From Spiroplasma citri (GTDB lineage Bacteria > Bacillota_I > Bacilli_A > Mycoplasmatales > Mycoplasmataceae): 64,000 nt of DNA. The stretch lies in the NCBI RefSeq assembly GCF_001886855.1, contig NZ_CP013197.1, positions 62,001 through 126,000 of the forward strand, given 5' to 3'. Shown here piece by piece: positions 1 through 64,000 of the stretch; position 1 is the first letter of the stretch, and each line of letters starts with the position of its first letter. Below the pieces are notes generated by a model. It was not told the DNA's origin and ran no database searches. It was given only the letters and a program-made list of their open reading frames with translations. The position numbers were made by a program, and so were the translations under genes.

Positions 1-6
1 TTTATT

Positions 7-47
7 AAAAAAGTTAAATTTAGGTTAATTAAATTTAACTTTTTTTA
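7..47. terminator. Terminator hairpin at window start
   Basis: A long AT-rich inverted repeat (arms about 16 bases, loop about 7) runs from an A-tract into a T-tract, so it could stop transcription in either direction. It presumably closes a gene lying left of the window. The 160 bases after it hold no gene; a small hairpin (CAATGA/TCATTG) lies at 103-120. Confidence 0.6.
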
Positions 48-207
48 TTTAGAAAGTAGTTTTTCTTTTCATTCGTTTAAAAATATGTTAAAAATAGACT
101 AGCAATGAGATATTTCATTGTTAGGACATTAAACATAATAATTTAAGTATGAAAGGAAATATTCAATTGCTGAATAATAATTAATAGTAAATGAGAGGAA
201 ATAAACA

Positions 208-1611
208 ATGAGAAAATTGTTCAGTGTTTTTGTAGCAGCAACTTTGCTAAATGGTTCGAGCCTTTTTCTTGTTGCATGTGCCAAAAAATATTATTTCGAT
301 AGTAATATTTGAGTTATTACCAATGCTGGTATTGTGACCGATGCATCTTTTAATGAATCAGCATGAGATGGAGCAAGTAAATATGTTGTTTCACAAAAAG
401 ATAAAGAAATTTTACCATCAAATTGAAAAACAAGTCGTTATCGAGCTAGTTATTATGAACCAGCAAGTCATACACCATCTGACTTTAAAACAGCTTATTT
501 AACAGCATATATTGCCGGAGCAAAAACATTAATTATACCAGGTTTTGTTCATGGTAATACAATTGGATGAGCCGCTGAATTAGCTGATAATTTAATTTAT
601 ATTGATGGAAGTAGTCAAAATATTCATTTAGGAATGGACCCCAAAAAACCCTTAGCAACAAATGTTGTTGGAATAAGTTATGAAGCTGAATCCTCTGGTT
701 TTTTTGCGGGAATTGCAGCAGCATTATGATTAAATGCTAATCAAAGTAAATATCCTTCGGGTTTAAAAATATCTACATATGGTGGAATGGATAATCCTGG
801 TGCTGTTTCAAATTATATGTGAGGTTTTTTAGTAGCTGCTGATGTTTTTAATACAATCATTAGTAACAACAATTTTCCAAACTTATTTAAAATTAGAGCA
901 GATATTTTAGCACAAGTTCAAAAAATGAATCCAGCAATAACTTCTTTACAAAAAGTTGAAAAAGTACAAAATGTTATAAAAAATAATGAATCATGATTTT
1001 CACAATCATTTGAAGTTGGACATGGGAAAGATATTTCAGATGAATTACTTTCTCGCAGAGCAAGCATTATTTTCCCTGTTGCAGGTCTACAAACCCAAGA
1101 TACTATTGACCGAATTAAATATAATAAATCACCAGCTAAAGTTATTGGTGTGGATACAGAACAATCTAAAATTTATGGAGAAGACATAATTGTAACAAGT
1201 GCTTTAAAAGAAATTGTAACCTCAACCCAAGAAGCTCTACAAAATATTTATTCGGATAAATGTGGCTATCAATCTAATAGCAATACTTGAGATAATAATA
1301 AAGTAACATCGGAATGTTGAATTAATACTGACCAATCATCAGTACAACATCCAACTTGAACAGGGATTGAAACAACAAAGTCAATTAATGAAAATACTGT
1401 TAACTTTATTCATAATAAAACTGATAATTTAACAAAGGATACAGCATTTGATAAGATCATTAAAGTATTACAAGATGTTTATTCACGAGGAATTGGTGAT
1501 ATCCCTCCTGTTGCAGCGAAAGTATTTACAACAACATTATTAAATACATATCAAAATAGTGATAGATTGAAAGCTTATATTTTAGATGCAATTGAGGCTG
1601 CTTTGCAATAG
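208..1611 (+). CDS. BMP-family nucleoside-binding lipoprotein of an ABC importer
   Basis: This is the substrate-binding lipoprotein of the ABC importer encoded downstream; BMP/PnrA/NupN proteins bind nucleosides outside the cell. The 467-residue product has a basic start, a hydrophobic stretch and a lipobox ending at Cys24 (LVAC). It continues with BMP-like blocks: a VTDASFNESAWDG segment near residues 43-55, a region reading AGAKTLIIPGF, then GISYEAESSGFFAGIAAA. Several Trp codons are TGA. The start follows an AGAGGA ribosome site. The stop lies 18 bases before the ATPase gene, so the two are probably cotranscribed. The protein is longer than a typical 350-residue BMP protein, with an insert in its C-terminal half. 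Nucleoside specificity is inferred from family and operon. Confidence 0.9.
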
Positions 1612-1629
1612 AAGGAAAGGACATAATAT

Positions 1630-3195
1630 ATGAAAAATAATAATGAATATGTAATTGAAATGAATAATATTACTAAAGTTTTTGGTGATTTAATTGCAAA
1701 TGATGATATTACCTTAAAAGTTAAAAAAGGAGAAATTCATGCTTTAATTGGAGAAAATGGAGCAGGAAAATCAACATTAATGAGTATTTTATTTGGTTTG
1801 TATGAACCAACAAAAGGAGAAATCCTTATTAATGGAAAACCAGAATATATTAATAATCCTATTAAAGCAAATAAATTACGGATTGGTATGGTTCATCAAC
1901 ATTTTAAATTAGTTGATATTTTTACTGTACTTGATAACATTACGTTAGGATATGAACAGCTAAAAGGGAAAGTATTTTTAGATCGTTCAAAAGAAGCCCG
2001 TGATATTGCTCAAATTGCAATTAAATATAATTTGCAAGTTGATTTTGGTTCAAAAATTGCAAACATTTCAGTTGGAATGCAACAACGGGTTGAAATTTTA
2101 AAAATTTTGTATCGTGGAGCAGATATTTTAGTTTTTGATGAACCAACAGCTGTGCTAACCCCACAAGAAATTGAAGGTTTATTGAATATTATGCTAGCTT
2201 TAAAAAAAGATGGGAAAACGATTATTTTTATCTCCCATAAATTAGATGAGGTGAAAAAAATTGCTGATCGAGCAACGGTTATTCGGCGTGGAAAAGTTGT
2301 TGAAACTTTTAATGTGCAAGATAAAAATGAAAAAGAAATTGCTGAAGCAATGGTTGGACGTAATTTAGTTGAAATTAAAAATTCAGGGCAAGCACCACAA
2401 GAAGATGTTTTATTAAGAATTGAAAACTTATCAGTGAAAAAAAAAGGTCTAACTCGTTTGATGGCTTTAGATGATTTTAATTTAACCGTTCATGCGGGAG
2501 AAATTGTTGCAATTGCTGGAGTAGAAGAAAATGGACAGACCGAATTAGTGAATGTCTTAACCGGATTAGAAAAAGGAACCTCGGGGAAAATAATTTTTAA
2601 TGATATTAATGTAACCAAAAAAAGTATTTATGAGCGCTATCAAAATGGAATGTCCCATATTCCTGAGGATCGTCATAAATATGGCTTAATCTTAGAATTT
2701 AATGCAATTGATAATGTTGTTTTACAAAATATTAATCAAAAGCCATTTTCAAATTGTGGTTTATTAGATAAAGGAGCAATTCAGTTATATGCTCAACAAA
2801 TTGTTAATAAATATGACGTGCGAGGTGCAAATTCTGGATTTGCTGTTACACGTAGTTTATCAGGAGGTAATCAGCAAAAATTAATTATTGGGCGAGAGTT
2901 ATCACGGCAACATAATATTTTAGTTGTTGTCCAACCAACAAGAGGCTTAGATGTTGGGGCAATTGAATATATTCATAATAAAATTTTAGAAGAAAAAGCA
3001 CAGGGGAAAGCAGTCTTATTAGTTTCATATGAATTAGAAGAAATTATGAGTTTAGCAGATCGCATTGTTGTTTTACATAATGGACGCATTACTGGTGAAG
3101 TTGCTGGCAATAAAGTTAAACGTGAGGAAATTGGTTTAATGATGGCAGGAAGATATCAAAAGAAAGGAATAAAAATTAATGCAAACACAAATTAA
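1630..3195 (+). CDS. Nucleoside-type ABC transporter, double ATP-binding protein
   Basis: This cytoplasmic ATPase powers the importer. Two ATP-binding domains are fused in 521 residues, as in NupO/YufO and sugar RbsA-like proteins. Domain 1 has Walker A GENGAGKST (residues 41-49), a signature-like SVGMQQR and Walker B VFDEPT. Domain 2 has the degenerate Walker A GVEENGQTE usual in this family, signature LSGGNQQK and the family pattern QPTRGLDVGAIEYIH. No TGA codon is needed to read it. A strong AAGGAAAGGA ribosome site precedes the ATG. The next gene starts 17 bases before this one ends, so translation is probably coupled. Confidence 0.95.
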   Translation: MKNNNEYVIEMNNITKVFGDLIANDDITLKVKKGEIHALIGENGAGKSTLMSILFGLYEPTKGEILINGKPEYINNPIKANKLRIGMVHQHFKLVDIFTVLDNITLGYEQLKGKVFLDRSKEARDIAQIAIKYNLQVDFGSKIANISVGMQQRVEILKILYRGADILVFDEPTAVLTPQEIEGLLNIMLALKKDGKTIIFISHKLDEVKKIADRATVIRRGKVVETFNVQDKNEKEIAEAMVGRNLVEIKNSGQAPQEDVLLRIENLSVKKKGLTRLMALDDFNLTVHAGEIVAIAGVEENGQTELVNVLTGLEKGTSGKIIFNDINVTKKSIYERYQNGMSHIPEDRHKYGLILEFNAIDNVVLQNINQKPFSNCGLLDKGAIQLYAQQIVNKYDVRGANSGFAVTRSLSGGNQQKLIIGRELSRQHNILVVVQPTRGLDVGAIEYIHNKILEEKAQGKAVLLVSYELEEIMSLADRIVVLHNGRITGEVAGNKVKREEIGLMMAGRYQKKGIKINANTN

Positions 3196-5338
3196 AAATT
3201 ATGGGTGATTATTAAAACAAAAAACAAGAATTTTCTTTTGTTCAAATGAATTTAAAACTAAAATGAATTATTTTAAAGCATCTATTTGTGCAATTATTGC
3301 AGGAGTTTTTCTTAGTTTTATTATTATTGGTGCAAATGCATCAGATCCATTATTATTTTTTAGTTATGTTTTTCGGTTAGCTTTTCACCCATTATTAAAA
3401 GATTCAACATTAACTTATTGAGCAATTTATATTGTTGCAGGATTAGCTGTTGCGGTTGGTTTTAAAGCCGGACTATTTAATATCGGTGTTCCTGGCCAAA
3501 TGTTATTAGCGGGTAGTATGACAATTGTTTTAGGTTTAAAAAACCCAGCAATTAGTCAAGGTACTGGTGTAATTGGAGCATTATTTATTTCAATTATTGC
3601 TGGTGCAGCGTTAGCAACAATTGCAGGAGCATTAAAAGCTTATTTTAATATTCATGAAGTTGTTTCAACAATTATGCTAAATTGAATTGTTTGATATGTT
3701 ATGAAATGAATGTTTATGAATCCAGCGCATGGAATGTGAAATTCAAATCAAAATTCAACAATTGATATTGTGACAACAGCCCCAAATTTTAATTTAGTAT
3801 TGAATGGACAACTGTGAATTATTCCGTTTATTATTGCAATGTTACTATTAGGAATAATTGTTTTTATTATGAATTATACTGTTTTAGGGTTTCGAATTAA
3901 AGCAGTTGGAAAATCAAAAAATGCTTCTTTATATGCTGGAACAAATGTCAAAGCATATACTATTGTTTCAATGGCACTATCAGGTGCTTTAGCTGGCGTT
4001 TTAGGAATGTTATATTATATGACGCAATCAACAGTATTACAATTTACAACAGATGCATTACCAGTTGTTGGATTTGATGCAATTGCTGTTGCATTAGTTG
4101 CTTTTACAAATGGGTTTGCTATTTTACCAATTGCTTTACTATGAGGAATTATTAAAACAGCTGCTTTGCAAGCAACGCAATTACCTGATTTTCAAATGTC
4201 AAAACAGATGGGTCAATTGATTTTTGGAATTATTATTTATATGACTGCAATTTCTACTTTATTTATTTATTTTAAACCAATCTTTTGATTGCGTCGTTGA
4301 TGAAATATTCAACACAATGTAGGATGAAAGCAAGAATATAATAAATATCAAGCACAAATAAAGGATTATCAAAAACAAATTAAGAATACAAATAAAATGT
4401 ATCGAATTAAAATGCAAGAATTAAAAAAACAAGGAACTAAAGAAGAAATTAAAGCATATCGGAATGAAATTAATGATCAATTGACTTTATATGCTGGAAA
4501 AATTACCACTTTAAAAACAGAAATTCGTTTTTTTGAAAATTTAAAATATAAAGAAGCAACAAAAATTGGACAATGTGGTCTTAAAACAAAATATAAATTA
4601 GCAACATTTATTGCCCTTGGTTCGGCATTAGATCATTTTGTACAAGTAAAAAATGAATATTTATTAAAAAAACAAAAAATTAGTTTTTTAAAAAATAATT
4701 ATTATCAAGCAGTATGGAAAGTAAAAGGACAAGCAAAACAAGAATTATCACAGTTTTATAATTTGCCAAAAAAAGAATTGTATGCTAAATTAGCACATTT
4801 ACAGTCACAATATGTTGACTTAGTGCTAAATCAAGAGGAAGCTATTAAAAAATTGCGTGAAAGTTATTATCCTGTTTTTAATCAAATTCAACAAAAATAT
4901 TTAAATGATTTTAAAACATTGCAAAAAAAAGAAGCAATGATTACTAAAAAATTAAATCAAGAAATTAAAGCATTAAAGCGCCAACAACGTCATGAAATGT
5001 ATCAATTTAGAATAACAAATTATCAAAGCAAGAAAAAAATTAAACGGGAATTAAGAGTGATTAATTGTCAAATAAAAGGAGATGTTAGGGTTCAACAAGA
5101 AGTGGCACTGTTAAAACAAAATTTAAAACTGCAATTAAAAGAGATGAAACAACAATTTAATATTGAATATCAAGTTATGCGTAAAAAACATAAAACAAAG
5201 ATGCCACAGTGAAAAAATGAATTAAATCAAAAATTAAAGCATATTAGAAAAGTTGTTTCAGAAGATAATAAAATTTTAAAAGCAGAATATCATCGTCAAA
5301 ATGCCACTTATCAAGTGCAAAAAGGAGGAAAAAAATAA
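3179..5338 (+). CDS. Nucleoside ABC permease with a long coiled-coil C-terminal extension
   Basis: This is the first permease of the importer (YufP/NupP type). About the first 365 residues are hydrophobic, with family features such as GLAVAVGFKAGLFNIGVPGQ and HEVVSTIMLNWIVWYVM. Where such permeases normally end, this one runs on for about 350 residues, rich in Lys, Gln and Glu with heptad-like spacing and few prolines, which looks like a cytoplasmic coiled coil (residues about 370-719). The frame is open throughout if TGA is Trp, and the stop overlaps the start of the second permease, so the extension belongs to one intact gene. What it does is unknown; the location suggests a contact with the ATPase or the cytoskeleton. 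Confidence 0.88.
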
Positions 5339-6252
5339 TGGAAGCAGTTTCACAATTATTTGCTAATGGGTCAGTTCTTTTTGCTGTATTATTAATTGCC
5401 GCAATGGCGGGTTTGTATTCAGAACGAGCAGGAGTTGTTAATATTGCTATTGACGGAATGATGATCGTTGGTGCATTAGTCTATGCGTTGCTTGGAAAAG
5501 TATTATCACAATATGGTAATGGAATGCAGATTATTGCTTTATTAATTGCCGCAATTTGTGGTGGAACCTTTGCCTTATTACATGGTTTTGCTTCAATTAC
5601 TTTAAAAGCACAACAAGTAATTTCTGGAACGGCGTTAAATTTATTAGCAACTGGAATTGGATTATTTTTTGTTAGTATTCCATCCTTAGCAGCTGGAAAT
5701 ATGATTAAAACAGACTTTAGTACAATTGGGATTGATTCATATCAAATTATTAATATTTTCTTAATTATTGCAATTGCTTTAGCAGTTTTTACCTTTGTTT
5801 TCTTTAGATTTACAAAAACAGGATTACGTTATGTTGGGTGTGGTGAGAATCCTAATGCAGTTGATGCAGCGGGAATTAATGTAATTAAAATAAGATATAA
5901 GGCAGTTATTATTTCTGGATGTTTAGCAGGACTAGCAGGGGCAATGTTTACCCATTATGTTTCTGGACAATTTCGTGGTGATGTTCAAGGACAAGGATAT
6001 ATTGCTTTGGCAATTATGATTTTTGGACAATGACGAATTCAATATATTACATTAGGAGCAGTTTTATTTAGTTTTTTAATTGCTTTAGCAGGAACATTAT
6101 GACGTTTTGCTGGTTGAAATATTGCGTATCCATCAAATCAATTATTAAAAATTTTACCATTTGTCTTTGCATTAGTAACAATGGTTATTTTCTCGAAATA
6201 TTCGAAAGTACCAAAAGCATCCGGAATCCCATTTGATAAATCATTACGATAA
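5338..6252 (+). CDS. Nucleoside ABC permease, second subunit
   Basis: The second membrane subunit (YufQ/NupQ type) is 304 residues and almost entirely hydrophobic. Family features include LLIAAMAGLYSERAGVVNIAIDGMM near the start, QQVISGTALNLLATG and a late GFLAGLAG-like motif (SGCLAGLAGAMF). Its ATG overlaps the TAA of the preceding permease, and AAAGGAGGAAAAA just upstream inside that gene is the ribosome site. It is the last gene of a four-gene operon closed by a hairpin. Together the genes encode a complete importer, plausibly the purine or nucleoside supply of an organism unable to make purines. Confidence 0.93.
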
Positions 6253-6277
6253 AAACAACCGATATTGGTTGTTTTTA
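6251..6277 (+). terminator. Terminator of the nucleoside ABC operon
   Basis: A hairpin with stem AAACAACC/GGTTGTTT followed by a T-run starts at the stop codon of the second permease. Confidence 0.85.
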
Positions 6278-6353
6278 TTTACATTTTCTTATTTTTTTAT
6301 AATTAATGTATTCTGAGGATATATTCTGTAAAAAATAAGGGGAAAAACTATTT

Positions 6354-6803
6354 ATGAAAAAACTATTCATTATTTTTAGTGTTGTCGTATTATTTATCAC
6401 TGGAATAACTAGCAAAATTACAAGTTGTCGAATGATCAAATATCGTGATGCTAATTATAGTAATTCAAATTTACAAAATGATATGTTAATTTGGATGAAA
6501 ATTGCCAGTGATGTTAGTAATGAGATAACAAATTATGATAACGATGGAAATATTAAAAATTCAAACGAATTTCCAGAATTAAATCAGTTTTATAATTTAG
6601 TTAATCAACATAATCAGTCACTTGTTCTTGACCGTTCAAATGATCAGATTAATTTAGGATTAAGAAAGTTTCAAAATGAATTTAAGGAAATATTTCAAAA
6701 ATTAACTGTTAAAATTAGTGAAACATATCAAAATTATTTTAATACTTTAGAGAAAAAACCATTATATCATCTTGAAGAAGAAGATAAATTTATGACCGCG
6801 TAA
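6354..6803 (+). CDS. Hypothetical lipoprotein, 3' end cut by ICE insertion
   Basis: The product of 149 residues starts with a signal peptide of lipoprotein type (basic MKK, hydrophobic core, Cys25 after KITS) and continues as a hydrophilic, Asn-rich helical region. An AAGGGG ribosome site lies about ten bases before the ATG. The last codons (ATGACCGCGTAA) come from the mobile element: TGACCGCG is the shared left end of both ICE copies. The original gene was therefore probably longer. No family is recognised. Confidence 0.7.
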   Translation: MKKLFIIFSVVVLFITGITSKITSCRMIKYRDANYSNSNLQNDMLIWMKIASDVSNEITNYDNDGNIKNSNEFPELNQFYNLVNQHNQSLVLDRSNDQINLGLRKFQNEFKEIFQKLTVKISETYQNYFNTLEKKPLYHLEEEDKFMTA

Positions 6804-6838
6804 AATATTCGGTTGGTATAAAATTTCCAAAAAATAAG

Positions 6839-6869
6839 AAAAAGATAGATATAAAATTCTATCTTTTTT
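6839..6869 (+). terminator. Terminator hairpin at ICE copy 1 left end
   Basis: Stem AAAAAGATAG/CTATCTTTTT with a T-tail, present identically in copy 2 (57177-57207). It would stop transcription entering the element from the left. Confidence 0.75.
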
Positions 6870-6873
6870 AATT

Positions 6874-7138
6874 AGGTTAAAATTGTCGTTAACCTTGCTT
6901 AGTTTTAAAAAATAACAGCAAAACCAACCAAATAAAACTCTCCTACTTGGAAAGTCGTAAAACCAAGCAAGCGAGGATAAACAATATAGGAGTGACCGTA
7001 CCGCTACGACATAATGGAGCCAATTCTTTTAGGCAATATAAAAGAGTTATTGTGGTTTGGGGATAAATCTTTAACCTGCAATCGTTGAAGGCTAAGTGTT
7101 CCACAATAAAAAAATTTAGAAATCTTACTATTTATAAG
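6874..7138 (+). other. Structured non-coding leader of ICE copy 1
   Basis: No ORF lies here, but the sequence is clearly less AT-rich than its surroundings and full of pairing segments: AGGTTAA/TTAACCT (6874-6895), CTTGCTT pairing with AAGCAAG, and TTATTGTGG (7047-7055) pairing with CCACAATAA (7101-7109). It is kept almost unchanged in copy 2, apart from about 40 bases found only here. It ends at the ribosome site of the next gene, so it may be a 5' leader RNA or a DNA structure used in transfer. Function unknown. Confidence 0.5.
7093..7137 (-). repeat. 45-base inverted module, left partner (copy 1)
   Basis: On the minus strand this reads TTATAAATAGTAAGATTTC, then 15 unmatched bases, then TGGAACACTTA. 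The same 19+15+11 arrangement occurs on the plus strand at 16328-16372, just after traG, so the conjugation module is bracketed by an inverted pair. Confidence 0.8.
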
Positions 7139-7150
7139 GAGGATTTGAAA

Positions 7151-7453
7151 GTGTCTTTAAAAGAACTCTGTTGAAAAGAGTTAAAAATTAAATTAGCAAA
7201 TAAGACAGTATTAATTAATAAATGTCAGTGTTATATCAATGAGTACTTTACAAAATTAACCAAAAACAAAAAAGGTGGATGATATTGTAAAAAGTATGCT
7301 CGGCATTGTTTAGCAAGATTAGAATTTATTAACAAACAAAAAATAAGTTATAATCTTTGATTTTTGACTTTACAATGCAAAAATAATCACCAAATTATTA
7401 AAAAATTAATTTTTAAGAAAAATAAAAGATGAATTATTAATATCAAAAATTAG
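7151..7453 (+). CDS. Conserved small ICE protein, Cys-rich
   Basis: A basic product of 100 residues begins at GTG, chosen because TAAGGAGG sits eight bases upstream and no nearer ATG fits. It contains CQC, YC and HC pairs (spacing suggestive of metal binding) and several TGA Trp codons. Copy 2 (57450-57752) is also open and differs at a few residues. It is the first gene after the structured leader, so the leader could control it. No family recognised. Confidence 0.7.
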
Positions 7454-7467
7454 AAAGGAGAAATTAT

Positions 7468-7620
7468 ATGGTTGAAAATAATATCAAAAATACAATTAGC
7501 GAGTTAATTAACGAGATTAAAACAACAACAGAAAACAATTTAAACAATTTAGAACAAATTATGGAAGCTTTAATTGATAAAGTTAATAATATTGAAAATA
7601 TTTTAAATCAAATACGATAA
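7468..7620 (+). CDS. Small coiled-coil ICE protein (50 aa)
   Basis: The product is 50 residues, with hydrophobic residues spaced as in a single amphipathic helix (ISELINEI, LEQIMEALIDKVNNIENIL). An AAAGGAG site precedes the ATG by eight bases, 14 bases after the previous gene. A terminator follows directly. Copy 2 has the stop codon changed TAA to TCA and is eight residues longer. Confidence 0.65.
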   Translation: MVENNIKNTISELINEIKTTTENNLNNLEQIMEALIDKVNNIENILNQIR

Positions 7621-7626
7621 AAAATT

Positions 7627-7662
7627 AAACCAACTATTTATTAAAATTAGTTGGTTTTTTAT
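7627..7662 (+). terminator. Terminator after the small ICE genes
   Basis: Stem AAACCAACTA/TAGTTGGTTT followed by six T. In copy 2 the T-run is interrupted, so termination there may be weaker. Confidence 0.8.
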
Positions 7663-7696
7663 TTTTGATAAATAAAAAAGAAAGGAGATAAAAATA

Positions 7697-7816
7697 ATGA
7701 GGAAAAGTTGTCCTAAATGTAGATCAAAAATAGAAGGTGATAATAAACATTTATGATGCACAAATGTTTATTGTATTTTTGCAAAAAACCCATATATTTT
7801 TAAAAAGAAAAAATAG
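7697..7816 (+). CDS. Small zinc-ribbon-like ICE protein (39 aa)
   Basis: The product has CPKC near its start and WCTNVYC about 20 residues later, i.e. four Cys as CxxC...CxxxC, which could bind zinc. An AAAGGAGA site lies ten bases before the ATG. The homologue in copy 2 has lost the last Cys (to Phe) and its stop codon. No function is assigned. The 115 bases after it hold no gene. Confidence 0.6.
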
Positions 7817-7931
7817 ATAAATATGTTTGTTTGTGACTCTTATTTTATTTTGTTTTTTATTTAAGTTTTTAGATGATCGCTTAGTTATTTAAAATGTTGT
7901 GAAATATTAGAAAATTTGGAGAAAATTTAAT

Positions 7932-8068
7932 ATGTTTGATAAAAAGCAATATAAAGAATGAAACATATTATCAAAATATTTAAGTTAATATGAAATATTT
8001 AGATATTTTAAAAGAGTTTATGATTATAAAAATGAAGAACAATTAAATCAAACACTTAATAATTATTT
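7932..8068 (+). pseudogene. Broken copy of a 70-aa ICE protein
   Basis: Starts MFDKKQYKEWNILSKY and meets TAA after 18 codons (TTAAGTTAATATG), where copy 2 reads TTAAGTTGATATG (Trp) and stays open (58229-58441). The 3' third is missing by a deletion relative to copy 2. Confidence 0.65.
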
Positions 8069-8461
8069 ATGGGTGATAATTATAATTCAGAATCAATTAA
8101 ATTTAACAAACTTAAAGAAGAAAATGAAAAAATTAAAAAAGAACTTGCTGAAAAAGATAAAGAAATTAATAGTTTTAAACAACAAATATATATGGCACAT
8201 AATTTTAATCAAAATTTAGGCAGTGAAATTGAATAATTAAAACAACAACAATTATATAAAGAAGATTTTTATTATCAAAAAATATGTAATGATTGTGATT
8301 ATTTATCAGATAATTTTAAATTAAATATTAATGACGATAGTTATTGCCAAAATTGTTCAAAAGATAGTTTTGATTTGAAAGAATTTACTGAAATTATTTG
8401 TTTTAAAGATAACTTAAAATATGACACATTACCTAGTAAGGAGGATAAAACATGTATTTAG
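8069..8461 (+). pseudogene. Coiled-coil/Cys4 ICE protein, interrupted
   Basis: Reading from an ATG created at a deletion junction, the frame gives a Lys/Glu-rich coiled coil (KLKEENEKIKKELAEKDKEI), then an in-frame TAA at 8234-8236, then a same-frame segment with CNDC and CQNC pairs typical of a small zinc-binding fold. Copy 2 keeps the coiled coil and the second Cys pair but has lost the part between. The two versions together suggest one ancestral protein of about 130 residues. Function unknown. Confidence 0.55.
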
Positions 8462-8656
8462 TTATAAAAGATTCAGATAATATAAAAGATCATTATAAAA
8501 TAACGGATTTAATTTCAAAAAAATACCGATCATGAAGAAAAAGAAAACTTTTGATGTAAATTTGGTTTAGAACAATATTGAACGGGATATTGTTGATCAA
8601 GCGGAATAATAAATTATATAAAAGATATTGATGAATATTCAACAAAAACGCTTTAA
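8452..8656 (+). pseudogene. Hypothetical ICE protein, frameshifted
   Basis: Begins MYLVIKDSDNIKDHY after an AAGGAGGAT ribosome site. At a run of seven A (about 8519-8525) the frame must shift by one base to continue (EEKENFWCKFGLEQYW) to TAA at 8654-8656. Many TGA Trp codons fit code 4. No family recognised. Confidence 0.45.
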
Positions 8657-9931
8657 TGATTTAAACGGAAATACACAAACACCATTTTATCAACACAAAT
8701 TTATTTATGTTGATAAAAATAAAAGTTCAAATTATGGATATTTTTTAAATTCAGTTAATAACCAAAATGCTAGTGATTTTTGAAATACAACACAAGGAAA
8801 ACATTTAAAAAATTATATGATTAACTATAAAAAGTGAAATTCAGATAATGATTTATCAAAATTAACTTATGAAGCGGTTTTATCATATTGACGAGATTAT
8901 GTTTCAGATATTCGTAATCATTTAGCGGTTAATGAAAGCATCAATAATTTTAAAGCATTAAATGATTTAAATATTAGTGCTTTGAAAATGAATGCCAAAG
9001 ATATGAAAACTATTAGAAATAAAATTGAAAACTTTGTTTGAAAAGAAATAAATAAAGATTATATTATTCAAATATATAAAAATAACAAATGACAGAAATT
9101 AACTGATGATGATTTAAACCAATTAATAACTAATCAACAAGAACAAACAAAAGAAATAATGCTAAAAATCAAAGCACTAAATACATCAATGTTGTTATTT
9201 GGTGAAACAAACCAATTTAAAGTTATTAATAACTTAAATTATGATGAAAATAAAGTAATTGATTTAAGTAAAATTAAATATCAAAATCAAGAATATAATT
9301 TTAAAGATAAAAAAATGATATTTTTAATAATTATATTATGAAATATATTAAGCAAGGTTTTAAAATTAATAAATTAGATGAAATCTTGAAACAAGATATT
9401 GATTATCAAATATCATTACAAGGATTAAATGGGCAAAAGATTAATATTAATGATAATGAATTACAGGAATTTATGAAAAAAATTCAAGAAAATAAATATA
9501 GTGAGCTAAAAATTACTATTTATGCTTTGAATAATAGTTTAAAAGCAGTTGGGAATGTTTTATATAATTTAATAAACAACCCAATAACAGAAAATTCCCC
9601 CAACAAACCAAATGAAATTCCCCCAACAGAGGGAATAATACCGAACATTCCTAATAGATCAAATGGAAATAAAGAAAATAATGGGAATGAAGAGAATAAT
9701 AATCCAAATAAACCAGAAAAACCAAACAAACTACCCGATCCCAATAATCCTAATGGAAATAATGAAACAGGATGCAAAAAGTTTTTTAAAAAACCAGTTA
9801 ATTTATTTTTTATGACTTTGATTAGTTGTGGGATAATTGGTGGTTTTATAACTTGAATTATCATTAAAAATCAATTAAATAAAAAAATTGGTGGAAAAAT
9901 AGAAAATAAAAAAGTAAAAATAAAAAAATAA
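8631..9931 (+). pseudogene. ICE membrane-anchored protein, split by a frameshift
   Basis: The first part (8631 to about 9315) is a long soluble helical domain. One base is missing in an A-run at 9309-9315 (seven A where eight restore the frame), after which reading continues from about 9316 to 9931. The second part ends with a Pro/Asn-rich linker (about 9590-9760) and one strong membrane segment (LFFMTLISCGIIGGFITW) with a basic tail, so it would be C-terminally anchored with the bulk on one side of the membrane. It lies just before the VirB4-like gene and may belong to the conjugation machine, but no family is recognised. The shift could also be a sequencing error. Confidence 0.5.
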
Positions 9932-9957
9932 AAAAACAATAAATAATATCTATTTAT

Positions 9958-9997
9958 TCCCCTTTCATATTAATATCCTTATTACGCATTTTAAGGG
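9958..9997 (+). other. Hairpin in gap before the VirB4-like gene
   Basis: CCCCTT and AAGGGG arms about 26 bases apart are the only structure seen in the 180-base gap 9932-10113; the rest is AT-rich with no gene. Confidence 0.3.
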
Positions 9998-10113
9998 GCA
10001 AATTATCAATGAAAAAGTTATATTATATAAATTTTATATATAATCTCATATATCCTTTATAAAATAATTATTTTAAATATAAAAATAGTTTTTAAAAGAA
10101 AGAGGTGCAGAAG

Positions 10114-12786
10114 ATGAAAAATGTAATACCAAAAAAAATAAAAGACGCTAAATATCGTTTTTGACGCAATATAACAATAACAGATGTTTTGATAATTGCT
10201 GCTTGAGTTGGATTAACAATTATGTTTATATTTGGTTTTCAATGAAAACTATGAATAAAATTATTATCATCATCAATCATGATTTTAATTAGCTTACCAC
10301 TAATTATTACAAATAAAAAGACTAATTTAAAAAGATGACAATACTTGTATTATAAAATAAATTTCCTATTTAGTTATAAGAAATATAGTAAAAACAAAAC
10401 TATTTTACTGGTGCCATATAATAAAGTTATTGATGATAATTATATTGCAACACACGTAATTTTAAAGGGTACTTTAAAAAAACTTTAATTGGAGCAATTA
10501 AAATAAAGGGATTCGATATCACTTTATTAAGTGGCGAAGAGCAAATATTAAGATTACGAGACTTGCAAGATGTTTTTAAATTTGCTAATTTTCCAATAAC
10601 TTTTTTAAAGTTAGAATTACCATTAAATTTTGATGACAACATTAAATATTTACAAAAACAAATTAATAAAACGCAAATTCGTTATAAAAACAAAGAAATT
10701 AGTTTTAATCAATTTGTAAAAATTACAAAACAAATTAAAAATAATATTGCCTTTTTTTAAAAAAAGAATTAATTAAAATAAACGATGAAATTAAAACTGA
10801 AAAATGTTTTTTTATTTTTATATATGGAAATAGTCAAAAAGATTTAAATGAAAAAATATTATTTTTAGAAAATAAATTATATAAAGGAAAAATTAATTGC
10901 AATACTTTATCTAATTACGAAATAACAAAAATCTTAAAATTAATGTGAAATCCGTATGAAAAACCATTAAATAAAACAGATTTTAATAAAAATAAAGATA
11001 ATTTAGCAAAATTATTGCAATTTAAATACCTAAATATTAAACAAAATTATTTTATAGCAAATGATTTATATTATTCAATTAATACCATTCAGGACTACCC
11101 TTTATTTATTAACGATTTATGAGGAGCATGTTTATTTTCAAATGAGCAAACTATTATATTATTTGAAATATAAATCCTTTAAATTATGATGAAACAAAAA
11201 AAGCAATCAACAGTGCCATTCAAACAACCCAAACAAGACAAGTAATGACAAAATCATATGTTAATACAAATGAAAATAACTATGAATTAGAAACATACTA
11301 CCATTTAATTGATGAGGTTAATGGTGGTGGTGAATTATTAAAAAATGTTAATATTTTATTTTTAAATTATGGAACAAATAAAAAAAACATTACTACAAGC
11401 ACAAACACGATTAACAAAAGCATTAAAAGAAATGGATATTAAACTTAATCCATTGTGATATCAACAATTTAATGGTTTAAAAGGTTTTATACCATATAAT
11501 AATAAGGTCATAATAAAAAAATATGGTCGATAAATGCCAACAAGTACCTTAGCAGTATCATTTCCATTTATTGATAGTGGTTTACATGATAAACAAGGAA
11601 TGTACTTAGGAACAAATAATATGGGAAATGTTGTATTGTTGGATCAATTTAAAATTACAAGTAAAAGAACAAACCATAATATGTTTATTCTTGGTTCATC
11701 AGGAATGGGAAAAACATATTTTTTAAAAAAATAATAATAAATTTTCATATTCAGATGGGGCGAAAAGTGATTGTTACTGACCCTGAAAGAGAATACCAAG
11801 AATTATGCAAATATTATGATGGAAATTGAATTGATGCAGGAGATGCTTCTATAGGAAAAATAAACCCCCTACAAATTTTAGATAATAACTTTATTGATGA
11901 ATTAGAAAATACCAATTCATCACCCCTGTCAAATCATTTACGATTTTTAGAACAATGATTCAAAACGCTTTATCCTGATTTTAACGGGCGAGAAATTAAT
12001 TTATTAACAAAATATTTGAAATTATTATATCATCAATTTAAAATTACAAATAATAGTGACATTAATAAAATTAATAATAATGATTTTCCAATTATGAATG
12101 ATTTTTATTATTTATTAGAAAAAGAATATAAAAACAATAAAAATCAACTTTTAAAAGAATTTATGGATTTAATAGCAACTGATTTTTTAAATGATGGAAA
12201 ATATCAAGCACTTTGAAATGGTCACACAACAATAAAATTTAATAACAACTTTATTGTTTATGATGTTTATAATTTGTTTGATTTAGATGACAAAAAAACA
12301 AACGCAGCACAATTAATTTTAATGCTAAATATTATTAAAAAAGAAATAAAAGAAAATCGTTTTAAAGATAATAATCAAATTGTAATAATTGTTGATGAGG
12401 CTCATTTAGCAATCGATAAAGATAATCCAGCTGCCTTAAATTTTATGTATCAAATGACAAAGCGAATTCGGAAATATAATGGTGCTTTGGTTGTGGCAAC
12501 ACAAAATATCGCTGATTTTGTAGAAAATGAAACAATTTTTAAAAAAACAACAGCAATTATTAATAATAGTCAATATTCGTTTATTATGGGGCTAAAACCT
12601 AATGACCTAGAAAAAGTTATTAATTTATATAAAAGTTATGGCCGATTAACATCAGTAGAACAAGATTATATTGCTCGTAGTGTAAAAGGACAAGGGCTAT
12701 TTTTTGTTTCTGGATTTGAAAGATATCGTATTGAAATTCAAGCAAACAAAAAAGAAAAAGCAGGGTTTGGAAAAAAAGATAATTAA
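10114..12786 (+). pseudogene. VirB4/TraE conjugation ATPase, several frameshifts
   Basis: The start (MKNVIPKKIKDAKYRFWRN) is followed by two membrane segments, a PrgI-like module often fused to or preceding VirB4 in Gram-positive systems. The rest shows the ATPase: Walker A GSSGMGKT (about 11692-11716), then VTDPEREYQEL and Walker B IIVDEAHLAID (12385-12417), then VATQNIADF, the classic VirB4 order. The frame must be changed near 10485, 10760, 11170, 11385, 11525 and 11730, nearly all in A or T runs. VirB4 energises the type IV secretion channel. As read the gene is inactive. The intact C-terminal third (12016-12786) makes the identification firm. Confidence 0.8.
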
Positions 12787-12821
12787 AAAAACAAGTAAAT
12801 TTAATTGTTTTTTTTAATTTT
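12785..12821 (+). terminator. Terminator after the VirB4-like gene
   Basis: Stem AAAAAACAA/TTGTTTTTT followed by more T, starting at the stop codon. Confidence 0.65.
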
Positions 12822-12879
12822 TATGAAGAATTTTATTAAATTTTTACTTTTTTAGCAAAAAATAAAAAAGAGGATAAAA

Positions 12880-13467
12880 ATGTTAAAAACAAATTTAGGA
12901 AAATTAATAAATGGTGACGCATTAACTTTTATTAAAAGTTTAGAAAATGATATCGTTGATTTAATTTTAACTGATCCACCCTATTTATATAATTTACCAA
13001 AAAGAAAAAACGAGCAAATAAATAAAAATAATATATCAAAAAGTATAAATAAATATATTAATGCTATCTATGATAATAATTTGCATAATTCATTTGATAT
13101 AAATACTTATTTAGATGAGTTTTATCGAATTTCAAAAACTAAATTTATGTTAATTTGAATGAATAGATGACAAATTAAAGATTATTTAGATTGAGTTTAT
13201 AAAAATAATATGAATTTTGATTTTTATTTTTGAGAAAAAACAAACCCAATGCCAACTAATAATTTTATTTTGCAAGATAAAGAATATTGTATGATTATTT
13301 ACTCTAAAAAACACCAAATTCCAAATTATCAAAATAACTATGAAAATAAAAAAACAATATTTAAAAATTCAACAGGATCAGCTTATAAAATAACAGAACA
13401 TCCAACAGAAAAACCACTAAATATATTTTACGATTTAATTCAAAAATATAGAAGAAGATTGAAATAA
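12880..13467 (+). pseudogene. Adenine-specific DNA methyltransferase, C-terminus missing
   Basis: The 195-residue product has the catalytic motif LILTDPPYLY (about residues 29-38) early and EHPTEKPLNIFYDLI near the end. In beta-class methyltransferases the SAM-binding FxGxG segment follows HPTEKP; here the frame stops 15 residues later and that motif is absent. Immediately after the stop the sequence becomes part of the mob gene, so a deletion has joined the two. The remaining protein could not bind SAM normally. RBS GAGGAT precedes the ATG. Confidence 0.75.
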
Positions 13468-13469
13468 GC

Positions 13470-14237
13470 AACAACAAAAATATAGTGAAGCACAAAAATC
13501 AACTTTTAAAGAGTTTTGTAATAAACATAATACTTATATAGAAATTGTTTTGCCAGCAACAAGACAAGAATGATTTGAAAAAATGGGAATATGTCAATTT
13601 ACAGATATTCAAGTATGAGATAAAAAAACAGATACGCGTAAAATGGGACAATTAATTCCTGAAAGTATAAATTATTATAAATTAAATGAATGAGTTAATA
13701 TTGAAATAAATTTTATGAAACAATGAATGAAAAATAATCTTAAAACAAAAATTTAATAATTATCATGCTAATTATTTAACAAAAGCAGGTTATGAAATAG
13801 AGCCTGGTGAAATTGGAGGTAAAGGTAGTCATAATGCAATGAATTTTCGAGAAGTTAAAGAATTTGAACGAAATAAATTAGAAAATGAAATTAATAATCT
13901 ATTTGATGAATACAAGTCTAGCAAAGGCAATATTAAAGAATTTAGCAAAATTAAAATTATTAGTGATGATTATGATGGCTTAATTTATGAAATTAAACAA
14001 TATTTAAAATATGAAAATAATTTTAAAGATTATGAAATAAACCAATTAATTAAATATTTAGATTTAGCAGAAAAAATAAAATATTACAAAATTATCAAGA
14101 CCATTCCTAGTGCAAAAGAATCAGATTTTAAAAATATGAGTTTAATTGAACAAGAATTTAATGAAATGGTTTTTAAAATCAATCCGATTATGCAAAAAGG
14201 ATATGATTTGGTGAGAAGTCTAGAAAGAGAGTTATAA
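13470..14237 (+). pseudogene. MobV/Pre relaxase, 5' end and active site deleted
   Basis: The first part (13470-13756) gives an internal MobV-like segment (YIEIVLPATRQEWFEKMG) and ends where a deletion of about 160 bases removed the HxDExTPHxH active site seen in copy 2. The second part resumes at YHANYLTKAGYEIEPGE and is open to the stop (13839-14237), ending in a coiled coil. MobV relaxases nick DNA at oriT and start transfer; this copy has no histidine triad and cannot. Five bases separate it from traG. Confidence 0.75.
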
Positions 14238-14241
14238 AAAT

Positions 14242-16320
14242 ATGTGAAATAAAATTAAAAAGAAAAAAATAATTTTATTGATTGGTTTATGTTTTGTTCC
14301 AATCATTTTTATTTTTTGTTTAACATTATTTGGAATAGGTTATTCAATTTTTATTAATTGAAAAGAAATTACAATATTTATCAATGAAATTAAGCAATTT
14401 CAAATATTATCCTGATGAAATTATATAATTAAAAATGAATATGGATTACTAATAACAGTTGGATTAAGTTTAGCGCTTTATTGCTGGTTTTTTTATTTTG
14501 TTTTATTTAGTAAAGTGAAGAGTAAAGAAACTGCAATTAAAACAACCGATAAAATAGATTTTGGTGATAGTAAATGATTAAGTGTAAAAGAAATTGATGA
14601 TATTAGTGAAAAAATAAATATCAAAGATAATTATAAAAATACAGGCTTTGTTTTTAATTGTAATAAAAACAAAAAAGATTTATTGTTTAATTTAAAAAAC
14701 AATATTCATAGTGTTATTGTTGGCTCAACAGCAAGCGGAAAAACACAAGGCATAGCATTACCAACAATTTATTTAAATGGAAAATCAACTGCTAAACCAA
14801 CTATGATCATAACCGACCCCAAGGGAGAATTATATAATTTAACTAGTGGGTTTTTAGCAGAAAATAGTTATAAAATAAAAGTTATTGATTTTCGTAATTT
14901 AGAGAAAGAAAATACTTGAAATCCATTAAAACTAATTTATGACGACTTTATTAAAATGATAATGACAAATAACAAAAAAGAAAAAATGAGATGAAAAATA
15001 AAATATCAAGATAAAATTAGTTCACTTAGTCATATGTTAATTGACAAAAATATTGAAGATGAATTTTGAAATAATTCAGCAAGTATTATTATTCAAGGAA
15101 TTATTTTGGCAATATTAGAAGATTATGAAGATAAAATAAGCAAAAATAATTTAACAACAGAAATAGAAGAAATTTTAAAAAAAGAATTATTTTTCAACAA
15201 ATTTAATATGGCTTTTGTTGCTGCCATTGCTAGTATTAAAAAAGTTCTAGTTGAATGACTTAATAATCGTAAAAATACCAGCATTGCCAAAATAACCGCA
15301 AGCCAAGTTTTAGTTGATAGTAAAGAAAATCGAACACTAGATGCTATTTTAATGACTGTTGCAAAAAGTTTAGAAATATTTAACAATGATTTTATTCGCA
15401 ATTTAACATCTCAAAATGATATTAATTGCAATGATTTTATCGAATATTCAACAGTTTTATACATCATATTTAGTGATGAAAATGATAATTACTATAAATT
15501 AATAGCAATATTAATTAGTCAAATTTATCAATTTTTAACAAATAAAGCAAGTGAAATAATTGAACAAAAACTAGAAAAACCAGTATATTTTATTTTAGAT
15601 GAATTTGCTAATTTAACAAAAATAAACAACATTGAAAAATGAGTTAGTATTTCGCGCAGCAGAAACATATTTTTTCAATTTATTTTACAAGATATCAACC
15701 AATTAAAATTAAATTATGGTGATACAATAGCAAAAATTATTTTAAATAACTGTGGGATGCATATTTTCTTACATACCAATGATTTAGAAACAATAAAATA
15801 TTATAGTGAATTATTTGGAACAAAAACAATCGAACAAATTAGTATTAATGAAAATAAAAGCAATATTAGTGTTTCGAAAAATTTAAAAAGTCACCTCTTA
15901 ATGTTAACTAGTGAGTTAGCAAATTTAAAACAAGGACAAGGAATTTTTAAAATAGCACGCTATAACTCAATGAAAATAACTTTAAAACTATGAAAAGATT
16001 TAAAGTTAGTAGAAAAAACAAACATATTTCAATTAAAAGAAATTAATTATATAAATTTTAATAAAGAATATTTTTATGATATTAAAAATAACAAAAAAGA
16101 AATAAAAGAAAATGAAATTAATGAATTTGTCAATTTAACAACAACAGAAATTAAGACAAATATTAATAATTTAAAAATGCAATTAAGAGAGTATGAAAAT
16201 ACAAATTACAAATCTATTCAAAATAAAACAATGATAAATTTATTTTTACAAAAAATCAAAAACCTTGAAATAGAATTAATCAAAAGACAAGAAACCAATA
16301 ATTATTCTGAAAAGGAATAA
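14242..16320 (+). CDS. VirD4/TraG-type coupling protein
   Basis: The coupling protein delivers the relaxase-DNA complex to the conjugation channel and sits in the membrane. The 692-residue product has two N-terminal membrane segments (about residues 10-35 and 72-95), Walker A GSTASGKT (161-168), TDPKGELY about 30 residues later, and Walker B FILDEFAN (Asp453, Glu454), the usual TraG order. Many Trp codons are TGA. The second codon itself is TGA; in copy 2 that codon has become TAA. It is the only large transfer gene that is fully open in either copy. Without relaxase and VirB4 it should not support transfer alone. Confidence 0.88.
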
Positions 16321-16327
16321 TTATTTT

Positions 16328-16372
16328 TTATAAATAGTAAGATTTCACAAAGTGGTCAAGCTGGAACACTTA
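16328..16372 (+). repeat. 45-base inverted module, right partner (copy 1)
   Basis: TTATAAATAGTAAGATTTC, 15 spacer bases and TGGAACACTTA: the inverted counterpart of 7093-7137 with the same internal spacing. It begins eight bases after the traG stop. Confidence 0.8.
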
Positions 16373-16546
16373 AAAATGAATGAAGTGTGAGGATATCTCT
16401 AAGGTTAATCAACTAATTAAATTAGTACTACATGGGGCAGAAGCGTAGTCGCAAGTGATTAACTAAACCATACCTAAGGGAAACTCTATCTAAATGATAA
16501 AAACAATAAAGTTATTTAACAAATAACTAGTGAAATTAAAAAAAGT
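16373..16546 (+). other. Structured non-coding segment right of traG (copy 1)
   Basis: No ORF. GTTAATCA (near 16405) and TGATTAAC (near 16458) enclose a hairpin ACTAAT/ATTAGT and a GC-richer block with GCGTAGTCGC. The segment is nearly unchanged in copy 2 (62636-62810), and the match ends near AACTAGTGAAATTAAAA. It may be a small RNA, an end of the transfer module or a recombination site. Function unknown. Confidence 0.45.
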
Positions 16547-16666
16547 ATAAATGCTTATTTTATATCTTTCTTTAACAATTTTAATATAATAAAATTAAAT
16601 TATTATTACTTTTAATAAAAATTTGGTTTTTTATTATATAATTAAAATTATTACGAAAGAGTAAAA

Positions 16667-19450
16667 ATGGAAAATAAATGTATTAGTGAATCTGAATTAG
16701 AAAAAAAGCTTATTAATAATTTAAAAATTGAAGGTTATGAATATATAAAATTAAATAATGAAGAAGATATTAAAATTAATTTTAGAAATCAAATTTTTAA
16801 TCATAATAAAAATGAATTAAATAATAAACCATTAACTGATAAAGAATTTGAAAAATTATTATTTAAAATTATGGGTAAAAGTATTTTTAATTATGCAAAA
16901 ATATTAAGACAGAAAATTACAATTGAGCGTGATGATTTTAAAAGAGAAGATTTAGAATTATTTAATAAAGATAAATGATGTGATAATATTTTTCAATTTA
17001 CTAATCAATTAACAATAAAAAGTATTTTTCAAAATAGATATGATATAACAATTTTAATTAATGGTTTACCTTTAATACAAATTGAGTTAAAAAAACCAGG
17101 AATAAATTTTAAAGAAGCTTTAAATCAAATTAATAGATATAAAAAAGAATCTCATAAAGGATTATTAAAATTTATTCAGTTTTTTATAATTTCTAATCTT
17201 ATAGATACTAAATATTTTTCAAATAATGATGGTAATATTTTATTTGAAAATTCTTTTTATTGAACTGATGAATTAAATAATAGAATAACTAATTTATTTG
17301 ATTTTACTAAAAATTTTTTAAATAAATGTCATGTTAGTAAAATGATTGCAAGATATATGATTTTTAATGAAAGTAAAAAAATATTAATGATAATGAGACC
17401 TTATCAAATTTATGCAGTTGAAAAACTTATTAAAACAGCAAGCGAAACTAATAATAATGCCTATGTTTGACATACAACTGGATCTGAAAAAACTTTAACT
17501 TTTTTTAAATTAAGTCAAATTTTAAAATATATGCCAGAAAAAGAAAAAATATTTTTTTAGTTGATAGAAAAGATTTGGATTTTCAAACCATTGAAGAGTT
17601 CAATAAATATGAAAAAGATAGTGTTGATTATACTGAAAGTACTTATAATTTAATTAAAAATATTCAAGATTCCACTAAAAAAATAATATTAACTACAATT
17701 CAAAAAATGGCTAATGCTTGTAAAAATGAAAAATATAAATCAATAATGGCTAAATTTAAGAATAAGAAAGTGATTTTTATTATTGATGAATGTCATAGAA
17801 GTCAATTTGGAAAAATGTATGTTAGCATTAAAAAAATTTTCGAACATGCACAATATTTTGGATTTACTGGCACACCACGATTTGAACAAAATCAATCGGA
17901 AGATGGAAGAACAACAGCAGATATATTTCATAAATGTATCCATAAATATTTACTTAATAATGCAATAGCAGATGGTAATTTTTTAGGTTTTAATGTTGAC
18001 TATATTGAATCAATTAGAAATAAAAAAGACACTAATGATGAATTGATTGAAGATATTAATAATGATGAATTATTAATAGTTGATTCCAGAATTAACTCTA
18101 TTTCAAAAAATATAATAGAAACATTTTCAAAAAAAACATACGGAAAGAAATATAATGCTATATTTGCTGTTAAAAATATTAATATGGCAATTAAATATTA
18201 TAAAACATTTAAAAATTTAAAACATAATTTAAAAATTGCTTCAATTTTTACATTTGAAGCAAATGAAGATTTAAATAATAAAGATTTTTCTTTTAAAATA
18301 GAATTATAAAAAATAATTAAAGATTATAATATAAACTTTGATACTAATTTTAATATAAACAGATTTAATGAATATTTTATTGATTTACAAAAGAAAGTTA
18401 AAAACAAAGAAATTGATTTATTAATTGTTGTTGATATGTTTTTAACAGGTTTTAATTCACCCATAACTAGTGCATTATATTTAGAAAAATTATTAAAATA
18501 TCATAAATTAATCCAAGCATTTTCACGAACAAACAGAATTATAAATATTACTAAACCATTTGGTAATATTGTTTGTTATCAAACTACTAAAAAAACTGTT
18601 GATGAAGCAATTTTATTGTTTTCTAATAGTACAAATACTGATCAAATATTAATGAAACCATTTGATTATTATGAACTAGAATTTATTAAGTTAGTGAATA
18701 AATTAAAAAAAGATTATAATTGTGCTTATGATGTAGGAAATGATGGTGACGAAGTTAAAATTAAAGAATTTATTTTTTTATTTAAAGAAATAGTAAAAAT
18801 ATTATTAAAATTAGAAACATTTATTGAATTTGATATTAATAAAAGTAAATATAATTTTAGTGAAAATGAATATAATGAATTTAAATCTCGTTATTTATCA
18901 TTTAGTGATGAAAAAATTAAAAAAGAAAAATTATCTGTATTAGCAGATGTTGATTTTGAACTAGAATTAATTTATAGTAATAAAATTAATGTTCATTATA
19001 TTTTAGAATTATTAAAAAAAATAGATTTAAACAATATTAAAAGAAAAGAAAAACAAATTAAAGAAATAAAAAAAGGATTACAAGAATCAACTGATCCAGT
19101 ATTAAAATATAAATCACAATTAATAAATTCATTTATTGAAAGAGTTATTTCTACTCTTAAAAATACTGCAGATTTAGAAGTATTATATGAACAATTTTGT
19201 GATAAAAAATATGAACAACAAATAATTAAAATTAGTAAAAAATATAATATAGATAAATTAGATATTAATGAAATTATTAGTGAATATCGTTTTACTAATC
19301 AATTGCCTTCTAACTTAATTAGAGAAAAAATTAATCAACAATATACTGAAAAAATAGCTATTAATAGTATCTAAAATAAAAGCAAAAAATGAAGTAAAAA
19401 AAGAATTAGAATTAAATATAATTAATTTAATTAATGAGTTTGAAAGTTAG
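16667..19450 (+). pseudogene. hsdR: Type I restriction enzyme R subunit, broken
   Basis: HsdR cuts DNA in the HsdRMS complex. The first part carries the nuclease core (ILINGLPLIQIELKKPG, the ExK of PD-ExK), the middle the helicase motifs (IIDECHRSQFG, FGFTGTP), and the end the helical domain. Lesions: one base missing in a T-run near 17552-17558; an in-frame TAA at 18307-18309; a shift near 19370. The Walker A sequence reads HTTGSEKT where HTTGSGKT is expected, so even a repaired gene would have a damaged ATP site. The cassette is absent from ICE copy 2. Very AT-rich codon use matches the neighbours. Confidence 0.85.
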
Positions 19451-19461
19451 GAAAAAATATT

Positions 19462-20991
19462 ATGACAACACATGAAAAACAAAATGTACAACAACAATTA
19501 TTTTCTAAATTATGAGATATTTCTAATACTCTACGAGGGACAATGGAGCCATCCGAATATAAAGAATATATATTAGGATTAATATTTTATCGTTATTTAT
19601 CAGATAATGTACAATCTATAATAGAAAAAGATTTAAAAATAGAAGGGATTGATTATCAAACTGCTTTAACTGACGAAAAATATCGTAATGATTTTTTAGA
19701 AGTTTTATATGATAATGATAGTGCTGGATATTATATTGAACCGGAATATTTATGACAAGAAATAATTAATAAAATTAATATTGGAAAATTTGATATTTTC
19801 TTATTAAGAAAAGCGTTTGAAAAATTAATTGAATCAACAATTGGTTATTCATCAGAAAAAGAATTTGAAAATTTATTTGATTCTGTTGATTTAGATTCTA
19901 GTAAATTAGGAAAAACAGAAGCAGAGAAAAGTAAAATAATTGCTAAAGTAATGTTAAAAATTAATGAATCAGAAATTGATATTTTAGGTGATGCCTATGA
20001 ATATTTAATTAGTAAATTTGCTTCTGAATCAGTAAAAGCAGCAGGTGAATTTTATACACCACAACCTGTTTCTAAATTATTAGCTAAATTAGTTAGTCAA
20101 GGAAAAACGGAAATTAAAACTGTTTATGATCCAACATGTGGTTCAGGTTCATTATTATTAAGAGTATATAAAGAATTAAAAATTGGTCATTTATATGGTC
20201 AAGAATTAAAAACCAACTCATATAATATTGCAAGAATGAATATGATGTTGCATGGTTTAAAGTATAATAAATTTAATATTTATAATGGTGACACATTAGA
20301 AGATGATGGTTTTAAAGGACAAGAATTTGAAATAATTGTTGCAAATCCGCCATATAGTTCTCATTGATCGGCAAATCAAAAATTTTTAAGTGATGAGAGA
20401 TTTAGTGCTTATGGAAAATTAGCACCAAAAACAAAAGCTGATTTTGCTTTTATTCAAAATATGATTTATAAATTATCTGATAATGGCGTAATGGCTGCTG
20501 TTATTCCTCGTGGAATTTTGTTTAGGGGTAATGCTGAATTAATTATTAGAAAATATATGATTGAAAAAAATTGAATTGATAATATTATTAGTTTACCAGT
20601 TAATATGTTTTATGGTACATCAATTCCCACTTGTATTATTGTGATGAAAAAATGTAAAATTGATAATTCAATTTTGTTTATTGATGCTTCGAAAGAATTT
20701 CAAAAGCAAGGAAATAAAAATACTTTAACCGATAAAAATATTATTAAAATTATTAATATTTTTAATAAAAGAAAAAATATTGATAAATTTTCTAATTTAG
20801 TTGATATAGAAATAATTAAAGAAAATGATTATAACTTAAATATTGCTCGTTATGTTGATAATACAGAAGAAAAAGAAATTATTAATATTAAAGCATTACA
20901 AGATAACTTAATTAATAATGAAAAAGAAATTCAAAAATTAGATGAAGAATTTAATTTAATGTTAAAAGATTTGGTGATTAATAATGAATAA
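19462..20991 (+). CDS. hsdM: Type I restriction-modification M subunit
   Basis: HsdM transfers a methyl group from SAM to adenine when bound to HsdS. The 509-residue product has the N-terminal helical domain, GEFYTPQPVSKLLA, the SAM motif DPTCGSGSLL (from residue 223) and the catalytic NPPY (295-298), in the gamma-class order. TGA Trp codons occur at expected places. The ATG is 11 bases after the hsdR stop and overlaps nothing; HsdS starts eight bases before this stop, so M and S are translationally coupled. With hsdR broken the pair may act as a methyltransferase only. Confidence 0.93.
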
Positions 20992-22198
20992 ATATTTGGT
21001 GCCAAAAATTAGATTTAAAGGATTTAATGATTTTTATTATAAAACAACTTTTAATAAGTTTTATAATAAGGGTAAATCTGGAGGAACTCCAAGTACAAAA
21101 AATAAAGATTTTTATAATGGAGAAATATCATTTTTATCAATTAAAGATGTTACCAATCAAGGCAAATACATTTTTCAAACTGAAAAAACAATAACTAAAA
21201 AAGGACTTAAAAATTCTAGTGCTTGATTAGTACCAAAAAATTCATTAATATACTCTATATATGCTTCTGTTGGGTTTCCAACAATCAACAAAATTCCATT
21301 AGCTACTAGTCAAGCTTTTTTTTCTATGGAAATTAATAATTTATATTTTTCGACAGAATACTTATATTATTTATTACTTAAATTTAAGAAAAAAGAATTA
21401 AATAAATTTATTATAAAACAAACACAGCCCAACCTTTCTAAGAAAATAATTAATCAATTTATTTTTAAAATACCTAGTTTACAAGAACAAACTAAGATTG
21501 TAAACTTTTTTAGTATTATTGATAGAAAGATTGAATTAATTAAAGAACAATTAAGTTTATTAGAAAAACAAAAGCAATATTACTTAAATAATATGTTTGC
21601 AAATGAAAAAAGTTATCCAAAAATTAGATTTAAAGGATTTAACGATGAATGAAAAAGTAAAAAAATAAAAGAATTAGGTAATATTAAAACTGGTAAAACA
21701 CCTTCTACAAAAAATGAAAAAAATTGATTAAATGATGTTCTTTGGATTACTATTCCAGATATGACAAAAAAATATTTAACAAATTCTAAAAAGAAAATTT
21801 CTTTAATGGCAAGTAAAAAAAACCCTATAGTAAAAGAAAAATCAATTTTATTTTCATGCATAGGTACAATTGGAAATATTGGTATTACAACAACTATAAC
21901 ATCATTCAATCAACAAATTAATTCTATTTCTTCAATAAAAGATGGTGTTGAATATGTATATTATTTATTTCAATATAATACTGAAAAAATAAAATCTTAT
22001 TCTTCGGCACAAACACTTCCTATGATTAATAAAAATTATTTTGAAAATATTGAGATTTTTGTTTCACTTAATTACAAAGAACAAACTAAGATTGCAAACT
22101 TTTTTAGTATTATTGATAGAAAGATTGAATTAATTAAAGAACAATTAAGTTTATTAGAAAAACAAAAGCAATATTACTTAAATAATATGTTTATTTAA
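20984..22198 (+). CDS. hsdS: Type I restriction-modification specificity subunit
   Basis: HsdS sets the DNA sequence recognised. The 404-residue product is two half-subunits, each a target recognition domain followed by a conserved helix. Both halves begin PKIRFKGFND and their helices share a nearly identical 115-bp DNA segment (21484-21598 and 22078-22192). The two recognition domains differ, implying a bipartite target. The exact repeats make domain exchange or deletion by recombination likely. The start overlaps hsdM by eight bases. Confidence 0.92.
21484..21598 (+). repeat. hsdS internal repeat, first copy
   Basis: 115 bp encoding the central conserved helix (FFSIIDRKIELIKEQLSLL), identical to 22078-22192 except one base (GATTGTAAAC against GATTGCAAAC). 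Confidence 0.95.
22078..22192 (+). repeat. hsdS internal repeat, second copy
   Basis: Second copy of the 115-bp helix-coding repeat, offset 594 bp from the first. 594 is divisible by three, so recombination between the copies keeps the reading frame. Confidence 0.95.
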
Positions 22199-22415
22199 TT
22201 TATGGTTTTTATCTGATTTTTATATAAAAATAAAACTTTTACAAAATTAAAGTAATTTTTTGGTTTTTGTAAGTGTTTATATTTTGATAATGGTAAAAGT
22301 ATTAATACCATCAATTATTTTCTACAAAATTAAATGAGATTATTGCTGACATTCATTTTGAATCATTATAAAATTTTACTATCATGCAATGATGATTTAA
22401 AAGGAATATAATTAT

Positions 22416-23030
22416 ATGTTAAATATTTTTAATACTATTAATTTTAGAGAAAAAGTAAATACTGATGTTAATGAAATAGGAAAAAAATTAATATTAGAAG
22501 AATGAGAAAGAACTGATCAAGAATTAAGAAAACAAAATTGTAATGGCCAAAATGGATATATTATGTGGGGTAAAAGACCTTTTACAGAAAAAACAGAGTA
22601 TGGTGATATTACCTTTTTTAGAACATTATTTCGTTTTTTTAATAAAGATACTAATAAATATGAATTTGTTTTCTTATTTGACAAGAAAGTCGGAAGAAAA
22701 AAACGAAGTAGAATTAGTATTTTTATTAAAATAGCAATTTGAAAATTAATGGATAGTGCTAAAAGACAAAGAGATATTATGGATATGTACCCAAAATTAA
22801 ATATATCAAAGATGACAATCACAAACATTAATAAGGAAATTGATTTTACTAAATTATTTAAAGAACAATTAAAAACAAAGACTGAAAAAATAATTGTCCA
22901 AACACCATATTTGTATGCTGGAGTTGACGACTCTTTTAGTAATTTAACAAAATATAGAAAAATAGAAAAAAATATGTTTAGAACAGCATATTTTCATACT
23001 GGGTATGATGAAAAGATATGTATTTATTAA
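22416..23030 (+). pseudogene. Mbov_0401/UPF0236-like ICE transposase-like protein, truncated
   Basis: The 204-residue remainder starts MLNIFNTINFREKV and contains segments seen in UPF0236/ISLre2-like proteins linked to mollicute ICEs (WGKRPFTEKTEYGDITFFRT, YAGVDDSFSNLTKYRK). The frame is cut at about 23021, where plectrovirus-derived sequence begins and supplies the last codons. Copy 2 (62944 onward) extends further. The 217-base gap before it (22199-22415) holds only a small hairpin ATGGTA/TACCAT; copy 2 homology resumes near 22354. Confidence 0.65.
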
Positions 23031-23187
23031 TTAAAATTAATAAATTTTTTTAGTATGTTTAAATATCGATAAAATAAAAGAAAAATTAAAATATTTTTAA
23101 TTTTTCTAAATTTATGGTTAATTTTTGTAATTTTTATTATATTATTTAATTAATAAAGATTTTTTGCACTTCATTTTGCATTTTGCA
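23022..23187 (+). mobile_element. Plectrovirus 3'-end remnant
   Basis: This non-coding stretch matches the region just after the IS30-type transposase of the provirus (about 49134-49297), with scattered differences. It is followed without gap by an ISNCY fragment. Confidence 0.75.
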
Positions 23188-23757
23188 AATAACCATTTAA
23201 GGTTTCTTGATAATCAAAATATAATCCAACAACTGTATTTGTTGCATCATAAATAGCACCATGTAAAAATATTTTAGGATGATTTATTCCTAGTCATAAA
23301 TGTTCACTAGCATCAGCTTGTAATAATTCCCCAAAATATTTGCTGCGTTCTCTTAAAGGATGTGATTTATCTTTTTCTCTTAATTTCTGTTTTCTAGGAG
23401 ATTTTATTTGATTTAGAGACATTAAGTTGTACAAAACTGAATAAGAAATTTTTATTTTTTCATTTTCAAGTAATTTTTTTAAAATGTATAAAATTAAAAT
23501 CAATATATTTAGTTTTGTAAAGATTAAGAATATTTTCACAAATTTCTGGTTTTGTTTTGTTATATGCTGTTCTACCACGTGAATGATCGGCAAAAGAAGT
23601 CATATTTTGTGTATCATAAATTTTCATTAATTGTTCAATTCTACGAATAGACAAATCTAAAATTTTAGCAGCACGTTTTTTTTGTTATTTCATTATTAAT
23701 AACTTTTCCAATAGTTTTATATTTATGTTTTTCTGTCATTGTTAATTTTCTTTCCAT
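23188..23757 (-). pseudogene. ISNCY transposase, N-terminal fragment
   Basis: On the minus strand the ATG at 23757 opens a transposase start (MTEKHKYKTIGKVINNE) that shifts frame in an A-run near 23680, continues as LDLSIRRIEQLMKIYDTQNM, shifts again near 23475 where six bases or so differ from the fuller copy, and stops being homologous at 23188. No catalytic residues of the DDE domain remain beyond LLQADASEH. Confidence 0.75.
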
Positions 23758-23838
23758 AGTTATCACCAAATTAATAATATAAATAATTGCGAAATTTTTG
23801 CTAGATAACTATTACGAAATTATCACAAGATAAGGACA
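23188..23838 (-). mobile_element. ISNCY element fragment
   Basis: Matches 50825-51475 closely, i.e. the promoter-side half of the full ISNCY element. The other half is missing at the junction with the plectrovirus remnant. Its outer end lies about 17 bases from the -35 box of rpoB. Confidence 0.8.
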
Positions 23839-23855
23839 ATTTTTAATAAAAAGAA

Positions 23856-23884
23856 TTGACTTTTGTCTCAAACCAATATAAAAT
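23856..23884 (+). promoter_or_regulatory. rpoB promoter
   Basis: TTGACT (23856-23861), 17-base spacer, TAAAAT (23879-23884), 38 bases before the rpoB ATG. It starts just after the ISNCY fragment, so the insertion spared it. Confidence 0.75.
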
Positions 23885-23922
23885 TTATAAGCGTATATTG
23901 TGAAAAGTGAGGTTAATAATTA

Positions 23923-31598
<7,676 letters not shown>

Positions 31599-31599
31599 A

Positions 31600-31622
31600 A
31601 AGACCATACGGTCTTTTTTTTC
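31600..31622 (+). terminator. rpoBC terminator
   Basis: Stem AAAAGACC/GGTCTTTT with a four-base loop and T-run, two bases after the rpoC stop. Confidence 0.85.
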
Positions 31623-31644
31623 TTGGGAATATTGCGGATAAATA

Positions 31645-31673
31645 TTGACTTAATTTTTTGTTTTATGTAATAT
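31645..31673 (+). promoter_or_regulatory. Promoter of rpsL-rpsG-fusA
   Basis: TTGACT (31645-31650), 17-base spacer, TAATAT (31668-31673), about 60 bases before the rpsL ATG. Confidence 0.75.
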
Positions 31674-31733
31674 TATATATGGATTGTATTCTTTGATACA
31701 CTCGGGTATGTGAAACAGAAAGGAGAAAGTTTA

Positions 31734-32156
31734 ATGCCAACAATTAATCAATTAGTGCGTAAACCACGTAAAGATAAAGTGTGAAAAACAAAAGCTCCTG
31801 CTTTAAACAGAGGGCTAAACTCTTTACAAAAAAAACCTACTAATGTTAAGGCACCACAAAAAAGAGGTGTTTGTACAAGGGTTGCAACAATGACCCCAAA
31901 AAAACCGAACTCAGCATTACGAAAATATGCTCGTGTTCGTTTAACAAACGGAATGGAAGTAACAGCATATATTCCTGGTGAAGGACATAACTTACAAGAA
32001 CATAGTGTTGTATTAATCCGTGGGGGAAGGGTTAAAGACTTACCAGGGGTTCGTTACCATATTATTCGTGGTACTTTAGATACTGCTGGGGTTAATAAAC
32101 GCCAACAAGGAAGATCACTATACGGAACAAAAAGACCAAAAGCTACAAAAGCTTAA
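31734..32156 (+). CDS. rpsL: 30S ribosomal protein S12
   Basis: S12 helps monitor codon-anticodon pairing in the decoding centre. The 140-residue product has the conserved [15 protein letters not shown] (residues 54-68) and [12 protein letters not shown]. The lysine associated with streptomycin response is the wild-type Lys. An AAAGGAG site precedes the ATG by ten bases. First gene of the str operon, 25 bases ahead of rpsG. Confidence 0.98.
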
Positions 32157-32181
32157 TTAAACAGAAAGGAGGATTATTACG

Positions 32182-32649
<468 letters not shown>

Positions 32650-32670
32650 AAAATAGAAAGGAAAAGAAAA

Positions 32671-34749
32671 ATGGCAAGAGAATATTCTCTAGAAAATACG
32701 AGAAATATTGGAATTATGGCACATATTGATGCTGGAAAAACCACAACAACAGAACGCATCTTGTTCCATACTGGTAAAATTCATAAAATTGGTGAAACCC
32801 ATGATGGAGCTAGTCAAATGGATTGAATGGCTCAAGAACAAGAACGTGGAATTACAATTACTTCTGCAGCAACAACGGCATTTTGAAAAAATATGCGTTT
32901 AAATATTATTGATACTCCAGGACACGTTGATTTTACTGTTGAAGTAGAAAGATCATTACGAGTATTAGATGGGGCAGTTGCTGTCCTTGATGGGCAATCA
33001 GGAGTTGAACCCCAAACAGAAACGGTTTGACGTCAAGCAACAACTTATGGTGTACCACGGATTGTCTTTGTTAATAAAATGGATAAAATTGGAGCTGACT
33101 TTTTATACTCAGTAAAAACAATTCATGACCGTTTACAAGCTAATGCCCATCCAGTTCAAATTCCAATTGGAGCTGAAGATCAGTTTACAGGAATTATTGA
33201 TATCGTTGAACGAAAAGCTTATCATTATGATGGCGCAGCAAACGAAGAAGCAAAAGAAATTTCAATTCCAGATGATTTAAAAGACTTAGTTGAAGAATAC
33301 CGTATGAAATTGATTGAAGCAGCGGTTAACTTTAATGAAGAGTTAATGTTAAAATACTTGGATGGGAATGATATTTCAATTCCAGAAATTAAAAGTGCAA
33401 TTCGTGCTGCAACATTAACTGGTGATTTTTTCCCAGTCTTTTGTGGAAGTGCTTTTAAAAACAAAGGAGTTAAATTAATGCTGGATGGGGTAATTGATTA
33501 TTTACCTTCACCACTTGATATTCCATCAATTAAAGGTGTTCTAGAAGATGGAACCGAAGTTGAACGTCATGCTGACGATAGTGAACCATTTTCAGCGTTA
33601 GCATTTAAAATTATGACAGACCCATTTGTTGGAAAATTAACATTCTTTCGTGTTTACTCAGGAGTGTTAAAAAAAGGAAGTTCTGTTTTAAATTCAACAA
33701 AAGATAAAACAGAGCGCATTGGTCGTTTGCTAAAAATGCATGCTAATAATCGTGAAGAAATTGAAGCAGTGTATGCTGGTGATATTGCAGCAGCAGTTGG
33801 TTTAAAATTAACAACAACGGGAGATACACTTTGTGATGAGAAAAACGAAGTCATCTTAGAATCAATGGTTTTTCCAGAACCAGTTATTAACTTAGCTTTA
33901 GAACCAAAAACAAAAGCTGACCAAGAAAAAATGAGTTTAGCATTACAAAAATTAGCAGAAGAAGATCCAACTTTCCGAACATGAACAGATGAAGAAACAG
34001 GACAGACAATTATTGCTGGAATGGGTGAGTTACACTTGGATATTTTAGTTGACCGAATGAAACGTGAATTTAAAGTGGAAACCAATGTTGGAGCACCGCA
34101 AGTCTCATATCGTGAAACATTTAAAGATAGTGCTGAAGTGGAAGGAAAATACATTAAACAATCAGGAGGGCGTGGACAATACGGACACGTATGAATCAAG
34201 TTTGAACCAAATCATGATAAAGGATTTGAGTTTGTTGATGCAATTGTTGGTGGAAAAATTCCAAAAGAATTCATTGGTTCAGTTAAAAAAGGATTAGAAG
34301 AATCAATGCAAACAGGAAAATTAGCAGGATATCCAATGATTGATATTAAATCAACGTTATATGATGGGTCATACCATGATGTCGATTCGTCACAAATGGC
34401 TTATGAGTTTGCTGCTAGTTTAGCATTAAAAGAAGCAGCTAAAAAATGTAAACCAGTTATTTTAGAACCAATTATGGCTGTTGAAGTTACTGTTCCAGAA
34501 GAATACTATGGTGATGTAATGGGAAACTTATCTTCACGTCGTGGTCAAATCGAAGGAAATGATCAACATGGAAATGCCCAAGTTGTAAAGGCAAAAGTTC
34601 CATTATCAGAAATGTTTGGATATGCAACTGACTTACGAAGTTTTACCCAAGGACGTGGAACTTATACAATGTTGTTTTCACATTACCAAGAAGCGCCAAA
34701 GTCAATTACTGAAGAAATTATTAAAAAAGTAGGAAAATCAACAGACTAA
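32671..34749 (+). CDS. fusA: Elongation factor G
   Basis: EF-G drives translocation using GTP. The 692-residue product has the P-loop AHIDAGKTT (residues 17-25), [13 protein letters not shown] and the domain IV/V region ([10 protein letters not shown]-like). Three Trp codons in the G domain are TGA. AGAAAGGAAAAG precedes the ATG. It ends the rpsL-rpsG-fusA unit; tuf follows from its own promoter. Confidence 0.98.
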
Positions 34750-34789
34750 TTATTACAAAATGGTTTAATCTACCATTACTAAAAAAAGA

Positions 34790-34818
34790 TTGCAAAGTAA
34801 AAAGAATTAATTTACAAT
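34790..34818 (+). promoter_or_regulatory. tuf promoter
   Basis: TTGCAA (34790-34795), 17-base spacer, TACAAT (34813-34818), 49 bases before tuf. A weak hairpin (ATGGT/ACCAT, near 34760-34776) after fusA lacks a T-run, so read-through from fusA is also possible. Confidence 0.65.
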
Positions 34819-34867
34819 AGTTATGACATTTGTCTATTAATTAAAAATATAGGAGGAAAAGATTAAA

Positions 34868-36058
34868 ATGGCAAAACAAAAATTTTATAGAAGTTTACCA
34901 CACGTAAATGCTGGAACAATTGGCCACGTTGACCATGGTAAAACTACTTTAACAGCAGCTATTACAACTGTATTAGCTAAAAAAGGATTTGCAGAAGCCC
35001 AAAAATATGACAATATTGATAAAGCTCCTGAAGAAAAAGAACGTGGAATTACAATTAATACTTCACACGTTGAATATCGTACTGATAAAAGACACTATGC
35101 GCATGTGGACTGTCCAGGACATGCCGATTATGTTAAAAACATGATTACTGGTGCTGCGCAAATGGATGGTGCAATTTTAGTTGTTGCGGCAACAGATGGT
35201 CCAATGCCTCAAACAAGAGAGCATATCTTATTATCAAGACAAGTTGGTGTACCAAAAATGGTTGTTTTCTTAAACAAATGTGATATGATGGATGGCGATA
35301 CTGAAATGATGGATTTAATCGAAATGGAAGTTAGAGATCTATTAAGTGAATATGGTTTTGATGGAGAAAAAACACCAGTTATTAGAGGTTCAGCCTTAAA
35401 AGCTCTTGAAGGTGATGCTCAATGAGAAGAAAAAATTATGGAATTAATGGATGCAATTGATAAATGAATTCCTGAACCAGAAAGAGATACTGCAAAACCA
35501 TTTATGATGCCAGTTGAAGATGTTTTCACAATTACAGGTCGTGGAACAGTGGCAACAGGTCGTGTTGAACGTGGAATTGTTAAAGTTAATGAAGAAGTTG
35601 AAATTGTTGGCTTAAAAAGCGAAACTAAAAAAGTTGTTGCAACAGGTTTAGAAATGTTTAGAAAATTATTAGATGATGCTAAAGCTGGAGATAATGTTGG
35701 GGTTTTATTACGTGGAGTTGATCGTAGTGATGTTGAACGTGGACAAGTTATTGCTAAACCAGGTTCAGTTAAACCACATAAAGAATTTAAAGCACAAGTT
35801 TATGTTTTAACAAAAGAAGAAGGTGGGCGTCATACACCATTCTTCGGAAACTACCGCCCACAATTTTACTTCCGTACAACTGATGTTACAGGTTCGATTA
35901 AATTACCAAGTGGTGTTGAAATGGTTATGCCAGGGGATAATGTTGAGATGACAGTTGAATTAATTGCCCCAGTTGCAATTGAAGAAGGAACAAAATTCTC
36001 AATTCGTGAAGGTGGACGTACAATTGGTGCCGGAACAGTTGTTTCAATTAGTAAATAA
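34868..36058 (+). CDS. tuf: Elongation factor Tu
   Basis: EF-Tu carries aminoacyl-tRNA to the ribosome. The 396-residue product has GHVDHGKTT (residues 19-27), [13 protein letters not shown] and the domain II/III blocks. TAGGAGG precedes the ATG by ten bases, consistent with high expression. A clear terminator follows. Only one tuf is seen in the window. Confidence 0.98.
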
Positions 36059-36067
36059 TAACATTAA

Positions 36068-36095
36068 AAAATAACTCGCTTTGAGTTATTTTTTT
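36068..36095 (+). terminator. tuf terminator
   Basis: Stem AATAACTC/GAGTTATT with loop GCTTT-like bases and a run of seven T. Confidence 0.85.
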
Positions 36096-36169
36096 ATTAA
36101 TAGAATTAATCTCGTTTTTATATTTTTTTCTTATATAATATTAAGTAAGTCCTGAAAGGAGTACTAACA

Positions 36170-36795
36170 ATGGGATATAATCCAACAGTTAATAATGCAG
36201 AAGTTCCAGCAACAAGTAGTTTTTGAGGAAAATTCTTTGTATACATTTCATTTCTTTTAATTACCCCAATTTTCTTATTTATTTTATCAAGAAATAATTT
36301 AATTAGAAATAAAGAAAAAATTGAAGAAACAGCTTCTGATATTGATGTTCAATTAAAACGAAGAGTTGATATGTTAACAAAATTAATTGATAGCACAAAA
36401 CAATATATGAAATATGAAAAAGATACTTTATCAGCAGTTGTAGAATTGCGTAGTCAAGCAAATAAAAACTTAAATGTTAAGGAATTAGATCAAATTAATA
36501 ATGCTGTTACAAGCCAAGTAGGTAAAATTAATGTATTAATTAATGTATTATTAGAAAATTATCCAGATTTAAAAGTAATAACAGTGTAATTGAATTATAA
36601 GCAGGAATTAGAGATTGTGAAGATAATATTGCAGCTGCACGACGTTTTTATAATTCAGCAGTTCGTGACTTTAATGCTAGTTTAAAAACATGGCCATCAA
36701 ATGTTGCGGCAAGTTCATTAAAATTAAGTACATTCTTATACTTTGAAGCTAATGTTGCTGACCGCCAAGATGTTAAAATAGATTTAGGCCAATAA
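36170..36795 (+). pseudogene. LemA family protein, interrupted
   Basis: LemA proteins have one N-terminal membrane helix and a long helical domain; their role is unclear. Here a single membrane segment (residues about 19-42) is followed by helices reading VDMLTKLIDSTKQYMKYE and ending LLENYPDLKVITV at a stop (36587-36589), where LemA proteins normally continue. The continuation (ARRFYNSAVRDFNASLKTWPSN) is present downstream to 36795 but needs one frame change near 36578 and crosses a TAA. The gene is therefore broken or misread. AAAGGAG precedes the ATG. Confidence 0.8.
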
Positions 36796-36849
36796 TTATT
36801 TTGGTTTAATTCTATTTTTTAATTAATTAAAAAAATATAAAAGGATAAA

Positions 36850-37868
36850 ATAAAAATAATTAAATCAGACTTAGAAACAATTGTTGAACATGATTTTCAA
36901 TTATTAATGCAAAAACATAAATTAAAAAATCTTAATTTTAAATATTTTAAAAAACGATATATTTTTTTAAATTTTATATTAGTTGTTATTACTTTTTTCT
37001 TATGATTTTTACTATTATCAATAATTATGCAAATGACACTTAGTTTTTTAAAAGGATTATTAGGAATAGGTATTGCTGGTAAAATTATTTTAATTCTTAG
37101 TAGTTTAGTTACTTTAAGTTTAGGAATTTGGTTATTTACAAAGTATTATCAAGCAGCAAAATTACAAAAAATTATTATGCAGGAATTACCATTTGAGAAA
37201 TTTTATCAAATTGGACTTAATGCTTTGACAAAAAACAGTATCAAATTGCTACTATTACTCAAAAATTTAATCTTTTTTCACATATGGGAGTGCCCAATAC
37301 GAAAGATATTAAAGAAGACTATGTCATTAATTTTTATGAAAATAATATTAATTACTCATTTGGAACATTAACACGGCGCGAAGTAATTGGTTGAGGGAAA
37401 GATGAAGAAATTATTTATACGCGATATCCATATTTAACACTTGATGTTAAAGAAATGCCAGGATTAGTTGCTACAATTAAAACAATGCAAATCTTCTTAA
37501 AAATTTTTAAAACAAGGGATAATACAACATTAGAGTCAACAGAATTTAAAAAGATGTTTTCTGTTAACGCAAATGACCAAATTTTAATACGAAAATTAGT
37601 AATTCCAAAAGTAATAGTTAATTTAATTGAATTAGCAAAAGAAGAAAGAAAATTTCCAACGATGCACTTTGATGATGGATATTTAACAATTGTTTTTGAT
37701 AATTATTTTGTTAATAGTTTTGATGATCCCCAAGGACGATTACTTGGATTTTATTTTATTGGAACTTATCAAGACATTTTGACAAATATTATTGAGGTTA
37801 TTCAACAAGATGTTGAATGATTATTGACTGTTTTGCAATGAGTTTTAGTGTATGCTTTTAAGCAGTAG
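36850..37868 (+). pseudogene. DUF3137-like membrane protein, frameshifted
   Basis: Two membrane segments (around 36960-37025 and 37060-37140) are followed by a soluble region (GVPNTKDIKEDYVINFYENN, then PYLTLDVKEMPGL). Gene order after lemA fits DUF3137, but I rely on context and general pattern. One base is missing near 37222 (GCTTTGAC where GCTTTTGAC restores the frame). No ATG exists at the likely start; ATA 36850 or ATT 36859 follow AAAGGAT, and the first ATG is 36907. The 3' end overlaps the convergent gene by 11 bases. Confidence 0.6.
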
Positions 37869-38352
37869 ATTTTTGTGGTGAAATTGGTTTATTTAAAATA
37901 ATTAAATTAATGGTATTAAATCCACCAATAATTGCACAACTTCAGAGAACATATCCTAAGCCAACATATCACAATTGCTTAATTACAAGACTAAAACTTG
38001 TTTTTAAAATTAGTTGGATAGAAATTAAAGTTAAAAAGAAAAAAACAATTGTAATTATTAAAACAAAAAAATAAAAGTATAAACTCAAACGTAATCGATT
38101 TTTTTCATTGTCATAATAATAAATTTTTGAAAAAATAAAGGGGTTTTTAATAATTAAATAATTAATAAATAACATAATTAAATTAACAACAAGAAAAATT
38201 GAACAATAAATTAACTTATCTTGTGATGAAATGTTTTTTAATGCTAAGAAAATAATTATAAAAATAATTGTTACAAGACCTAATGCAACAAAAAGCCATA
38301 ATAAATATCACTTAATTTTTTTAAGATAACTTCGGATACGAATAATTTCCAT
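37858..38352 (-). CDS. Hypothetical four-helix membrane protein
   Basis: The 164-residue product has four hydrophobic segments (about residues 17-38, 45-66, 90-112, 124-150) and short basic loops. GGAGACAAC precedes the ATG at 38352. The gene runs against its neighbours, overlapping the end of the DUF3137-like gene, and is intact while both neighbours are broken. No family recognised. The 113-base gap to manA contains a TATAAT (38438-38443) that could serve manA. Confidence 0.75.
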
Positions 38353-38465
38353 TGTTGTCTCCAATCATTTTATTAGTTGAATATATCTTACTATAAATTT
38401 TAATGATAATATTATTTTTTCATTTTTTATGCTTTAATATAATAGAAAAAATGAGGAGGGCATTT

Positions 38466-39368
38466 ATGTATAAAGTAATTAAAGTGACACCATATTTTTC
38501 AGAACGTTTATGAGGAGGACGGAAATTAGCCGACTTTGGTTTTCAATTACCAACAGATTACTTGTATGCTGAAGCGTGAGTGATTAGTGCATTAGACAAT
38601 GGAATGAGTTATATTGCAAATGGTCCAGAGGAGTATCATTAAAAACATTTTTTGCAAATCATCCGGAATATTTTGGTACGACAGATAAAGAATTTCCTTT
38701 ATTATCAAAATTATCACAGCAAATGATTATTTATCCGTTCAAGTTCATCCTAATGATGAATATGTTTTAAAACATAATAAAATGTTAGGTAAACCTGAAT
38801 GTTGATATATTCTTGATTGTCCGACTGATGCTAAAATGATTTATGGACATTATGCGCAAACAAAAGTTGAATTAATTCAATTGGTTGAAAAAAAGTCTGG
38901 GCATAATTATTTACAGAAGTAAAAGTGCAAAAAGGTGATTTTTTATATGTTCCTCCTGGCAAAACTCATGCCATTACCCCAGGCGTAACAGTTTTTGAGT
39001 TACAACGTTCATCAGATATAACTTATCGTTTTTATGACTTTGATCGCGCTGATAAAGATGGAAACTTTCGCCCCCTTCATTTACAAGAATATTTTGATGT
39101 AACAACAGCTCCTGATACAACTGACCAAGTTATTCATCGAAATGAAGGAATTTTAATTGATAATGAATATTTTACATTACATTTATTAACAAAAACACAA
39201 GAACTTGATTTAACTAGTATAAAATGAGGGCAAATAACAGTTGTTGAAGGAAAAATAGCAATTGAAACAACAGAACTTTTGGCAGGAGAATCAGCAATAA
39301 TTGTAGAATTAGTACAAAAGATAACAATAAATGTTGCTGGTAAAGCATTATTAAGTTATAAAAGATAA
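38466..39368 (+). pseudogene. manA: Mannose-6-phosphate isomerase, class I, frameshifted
   Basis: ManA interconverts mannose-6-P and fructose-6-P with a bound zinc. The start (TPYFSERLWGGRKLADFGF), the zinc-site segment VQVHPNDEYVLKHN and the GDFLYVPPGKTHAI segment identify it. The frame changes near 38630, 38720 and 38905, so no full product is possible as read. GAGGAGGG precedes the ATG. The C-terminal cupin half (38925-39368) is open. Confidence 0.85.
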
Positions 39369-39377
39369 ATTCAAGTT

Positions 39378-39587
39378 ATGCCATTATTAGCAATTTTAAT
39401 TTTTACTTCAAATTTAGATATCATTTATATTGTATTAATTATGCAATCAGTGGACAGTTTAAAAGCAATTTGAGCATTAATTATTTTAAAACGAAAAAAA
39501 TGGGTAAAAAATTTAACAGAAACTAAGCATATTACAGAATTTGATAATAAAGTAAAAAAAATAAAAATAAATGTGAAAGAAATGTAA
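39378..39587 (+). pseudogene. C-terminal fragment of a MATE-type efflux protein
   Basis: A 69-residue frame with one membrane segment ends DSLKAIWALIILKRKKWVKNLT, which resembles the last helix and tail of spiroplasma MATE transporters. No upstream part is present, since manA ends ten bases before. Identification rests on a short stretch and is tentative. Confidence 0.4.
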
Positions 39588-39592
39588 AAATT

Positions 39593-39620
39593 TTGCATTT
39601 TTTTATTTTTTGTGTATAAT
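39593..39620 (+). promoter_or_regulatory. Promoter of the E2-like gene
   Basis: TTGCAT (39593-39598), 16-base spacer, TATAAT (39615-39620). The start codon is 134 bases further on, leaving a long leader without obvious hairpins. Confidence 0.6.
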
Positions 39621-39753
39621 GTTATTTTTTATTTTGATACTAAAAAACAGGGAATGTATGATATAATTATTTTGTAATAAAACGGTTATAAAAGTGGCTA
39701 AACTAAATTTAATAAAACATATTAAGTTTTTTTGAATGGGGTAATCAGAAACA

Positions 39754-42732
39754 ATGGAAAAAATTAGATTATTAACGCTAGAAAAGAAAGGAATTTTAAA
39801 AAAATTCTTGTATCAGAATGAAGAGGTTAAATTAGGTGATGAAATTGCTTTAATTGAAAATGAAAATGGTGAATCTATCATTACAACCCCAATGGATGGA
39901 ATTATTGTTAAGCCAATTAAAGAAGGTACTAAAATTAAACCCAATACTGTTATTGCTCATTTGTTAACAACTGAAGATGAAATTGAAAAGTATTATTTTA
40001 AACGTCTCGAAGATAAAAAATTTACTCGCTTAAATAAAAAAGGGATAAAATTTTCGACAACAAAAAATGGTCAATATGGAACAAAATGAAAAGATGTTGA
40101 AGAAGATGATTATTCAGGAATTAGCATTGCGAGCGAAGATACTTTACATCCAACTTTTACGCCACCTTTATTGAATCAACATCAAGCTTACAATAATGAA
40201 AACATTATTAATTCAAGTGCTGTATTAATTAATGATCAGCAACCATATGATAATTCAATATTATCGCAAAACTTTAGTCAAAATAGTGGAGAACCTTTAT
40301 TTGAAGAGAATACTATTAATAATATTCCTTATTTTTCAACAAATATTGAACAAAATCAGCCTATTAATTTTCAACAACAAAATAATATATCATCACAAGA
40401 ACAACTTTTTGAAGAACCCACTAAAATAAAACAAGAAGAACACAAACGATGAGATGAAACAAAATTATCTTTTGGTCCTAAGAAAGCACGCAGATTATCA
40501 TTTAAAAATTTAAAAATTGATGATAATGATATTATTAATAATCGGGAAAAAATCCCTTCAATTGATACAATTAAAAATCCAATGAATCAAGAAAGAAAAA
40601 GTGAGGCGAAATCAACAATGGTTAATATTCCTAATTTAAATAGTAATATGTTTCAAGAAAATAACTTTGAATCACAAACAAATAGTTTAAATCAGCCGCC
40701 GCTGCTTCCTAACCAGAATATTGTAACAAATGCTGTTTCAATTGGGCAAGCAGAATTAATTGAACAAAATCAAGTAAAAGAATATGCAAAATATTTAGTT
40801 AACACAACAAAACAACAAGATGAAGCACCAATTAACGCAGCAGCATTTTTAGGAGGCCAAAATGAAAATACTAGTTTTCGTAATCTTGTAAATCAACGTC
40901 GTGAACAATTACATAATAATAATGATTTTCATGAGTTATCATTAGAAAGTGATAATTCTAAAAATTCAATGGATTTTTTAGCTGAAGATGGTCGTCCTAA
41001 AATTTTACGTAATATTGTCCAAGGAAGAATGAATGATTTAATTAAAAGAAATGTATCACCAGAAGTACAAACTGGGTATAGTAGTTCTGATTCTAATTAT
41101 AATGATAATGTTAATACTTTTAAAACAAGTGAAAAAAAATTATCTGATGAAATTTATATTTCAGCTGATGGTTATACAATTGATCCAAATGAATCAAAAG
41201 AAGCGAAAGAAAAAAAACCAGGGTATTTTTCACCATTAAAATCTTATCGTGATCGTTTATATGAAAAATTAAATGATAATGGGCAACGAGAAAAAATTTT
41301 AAAAACAAGAAATCAACGAGAGTTAATTAAGAAAAGAATGGAACAAATTGCAAAAGGAAATGTTGAAGTTGATTCTGTTTTAGGAGAAATTAGTAATTAT
41401 CAACGTCCTTCTTTTGAGGAAATTGAATCACAATATGAAATGTTAGATAATGAATATTATGATAATAATAATTCGCAACAGAAAAAACCAAATGATGATA
41501 TAATTAAACCATCTTCACTAAACGAAAAACAACAATCATCTAAACAGTTAATTCAGCCTGAAAACCATGATGAAAGTAATCACGGCTCAAGAACAACATT
41601 ATCATTACAACAAGGTGTAAATGATAATAATGTAATGATTGAATTGGCAATTTTAAAAGAGCGTTTAGCTAATCAAGAACAAAATAATCGTCAAAATGAA
41701 TTATTACGAGAAATTCAAAGTTTACGTCAAGTAAATAATAATACAGATGGAACAAGCATTGAAAAAATGATGCAATATATGTTAATGCAACAAATGTTAA
41801 AAACAATGAATGAATCAGATCCTGTTTTAAAAGAAATGTTAAAAGAATTTAAATTTAATAATAAGCAGGGGAATGAACTAAAAACTGAACATAATTGTGA
41901 AACACATAATTTACAAGTTAAAAAATTTAATTCCGAAGAAACTACTATTCCTAATACTTATGGAAACTTGGTACAACCATTAAATAACAATTTGAATATT
42001 ATTAATACTAATAGTCAAATTGAACCACAGGGATTAGAAACAAGAGAAGAAATTAAATTGACAAGATATCCTGCGATTCAATCAATGATTATGTCTCAAG
42101 CACATGTGCCACCATTAACAATTAATAGTGAAATTGATATGTCATCAATTATTGATCAACAACGAAAATTAAAAAATGCTAATGCTGACCATGGTGTTCG
42201 TTTTTCAACAATGAGTTTTTTAGTAAAAGCAGTTTCGTTAGTTCTAAGTGAATATCCAAAATTAAATTCATATTATGATTCTAAAACGAATCAAATTGTA
42301 ATTAAAAATTCGCAACACATTGGTTTAGCAACAGAAACTAGCGAGGGATTAGTCATTCCAGTTATTAAATTTGCTGAACGAATGAGTTTAAAACAAATTG
42401 CAATTAACATTCAAGAAACAATTGAACGTTTACGTCAAGGTGAATTATATGATTATGAATTAAAAGGAAGTACTATTACTATTGCCAACTATGGAATGGT
42501 TGGAGCAGTTAATGCAACACCAACAATTTTTTATCCTAATTCAGCAGTAATTGGTGTTGGACGTATCGTTCGTAAACCAATTGTTATAAAAGGCGATAAA
42601 CTAGTAATTCGTTCAATAATGAATCTTGCTTTAACAATTGATCAACGAATTATTGATGCTGCAGAAGCAGGGATTTTCTTAACACGAGTAAAAGAAATTT
42701 TAGAGTCACCAGAATTAATTACATTATCATAA
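39754..42732 (+). CDS. E2 acyltransferase-like protein lacking lipoyl Lys and catalytic His
   Basis: One open frame of 992 residues (TGA = Trp at 40087 and 40450). Residues 1-70 form a lipoyl/biotinyl-like beta fold, but the position of the modified Lys is Asn38 (IENENGES). Residues about 110-760 are Asn/Gln/Ser-rich and probably disordered, with a coiled coil near 620-690 (LKERLANQEQNNRQNELL). The last 225 residues match the 2-oxoacid dehydrogenase acyltransferase core (AETSEGLVIPVIK-like TETSEGLVIPVIK, TIANYGMVGAVNATPTI). The catalytic HRxxDG is DQRIIDA (963-969): His to Gln and Gly to Ala. No E1, E3 or lipoate genes adjoin. It is probably not an enzyme; a scaffold role is an inference from the self-assembling fold. 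Confidence 0.85.
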
Positions 42733-42774
42733 AAAAATCTTATTAATTTGGCATCATGTAATCGAAGTGCAACA

Positions 42775-42803
42775 AATCAATTCTGAAAGGAGTTGATTTT
42801 TTA
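42775..42803 (+). terminator. Terminator after the E2-like gene
   Basis: Stem AATCAA/TTGATT with loop TTCTGAAAGGAG and a T-run. The loop also contains an AAGGAG that could serve a small frame starting at ATT near 42806 (ending TAA at about 42915, about 37 residues). Confidence 0.6.
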
Positions 42804-42914
42804 TTGAAAAGAAACATTATTTTATTTTGCGGTCCTTAGTAACTAAGTATGGAAAAGATATTGTTATTAATACTGTAAATAAGATAGTAATTAATAATTT
42901 AAAAGAAAATGAAT

Positions 42915-43005
42915 AAATTATCCGCGTAATTTATTAGCGGTAATTTATTCAATATTGTTTATTTTGAGCGTAGCGAACACGCGGAGCGTGACGCGATATT
43001 TTTTA
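42915..43005 (+). other. GC-rich hairpin-prone island at provirus left end
   Basis: Between AT-rich flanks this stretch holds GAGCGTAGCGAACACGCGGA and GCGTGACGCG, with GCGT/ACGC pairings, plus CCGCGTAA.../TTAGCGG just before. It precedes the first clear virus gene. It could be an origin or packaging hairpin of the single-stranded DNA virus; no direct evidence. Confidence 0.4.
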
Positions 43006-43020
43006 GAAAGGAGATGTATT

Positions 43021-43170
43021 ATGCCAACTTGATTAACGACAATATTTAGTGTTGTTATTGTATTAGCAATTTTTCTTTATTTTGGTTTATTAATTTACCA
43101 AAAAATTAAACAAATTCGAGGAAAGAAAAAAGATAAAAAAGAAATTGAAAGAAAGGAGAGTAATAAATAA
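43021..43170 (+). CDS. Plectrovirus small membrane protein (49 aa)
   Basis: One membrane segment (about residues 7-28) is followed by a very basic tail ([16 protein letters not shown]). GAAAGGAG precedes the ATG by nine bases and the stop overlaps the ATG of the coat-like gene. Size, topology and position fit a small virion or assembly protein. Confidence 0.7.
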
Positions 43171-43421
43171 TGTTAGGTATGTATTTAACAACAGCGTTTA
43201 ATTTTTTAACAGCACCTACACCTAAAACTATGTCTGAGGGTATGACTGGTATTTGAACTGATTTATCTAGTGCATTATGAAAAGTTAAAGAAGGTATAAC
43301 AAATATTTTACCTGAGATAATGGTTTTCTTAGGTGAAGCGTGAGTTATATTAATTCCATTTGCTATATTTTGTATTATTAAAATCTTAAACTTTTTCCGT
43401 GTTATGGTTAAAGGATTTTAA
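43170..43421 (+). CDS. Plectrovirus major coat-like protein (83 aa)
   Basis: The product has an amphipathic N-terminal half (EGMTGIWTDLSSALWKVKEG), one membrane helix near residues 52-74 and a basic end (FFRVMVKGF). This is the layout of major coat proteins of filamentous phages, whose basic end contacts DNA. No cleavable leader is evident. Trp codons are all TGA. AAAGGAG lies upstream within the preceding gene. Confidence 0.75.
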
Positions 43422-43498
43422 TATTTATTATAATCTATTATATATCTTAGCTATGGCACACTAGCTTTTATGTGAATTAAATAAATAATTTTGTTGTT

Positions 43499-43538
43499 TA
43501 TTTTTGCACTATACACTGTTTACAAATTTATTTTTTAA
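43499..43538 (+). repeat. Imperfect 40-base inverted repeat, left arm
   Basis: TATTTTTGCACTATACACTG... matches the complement of 43777-43816 with about five differences. The enclosed 240 bases have a minus-strand frame of about 80 hydrophobic codons (stop 43528-43530) but no ordinary start codon, so no gene is called. No other feature is seen in 43422-43830. Confidence 0.75.
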
Positions 43539-43776
43539 TAAACTTTATTACTATCGTTAATATTGGGATAATAAATATCCCTATTATACATATAAATTTA
43601 ACTATATTTTCTATAGTTGATAACTCTATATTGTTTATTATTCATAATATTGAGTCTGTTATGAAAAATATTTTTTTAGTAGGATTTAATAAAAATAAGA
43701 ATATTTCTATTAAGGGTCATACTAGTAATAGATTTGGGAAATAAATTTTTATAATATTTTTTATAAATACACCTAC

Positions 43777-43816
43777 TTTTTTTAAAAACTTGTAAACAGT
43801 ATATAGTGTAAAAATA
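43777..43816 (-). repeat. Imperfect 40-base inverted repeat, right arm
   Basis: Complement reads TATTTTTACACTATATACTG..., partner of 43499-43538. Confidence 0.75.
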
Positions 43817-43837
43817 TCAACTTAATTATATTTAAGG

Positions 43838-44110
43838 TATTATTATGGTTTTCTCTCTGTATAAAAATATTTATAAATTTGTTAATTTATTAAAAATTCA
43901 AATAATAAATTTAAAAGTTATTATTAAAATTATTATTAGTGAAATAATTGTTTTAATTGGTGATACCATTCATGATAATCAAAAAATAGATGGTATCACA
44001 TTTGTAAAAAATGAATTTATTAAATAGAAAAATGAATTTATTATTTCTTCGATATTTTATTTCTTCTTTCTATTTAAAATAATTTATACAGAGAGAAAAC
44101 CATAATAATA
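43838..44110 (+). mobile_element. MITE-like unit with perfect 28-bp terminal inverted repeats
   Basis: Arms 43838-43865 and 44083-44110 are perfect inverted repeats (TATTATTATGGTTTTCTCTC...). A 17-base direct repeat, ATATCAACTTAATTATA, lies at 43814-43830 and 44108-44124, like a target duplication. The unit is 273 bp. A 60-codon frame (43845-44027, starting at an ATG inside the left arm) encodes a hydrophobic N-terminal half and a polar end; no ribosome site is seen. No transposase of its own. It could also be a viral hairpin. Confidence 0.55.
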
Positions 44111-44206
44111 TCAACTTAATTATAAACTTATGATTTTATATTTTAATAACTATTGTTAAAAATTAAATAGTATTTTTCAGTGTGCCAATTTTTATTATTT
44201 TTATAT

Positions 44207-44346
44207 TTAACAATGTTTATTAACAGTGTTTATTAAACATTAAATAAACAATATATTAGCATTATGTATAACATTGTTAATAATCAGTGTTTATTACAAT
44301 TAAAAAACATTATATAAACATTATTTATAACATTGTTTATTAAACA
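44207..44346 (+). repeat. AT-rich iterated motif (AACA-T/G-TGTTTATTA)
   Basis: At least five variants of a 13-14-base motif occur here (AACAATGTTTATTA, AACAGTGTTTATTA, AACATTGTTAATA, CAGTGTTTATTA, AACATTGTTTATTA), with AAACATTA/TAAACATT between. Iterated, very AT-rich DNA just ahead of a gene is typical of replication or regulator binding sites. Confidence 0.5.
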
Positions 44347-44370
44347 AATATTTAGTTAGGAGATTATCTT

Positions 44371-44730
44371 ATGGATATAAAATTTAAAACAACTAAGGAA
44401 TGTAAAAAATTAAAGAGAGATTTTATTATTAGGAATTTTGTTTTTGGTTTTGTTTATTTTCAATTTTTCATTGTTCTTATTGAAATTATTGTAGGTCTTG
44501 TTTTGTTTTCAAATAGAGAAATAATTGTTGGTATTTTACTTTTTTCTTTATTTTTATTTTTAATATTTATTCTTTTATTTTTTATAATTCAATGTCATAT
44601 ATGCGAAATTAAAGAATATAAAGTTATGTTGTTAAAGAAAAGAATGTTACCGTTAGAAAATATAATTGGAGGATTAGGAAAAGGCACAATGTTAAGACCA
44701 GTAAGACGAGGAGATGATAAAATTGAGTAA
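44371..44730 (+). CDS. Plectrovirus membrane protein (119 aa)
   Basis: Two hydrophobic segments (about residues 20-45 and 50-75) follow a basic start; the end is polar with [18 protein letters not shown] precedes the ATG by about eight bases. Its 3' end overlaps the next gene. It is preceded by the iterated repeats. Role unknown. Confidence 0.65.
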
Positions 44731-45163
44731 TTTTGTTAAGAAAAATCATAATGTAGAAAATTATTTTATTAGTAAGGAATTTATCCCTTTTACAACAGAA
44801 AAAGCAAGTTTTATTAATTTACCTAATCATAATCGTCATATTGGTTTTTGATTGAGTAATAAGTTTATTTATCCGAGTGAAAAACATTTGGAACAAGTAG
44901 CAATCGGTTTGATTTATGATAATTCTTACCCTATTGTAAAATATGATGAAAATTTAAAGCGAAATATTTGAAAATATTTAACTGGAACAGAATTAATCAA
45001 TTTATATAATCAATATAAACAAAATTATTTTACTAAAATGAAAAAAGCGTTATTTTCAAGTGAACCTAAAAAAGTAAAAGCAAATAATAACAATAATAAT
45101 TTAACAAATTGAAGTGTTGAAAAAGAACAAGAATTAATTAATGATTTGAAAGACTTAAATTAA
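44723..45163 (+). CDS. Plectrovirus hypothetical protein, TTG start (146 aa)
   Basis: No ATG fits; TTG at 44723 lies eight bases after AGGAGA and overlaps the previous gene. The soluble product ([20 protein letters not shown]..., 146 residues) has an Asn-rich linker near its end. Its size and place ahead of the assembly genes would suit a nucleic-acid-binding protein, but no family is recognised. Confidence 0.6.
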
Positions 45164-45314
45164 ATGAGTTTATATGATTATTGAGTTCAATTTGTTAGTT
45201 ATATTATTGGTGCAAATGCCCCCTGAGTTTTTATATGTTATATCTTTTGTGTTATTTGTTGTTTTATTTTTTGGAATGTTTTTTAAACTTATTCAAAAAA
45301 TATGGAGTTTTTAA
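45164..45314 (+). pseudogene. Small plectrovirus membrane protein, C-run frameshift
   Basis: The ATG directly follows the previous stop. The product starts MSLYDYWVQFVSYIIGANAP; at five C (45219-45223) the frame must slip by one base (four C) to give a membrane helix and end KLIQKIWSF at 45314, about 49 residues. Either the gene is broken, the run is misread, or a slip occurs in expression. Confidence 0.55.
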
Positions 45315-45316
45315 AA

Positions 45317-45520
45317 ATGCAAAATGATTGAATTAAATTAAAAGAGTTTTTTATTCATATATTTTTGTTTATCGATAAAACGAATGTTGAAAGTATTACA
45401 ATGTGGAATTTAACGCAAAATGAATATTTAACCTTGATGGTTGGTGTTTGAGTTGTGATTTTGTTTTTAACTTGGTTTTTCTTGTGAATGGTTTTTAAGA
45501 TAGTTGGGTATTTTAAATAA
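45317..45520 (+). CDS. Small plectrovirus membrane protein (67 aa)
   Basis: A polar first half is followed by one strong membrane helix (LMVGVWVVILFLTWFFLWMV). The stop overlaps the start of the ATPase gene. Likely a virion tip or assembly protein by place; no family match. Confidence 0.65.
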
Positions 45521-46533
45521 TGAAAAAATTTATATTTTTCTTTAAAAACTATTGTTATATTAGTGGTTCAATGCTTTTGTTTAGTTTAATTGATTTATTA
45601 CTTTGGTTAATTTCTTTGTATTGTGTTGGTTTAGTATTTTGAATATTATTTGCTTTGCAATGTGTATATTTTGTGTGATGATTGTGAAAAAATATTTTTT
45701 ATCAGTTAAATTCTTTTGGGTTAGTAAATTTTGTTTGAGATAATCCGTTATCGGTAATTATTGGTAAGTTAGGAACTGGTAAAACATTACTTTTAACTTA
45801 TTTGTCGCAAACTATGAAATTATTGACAGATGAAATTTATAGTAATTATCCGTTAGAAGATGATAAGGTTAAAGTTTTAACATTTAAAAATTTAGATTTT
45901 ACTGATAGAACAAAACCCGTTCCCCTAGATGATAGTGTTATTTTATTTGATGAAAGTTATTTATATATTGACGGAACTAGTCCTCACGATGAAAAAAAAG
46001 TTCATAGTGGTAAAATACCGTGAATTGTTTTAGCGAGACATTTTGGACATCGTGCGTTGTTTACTGCTCAGCGTGAGGGTATGATTTGAAATAATATTCG
46101 CCAGTTAGCAAGTGGAATTATTATTCCAATTTCATTGAAAAAACCAGTTATTAAGAAAGGGTTTAATTTTTTTAATCGTTTCTTTATTATGCGAATTGGT
46201 ATTTTTCAAGATATAACGGATTATGAAATTTGAAAAACAAAATCAGTAGAACGAACAGCAGAAGGTAAAAGAGTAAAACATAAGTCGGATGTTGGGTTAG
46301 GAATTCGGTTTTTTAAAATAATTATTCCCCTTGAATTCGCTAATAAGTATGATAGTCAATGGTTAAAGTTTGTGCGTGATTTAAAGAATGATGAAATTGT
46401 TAATAAAAAAGAATATTATTGGTCGGAAATCACAAAATTAAGTGTTAAAGAACGATTGGAGTTATTTGATATTGATATTTTGAAAAAGAATTTAAAACCT
46501 AAAAAAGAGAAAGGAAATGGTAAAGATGATTAA
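45520..46533 (+). CDS. Zot/pI-type assembly ATPase
   Basis: Filamentous-phage pI/Zot proteins sit in the membrane and power virion export. The 337-residue product has two N-terminal hydrophobic segments (residues about 14-65), Walker A GKLGTGKT (82-89) and a Walker B-like VILFDESYLYID (about 139-150) followed by ARHFGHRALFTAQR, the Zot layout. Overlaps the next gene by eight bases. Uses both TGA and TGG for Trp. Confidence 0.85.
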
Positions 46534-46930
46534 TTTATTAGTTGAAAATAATAATAGTAATTGAGACAAGATTTTTAGTTTTGTTTTTGATATATTTTTG
46601 TTTATTTTTGATGTAATTTGAAATACAAAATTACCGATGACAAATACGTCAATTGCTTATTTTTTAATCTTTTTTATGGTTATTAAGTTATCGATTTATG
46701 CAATTCACGGGACATCAACACAATATAATAATTTAGGTTCAACAGTTAATAATGGTGTTTCACAAGTATATTCTTCAACAGTTCGCGGTGTTTCTGATAC
46801 TAAACAAGGTATGCAAAAACATATTAAAGAGCGTAAACAATTTAAAATTAATCGTAATAAAAAACAATTATCAAGTTTAGCAAAACAAGCAAAAACAAGA
46901 GAACAAGGATATAGGAGAGTGCATAAGTAA
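46526..46930 (+). CDS. Plectrovirus membrane protein (134 aa)
   Basis: Two hydrophobic segments in the first 65 residues are followed by a Ser/Gly-rich linker and a basic C-terminal helix ([14 protein letters not shown]). Overlaps its neighbours at both ends (start inside the ATPase gene, ATG of the next gene in its stop), so it belongs to the same transcript. Confidence 0.65.
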
Positions 46931-47166
46931 TGATTAAATTAGTTTTATTGGTGGCGGCGATTGCGATATTTGGAACTGGTTTTATTACTGTTATTATTAA
47001 TCAATTTACATCAGCAAAAAATATTATTATGGATTTATATAATTCTGATACTTGGTTGATTTGATTATTTGGTAGAATGGCAGTTTTGTTTAGTCATCCG
47101 TTAATGTTAACAATATCGAGTTTATATATTGTTGGGTTTATTGTTTCAAAAACATTGTATAGTTAG
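46930..47166 (+). CDS. Plectrovirus small membrane protein (78 aa)
   Basis: Two hydrophobic segments (residues about 2-22 and 44-74). ATG overlaps the previous stop; 11 bases before the next gene. No family recognised. Confidence 0.65.
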
Positions 47167-47177
47167 GAGTTGAGTTT

Positions 47178-47789
47178 ATGAAAAAATCGTTATCTTTATT
47201 TGCCATATTTATTTTAACTTTTTTGGGTTTGGTTATTCCATTTATTACTTTAACGGCGTTTAGACCCTTAAATGAGGAGCAATATACGCTTAAACAAGAA
47301 AGTAGTACTGGTAAAGGTATTAATGAAACTGATTTTATTAATACAATGTTTTTACGCAGTAGTTTTTTTGAAAATTGGTCGGAAACAAATTATTTTATTA
47401 ATCCAACTTTAAAAACATCAAAAAATTTATTGTTTAATGATAAATGGTATTTAGATTTTTTACAAGATAGTTATTCAACCGGAGTTGTTTATGATAAACC
47501 TGGTGAAATATTTTTGAATTATTATCGACAATGACATAGTTTAAAAAATAAGTATATGGTTGAAAAATTTTATGATGTTAAAAAAGAGAATTTTTTGAAT
47601 GATTTAACTGATTTTATTTATGCCTTTGCTGTAAAATATAAGATGTTTAATGTATCGAAAGAAATTGTGGAAAATGTTGACCGTTATAAAGAAAATCATT
47701 ATCCAAGAGTTAAGTTGAACCAAGATAATTGAAAATTAATTGAAAATAATTATAGTAATGAAATTAAAAATATAAATAATAAAAATTAA
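47178..47789 (+). CDS. Plectrovirus secreted or tip protein (203 aa)
   Basis: A signal-like segment (residues 1-30) is followed by a soluble domain with many aromatic residues. TAGGAG precedes the ATG. The last 20 residues (WKLIENNYSNEIKNINNK) are encoded by one arm of a perfect 58-bp inverted repeat and recur in the convergent lipoprotein gene. Position after the membrane proteins would suit an adsorption protein; that is inference. Confidence 0.65.
47726..47783 (+). repeat. Perfect 58-bp inverted repeat, left arm
   Basis: Identical to the complement of 47830-47887, with a 46-base loop between. Both arms are coding, on opposite strands, for the same peptide. Confidence 0.9.
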
Positions 47790-48045
47790 CAATTTTATAA
47801 TTTCCAAAATTAAAAATAACTGAATATCATTTATTATTTATATTTTTAATTTCATTACTATAATTATTTTCAATTAATTTTCAATTACTACCTTCTGGTG
47901 GTTTTTGTGGATTATATGATGGTTTTGGTGTCGGTTTATTTTCTTCATTATTATTTGGTTTTTTAGATTTTTCACAACTGATTAGTGTTGTTGTGCTTGT
48001 TGCGTTTAATCCAATTGCTCCTATTATGCTAAGTCATTTTTTCAT
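47764..48045 (-). CDS. Putative lipoprotein, convergent to provirus genes
   Basis: A 93-residue product with an N-terminal signal and Cys after TLIS (ATSTTTLISC), then a Lys/Asn/Pro-rich linker and SNWKLIENNYSNEIKNINNK, the same peptide as the end of the preceding plus-strand gene. AAAGGAGC precedes the ATG. It ends inside that gene. The signal and linker resemble spiroplasma surface lipoproteins. It may have been created by the inverted duplication. Confidence 0.6.
47830..47887 (-). repeat. Perfect 58-bp inverted repeat, right arm
   Basis: Partner of 47726-47783. As RNA the pair would form a very long hairpin. Confidence 0.9.
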
Positions 48046-48161
48046 ATATATTGCTCCTTTTTATTGTTTTATATATAATTGTTTTTATCACATATCAATT
48101 ATATATCAATTATTCGTATTAAATATTAATTTTATAAGTTAATGAAAGGTATATAAATGTT

Positions 48162-49133
48162 ATGTATAGTCATTTAAGTTTTATGGATAAAGTTAAATTA
48201 GAACAATTATTATTATCAAAAATTTTTTTAAAAAAGAATGGTGAGCAGAATATTTCTGCAATTGCTAAATATTTGAATAGACATCGTAGTACTATTTTAC
48301 GAGAAATTAAGCGTTTTAAAACTATTGATGAATATAGTACTTATAAGTCAGATAAAATGTATTATGAGAAAAGAAAAAAGAATAATAAAAGATTTAAGTT
48401 TACAGAAGAACAATTAAATTTTATTCATCTGAGATTTAATGTTTATCATGATTCACCATCAGAACTTATTTATCGTTATTTTTTAAAATTTAAAGTTAAA
48501 TTTCCCGTTTGTGTTAAAACATTGTATAAATGAATTCGTTTAGGTTTTTATGGTTTTTTAAAACAGAATTTACGACACCATGGTAAAAAATACAAAAGAA
48601 AAGGAAAATCTGATAATCGTGGTAAATTAACTGATTTTAAGTCAATTTGAGATATTGATAATAAAGTTTCTAATGTTGGATGACTTGAAATGGATACAGT
48701 GGTTGGTAAAGACCATAAATCTGCTATTTTAGTTTTAGTAGAACAATTAAGTAAAAAATATTTTGCAATAAAATTAGAAAATTATACTGCTAGGGAAGTT
48801 GAGAAAAAGTTTAAAGATATTATTATAAAAAATAATTTAATTGGAAAAATAAAAGGAATAATAACAGATAGAGGGAAAGAATTTAGTAAATGAAGAGAAA
48901 TGGAAATATTTGCTGAAACACAAGTATATTTTTGTGATGCTGGTTCACCACAACAAAAACCTTTAATTGAATATATGAATAGTGAATTAAGACATTGATT
49001 TCCTAAGGGAACTGATTTTAATAAAGTTAGTCAAAAACAAATAGATTGAGTAGTTAATGTTATAAATGATAAACTCCAACCGTGTTTAAATTGAATAAGT
49101 GCAAAAGAAGTATTTTTACAGAATATTAAATAA
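48162..49133 (+). CDS. IS30-type transposase of the plectrovirus
   Basis: The 323-residue product has an N-terminal helix-turn-helix (ISAIAKYLNRHRSTILREIKR) and the IS30 catalytic triad: Asp178 (LEMDTVVGK), Asp236 (ITDRGKEF) and Glu270 (PLIEYMNSEL), spacing DD(33)E, then FPKGTDF. SpV1 genomes carry such a gene. The usual residues around the Glu (NENxN) are altered. The triad is present so it may be active; it may integrate the virus. AATGAAAGG precedes the start. Confidence 0.88.
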
Positions 49134-49300
49134 ATTTATTAATTAAAATTTAATAAATTGTTTTTTAGTGTGTTTAAATGTGTGTAAAATAAAAGAAAAA
49201 TTAAAGTATTTTTAATTTTTTTAAATTTATGGTTGATTTTTGTAATTTTTATTATATTATTTAATTAATAAAGATTTGTTGCATTTCATTTTACATAATT
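49134..49300 (+). other. Non-coding tail of the provirus
   Basis: Begins with a palindrome AATTTATTAA/TTTAATAAATT that may end transcription. The rest has no gene, and it is the stretch duplicated at 23022-23187. Confidence 0.5.
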
Positions 49301-49322
49301 CATTTTTAATTAATAAGATTTT

Positions 49323-49928
49323 TTAATTTTTTAAAATTTTATAACTATAGATTTTTCCTTTAATAATTAAATTATCTAATTCAATTAATACGCTGTTGTT
49401 ACGATCAATAATTATAGTAAAAATTAAGTCACCACGATAAATTAATCTAGATATAATATTAATTTTATTTTTGTCTAAAAGTTCTCGTAAAAATACTTCA
49501 TTTAATGACCGTAATAAAATTCCAATTTTAATTTGTTCATTAATTTTTTCTAATTGAGCAGAATTTAAAATAATACGTGTAATTGTTGCATATCCATTTT
49601 TAATTCAATCTTCGGGTAAACTGTAAATTGGATTAAAATACCGAAGAACTAGAACAATAATATTTGTTATATTTTTTTCAATAATATTTTCTAAGATAGT
49701 TTTTCCTGCAATATGTCGTGTTTCGCCGTTATCAGTTTTGTAAATATTTTCACGACGATTTCCAATAACATATGCATACACATTATAATTTGCTTTTTTA
49801 TCTTTATACTTTTTTAAGAAGTTAATAACATCTGTTTCTGTTTGAACGTAACTAGCGAAACAAAGAAATTTAACATTACGAATTATTAATTCTTTAGTTA
49901 AAATTTTATTTTTCTTAATTATATACAT
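49323..49928 (-). CDS. YigZ/IMPACT family protein
   Basis: The 201-residue product has the IMPACT signature NAYxI...: here VYAYVIGNRRENIYKTDNGE with ETRHIAGKTILENI, where the family has EPxGTAGxPxL. Changes in that motif (EPS-GTAG to ETRHIAG) mean the site is diverged. Members bind ribosomes or RNA in other organisms, but the bacterial role is unsettled. The protein lies between provirus and IS and reads leftward. No strong ribosome site at the ATG; a GAGGGAG lies 24 bases upstream. Gap 49929-50104 is AT-rich without a gene. Confidence 0.7.
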
Positions 49929-50086
49929 TTTGTTATTCTTTTTCTATTTTTACTCCCTCAGGCACTACATATTTATACCTATTACATTATATAATATAAA
50001 ATTAATGATAAGATTTATTAACATAATAATCCTTTTTTAAACTAATGCATTATTTGTTTTAATGTTCCAAAAAATATGTTTTTAAG

Positions 50087-50104
50087 ATGTACAATTAATT
50101 CTAT
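50087..50104 (+). repeat. 18-base direct repeat flanking the ISNCY element, left
   Basis: ATGTACAATTAATTCTAT recurs at 51476-51493. It looks like a target duplication; IS1202-type elements make long ones. Confidence 0.7.
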
Positions 50105-51475
50105 GTCAATATCTAGCTAAAATTTCGTAAATTTATTTAATTGATAATTGTTTCATAGTATATCTTTCAGTTCATGGATGATTTGATTTGGGTTTATGAG
50201 CTTTAGATTTTGGTAATGTTTTTTCTGTATTTTTAACTGTTGGAATATATTCTAATAGATTATAAATTTTGTTTTCATACTTAAGATACAATGTTTTATC
50301 AAATGCATTAATTATTGTAACATTTGTTTTTGAATTAAAAACTTTTAGTTTTTTATTATCATAAGCTAAGTACTTTTTATTGGCATAACTAATTGATGAT
50401 CCATTACCTGTTCTTCTTGTTGAAGTTATTGATAAAAGTAAATTAATTTTGTCACTTTCTGGTGCATCAACAAAAGCAGAATTGTTATAATCAATGGGAA
50501 GAGCAAAGTGTTTATTGAATTTAGGCAGAAATTCTTTTAAGAACTTATTTGTTTCTTCAAGAGTAGTTACTTTTGCAAGACTTAATTCATTTTTTAGACG
50601 ATCTTGTAAAGCACCTCATAACCGTTCAATTCGACCTTTTGCTTGAGGAATTGAAGTAGTTATGATTTCGACACCTAATTCATTACAGCATCTGCTGAAT
50701 TGAGTAAAGGTGTCTTTTTCTTCGTTTTTACTATTATTTTTTTGATAAGTAAAAATTGTTCGCTTATCTGTATAAAATTCCATAGGAATACCATAGTTTT
50801 TTAAAATTTGATATAAAACATTATAATAACCATTTAAGGTTTCTTGATAATTAAAATATAATCCAACAGCTGTATTTGTTGCATCATCAATAGCACCACG
50901 TAAAAATATTTTAGGATGTTTTATTCCTAGCCACAAATGTTCACTAGCATCAGCTTGTAATAATTCCCCAAAACATTTGCGGCATTCTCTTAAAGGATGT
51001 GATTTATCTTTTTTTCTTAATTTCTGTTTTCTAGGAGATTTTATTTGATTTAGAGACATTAAGTTGTACAAAACTGAATAAGAAATTTTTATTTTTTCAT
51101 TTTCGAGTAATTTTTCTTTAAAATGTATAAAATTAAAATCAATATATTTAGTTTTGTAAAGATTAAGAATATTTTCACAAATTTCTGGTTTTGTTTTGTT
51201 ATATGCTGTTCTACCACGTGAATGATGGGCAAAGGAAGTCATATTTTGTGTATCATAAATTTTCATTAATTGTTCAATTTTACGAATAGACAAATCTAAA
51301 ATTTTAGCAGCACGTTTTTTTGTTATTTCATTATTAATAACTTTTCCAATAGTTTTATATTTATTTTTTCTGTCATTGTTAATTTTCTTTCCATAGTTAT
51401 CACCAAATTAATAATATAAATAATTGCGAAATTTTTGCTAGATAACTATTATGAAATTATCACAAGATAAGAACA
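50105..51475 (-). mobile_element. ISNCY (IS1202-like) insertion sequence
   Basis: About 1370 bp between the direct repeats. Near the ends are TATCTAGCTAAAATTTCG (left) and its inverse TATCTAGCAAAAATTTCG (right), with a second related copy (TTATCTTGTGATAATTTC) outside it on the right. A fragment of a second copy lies at 23188-23838. Confidence 0.75.
50133..51394 (-). pseudogene. ISNCY-family transposase, N-terminal frameshift
   Basis: Most of the protein is open from about 51300 to 50133: a helix-turn-helix start (LDLSIRKIEQLMK), the catalytic-domain segments LLQADASEHLWLG and GAIDDATNTAVG (first two Asp) and PQAKGRIERLWGALQDRL (the Glu). The start region (ATG 51394 or 51376) is out of frame because one base is missing relative to the fragment at 23188 (near 51370). 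Use of TTG at 51293 would restore a shorter protein lacking part of the DNA-binding domain. Confidence 0.75.
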
Positions 51476-51493
51476 ATGTACAATTAATTCTAT
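51476..51493 (+). repeat. 18-base direct repeat flanking the ISNCY element, right
   Basis: Second copy of ATGTACAATTAATTCTAT; it overlaps the -35 box of the tRNA-His promoter by one base. Confidence 0.7.
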
Positions 51494-51520
51494 TTACATT
51501 TTTTTGTTTTAAGTTATAAT
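51493..51520 (+). promoter_or_regulatory. tRNA-His promoter
   Basis: TTTACA (51493-51498), 16-base spacer, TATAAT (51515-51520), 28 bases before the tRNA. The ISNCY element ends at its upstream edge. Confidence 0.7.
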
Positions 51521-51548
51521 GAATAGGGTTATTTATATAATCAAATAT

Positions 51549-51625
51549 GGCGGTTGTGGCGAAGAGGTTAACGCTCCGGATTGTGGCTCCGGCATTCGTG
51601 GGTTCAAGTCCCATCAGCCGCCCCA
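51549..51625 (+). tRNA. tRNA-His (GTG anticodon)
   Basis: 77 bases fold as a cloverleaf: eight-pair acceptor GGCGGTTG/CAGCCGCC with the extra 5' G typical of tRNA-His, anticodon stem CCGGA/TCCGG with loop TTGTGGC (GTG), T-stem GTGGG/CCCAT with TTCAAGT, and an encoded CCA. Confidence 0.97.
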
Positions 51626-51630
51626 TTTTT

Positions 51631-51650
51631 AACTACAAAAGTAGTTTTTT
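51631..51650 (+). terminator. tRNA-His terminator
   Basis: AACTAC/GTAGTT with an AAAA loop and seven T, six bases after CCA. Confidence 0.8.
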
Positions 51651-51684
51651 TATTTTTAAAAGAAAAAATATAATATAACATAAT

Positions 51685-51730
51685 AAAAAACTCCCCTATT
51701 AAAGTTGTTAAGCAAATAGGGGAGTTTTTT
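51685..51730. terminator. Strong bidirectional terminator
   Basis: Arms AAAAAACTCCCCTAT and ATAGGGGAGTTTTTT, 15 pairs, A-tract on one side and T-tract on the other. Confidence 0.85.
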
Positions 51731-51831
51731 TACTTAACTATAAGATATTGTGAAAAGCAATATATGAATTTATAATTTCCAAAATAATTTATTTCCGATA
51801 AAAAAATTTCTAATTAGTTAAGGCCTGTCTA

Positions 51832-51859
51832 TTTACTTAATAAATACAACTGATATAAT
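51832..51859 (+). promoter_or_regulatory. Probable promoter of the DUF402 gene
   Basis: TTTACT (51832-51837), 16-base spacer, TATAAT (51854-51859). It leaves a leader of about 160 bases with no gene and no clear structure. Confidence 0.5.
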
Positions 51860-52029
51860 GAAAATGTTGACGTATTTAAAATAGCATTTTATTTTAAAGT
51901 AATTAATATCAAAATAAAATTATATATTATGGCAATTTAAATTTAATAATTTTACATAATTTTTTATTGTATTATTTTTAGTTATTTTTTTTGCTGTAAT
52001 TTTAAAAATAAATTATGGGAGGTAACATT

Positions 52030-52572
52030 ATGGACTCGTTACAAGTTGGAGATAGTGTCTTAGTACATGCTTATAAACATAATGGTTCAGTTTACCGTAG
52101 TTGAGAATCGGCGGTTGTTTTATTACTAGAAGAAGAATATATTGTTTTAGTAAATGAAGATGTCACTGTTACAGAATTGAATGGTAGAAAATGAAAAACA
52201 AATGAACCAGCAATTTGGATTTTTAATCGGAAAAATTGAAGTAATATTATTTGTATGCTTAAAGATACCGGGATAAATTACTATTGTAATATTGCATCGC
52301 CATTTATTATGGAGCAAAAAACAATTAAATATATTGATTATGATTTAGACATTAAAGTTTTTGCTGATGGTAGTTATAAAATTTTAGATCTAAAAGAGTT
52401 TAATCGAAATCGTATTGCTTGAAAATATAGTCGTGATATTGTTAATGCAATTTGAACAGAAATTGATAATTTAAAATATTTAATTAAAAATAAACTTTTT
52501 ATTTTTGAACATAGTCATGCAGAAGCGTTATGACAACAATATTTAGCATTAAAATCTAAATTACTTAAATAA
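52030..52572 (+). CDS. DUF402 family protein (Ntdp-like phosphatase)
   Basis: The 180-residue product fits the DUF402/YgaC fold whose characterised members hydrolyse nucleoside tri- and diphosphates: EPAIWIFNRKNWSNIICML, then NYYCNIASPF, YIDYDLDIKVF and a C-terminal helix with RDIVNAIW. Asp and Glu residues expected to bind Mg are present in DYDLD. GGGAGGTAAC precedes the ATG. Intact; not part of the following operon, which starts 75 bases on after a doubled GATATAATAAAA. Confidence 0.75.
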
Positions 52573-52647
52573 GGTTTTATTGTTTATTTTCTAAATAATA
52601 GATATAATAAAAGATATAATAAAAGTGTTTTAGAGAGGAGATTTCTA

Positions 52648-52990
52648 ATGGGGCAATATAATTTTTAAAAAAATTTTTTATGAGGTAGTGCTTTTCTGGT
52701 CCTCAAACAGAAGAGACATTTTTGGAAGATGGAAAATCTGCATCAAATTGAGATCATTGATTTAGTTTAGAAAAATATCGTTTTTTTAACCAACAACCTT
52801 GTTTAAATGATTTTTACCATCGTTATCAAGAAGATATTAAAATTGTAAGGGAGTTAAATTTTAATTCATTATGAACATCAATTCAATGAAGTAGATTAAT
52901 TCCTGATGGAAAAACAATTAATCCAAAAGGAGTTGAATTTTATAATAATGTAATTAATGAAATGGAATCCTGTAAATGCAAGCAGTAATT
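52648..52990 (+). pseudogene. 6-phospho-beta-glucosidase (GH1), 5' fragment
   Basis: GH1 enzymes split phosphorylated beta-glucosides imported by the PTS. After MGQYNF the frame shifts in an A-run near 52670; reading then gives FLWGSAFSGPQTEETFLEDG, SLEKYRFFNQQPC and SIQWSRLIPDGKTINPKG. The match ends near 52968, where other DNA begins. Confidence 0.75.
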
Positions 52991-53040
52991 TTTGCCTCTT
53001 GTTAATTTGATGATAACATCATTTTTAACAAATGCAACTC

Positions 53041-53064
53041 TTTTGGCATCGTACACGATGCCTT
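53041..53064 (-). terminator. Terminator of the small minus-strand gene
   Basis: Stem GGCATCG/CGATGCC with loop TGTA directly after its stop codon. Confidence 0.6.
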
Positions 53065-53334
53065 TTATTTTTTCTCAAATTGTAATATTTTTCATCCATC
53101 GGATGCTAAATCTAAAATATCGTTAATTTTGTAATGTTCCATATAAGATGCAATAACGCCTCATTTATCTTTAAATAAATTTAAGTACATTTTGGTTCAT
53201 TCTAAACATTGCAAATCATAATGTTTTTTATGATGTGAAATACGAAAATCAATAGGTTGACAATTAACTCAATCAAATGATGTTGTTATTTCATCTCAAG
53301 TTTTATTAATATATTTACTTTTATATTCTGTCAT
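53065..53334 (-). CDS. Hypothetical small protein between GH1 fragments (89 aa)
   Basis: The polar product has no membrane segment and five Trp (four coded TGA). AAGGAGAATT precedes the ATG at 53334. A hairpin GGCATCG/CGATGCC follows the stop. It lies opposite to the operon, exactly where the two GH1 fragments meet, so it came with an insertion or rearrangement. No family recognised. Confidence 0.6.
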
Positions 53335-53347
53335 TTTTTAATTCTCC

Positions 53348-54513
53348 TTAATCCAGAAGGGATTAAATTTTATGATGATGTTTTTAAAACATTAGTTGAA
53401 AATGGTATTAAACCAATTCTAATTTTATATCACTGAGATACGCCAATGTGAGCAGAAATTCAGGGTGGATTTGAGAACCGTAATGTAATTGAATGATTCC
53501 GAAAATATGTCCGCGTTGTATTTCAATACTTAGAGAAATATAGTAATTTATGATTTGTTAATGATGAGAATTCTACTTTTACATTAGATGCTTATATAAA
53601 ACAGCATTTGCTAAAGCAATTCATCATTTAAACCTTAGTACAGCAATTGCGAAAGAAGAATTTGATTTAGCTAAGTCAAAAGTTTATCTTGCTAACGATG
53701 CATTGTTAGGAATTGACCATGATTGAGCGCCACCGTATCAATTCCGAGAAGGTGACCAAGCAGCATTTGAAAATATAACGGATGATTTAAAAATTTCTTT
53801 TTAGACCCAAACTTAAAAGGAACTTATCCAGATGTTTTTTTTCAATGGTTAAAAGATGAAAAAATTAATTTTATGATTAGTGATGAAGATTTAAACTTAT
53901 TAAAAAAACATCAATTGGATTTAATTGGTTGAAATTATTATCGCCCATGTTATATTACTGGGGATAATTATGTTGATAATTTAAAAGAATTGCACCAAAA
54001 AAGTCATGCTTTTTTGTACCGGGTTTTAAACAAGTATTTCCAAAAGGCATTGAATATACAAAATGAAATTGAATTATTGATCCAAAGATGTTAGCGACTG
54101 GAGCGGAAATATTATGAAAAGAATATCAAAAACCCTTAATGATTATTGAAAATGGAATGGGTGATTTTGATGATAAAGCAGCACCATTAATTTTAGATCA
54201 AGATCGAATTCGCTATTTAAGTTTACATTTAGCAGAAGTATTTAAAGCATTTGACCGTGGAGTTAATTTAATTGGTTATTCATTATGAACTTATTGTGAT
54301 ATTTTTTCGCCAAGCGGAGGATAGCGAAAAGATTATGGCTTGGTTTCTGTTAATTTTAATAGTAAAATTAAAACGCGAACACCAAAATTATCTTATGTTT
54401 GATATAAACGAGTAATTACAACAAATGGTAAAAATCTTGCATATGATGATATTGATGTTTTAACGAATTTATTAAAAACCGAATTAACAACATGAGACTT
54501 TTGACAACAATAA
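53348..54513 (+). pseudogene. 6-phospho-beta-glucosidase (GH1), 3' part
   Basis: Begins LNPEGIKFYDD, overlapping in homology with the end of the 5' fragment (INPKGVEFYNN) but clearly different, so two GH1 genes contributed. Visible blocks are LILYHWDTPMWAE, GGFENRNVIEWF, the nucleophile region MIIENGMG and LIGYSLWTYCDIFSP. Frames change near 53600, 53800 and 54005, and a TAG lies near 54322. The acid/base motif reads NDENS, unlike the usual NExxx. Inactive. Confidence 0.8.
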
Positions 54514-54523
54514 GGAGGCTGAC

Positions 54524-55178
54524 ATGAAAATTGTATTAATTGGAGCAGGACGAATTACAAAATGATTTTTAGATGATTTACAAAATACAAAATATAAAGA
54601 TCAAATTACTTTATTTGGAATTTACAATTTAACTTATGTAAAAGCTTTACAATATAAAGATACTTACCAAATTCACAAAGTCTATCAATCATTAGATGAG
54701 TTAATTAAAGATGCTGCAAATTTTGATTTAGCATATATTGGGATTAAATAATGCTTATGCAACCCATAAGGTAATTTCTACTTCTGTTTTAAATATTCAT
54801 CATAAAAATCAGGGCATTTCAACAATTATTGCTAGTGATAGTTTATCCAGTGATTTATCAGCACAAATTTTAGGAACAAAAGGTTATATTAGAGGGTGGG
54901 GTAATTTGCAAAAGTACAATGCTGATTATCAAAAAGATTCTTGTCATATAGCATATACTTATCAAGTTTATGATTTATAAGGTAATTTAATTAAAACTGT
55001 TGATGAACCATTTACAACGGCTGGTGAAGGACTACGGTTTGAGATTGAGCATGTCTATGATTTATGAAAAAATAAAAAAAATGAGTCAAATGTTGTTACG
55101 AAAGCAATTTCATTAGAAATTATTAAAATTTTAGAATTAACAAATAATACTAATGATCATCAAATTATTGAATTATAG
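54524..55178 (+). pseudogene. Gfo/Idh/MocA-type oxidoreductase, internal deletion
   Basis: The N-terminal NAD-binding segment (MKIVLIGAGRITKWFLDDLQ) is followed by a frame change near 54748 and by loss of the usual EKP region. The C-terminal part (DEPFTTAGEGLRFEIEHVYDL) follows after one TAA (54978-54980). AAGGAGG precedes the ATG, 11 bases after GH1. In such operons this enzyme would act on a sugar derivative. Confidence 0.75.
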
Positions 55179-55193
55179 AGAGGAACAAAATTA

Positions 55194-56141
55194 ATGAATG
55201 TTTTAGCAATTGACTTAGGTGGAACTAGTTCTAAGTGTGCTGTTTTTTCAGAAAAAAAAGTTATTCGTTGTGAATTTAAAGTTACAACAAATAAAGCAGC
55301 AATTTTACAAACCATAAAAGAAGAAATTGATCAACAATTAGAAAAACATCAAATTGATTGATCAACAATTAGTCAAATTGGTTTTGCAATTCCGGGTTTC
55401 TTAGATGAAAAAAATGGAATTGTTGCTTTAGCTGGCAATTTAAATTGACGTAATTTTAATATTAAAGGAGAAGCTGAGAAAATTTTTCAAAAACCAGTTA
55501 ATATTATTAATGATGCTAATGCAGCTGCATTAGCAGAATATTGAGATCGTATCTATGATAAAAAAGAATCATTAGTTTTATATACATTAGGAACTGGAAT
55601 TGGTGGCGGAATTGTTTTAAATGGTCAATTGTGAACAGGTGCAAATGGCTTTGCTGGTGAACTTGGTCATGGTGGTTGTTTTCAAACTTTATTTGCCTGT
55701 ACTTGTGGATTAGAAAACTGCATTGAACCAGTTTCTTCAGCGACAGGTTTAACAAAATTAATTAACCAAACTGCTGATGAAAATCCGGGTAGTTTATTAC
55801 ACCAATTAAAAGAAAAACATGATTTAAAATTAGTTGATATTAAACCATTATTTGATAAAAATGATGAATTAACAATTGCAACAATTACTAGAGGATTAAT
55901 TCCATTAGCATATCATATTGTAACAATGTTATATATTCTAAATCCAGAAGTAATTATTTTAGCTGGTGGTGTTACTAATTTAGGGGTAAAATTGAAAAAT
56001 ATATTACAAGAGTTAGTAAAAGCACGAATTGGTGATTTTATGTTAAAAACTTTTACAATTGAGATTTCAAATTTACAAGATAAGGCAGGAATGTATGGGA
56101 CAGGATATTATGCTCTTTCTAAAATGGATGAAACAAAATAA
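55194..56141 (+). CDS. ROK family sugar kinase
   Basis: The 315-residue product has the ATP motif DLGGTSSKCAVF (residues 6-17), FAIPGF, NDANAAALAEYW (catalytic Asp), LGTGIGGGIV and the ROK zinc motif GHGG...CTCGLENCIE. It probably phosphorylates glucose or a related sugar released by the GH1 enzyme. GAGAGGAAC precedes the ATG, 15 bases after the oxidoreductase. One of two intact genes in an otherwise broken operon. Confidence 0.92.
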
Positions 56142-56159
56142 GAAATGGAGAACATAAAA

Positions 56160-56492
56160 ATGAAAGAAATAAATTTTGAAGAAATATCATTTGGAATTAT
56201 TACTTATGCTGGTATGGCAAAATCAAATGCATTAATTGCAATTAAGTCTGCAAAAGAAGGAAAAACTATTGATGCTAATAATTTAATTGCAGAAGCAGAA
56301 CAAAATATTATTGAAGCAGAAAAGCAACATATGACGATTATTCAAGAAGAGGTACAAGGGACTAAACATCAAATTCCCGTGTTATTTATGCATGCCGAAG
56401 ATCAAATGATGACAGCACAAATGGTTATTGAATTAGCAAAAGAATTTATTGAATTATATGATAAATTACTTGCAAAAAAAGTTTTGGATTAA
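56160..56492 (+). CDS. PTS IIA component, lactose/cellobiose family
   Basis: IIA-Lac proteins pass phosphate from HPr to the IIB of a cellobiose/chitobiose-type importer. The 110-residue helical product has the active-site His78 in PVLFMHAEDQMMTAQ. The start at 56160 is chosen because GGAG (56147-56150) is correctly spaced from it; an ATG at 56145 would add five residues. No IIB or IIC gene is in the window. Confidence 0.9.
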   Translation: MKEINFEEISFGIITYAGMAKSNALIAIKSAKEGKTIDANNLIAEAEQNIIEAEKQHMTIIQEEVQGTKHQIPVLFMHAEDQMMTAQMVIELAKEFIELYDKLLAKKVLD

Positions 56493-56497
56493 TTGTT

Positions 56498-57131
56498 ATG
56501 CGCCTTGGTGTTAGCTTATATCCACATTTGTTTACAGAAAACTATGATTTAGAGACATATTTAACAAAATGTGCAAAAGCTAAAATTAAGGTTATTTTTA
56601 CTACCTTGATTAATGTTAAAAAAGTGATCAAAAGTTATTTAATCGCTTTTTACAATTAACAAAAACAGCAAATAAACTAGGAATTGATGTTTATGGTGAT
56701 GTGAATGGTGCTGTTTATGAGGAATTTGAATTAGATAAAAATAATCGTGAACAAGTTATGGATTTTTTTATGACTGAATTAGGATTAAAAGGAATTCGTT
56801 TTGATTAAGGAATTAGTGGTGAAGATGTTGCAAAATTAACACATAATAAAGAAGATATTAAAATAATTTTAAATGCATCAAGTCCAACCCAAGAATTAGC
56901 ATTTTTATTATCATTAAATGCAAATAAAAATAATTTGGTTGGATGTTGAAATTTTTATCCGCAACGTTATACAGCTAGTTCGTTAATGTATTTTATTGAA
57001 AAAAAATCTATTTATAAAAAGTTAGGAATTCCATTACAAGTTTTTGTTGCTTTACAACGAAATGATGCACAAGGACTCTGACAATATAATGATAAATTAC
57101 CAAGCATTGAAATGCATCGTGATTTAACATT
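56498..57131 (+). pseudogene. DUF871/MupG-like protein, broken and cut by ICE copy 2
   Basis: Starts MRLGVSLYPHLFTENYDLE, matching DUF871 proteins (MupG is a 6-phospho-N-acetylmuramidase). A frame change near 56625 and an in-frame TAA near 56805 interrupt it; GCWNFYPQRYTASS confirms the family. It ends at 57131, where TGACCGCG of the ICE begins, so its 3' part may lie beyond the window. Confidence 0.75.
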
Positions 57132-57176
57132 GACCGCGTAAAATATTCGGTTGGTATAAAATTTCCAAAAAATAAG

Positions 57177-57207
57177 AAAAAGATAGATATAAAATTCTAT
57201 CTTTTTT
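57177..57207 (+). terminator. Terminator hairpin at ICE copy 2 left end
   Basis: AAAAAGATAG/CTATCTTTTT, the same as 6839-6869. Confidence 0.75.
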
Positions 57208-57211
57208 AATT

Positions 57212-57391
57212 AGGTTAAAATTGTTGTTAACCTTGCTTAGTTTTAAAAAATAACAGCAAAACCAAGCAAGCGAGGATAAACAATATAGGGGTGGCCGTAC
57301 CGCTACGACATAATGGAGGCAATTCTTTTAGGCAATATAAAAGAGTTATTGTGGTTTGGGGATAAATCTTTAACCTGCAATCGTTAAAGGC
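57212..57391 (+). other. Structured leader of ICE copy 2
   Basis: Same leader as 6874-7092 without about 40 bases after AACAGCAAAACCAA. AGGTTAA/TTAACCT and the TTATTGTGG/CCACAATAA pairing are kept. Confidence 0.5.
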
Positions 57392-57436
57392 TAAGTGTTC
57401 CACAATAAAAAAATTTAGAAATCTTACTATTTATAA
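57392..57436 (-). repeat. 45-base inverted module, left partner (copy 2)
   Basis: Identical in layout to 7093-7137; partner at 62591-62635. Confidence 0.8.
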
Positions 57437-57449
57437 GGAGGATTTGAAA

Positions 57450-57752
57450 GTGTCTTTAAAAGAACTCTGTTTAAAAGAGTTAAAAATTAAATTAGCAAAT
57501 AAGACAGTATTAATTAATAAATGTCAGTGTTATATCAATGAGTACTTTACAAAATTAACCAAAAACAAAAAAGGTGGCTGATATTGTAAAAAGTATGCTC
57601 GGCATTGTTTAGCAAGATTAGAATTTATTAACAAACAAAAAATAATTTATAATCTTTGATTTTTGACTTTACAATGCAAAAATAATCACCAAATTATTAA
57701 AAAATTAATTTTTAAGAAAAATAAATGATGAATTATTAATATCAAAAATTAG
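57450..57752 (+). CDS. Conserved small ICE protein, Cys-rich (copy 2)
   Basis: 100 residues from GTG after AAGGAGG. It differs from 7151-7453 at a few positions (Trp to Leu at residue 8; Ser to Ile; Arg to Trp near the end). All Cys are kept and the frame is open, unlike the larger genes, which hints that it may still be used. Confidence 0.7.
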
Positions 57753-57766
57753 AAAGGAGAAATTAT

Positions 57767-57943
57767 ATGGTTGAAAATAATATCAAAAATACAATTAGCG
57801 AGTTAATTAACGAGATTAAAACAACAACAGAAAACAATTTAAGCAATTTAGAACAAATTATGGAAGTTTTAATTGATAAAGTTAATAATATTGAAAATAT
57901 TTTAAATCAAATACGATCAAAAATTAAACCAACTATTTATTAA
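57767..57943 (+). CDS. Small coiled-coil ICE protein, extended (copy 2)
   Basis: As 7468-7620, but TAA has become TCA and translation runs eight more residues (SKIKPTIY) into the terminator hairpin, giving 58 residues. Confidence 0.6.
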   Translation: MVENNIKNTISELINEIKTTTENNLSNLEQIMEVLIDKVNNIENILNQIRSKIKPTIY

Positions 57944-57958
57944 AATTAGTTGGTTTAA
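57926..57958 (+). terminator. Weakened terminator after the small ICE genes (copy 2)
   Basis: The AAACCAACTA/TAGTTGGTTT stem is kept but the T-run is TTTAATTTTT, and translation now enters the stem. Confidence 0.5.
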
Positions 57959-57993
57959 TTTTTGATAAATAAAAAAGAAAGGAGATAAAAATA

Positions 57994-58161
57994 ATGAGGA
58001 AAAGTTGTCCTAAATGTAGATCAAAAATAGAAGGTGATAATAAACATTTATGATGCACAAATGTTTATTTTATTTTTGCAAAAAACCCATATATTTTTAA
58101 AAAGAAAAAATATATAAATATGTTTGTTTGTGACTCTTATTTTATTTTGTTTTTTATTTAA
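57994..58161 (+). CDS. Zinc-ribbon-like ICE protein, altered (copy 2)
   Basis: As 7697-7816, but the fourth Cys is Phe and the TAG stop is TAT, adding 16 hydrophobic residues (55 in all). Probably no longer binds metal. Confidence 0.45.
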
Positions 58162-58228
58162 GTTTTTAGATGATCGCTTAGTTATTTAAAATGTTGTGAA
58201 ATATTAGAAAATTTGGAGAAAATTTAAT

Positions 58229-58441
58229 ATGTTTGATAAAAAGCAATATAAAGAATGAAACATATTATCAAAATATTTAAGTTGATATGAAATATTTAGA
58301 TATTTTAAAAGAGTTTATGATTATAAAAATGAAGAACAATTAAATCAAACACTTAATAATTATTTAAACAATTTACCAATTAAGGATATTGAAGAATATG
58401 AAAGAGAGATTTTAAATAATGACAATAACAGAATCAATTAA
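58229..58441 (+). CDS. Small ICE protein (70 aa)
   Basis: Intact version of the gene broken at 7932. Polar, helical, with WNILSKYLSWYEIFRYFKRV. TTGGAG lies 13 bases before the ATG. Overlaps the next gene by 23 bases. Function unknown. Confidence 0.6.
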
Positions 58442-58671
58442 ATTTAACAAACTTAAAGAAGAAAATGAAAAAATTAAAAAAGAACTTGCTGAAAAAGATA
58501 AAGAAATTAATAGTTTTAAACAACAAATATATATGGCACATAATTTTATTTAAATTAAATATTAATGATGATAGTTATTGCCAAAATTGTTCAAAAGATA
58601 GTTTTGATTTGAAAGAATTTACTGAAATTATATGTTTTAAAGATAACTTAAAATATGACAAATTACCATAA
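58419..58671 (+). pseudogene. Coiled-coil/Cys ICE protein, internal deletion (copy 2)
   Basis: Starts MTITESIKFNKLKEENEKI, the true N-terminus absent from copy 1. A deletion after AHNF removes the first Cys pair and causes a stop; the CQNC half follows in another frame to 58671. Confidence 0.6.
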
Positions 58672-59131
58672 ATTATGCCTCAGTTTTAATTGCGATAATG
58701 GTTGTATTATCACAAGTAATGCGAATCCAAATTATTCCAAGAACATCAATTCCATTATTTTTATAAGTGGAGTTATTTTAAATTGATATTGGTGTTTGTT
58801 AATTGGATTTATGGGACATTTTCTATCAGATTTAACATTATGAGGTTTTACTGTGGGATGATTATGTTGAAATATCGGGACAGGTTTATTAGCAGTTTTA
58901 ATTAAAATAATTAATTGAATAAAAATAAATCATAGTATTAAAATTATTCTTATTTTATTATCAAACATAATTATTTATCTTCCGATTGATTTTGTTCTTT
59001 TTTGATTAAATCTTGGAGTTTTAAGTATAGAACAAATAATTATCGGAATATTAATTACGAACACAATATGTTTGCCAATTTTCTATTTTATAACATTAAA
59101 AATTAAAAAAAGATTAAAAATAATTTTATAG
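58671..59131 (+). pseudogene. Membrane transporter fragment, possibly an ECF S component
   Basis: About 150 codons in two frames (change near 58765) give five or so hydrophobic segments: VLIAIMVVLSQVMRIQIIPR, then GFMGHFLSDLTLWGFTVGW. The GxxxxxLSDL pattern and topology suit an ECF-transporter substrate-binding subunit, but this is uncertain. No N-terminus is present. It lies inside ICE copy 2, so it arrived by recombination. Confidence 0.45.
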
Positions 59132-59148
59132 AGAAAGGAACTATCAAA

Positions 59149-59433
59149 ATGAAAGAAACAGAAAAATATATAAGTTATCAAGTTATGACAAATAATTTAA
59201 TTTTAACAAAATCTTATTATGATATTAAAGGTAATAAATGAATTGAGTTAAGGATAAAAAATTTATTGTATCCTTATGCAAGTATTAATATAAATAGCAA
59301 ATATTTTAAATTACAATATAACAAAGATTATTGTTTTATTACAATTTTTAAAAATAAAAACTTTTATATTAAAAATAAAGATGGAAAAATTGAGGGTGAG
59401 ATTAGTTTAAAAAAATCCACCCTTTTTTATTAG
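59149..59433 (+). CDS. Hypothetical ICE protein (94 aa)
   Basis: A Tyr/Asn/Lys-rich soluble product (MKETEKYISYQVMTNNLILT) with beta-like alternation. GAAAGGAAC precedes the ATG. A GGGTG/CACCC hairpin with T-run (59391-59430) covers its last codons and may end the transcript. Not represented in copy 1, where this region is deleted. Confidence 0.55.
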
Positions 59434-59435
59434 AA

Positions 59436-59537
59436 ATGAATAAGCAAGTTTTAATTAAAAAAGCAGAACAAAAACAAATATACCAAGAAAATTTAAAATA
59501 TTTTAATAGTAATAAATTTCCAAAAAAAGATGATTAA
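59436..59537 (+). CDS. Hypothetical short ICE protein (33 aa)
   Basis: A basic, helical peptide (MNKQVLIKKAEQKQIYQENL) two bases after the previous gene. No separate ribosome site is seen. Weak call. Confidence 0.3.
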   Translation: MNKQVLIKKAEQKQIYQENLKYFNSNKFPKKDD

Positions 59538-59568
59538 TTAGACAAAATAAAAATGAAATTTTTCAAAT

Positions 59569-59613
59569 ATTTTGGCAAAGCCAAAATGTATGATGAGCAA
59601 GCATTTTGGCTTT
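59569..59613 (+). promoter_or_regulatory. Competing hairpins ahead of mob; oriT or attenuator candidate
   Basis: ATTTTGGC (59569-59576) pairs with GCCAAAAT (59580-59587) across an AAA loop. The same GCCAAAAT block also pairs, as AAAGCCAAAATG (59577-59588), with CATTTTGGCTTT (59602-59613), 12 perfect pairs. Only one stem can form at a time. It lies 56 bases before the relaxase gene, the usual place of oriT in MobV systems. Confidence 0.5.
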
Positions 59614-59668
59614 ATAAATTTAATAAATTTTAAAAGGTAAAAATTTCCAAAAAAGGGAGGATAAAAAG

Positions 59669-60498
59669 ATGAAAAAAGAAAATAAACTTAGGTCATCACC
59701 ACCAATTGCAACTTTTAAAAAATATAGTAGTAAAAGTGTTAATAAACTAATAAGACATAATTTTAGAATTGGAATACCTGAAAATATTAATCCTGAGTTT
59801 ACAAAATATAATTTTTATTGAAATAAATTTTATGAAACAATGAATGAAAAATAATCTTAAAACAGATATAGGATATTTGTATTCAGCAGTTCACATGGAT
59901 GAAACAACACCCCATATTCATTTTGGTTTTATTCCAATTAGTAAAGTTTTTTCAAAAAAACTTAATAAAGAAAGATACATAATTAGTAATAATCTTATTT
60001 TTGGCGGTAAAAAACAACTACAAAAATTCAATAATTATCATGCTAATTATTTAACAAAAGCAGGTTATGAAATAGAACCTGGCGAAATTGGTTGTAAAGG
60101 TAGTTATAATGCAATGAATTTTCGACAAGTTAAACAATTTGAACGAAATAAATTAGAAAATGAAATTAATAATCTATTTGATGAATACAAGTCTAGCAAA
60201 GGCAATATTAAAGAATTTAGCAAAATTAAAATTATTAGTGATGATTATGATGGTTTAATAATATTTAAAATATGAAAATAATTTTACAGATTATGAAATA
60301 AACCAGTTAACTAAATATTTACATTTAGCAGAAAAAATGAAATACTACAAAATTATAACTACTGTTGCTAACCCAAAAATAGCAGATTTTAAAAATATGA
60401 GTTTAATTGAAGAAGAATTTAATGAAATGGTTTTTAAAATCAATCCAATTATGCAAAAAGGCTATGATTTGGTGAGCAGTCTAGAAAGAGAGTTATAA
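59669..60498 (+). pseudogene. MobV/Pre relaxase with active site, frameshifted
   Basis: The first 60 codons (MKKENKLRSSPPIATFKKYS) are true N-terminus, absent from copy 1. The frame changes near 59835, where the internal segment kept in copy 1 is missing. The next part (59844-60275) has the relaxase metal site HMDETTPHIHFG and YHANYLTKAGYEIEPGE. A 15-base loss near 60252 breaks the frame again; the coiled-coil end continues to 60498. GGGAGGAT precedes the start. Confidence 0.8.
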
Positions 60499-60502
60499 AA
60501 AT

Positions 60503-62583
60503 ATGTAAAATAAAATCAAAAAGAAAAAAATAAGTTTATTAATTGGTTTATGTTTTGTTCCAATTATTTTTATTTTTTGTTTAACATTATTTGGAATAGG
60601 TTATTCAATTTTTATTAATTGAAAAGAAATTACAATATTTATCAATGAAATTAAGCAATTTCAAATATTATCATGATGAAATTATATAATTAAAAGTAAA
60701 TACGGATTATTAATAACAGTTGGATTAAGTTTAGCGTTTTATTGCTGATTTTTTTTATTTTGTTTTATTTAGTAAATTGAAGAATAAAGAAACTGCAATT
60801 AAAACAACCAATAAAATAGATTTTGGTGATAGTAAATGATTAAGTATAAAAGAAATTGATGATATTAGTGAAAAAGTAAATATCAAAGATAATTATAAAA
60901 ATACAGGCTTTGTTTTTAATTGTAATAAAAACAAAAAAAGATTTATTGTTTAACTTAAAAAAATAATATTCATAGTGTTATTGTTGGTTCAACAGCAAGC
61001 GGAAAAACACAAGGCATAGTATTACCAACAATTTATTTAAATGGAAAATCAACTACTAAACCAACTATGATTATAACCGACCCCAAGGGTGAAATGTATA
61101 ATTTAACCAGTGGTTATTTAGCAGAAAATGGTTATAAAATAAAAGTTATTGATTTTTGTAATTTAGAAAAAGGAAATACTTGAAATCCATTAAAACTAAT
61201 TTATGATGACTTTATTAAAATGATAATGACAAATAAGGAAAAAGAAAAAATAAAGTGAAAAATAAAGTATCAAGATAAAATTAGATCACTTAGTCGTATG
61301 TTGATTAACAAAAATCCCGAAGATGAATTTTGGAATGAATCAACAAGTATGATTATTCAAGGAATTATTTTAGCAATATTAGAAGATTATGAAGATAAAA
61401 TAAACAAAAATAATTTGATAACAGAAATCGAGGAAACTTTAAACTAAGAATCATTTTCCAATAAATTTAATATGGCATCAGTGGCAGCAATCACTAGTTT
61501 TAAAAAAGATTTAGTTGAATGACTAATAATCGAAAAAATACCAGCATTGCCAAAATAACCGCAAGTCAGGCTTTGGTTGATAGTAAAGAAAATCGAACAC
61601 TAGATGCTATTTTAATGACTGTTGCAAAAAGTTTAGAAATATTTAACAATGATTTTATTCGTAATTTAACATCCCAAAATGATATTAATTACAATGATTT
61701 TATCGAATATCCAACAGTTTTATACATCATATTTAGTGACGAAAATGATAATTACTATAAATTAATAGCAATATTAATTAGTCAAATTTATCAATTTTTA
61801 ACAAATAAAGTAAGTGAAATAATCGAACAAAAACTAGAAAAACCAGTATATTTTATTTTAGATGAATTTGCTAATTTAATAAAAATAAACAACATTGAAA
61901 AATGAGTTAGTATTTCGCGTAGCAGAAACATATTTTTTCAATTTATTTTACAAGATATCAACCAATTAAAATTAAATTATGGTGATACAATAGCAAAAAT
62001 TATTTTAAATAACTGTGGGATGCATATTTTCTTACATACCAATGATTTAGAAACAATAAAATATTATAGTGAATTATTTGGAACAAAAACAATCGAACAA
62101 ATTAGTATTAATGAAAATAAAATCAATATTAGTGTTTCGAAAAATTTAAAAAGTCACCCCTTAATGTTAACTAGTGAGTTAGCAAATTTAAAACAAGGAC
62201 AAGGAATTGTTAAAATAGCACGCTATAACCCAATGAAACTAACTTTAAAACTATGAAAAGATTTAAAGTTAGTAGAAAAAACAAACATATTTCAATTAAA
62301 AGAAATTAACTATATAAATTTTAATAAAGAATATTTTTATGATATTAAAAATAACAAAAAAGAAATAAAAGAAAATGAAATTAATGAATTTGTCAATTTA
62401 ACAACAACAGAAATTAAGACAAATATTAATAATTTAAAAATACAATTAAGAGAGTATGAAAATACAAATTACAAATCTATTCAAAATAAAACAATAATAA
62501 ATTTACTTTTAAAAAAAATCAAAAACCTTGAAATAGAATTAATCAAAAGACAAGAAACCAATAATTATTCTGAAAAGGAATAA
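60503..62583 (+). pseudogene. VirD4/TraG coupling protein, broken (copy 2)
   Basis: Same gene as 14242-16320 but inactivated: the second codon TGA (Trp) is TAA; one T is added near 60755; bases are added near 60940-60960; a TAA lies near 61445; one base is lost near 61520. The Walker A (GSTASGKT) and Walker B (LDEFAN) segments survive. Confidence 0.85.
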
Positions 62584-62590
62584 TTATTTT

Positions 62591-62635
62591 TTATAAATAG
62601 TAAGATTTCACAAAATGGTCAAGCTGGAACACTTA
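62591..62635 (+). repeat. 45-base inverted module, right partner (copy 2)
   Basis: TTATAAATAGTAAGATTTC, 15 bases, TGGAACACTTA, eight bases after traG as in copy 1. Confidence 0.8.
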
Positions 62636-62810
62636 AAAATAAACGAAGTGGGAGGATATCTGTAAGGTTAATCAACTAATTAAATTAGTAATACATGGGG
62701 CAGAAGCGTAGTCGTAAGTGATTAACTAAACCACACTTAAGGGAAACTATACCTAAATGAGAAAAAGTTAATAAAGTTATCTAACAAATAACTAGTGAAA
62801 TTAAAAGAAA
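62636..62810 (+). other. Structured non-coding segment right of traG (copy 2)
   Basis: Counterpart of 16373-16546 with about ten base differences; the GTTAATCA/TGATTAAC closing pair and inner ACTAAT/ATTAGT are unchanged. The next 130 bases to the following gene hold nothing recognised. Confidence 0.45.
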
Positions 62811-62943
62811 AAAAGAAAAAGAAGGTTAATTAATTTCTCTCTTTCTATCGATAAAAATAATGTAATAAAACTGATGACAAATTATTTTAAGCAGTATAAA
62901 ATTTTACTATCATGCAATGATGATTTAAAAAGAATATAAGTAT

Positions 62944-64000
62944 ATGTTAAATATTTTCAATACTATTAATTTTAGAGAAAAAGTAAAAATTGATGTTAAT
63001 GAAACAGGAAAAAGATTAATAAATATTAGAAGAATGAGAAAAAATTGGAATGGCCAAAATGGCTATATTATGTAGGGTAAAAGACCTTTTACAGAAAAAA
63101 CAGAGTATGGTCACATTACCTTTTTTAGAACATTATTTTGTTTTTTTAAATAAAAATACTAATAAATATCAATTTGTTTTTTTTATTTTATAAGAAAGTC
63201 GGAAGAAAAAAACTAAGTAGAATTAGTATTTTTATTAAAATAGAAATTTTAAAATTAATGGATAGTACTAAAAGACAAAGAGATATTATGGATATGTACC
63301 CAAAATTAAATATATCAAAGATGACAATCACAAACATTAATAAGGAAATTGATTTTGCTAAATTATTTAAAGAACAATTAAAAACAAAAACTGAAAAAAT
63401 AATTGTTCAAACACCATATTTGTATGCTGGGGTTGACGATTCTTTTAGTAATTTAACAAAATATAGAAAAATAGAAAAAAATATGCTTAGAACAGCATAT
63501 TTTCATACTGGGTATGATGAAATAAAAAGCACTAAAAATAAAAATGTTCTAAAAGATAAAAAAATTTTTATTATTATGAAATCAGTAAAAAATAAATACT
63601 ATCTTATTAAAAAATATAAAAAAGAATTTTTACATTTTTTAAATCAAAATTTTAATATTGAAAATTGTAAATTAACGCTAGCAGGTGATGGAACAAAATG
63701 AATCCAAAAATTTGCCAATGAAATTGGTGCAATTTTTATTTGATGAAAGAATTAAAAACAATATTTTCTTATCGAATAAGAAAAATTAACTAAAAATTTA
63801 ACCGATAATGAAAAAATAAGAAAACAAATTTATTGAGATATGAATAAATTATTTAAAAATGGCGATCCTGATGAAGTAATAAAATATTTAAAAAAATTAA
63901 TTACAAGAAAAAATATTAAAGAATATCCATTTTTAAAAGATAAAAAAGATAAAATCAATGGTTTCATTAAATATATCAAAAATAATTCTGAGGGTATTAA
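62944..64000 (+). pseudogene. Mbov_0401/UPF0236-like transposase-like protein, broken, runs off the window
   Basis: Begins as 22416 does, then meets TAG near 63074 and frame changes near 63035 and 63150. The open part 63174-63760 adds segments lost in copy 1 (NKNVLKDKKIFIIMKSV, LTLAGDGTKWIQKFANEIGA, the family DGxxWI block). After IFIW a deletion removes the expected DxFH block; a helical part (RKQIYWDMNKLFKNGD) continues past the end. Confidence 0.65.

Follow-up and report, generated by a model that had tools for sequence, protein, structure and literature searches.

The three-arm element and the gene relics beside it

The window, that is, the whole stretch of 64,000 nucleotides of Spiroplasma citri DNA analysed here, belongs to a chromosome-sized contig (G000:C1, 1,599,709 bp), in which open frames were read with TGA as tryptophan. 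On its forward strand, a 45-bp element at 59569-59613 is followed by the relics of two genes. The first is a MobV (Mob_Pre) relaxase gene, mob, at 59669-60498, left as three pieces (59669-59854, 59769-60281 and 60337-60498) which are 70-85% identical to residues 1-62, 157-314 and 309-393 of the intact plasmid protein P0001; its centre is missing and its parts stand in different frames. The middle piece matches Pfam PF01076 (Mob_Pre) with an E value of 1.5e-10 and 41.7 bits, and the HNxR and HxDExxPHxH stretches are retained, each in another frame. From its sequence, GGGAGG at 59655-59660 is the putative ribosome-binding site of mob. The second relic, at 60777-62583, derives from a VirD4/TraG coupling-protein gene, with PF02534 recognised on the piece 61067-61447 and both PF02534 and PF12696 on the piece 61519-62583, while the first piece (60777-60953) was recognised solely through its DNA match to the plasmid copy.

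The element itself is composed of three arms. The left arm ATTTTGGC (59569-59576), comparable to an IR1-L, pairs with 59580-59587 in a perfect 8-bp hairpin with the loop AAA. The middle arm AAAGCCAAAATG (59577-59588), comparable to both IR1-R and IR2-L, is able to pair over 8 bp to the left or over 12 bp to the right, and the right arm CATTTTGGCTTT (59602-59613), comparable to an IR2-R, completes with it a perfect 12-bp hairpin. As both hairpins use the middle arm, they are mutually exclusive. The loop of the long hairpin (59589-59601, 13 nt) reads TATGATGAGCAAG and holds the candidate nick region TATGATGAG/C; the nick is predicted between 59597 and 59598 on the same strand, from the G/T nick register of pMV158 and the TAGnnnG/T motif of nine other MobV loci. 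A sequence-only reading of this DNA had described a middle block with these two alternative partners just upstream of a relaxase gene, and both statements hold: the pairing is exact in the sequence, and 55 bp separate the 3' end of the element from the ATG of the broken mob gene. Further upstream lies the block AAAATGAAATTT (59550-59561), invariant in nine aligned loci including a locus with replaced stems, and enclosed by a weak outer inverted repeat formed by CAAAATA (59543-59549) and TATTTTG (59568-59574). In genome G102, the equivalent of this block is found, by inspection, within a 9-bp inverted repeat.

Among the three-arm structures of the 64-kb window (exact seed of 6), 59569-59613 ranked first, and its score was matched in none of 60 dinucleotide shuffles of the whole window, nor in any of 2000 shuffled versions of the 300 bp preceding mob. 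ATTTTGGC words occur 14 times in the window on both strands, for 5.65 expected, and three of the 14 are in this element. Taken alone, the long hairpin gave a DNA fold z of -5.1, with 0 of 200 shuffles as good, and the short left hairpin was modest: when the 40 nt on its left were shuffled 2000 times, 37 of the resulting sequences equalled it. Predicted energies are -11.6 kcal/mol for the long hairpin versus -6.0 kcal/mol for the short one.

Intact relatives and the conjugative module

The S. citri plasmids pSciBLHMB-2 and pSciBLHMB-3 carry a copy that is 93.5% identical over 87% of 58000-62600, and in them mob is intact and encodes P0001, a 393-residue protein annotated as hypothetical. Matches at E <= 0.001 were obtained in the same 10 genomes, the present one (G000) included, from a search of 119 relatives and then from 320 genomes of the order. 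In six of them (G000, G001, G005, G007, G098 and G102) the family is represented at 52% identity or above and the start of the gene is present; one (G088) has a fragment only, and three (G086, G090 and G106) have distant relatives. Eleven loci with both gene start and upstream DNA were thereby available: the window, a second copy in G000, the two plasmids, two loci each in G001 and G007, and one each in G005, G098 and G102. Outside this count stand the relics at G000:C1:75355 and G000:C1:1493583 and that of G088, which have no gene start. The sequence-only reading had proposed to look for the same structure before intact mob genes of spiroplasma plasmids; it is present there, on pSciBLHMB-2 and -3, and also before intact mob genes of G001, G007, G098 and G102, so that the outcome named by that reading as refuting its idea did not occur. 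The second copy in G000, the constant TGAG of the loop and the mycoplasma-ICE-type secretion genes go beyond what that reading had noted.

On pSciBLHMB-2, the site is preceded by genes for an Mbov_0399-family protein and an Mbov_0397-family VirB4, and is followed by mob and then by an intact VirD4 gene (CD1115 family, NF045973). NCBIfam scores exceeded their cutoffs for NF045975 (919 bits, cutoff 590), NF045973 (285.5, cutoff 250) and, with a partial CDS searched, NF045892 (191.7 bits, cutoff 170). The plasmid has VirB4 and VirD4 genes of the type found in a mycoplasma integrative conjugative element (MICE). Across the order, the Mbov_0397-family VirB4 scored over cutoff in 87 of 314 genomes versus 10 of 320 with a relative of this MobV, distant ones included, so that only the smaller part of the genomes bearing such a type IV secretion system (T4SS) has this module.

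The module also occurs in other arrangements. G007:C1:970509-984145 contains two copies of VirB4, candidate oriT and mob in inverted orientation, with the mob genes about 5 kb apart and the two candidate oriT sequences identical across 40 matched bases. Loci L012 (G098) and L014 (G102) come from another family of the order and encode MobV proteins 77-78% and 52-53% identical, respectively. That these two genomes carry such a relaxase with a site of the same design suggests spread between families. In the window, a 158-aa open reading frame lies upstream at 58655-59131, whose DNA is 76-79% identical to stretches of nine S. citri plasmid records; at least two of these nine have no Mob_Pre gene, and the module looks mosaic.

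Within the chromosome of G000, the second copy of the site likewise precedes a broken mob. This gene (G000:C1:1484222-1485268) ends before residue ~348, and a C-terminal mob fragment is located about 8 kb downstream (G000:C1:1493583-1493819), as if split by an insertion. A further decayed module is found at 11707-14234 of the window (G000:C1:73707-76234), with the last part of a VirB4 gene and two mob pieces corresponding to residues ~50-183 and 230-393; gene start and oriT pattern are both absent from it. Since both G000 sites precede broken mob genes, they would be relics, unless a relaxase from elsewhere acts on them in trans.

Identity of the relaxase

Pfam Mob_Pre (PF01076) recognised P0001 with 49.5 bits and P0002 with 39.3 bits (cutoff 25.5), and the NCBIfam MobV equivalog NF041497 gave 55.7 and 50.7 bits, under its cutoff of 100. 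The protein is thus a divergent relative below the NCBI naming threshold, and is called MobV-like here by the tests of fold and motif. Both the HNxR motif, with the catalytic histidine, and the metal motif HxDExxPHxH align in 22 MobV proteins; in this alignment R33, H188, D190, E191, H195 and H197 are invariant and H30 is present in at least 90%. A phmmer search against solved structures retrieved the MobM sequence (E 3.3e-5), and profile-profile comparison to MobV gave a probability of 98.6.

A structure model was computed for the G001 protein with 22 sequences (pLDDT 79.5), a version from 4 sequences being poor (pLDDT 50) and left out. With this model, Foldseek returned MobM-oriT complexes first (E 6.7e-6, probability 1.00), and comparison with MobM of pMV158 gave Z scores of 13.5-15.4 (the highest with an rmsd of 3.5 over 191 residues), compared with Z 9.3 for MobA of R1162 and 7.4-8.8 for TrwC/TraI. 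Lower-ranked structure matches were helical bundles on the C-terminal helices, and were taken as unspecific. The modelled relaxase would accordingly have the HUH fold of MobM.

Conservation, covariation and linkage to mob

In each of the 11 loci the long hairpin measures 10-14 bp and its loop contains TGAG, and the left hairpin measures 6-12 bp. The table of arms was made by a script anchored on TGAG, and TGAG is also invariant in unanchored alignments of nine and of six loci. Loop variants are TGATGAG/C or /T, TAATGAG/T and TACTGAG/T, the base after the predicted nick being C instead of T in four of the 11 loci, one of which has an intact gene. In the close family, the stem has only 3-4 G-C pairs and the loop 13-16 nt. 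The left-hairpin loop is of 3 nt in nine loci, and the spacing from short hairpin to predicted nick ranges from 6 to 11 nt, with 10 nt in seven of the 11.

The long hairpin is maintained through sequence change. In G007, one T-A pair of the stem has become G-C with the pairing retained, and in G102, whose relaxase is 52-53% identical, the stem is replaced by TGTTCCGGAAAAAG/CTTTTTCCGGAACA around a loop that still reads CATGATGAGTATT; the G102 hairpin with its ATGATGAG loop was equalled in 1 of 20000 shuffles of that region. In a 37-column alignment of six sequences (five distinct), with two rows shifted by one column where the loop ends, 7 of 12 pairs are changed on both sides, a count reached in 0 of 500 shuffles, and the true register is 93.1% paired versus at most 69.8% for all six slid registers. 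Plain MAFFT alignments, which did not register the G102 stem, were set aside for this purpose. The covariation is strong but narrow, as six of the seven changes come from G102 alone and the seventh also involves it.

The left hairpin is more variable. Against shuffled left flanks (2000 each), it was equalled 34 times for pSciBLHMB-2, 44 for G007, 125 for G102 and once for G098, next to the 37 of the window: it is modestly beyond chance, or not at all, in four of the five loci tested, and clear in G098. In the latter the left hairpin is lengthened to 12 bp and the long hairpin reduced to 10 bp; one of the G001 copies has a mismatch in the left hairpin, and that of G102 is of 6 bp. The oriT-like hairpin of G102 lies 176 bp from mob, versus 54-55 bp elsewhere, and is outscored there by another three-arm structure. 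Between this hairpin and mob, L014 (G102) has a strong three-arm repeat of CCCCTA/TAGGGG at 2707-2757. Among the distant relatives, no such structure was found upstream of the partly broken MobV genes of G106 and G086 (25-35% identity), and G090 (26% identity) has a three-arm structure with TAGTAAG/T.

The pattern TTTTGNCAAAGCCAAAA-N12-18-TTTTGGC, which does not cover the G102 stem, was found at eight places in 5 of 317 genomes, all eight about 58 bp before mob. With a covariance model of the long hairpin, pSciBLHMB-2, pSciBLHMB-3 and the two G000 sites reached 54-58 bits. Apart from reverse-strand matches to these sites, nothing above 22 bits was obtained in the rest of G000 or in 15 further Spiroplasma plasmid records; among the 17 plasmid records, the two carrying MobV were the only ones with strong matches. 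Of 11 plasmid records tested for Mob_Pre, one (CP047439) was positive. Site and relaxase go together in the sequences searched. Three S. citri plasmids and two places in G000 gave matches of about 22 bits, which were considered as orphan oriT copies and taken as chance: on inspection of five of these places, one type was without the TGAG-loop long hairpin and the other was poorly paired, with ATAATGAGG. A 131-bp query retrieved only pSciBLHMB-2 and -3, besides matches of 27-28 bp in Borrelia and Nostoc taken as chance, and no relative was found in the viral contigs and phage sequences searched.

Comparison with the oriT of pMV158 and with other MobV loci

The sequence-only reading had likened the arrangement to the oriT of MobV relaxases and suggested comparison with mapped sites. 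In the accessible part of the pMV158 study (PMC5863519), three overlapping inverted repeats upstream of mobM form mutually exclusive hairpins; MobM shifts IR3 to IR1, exposing the G/T nick that lies 8 nt downstream of the latter, and uses a histidine for cleavage. The same layout is seen here, and the likeness to a mapped oriT thus found support: the arms overlap upstream of mob, the middle arm is common, the left and right arms contain the same word, the nick (in the spiroplasma sites the predicted one) stands 3' of the first hairpin and within the loop of the second, and the relaxase has the fold and motifs of MobM. Overlapping repeats with a common arm, upstream of mob and on its strand, as in a pMV158-type oriT, were found in 11 of 11 loci.

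The sequences themselves differ. The pMV158-type nick sequence, TAGTGTG/TTA or TAGnnnG/T, was not found at the spiroplasma sites: TGATGAG/T stands in place of the TAGTGTG/T of pMV158, and the stem sequence is different too. In pMV158, as far as the available text describes it, the loop of the left hairpin is of 4 nt and the nick spacing of 8 nt, in contrast to the usual 3 and 10 nt of the spiroplasma sites, and its long hairpin has 9 bp, in contrast to 10-14 bp with a loop of 13-16 nt. IR2 and IR1 of pMV158 are close in energy with the same tool (-3.8 and -3.3), unlike the -11.6 and -6.0 kcal/mol obtained here, and the bulged IR3 reported there as the most stable form (-6.88) has no clear counterpart, by inspection, in the spiroplasma site. 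By analogy, the spiroplasma site would work like the oriT of pMV158, outside its sequence family.

The finder recovered the known arms of the printed pMV158 oriT. From a set of 30 collected loci, 24 were used, and L044, L047, L048, L052, L057 and L058 were dropped because upstream DNA or gene start was missing or uncertain. In 9 of 29 other MobV loci, a three-arm site upstream was significant (equalled by no more than 6 of 300 shuffles), and all nine carry, by inspection, TAGnnnG/T within the second loop or at its edge. The finder gave no significant three-arm structure in the 20 remaining loci, so that this layout by itself is not a defining mark of MobV. For the background, a score of 7/17 was reached by 30 of 542 stretches from the loci of the class search, the upstream sites included, and the five of them that had the nick motif as well were sites upstream of mob. 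The oriT-like sites of staphylococcal and other Bacilli MobV loci have the same three-arm layout, for instance L061 with GACTTATT.GCAA.AATAAGTCTAGTATG/TTAGACTTA, and carry TAGnnnG/T, unlike the spiroplasma sites.

Interpretation and alternative explanations

What the sequences and the protein model show, namely a three-arm structure that is conserved, covaries and is linked to mob, and a relaxase with the motifs and the modelled fold of MobM, points to an oriT. The relaxase using it would be a divergent MobV, and both would be parts of a conjugative element whose T4SS is of the mycoplasma-ICE kind; this reading is given a probability of about 0.86. From these observations we infer nicking, its position, switching and transfer. 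In relatives with an intact gene, the enzyme would recognise the hairpin DNA lying directly before mob, nick the strand that encodes mob within the TGAG loop (TGAG/T, here 59597/59598), remain on the cut end through the histidine of HNxR, and the strand would be handed to the VirD4 coupling protein encoded adjacently. Having one arm in common, the hairpins allow the site to take two states, with either the short hairpin 6-11 nt upstream of the predicted nick or the long hairpin holding that nick in its loop, which would resemble the on/off switch proposed from footprinting of pMV158.

Other functions were weighed against this one. The sequence-only reading had also recognised in the arrangement an attenuator. 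In such a transcription attenuator or riboregulator of mob, the left hairpin of the leader RNA would be the antiterminator and the right one the terminator. The mutually exclusive hairpins 55 bp before mob fit it, the strand folds well as RNA (z -3.05), and TTTTT directly follows the G+C part of the stem in 6 of the 11 copies; this was the part of the proposal that fared less well, as after the stem the window and its sister copy read TTTAT, both G001 copies TTTCT and G102 ATATT. The few G-C pairs and long loop of the stem in the close family also speak against a terminator, no Rfam family reached its gathering score, and attenuation would not call for a loop that stays constant while the stem is replaced, as in G102. 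A terminator scan found none; being confined to loops of 3-8 nt, it is blind to a hairpin with a 13-nt loop and is not counted as evidence. Regulation by attenuation is consequently regarded as very improbable.

Two further possibilities, each held to be slightly more improbable still, involve the same protein. Rolling-circle origins likewise place the nick in a hairpin, and the site could on this design be a double-strand origin with the MobV protein as replication initiator. A Mycoplasma yeatsii plasmid indeed has a MobV gene, but in the accessible text of its description (PMC3541243) replication is attributed to the product of the other gene and MobV is taken as a mobilisation protein; moreover, the nick of pMV158-family double-strand origins given there, TACTAC(C)G/A, is absent from both strands of 59540-59660. 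The neighbours of the site on pSciBLHMB-2, VirB4 and VirD4, also argue against a replication origin. Alternatively, the Pfam family being named for a plasmid recombination enzyme and the window copy being chromosomal, the site could be a plasmid recombination (Pre/RSA) site on which Mob_Pre resolves or fuses plasmids, instead of serving conjugation. In the known Mob_Pre family, recombination and conjugation use the same nick site, so that this role is not exclusive of conjugation, and the genes around the site, VirD4 next to it and VirB4 close by, speak for transfer.

With the element taken as an oriT, a further proposal is made tentatively and is rather doubtful: that a clade of mollicute conjugative elements with MICE-type secretion employs a MobV relaxase for which the nick-loop hairpin is the form read, with roles reversed relative to pMV158. 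In the accessible part of the pMV158 study (PMC5863519), IR2 was not detected as a hairpin and the upstream hairpin is the active form. Here it is the nick-loop hairpin that conservation and covariation support, and by the predicted energies it is also far more stable than the other; against a full reversal of roles stands G098, with its left hairpin of 12 bp and long hairpin of 10 bp. This preference is a testable difference from pMV158, and the very different stems around one constant loop offer a ready means of testing which of the two hairpins is read by a MobV relaxase.

Comparison with known spiroplasma and mycoplasma systems

The element resembles mycoplasma ICEs (ICEA and others) in its Mbov_0397-family VirB4, its Mbov_0399-family protein (partial CDS) and its VirD4. 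In the available part of the ICEA report (PMC6030558), relaxase and oriT are parts of the model with no gene or site named, and a hairpin TGGCTCAT-N5-ATGAGCCA is given in the context of a possible oriT from a personal communication; the spiroplasma element differs in having an identifiable MobV gene. The ICEA hairpin contains ATGAG, as do 10 of the 11 loops of the spiroplasma family, which may be a coincidence. Under the tentative proposal made above, sites built in this way may serve further mollicute ICEs as well.

Within the genus, pSci1-3, pBJS-O and pSKU146 have the same VirB4 family (28.7-29.9% identical), and neither Mob_Pre nor a strong match to this oriT was found on them. In the accessible text of the respective reports, the authors found no relaxase on the pSci plasmids (PMC2386487), pBJS-O has no recognisable oriT and pSKU146 an IncP-like one (PMC1318496), and pScp-C189-1 encodes a replication-relaxation family protein (PMC8140453). 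In the spiroplasma and mycoplasma conjugation literature searched, which left subscription journals mostly outside and was in part available as excerpts, no description of this site was found.

Two mollicute systems are set beside the present one by description. As far as the available text goes, Spiroplasma ixodetis from Dactylopius has a MOB relaxase and T4SS genes, with no MOB class or oriT named (PMC8025503), and is alike in combining the two in a spiroplasma. The 3.4-kb plasmid pMyBK1 of Mycoplasma yeatsii is described in the accessible part of its report as having MobV4, no mating-pair genes and rolling-circle replication (PMC3541243); the likeness is that of a MobV relaxase in a mollicute. 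For S. citri, a report of gene exchange resembling conjugation dates from 1988 (cited in the available part of PMC2386487). To this the present analysis adds a defined pair of site and enzyme, namely a candidate oriT of 45 bp and a relaxase of 393 aa encoded by a fully sequenced plasmid, of a kind that earlier authors, in the accessible text of their reports, had not found on S. citri plasmids, and which makes the conjugation of wall-less bacteria testable in vitro.
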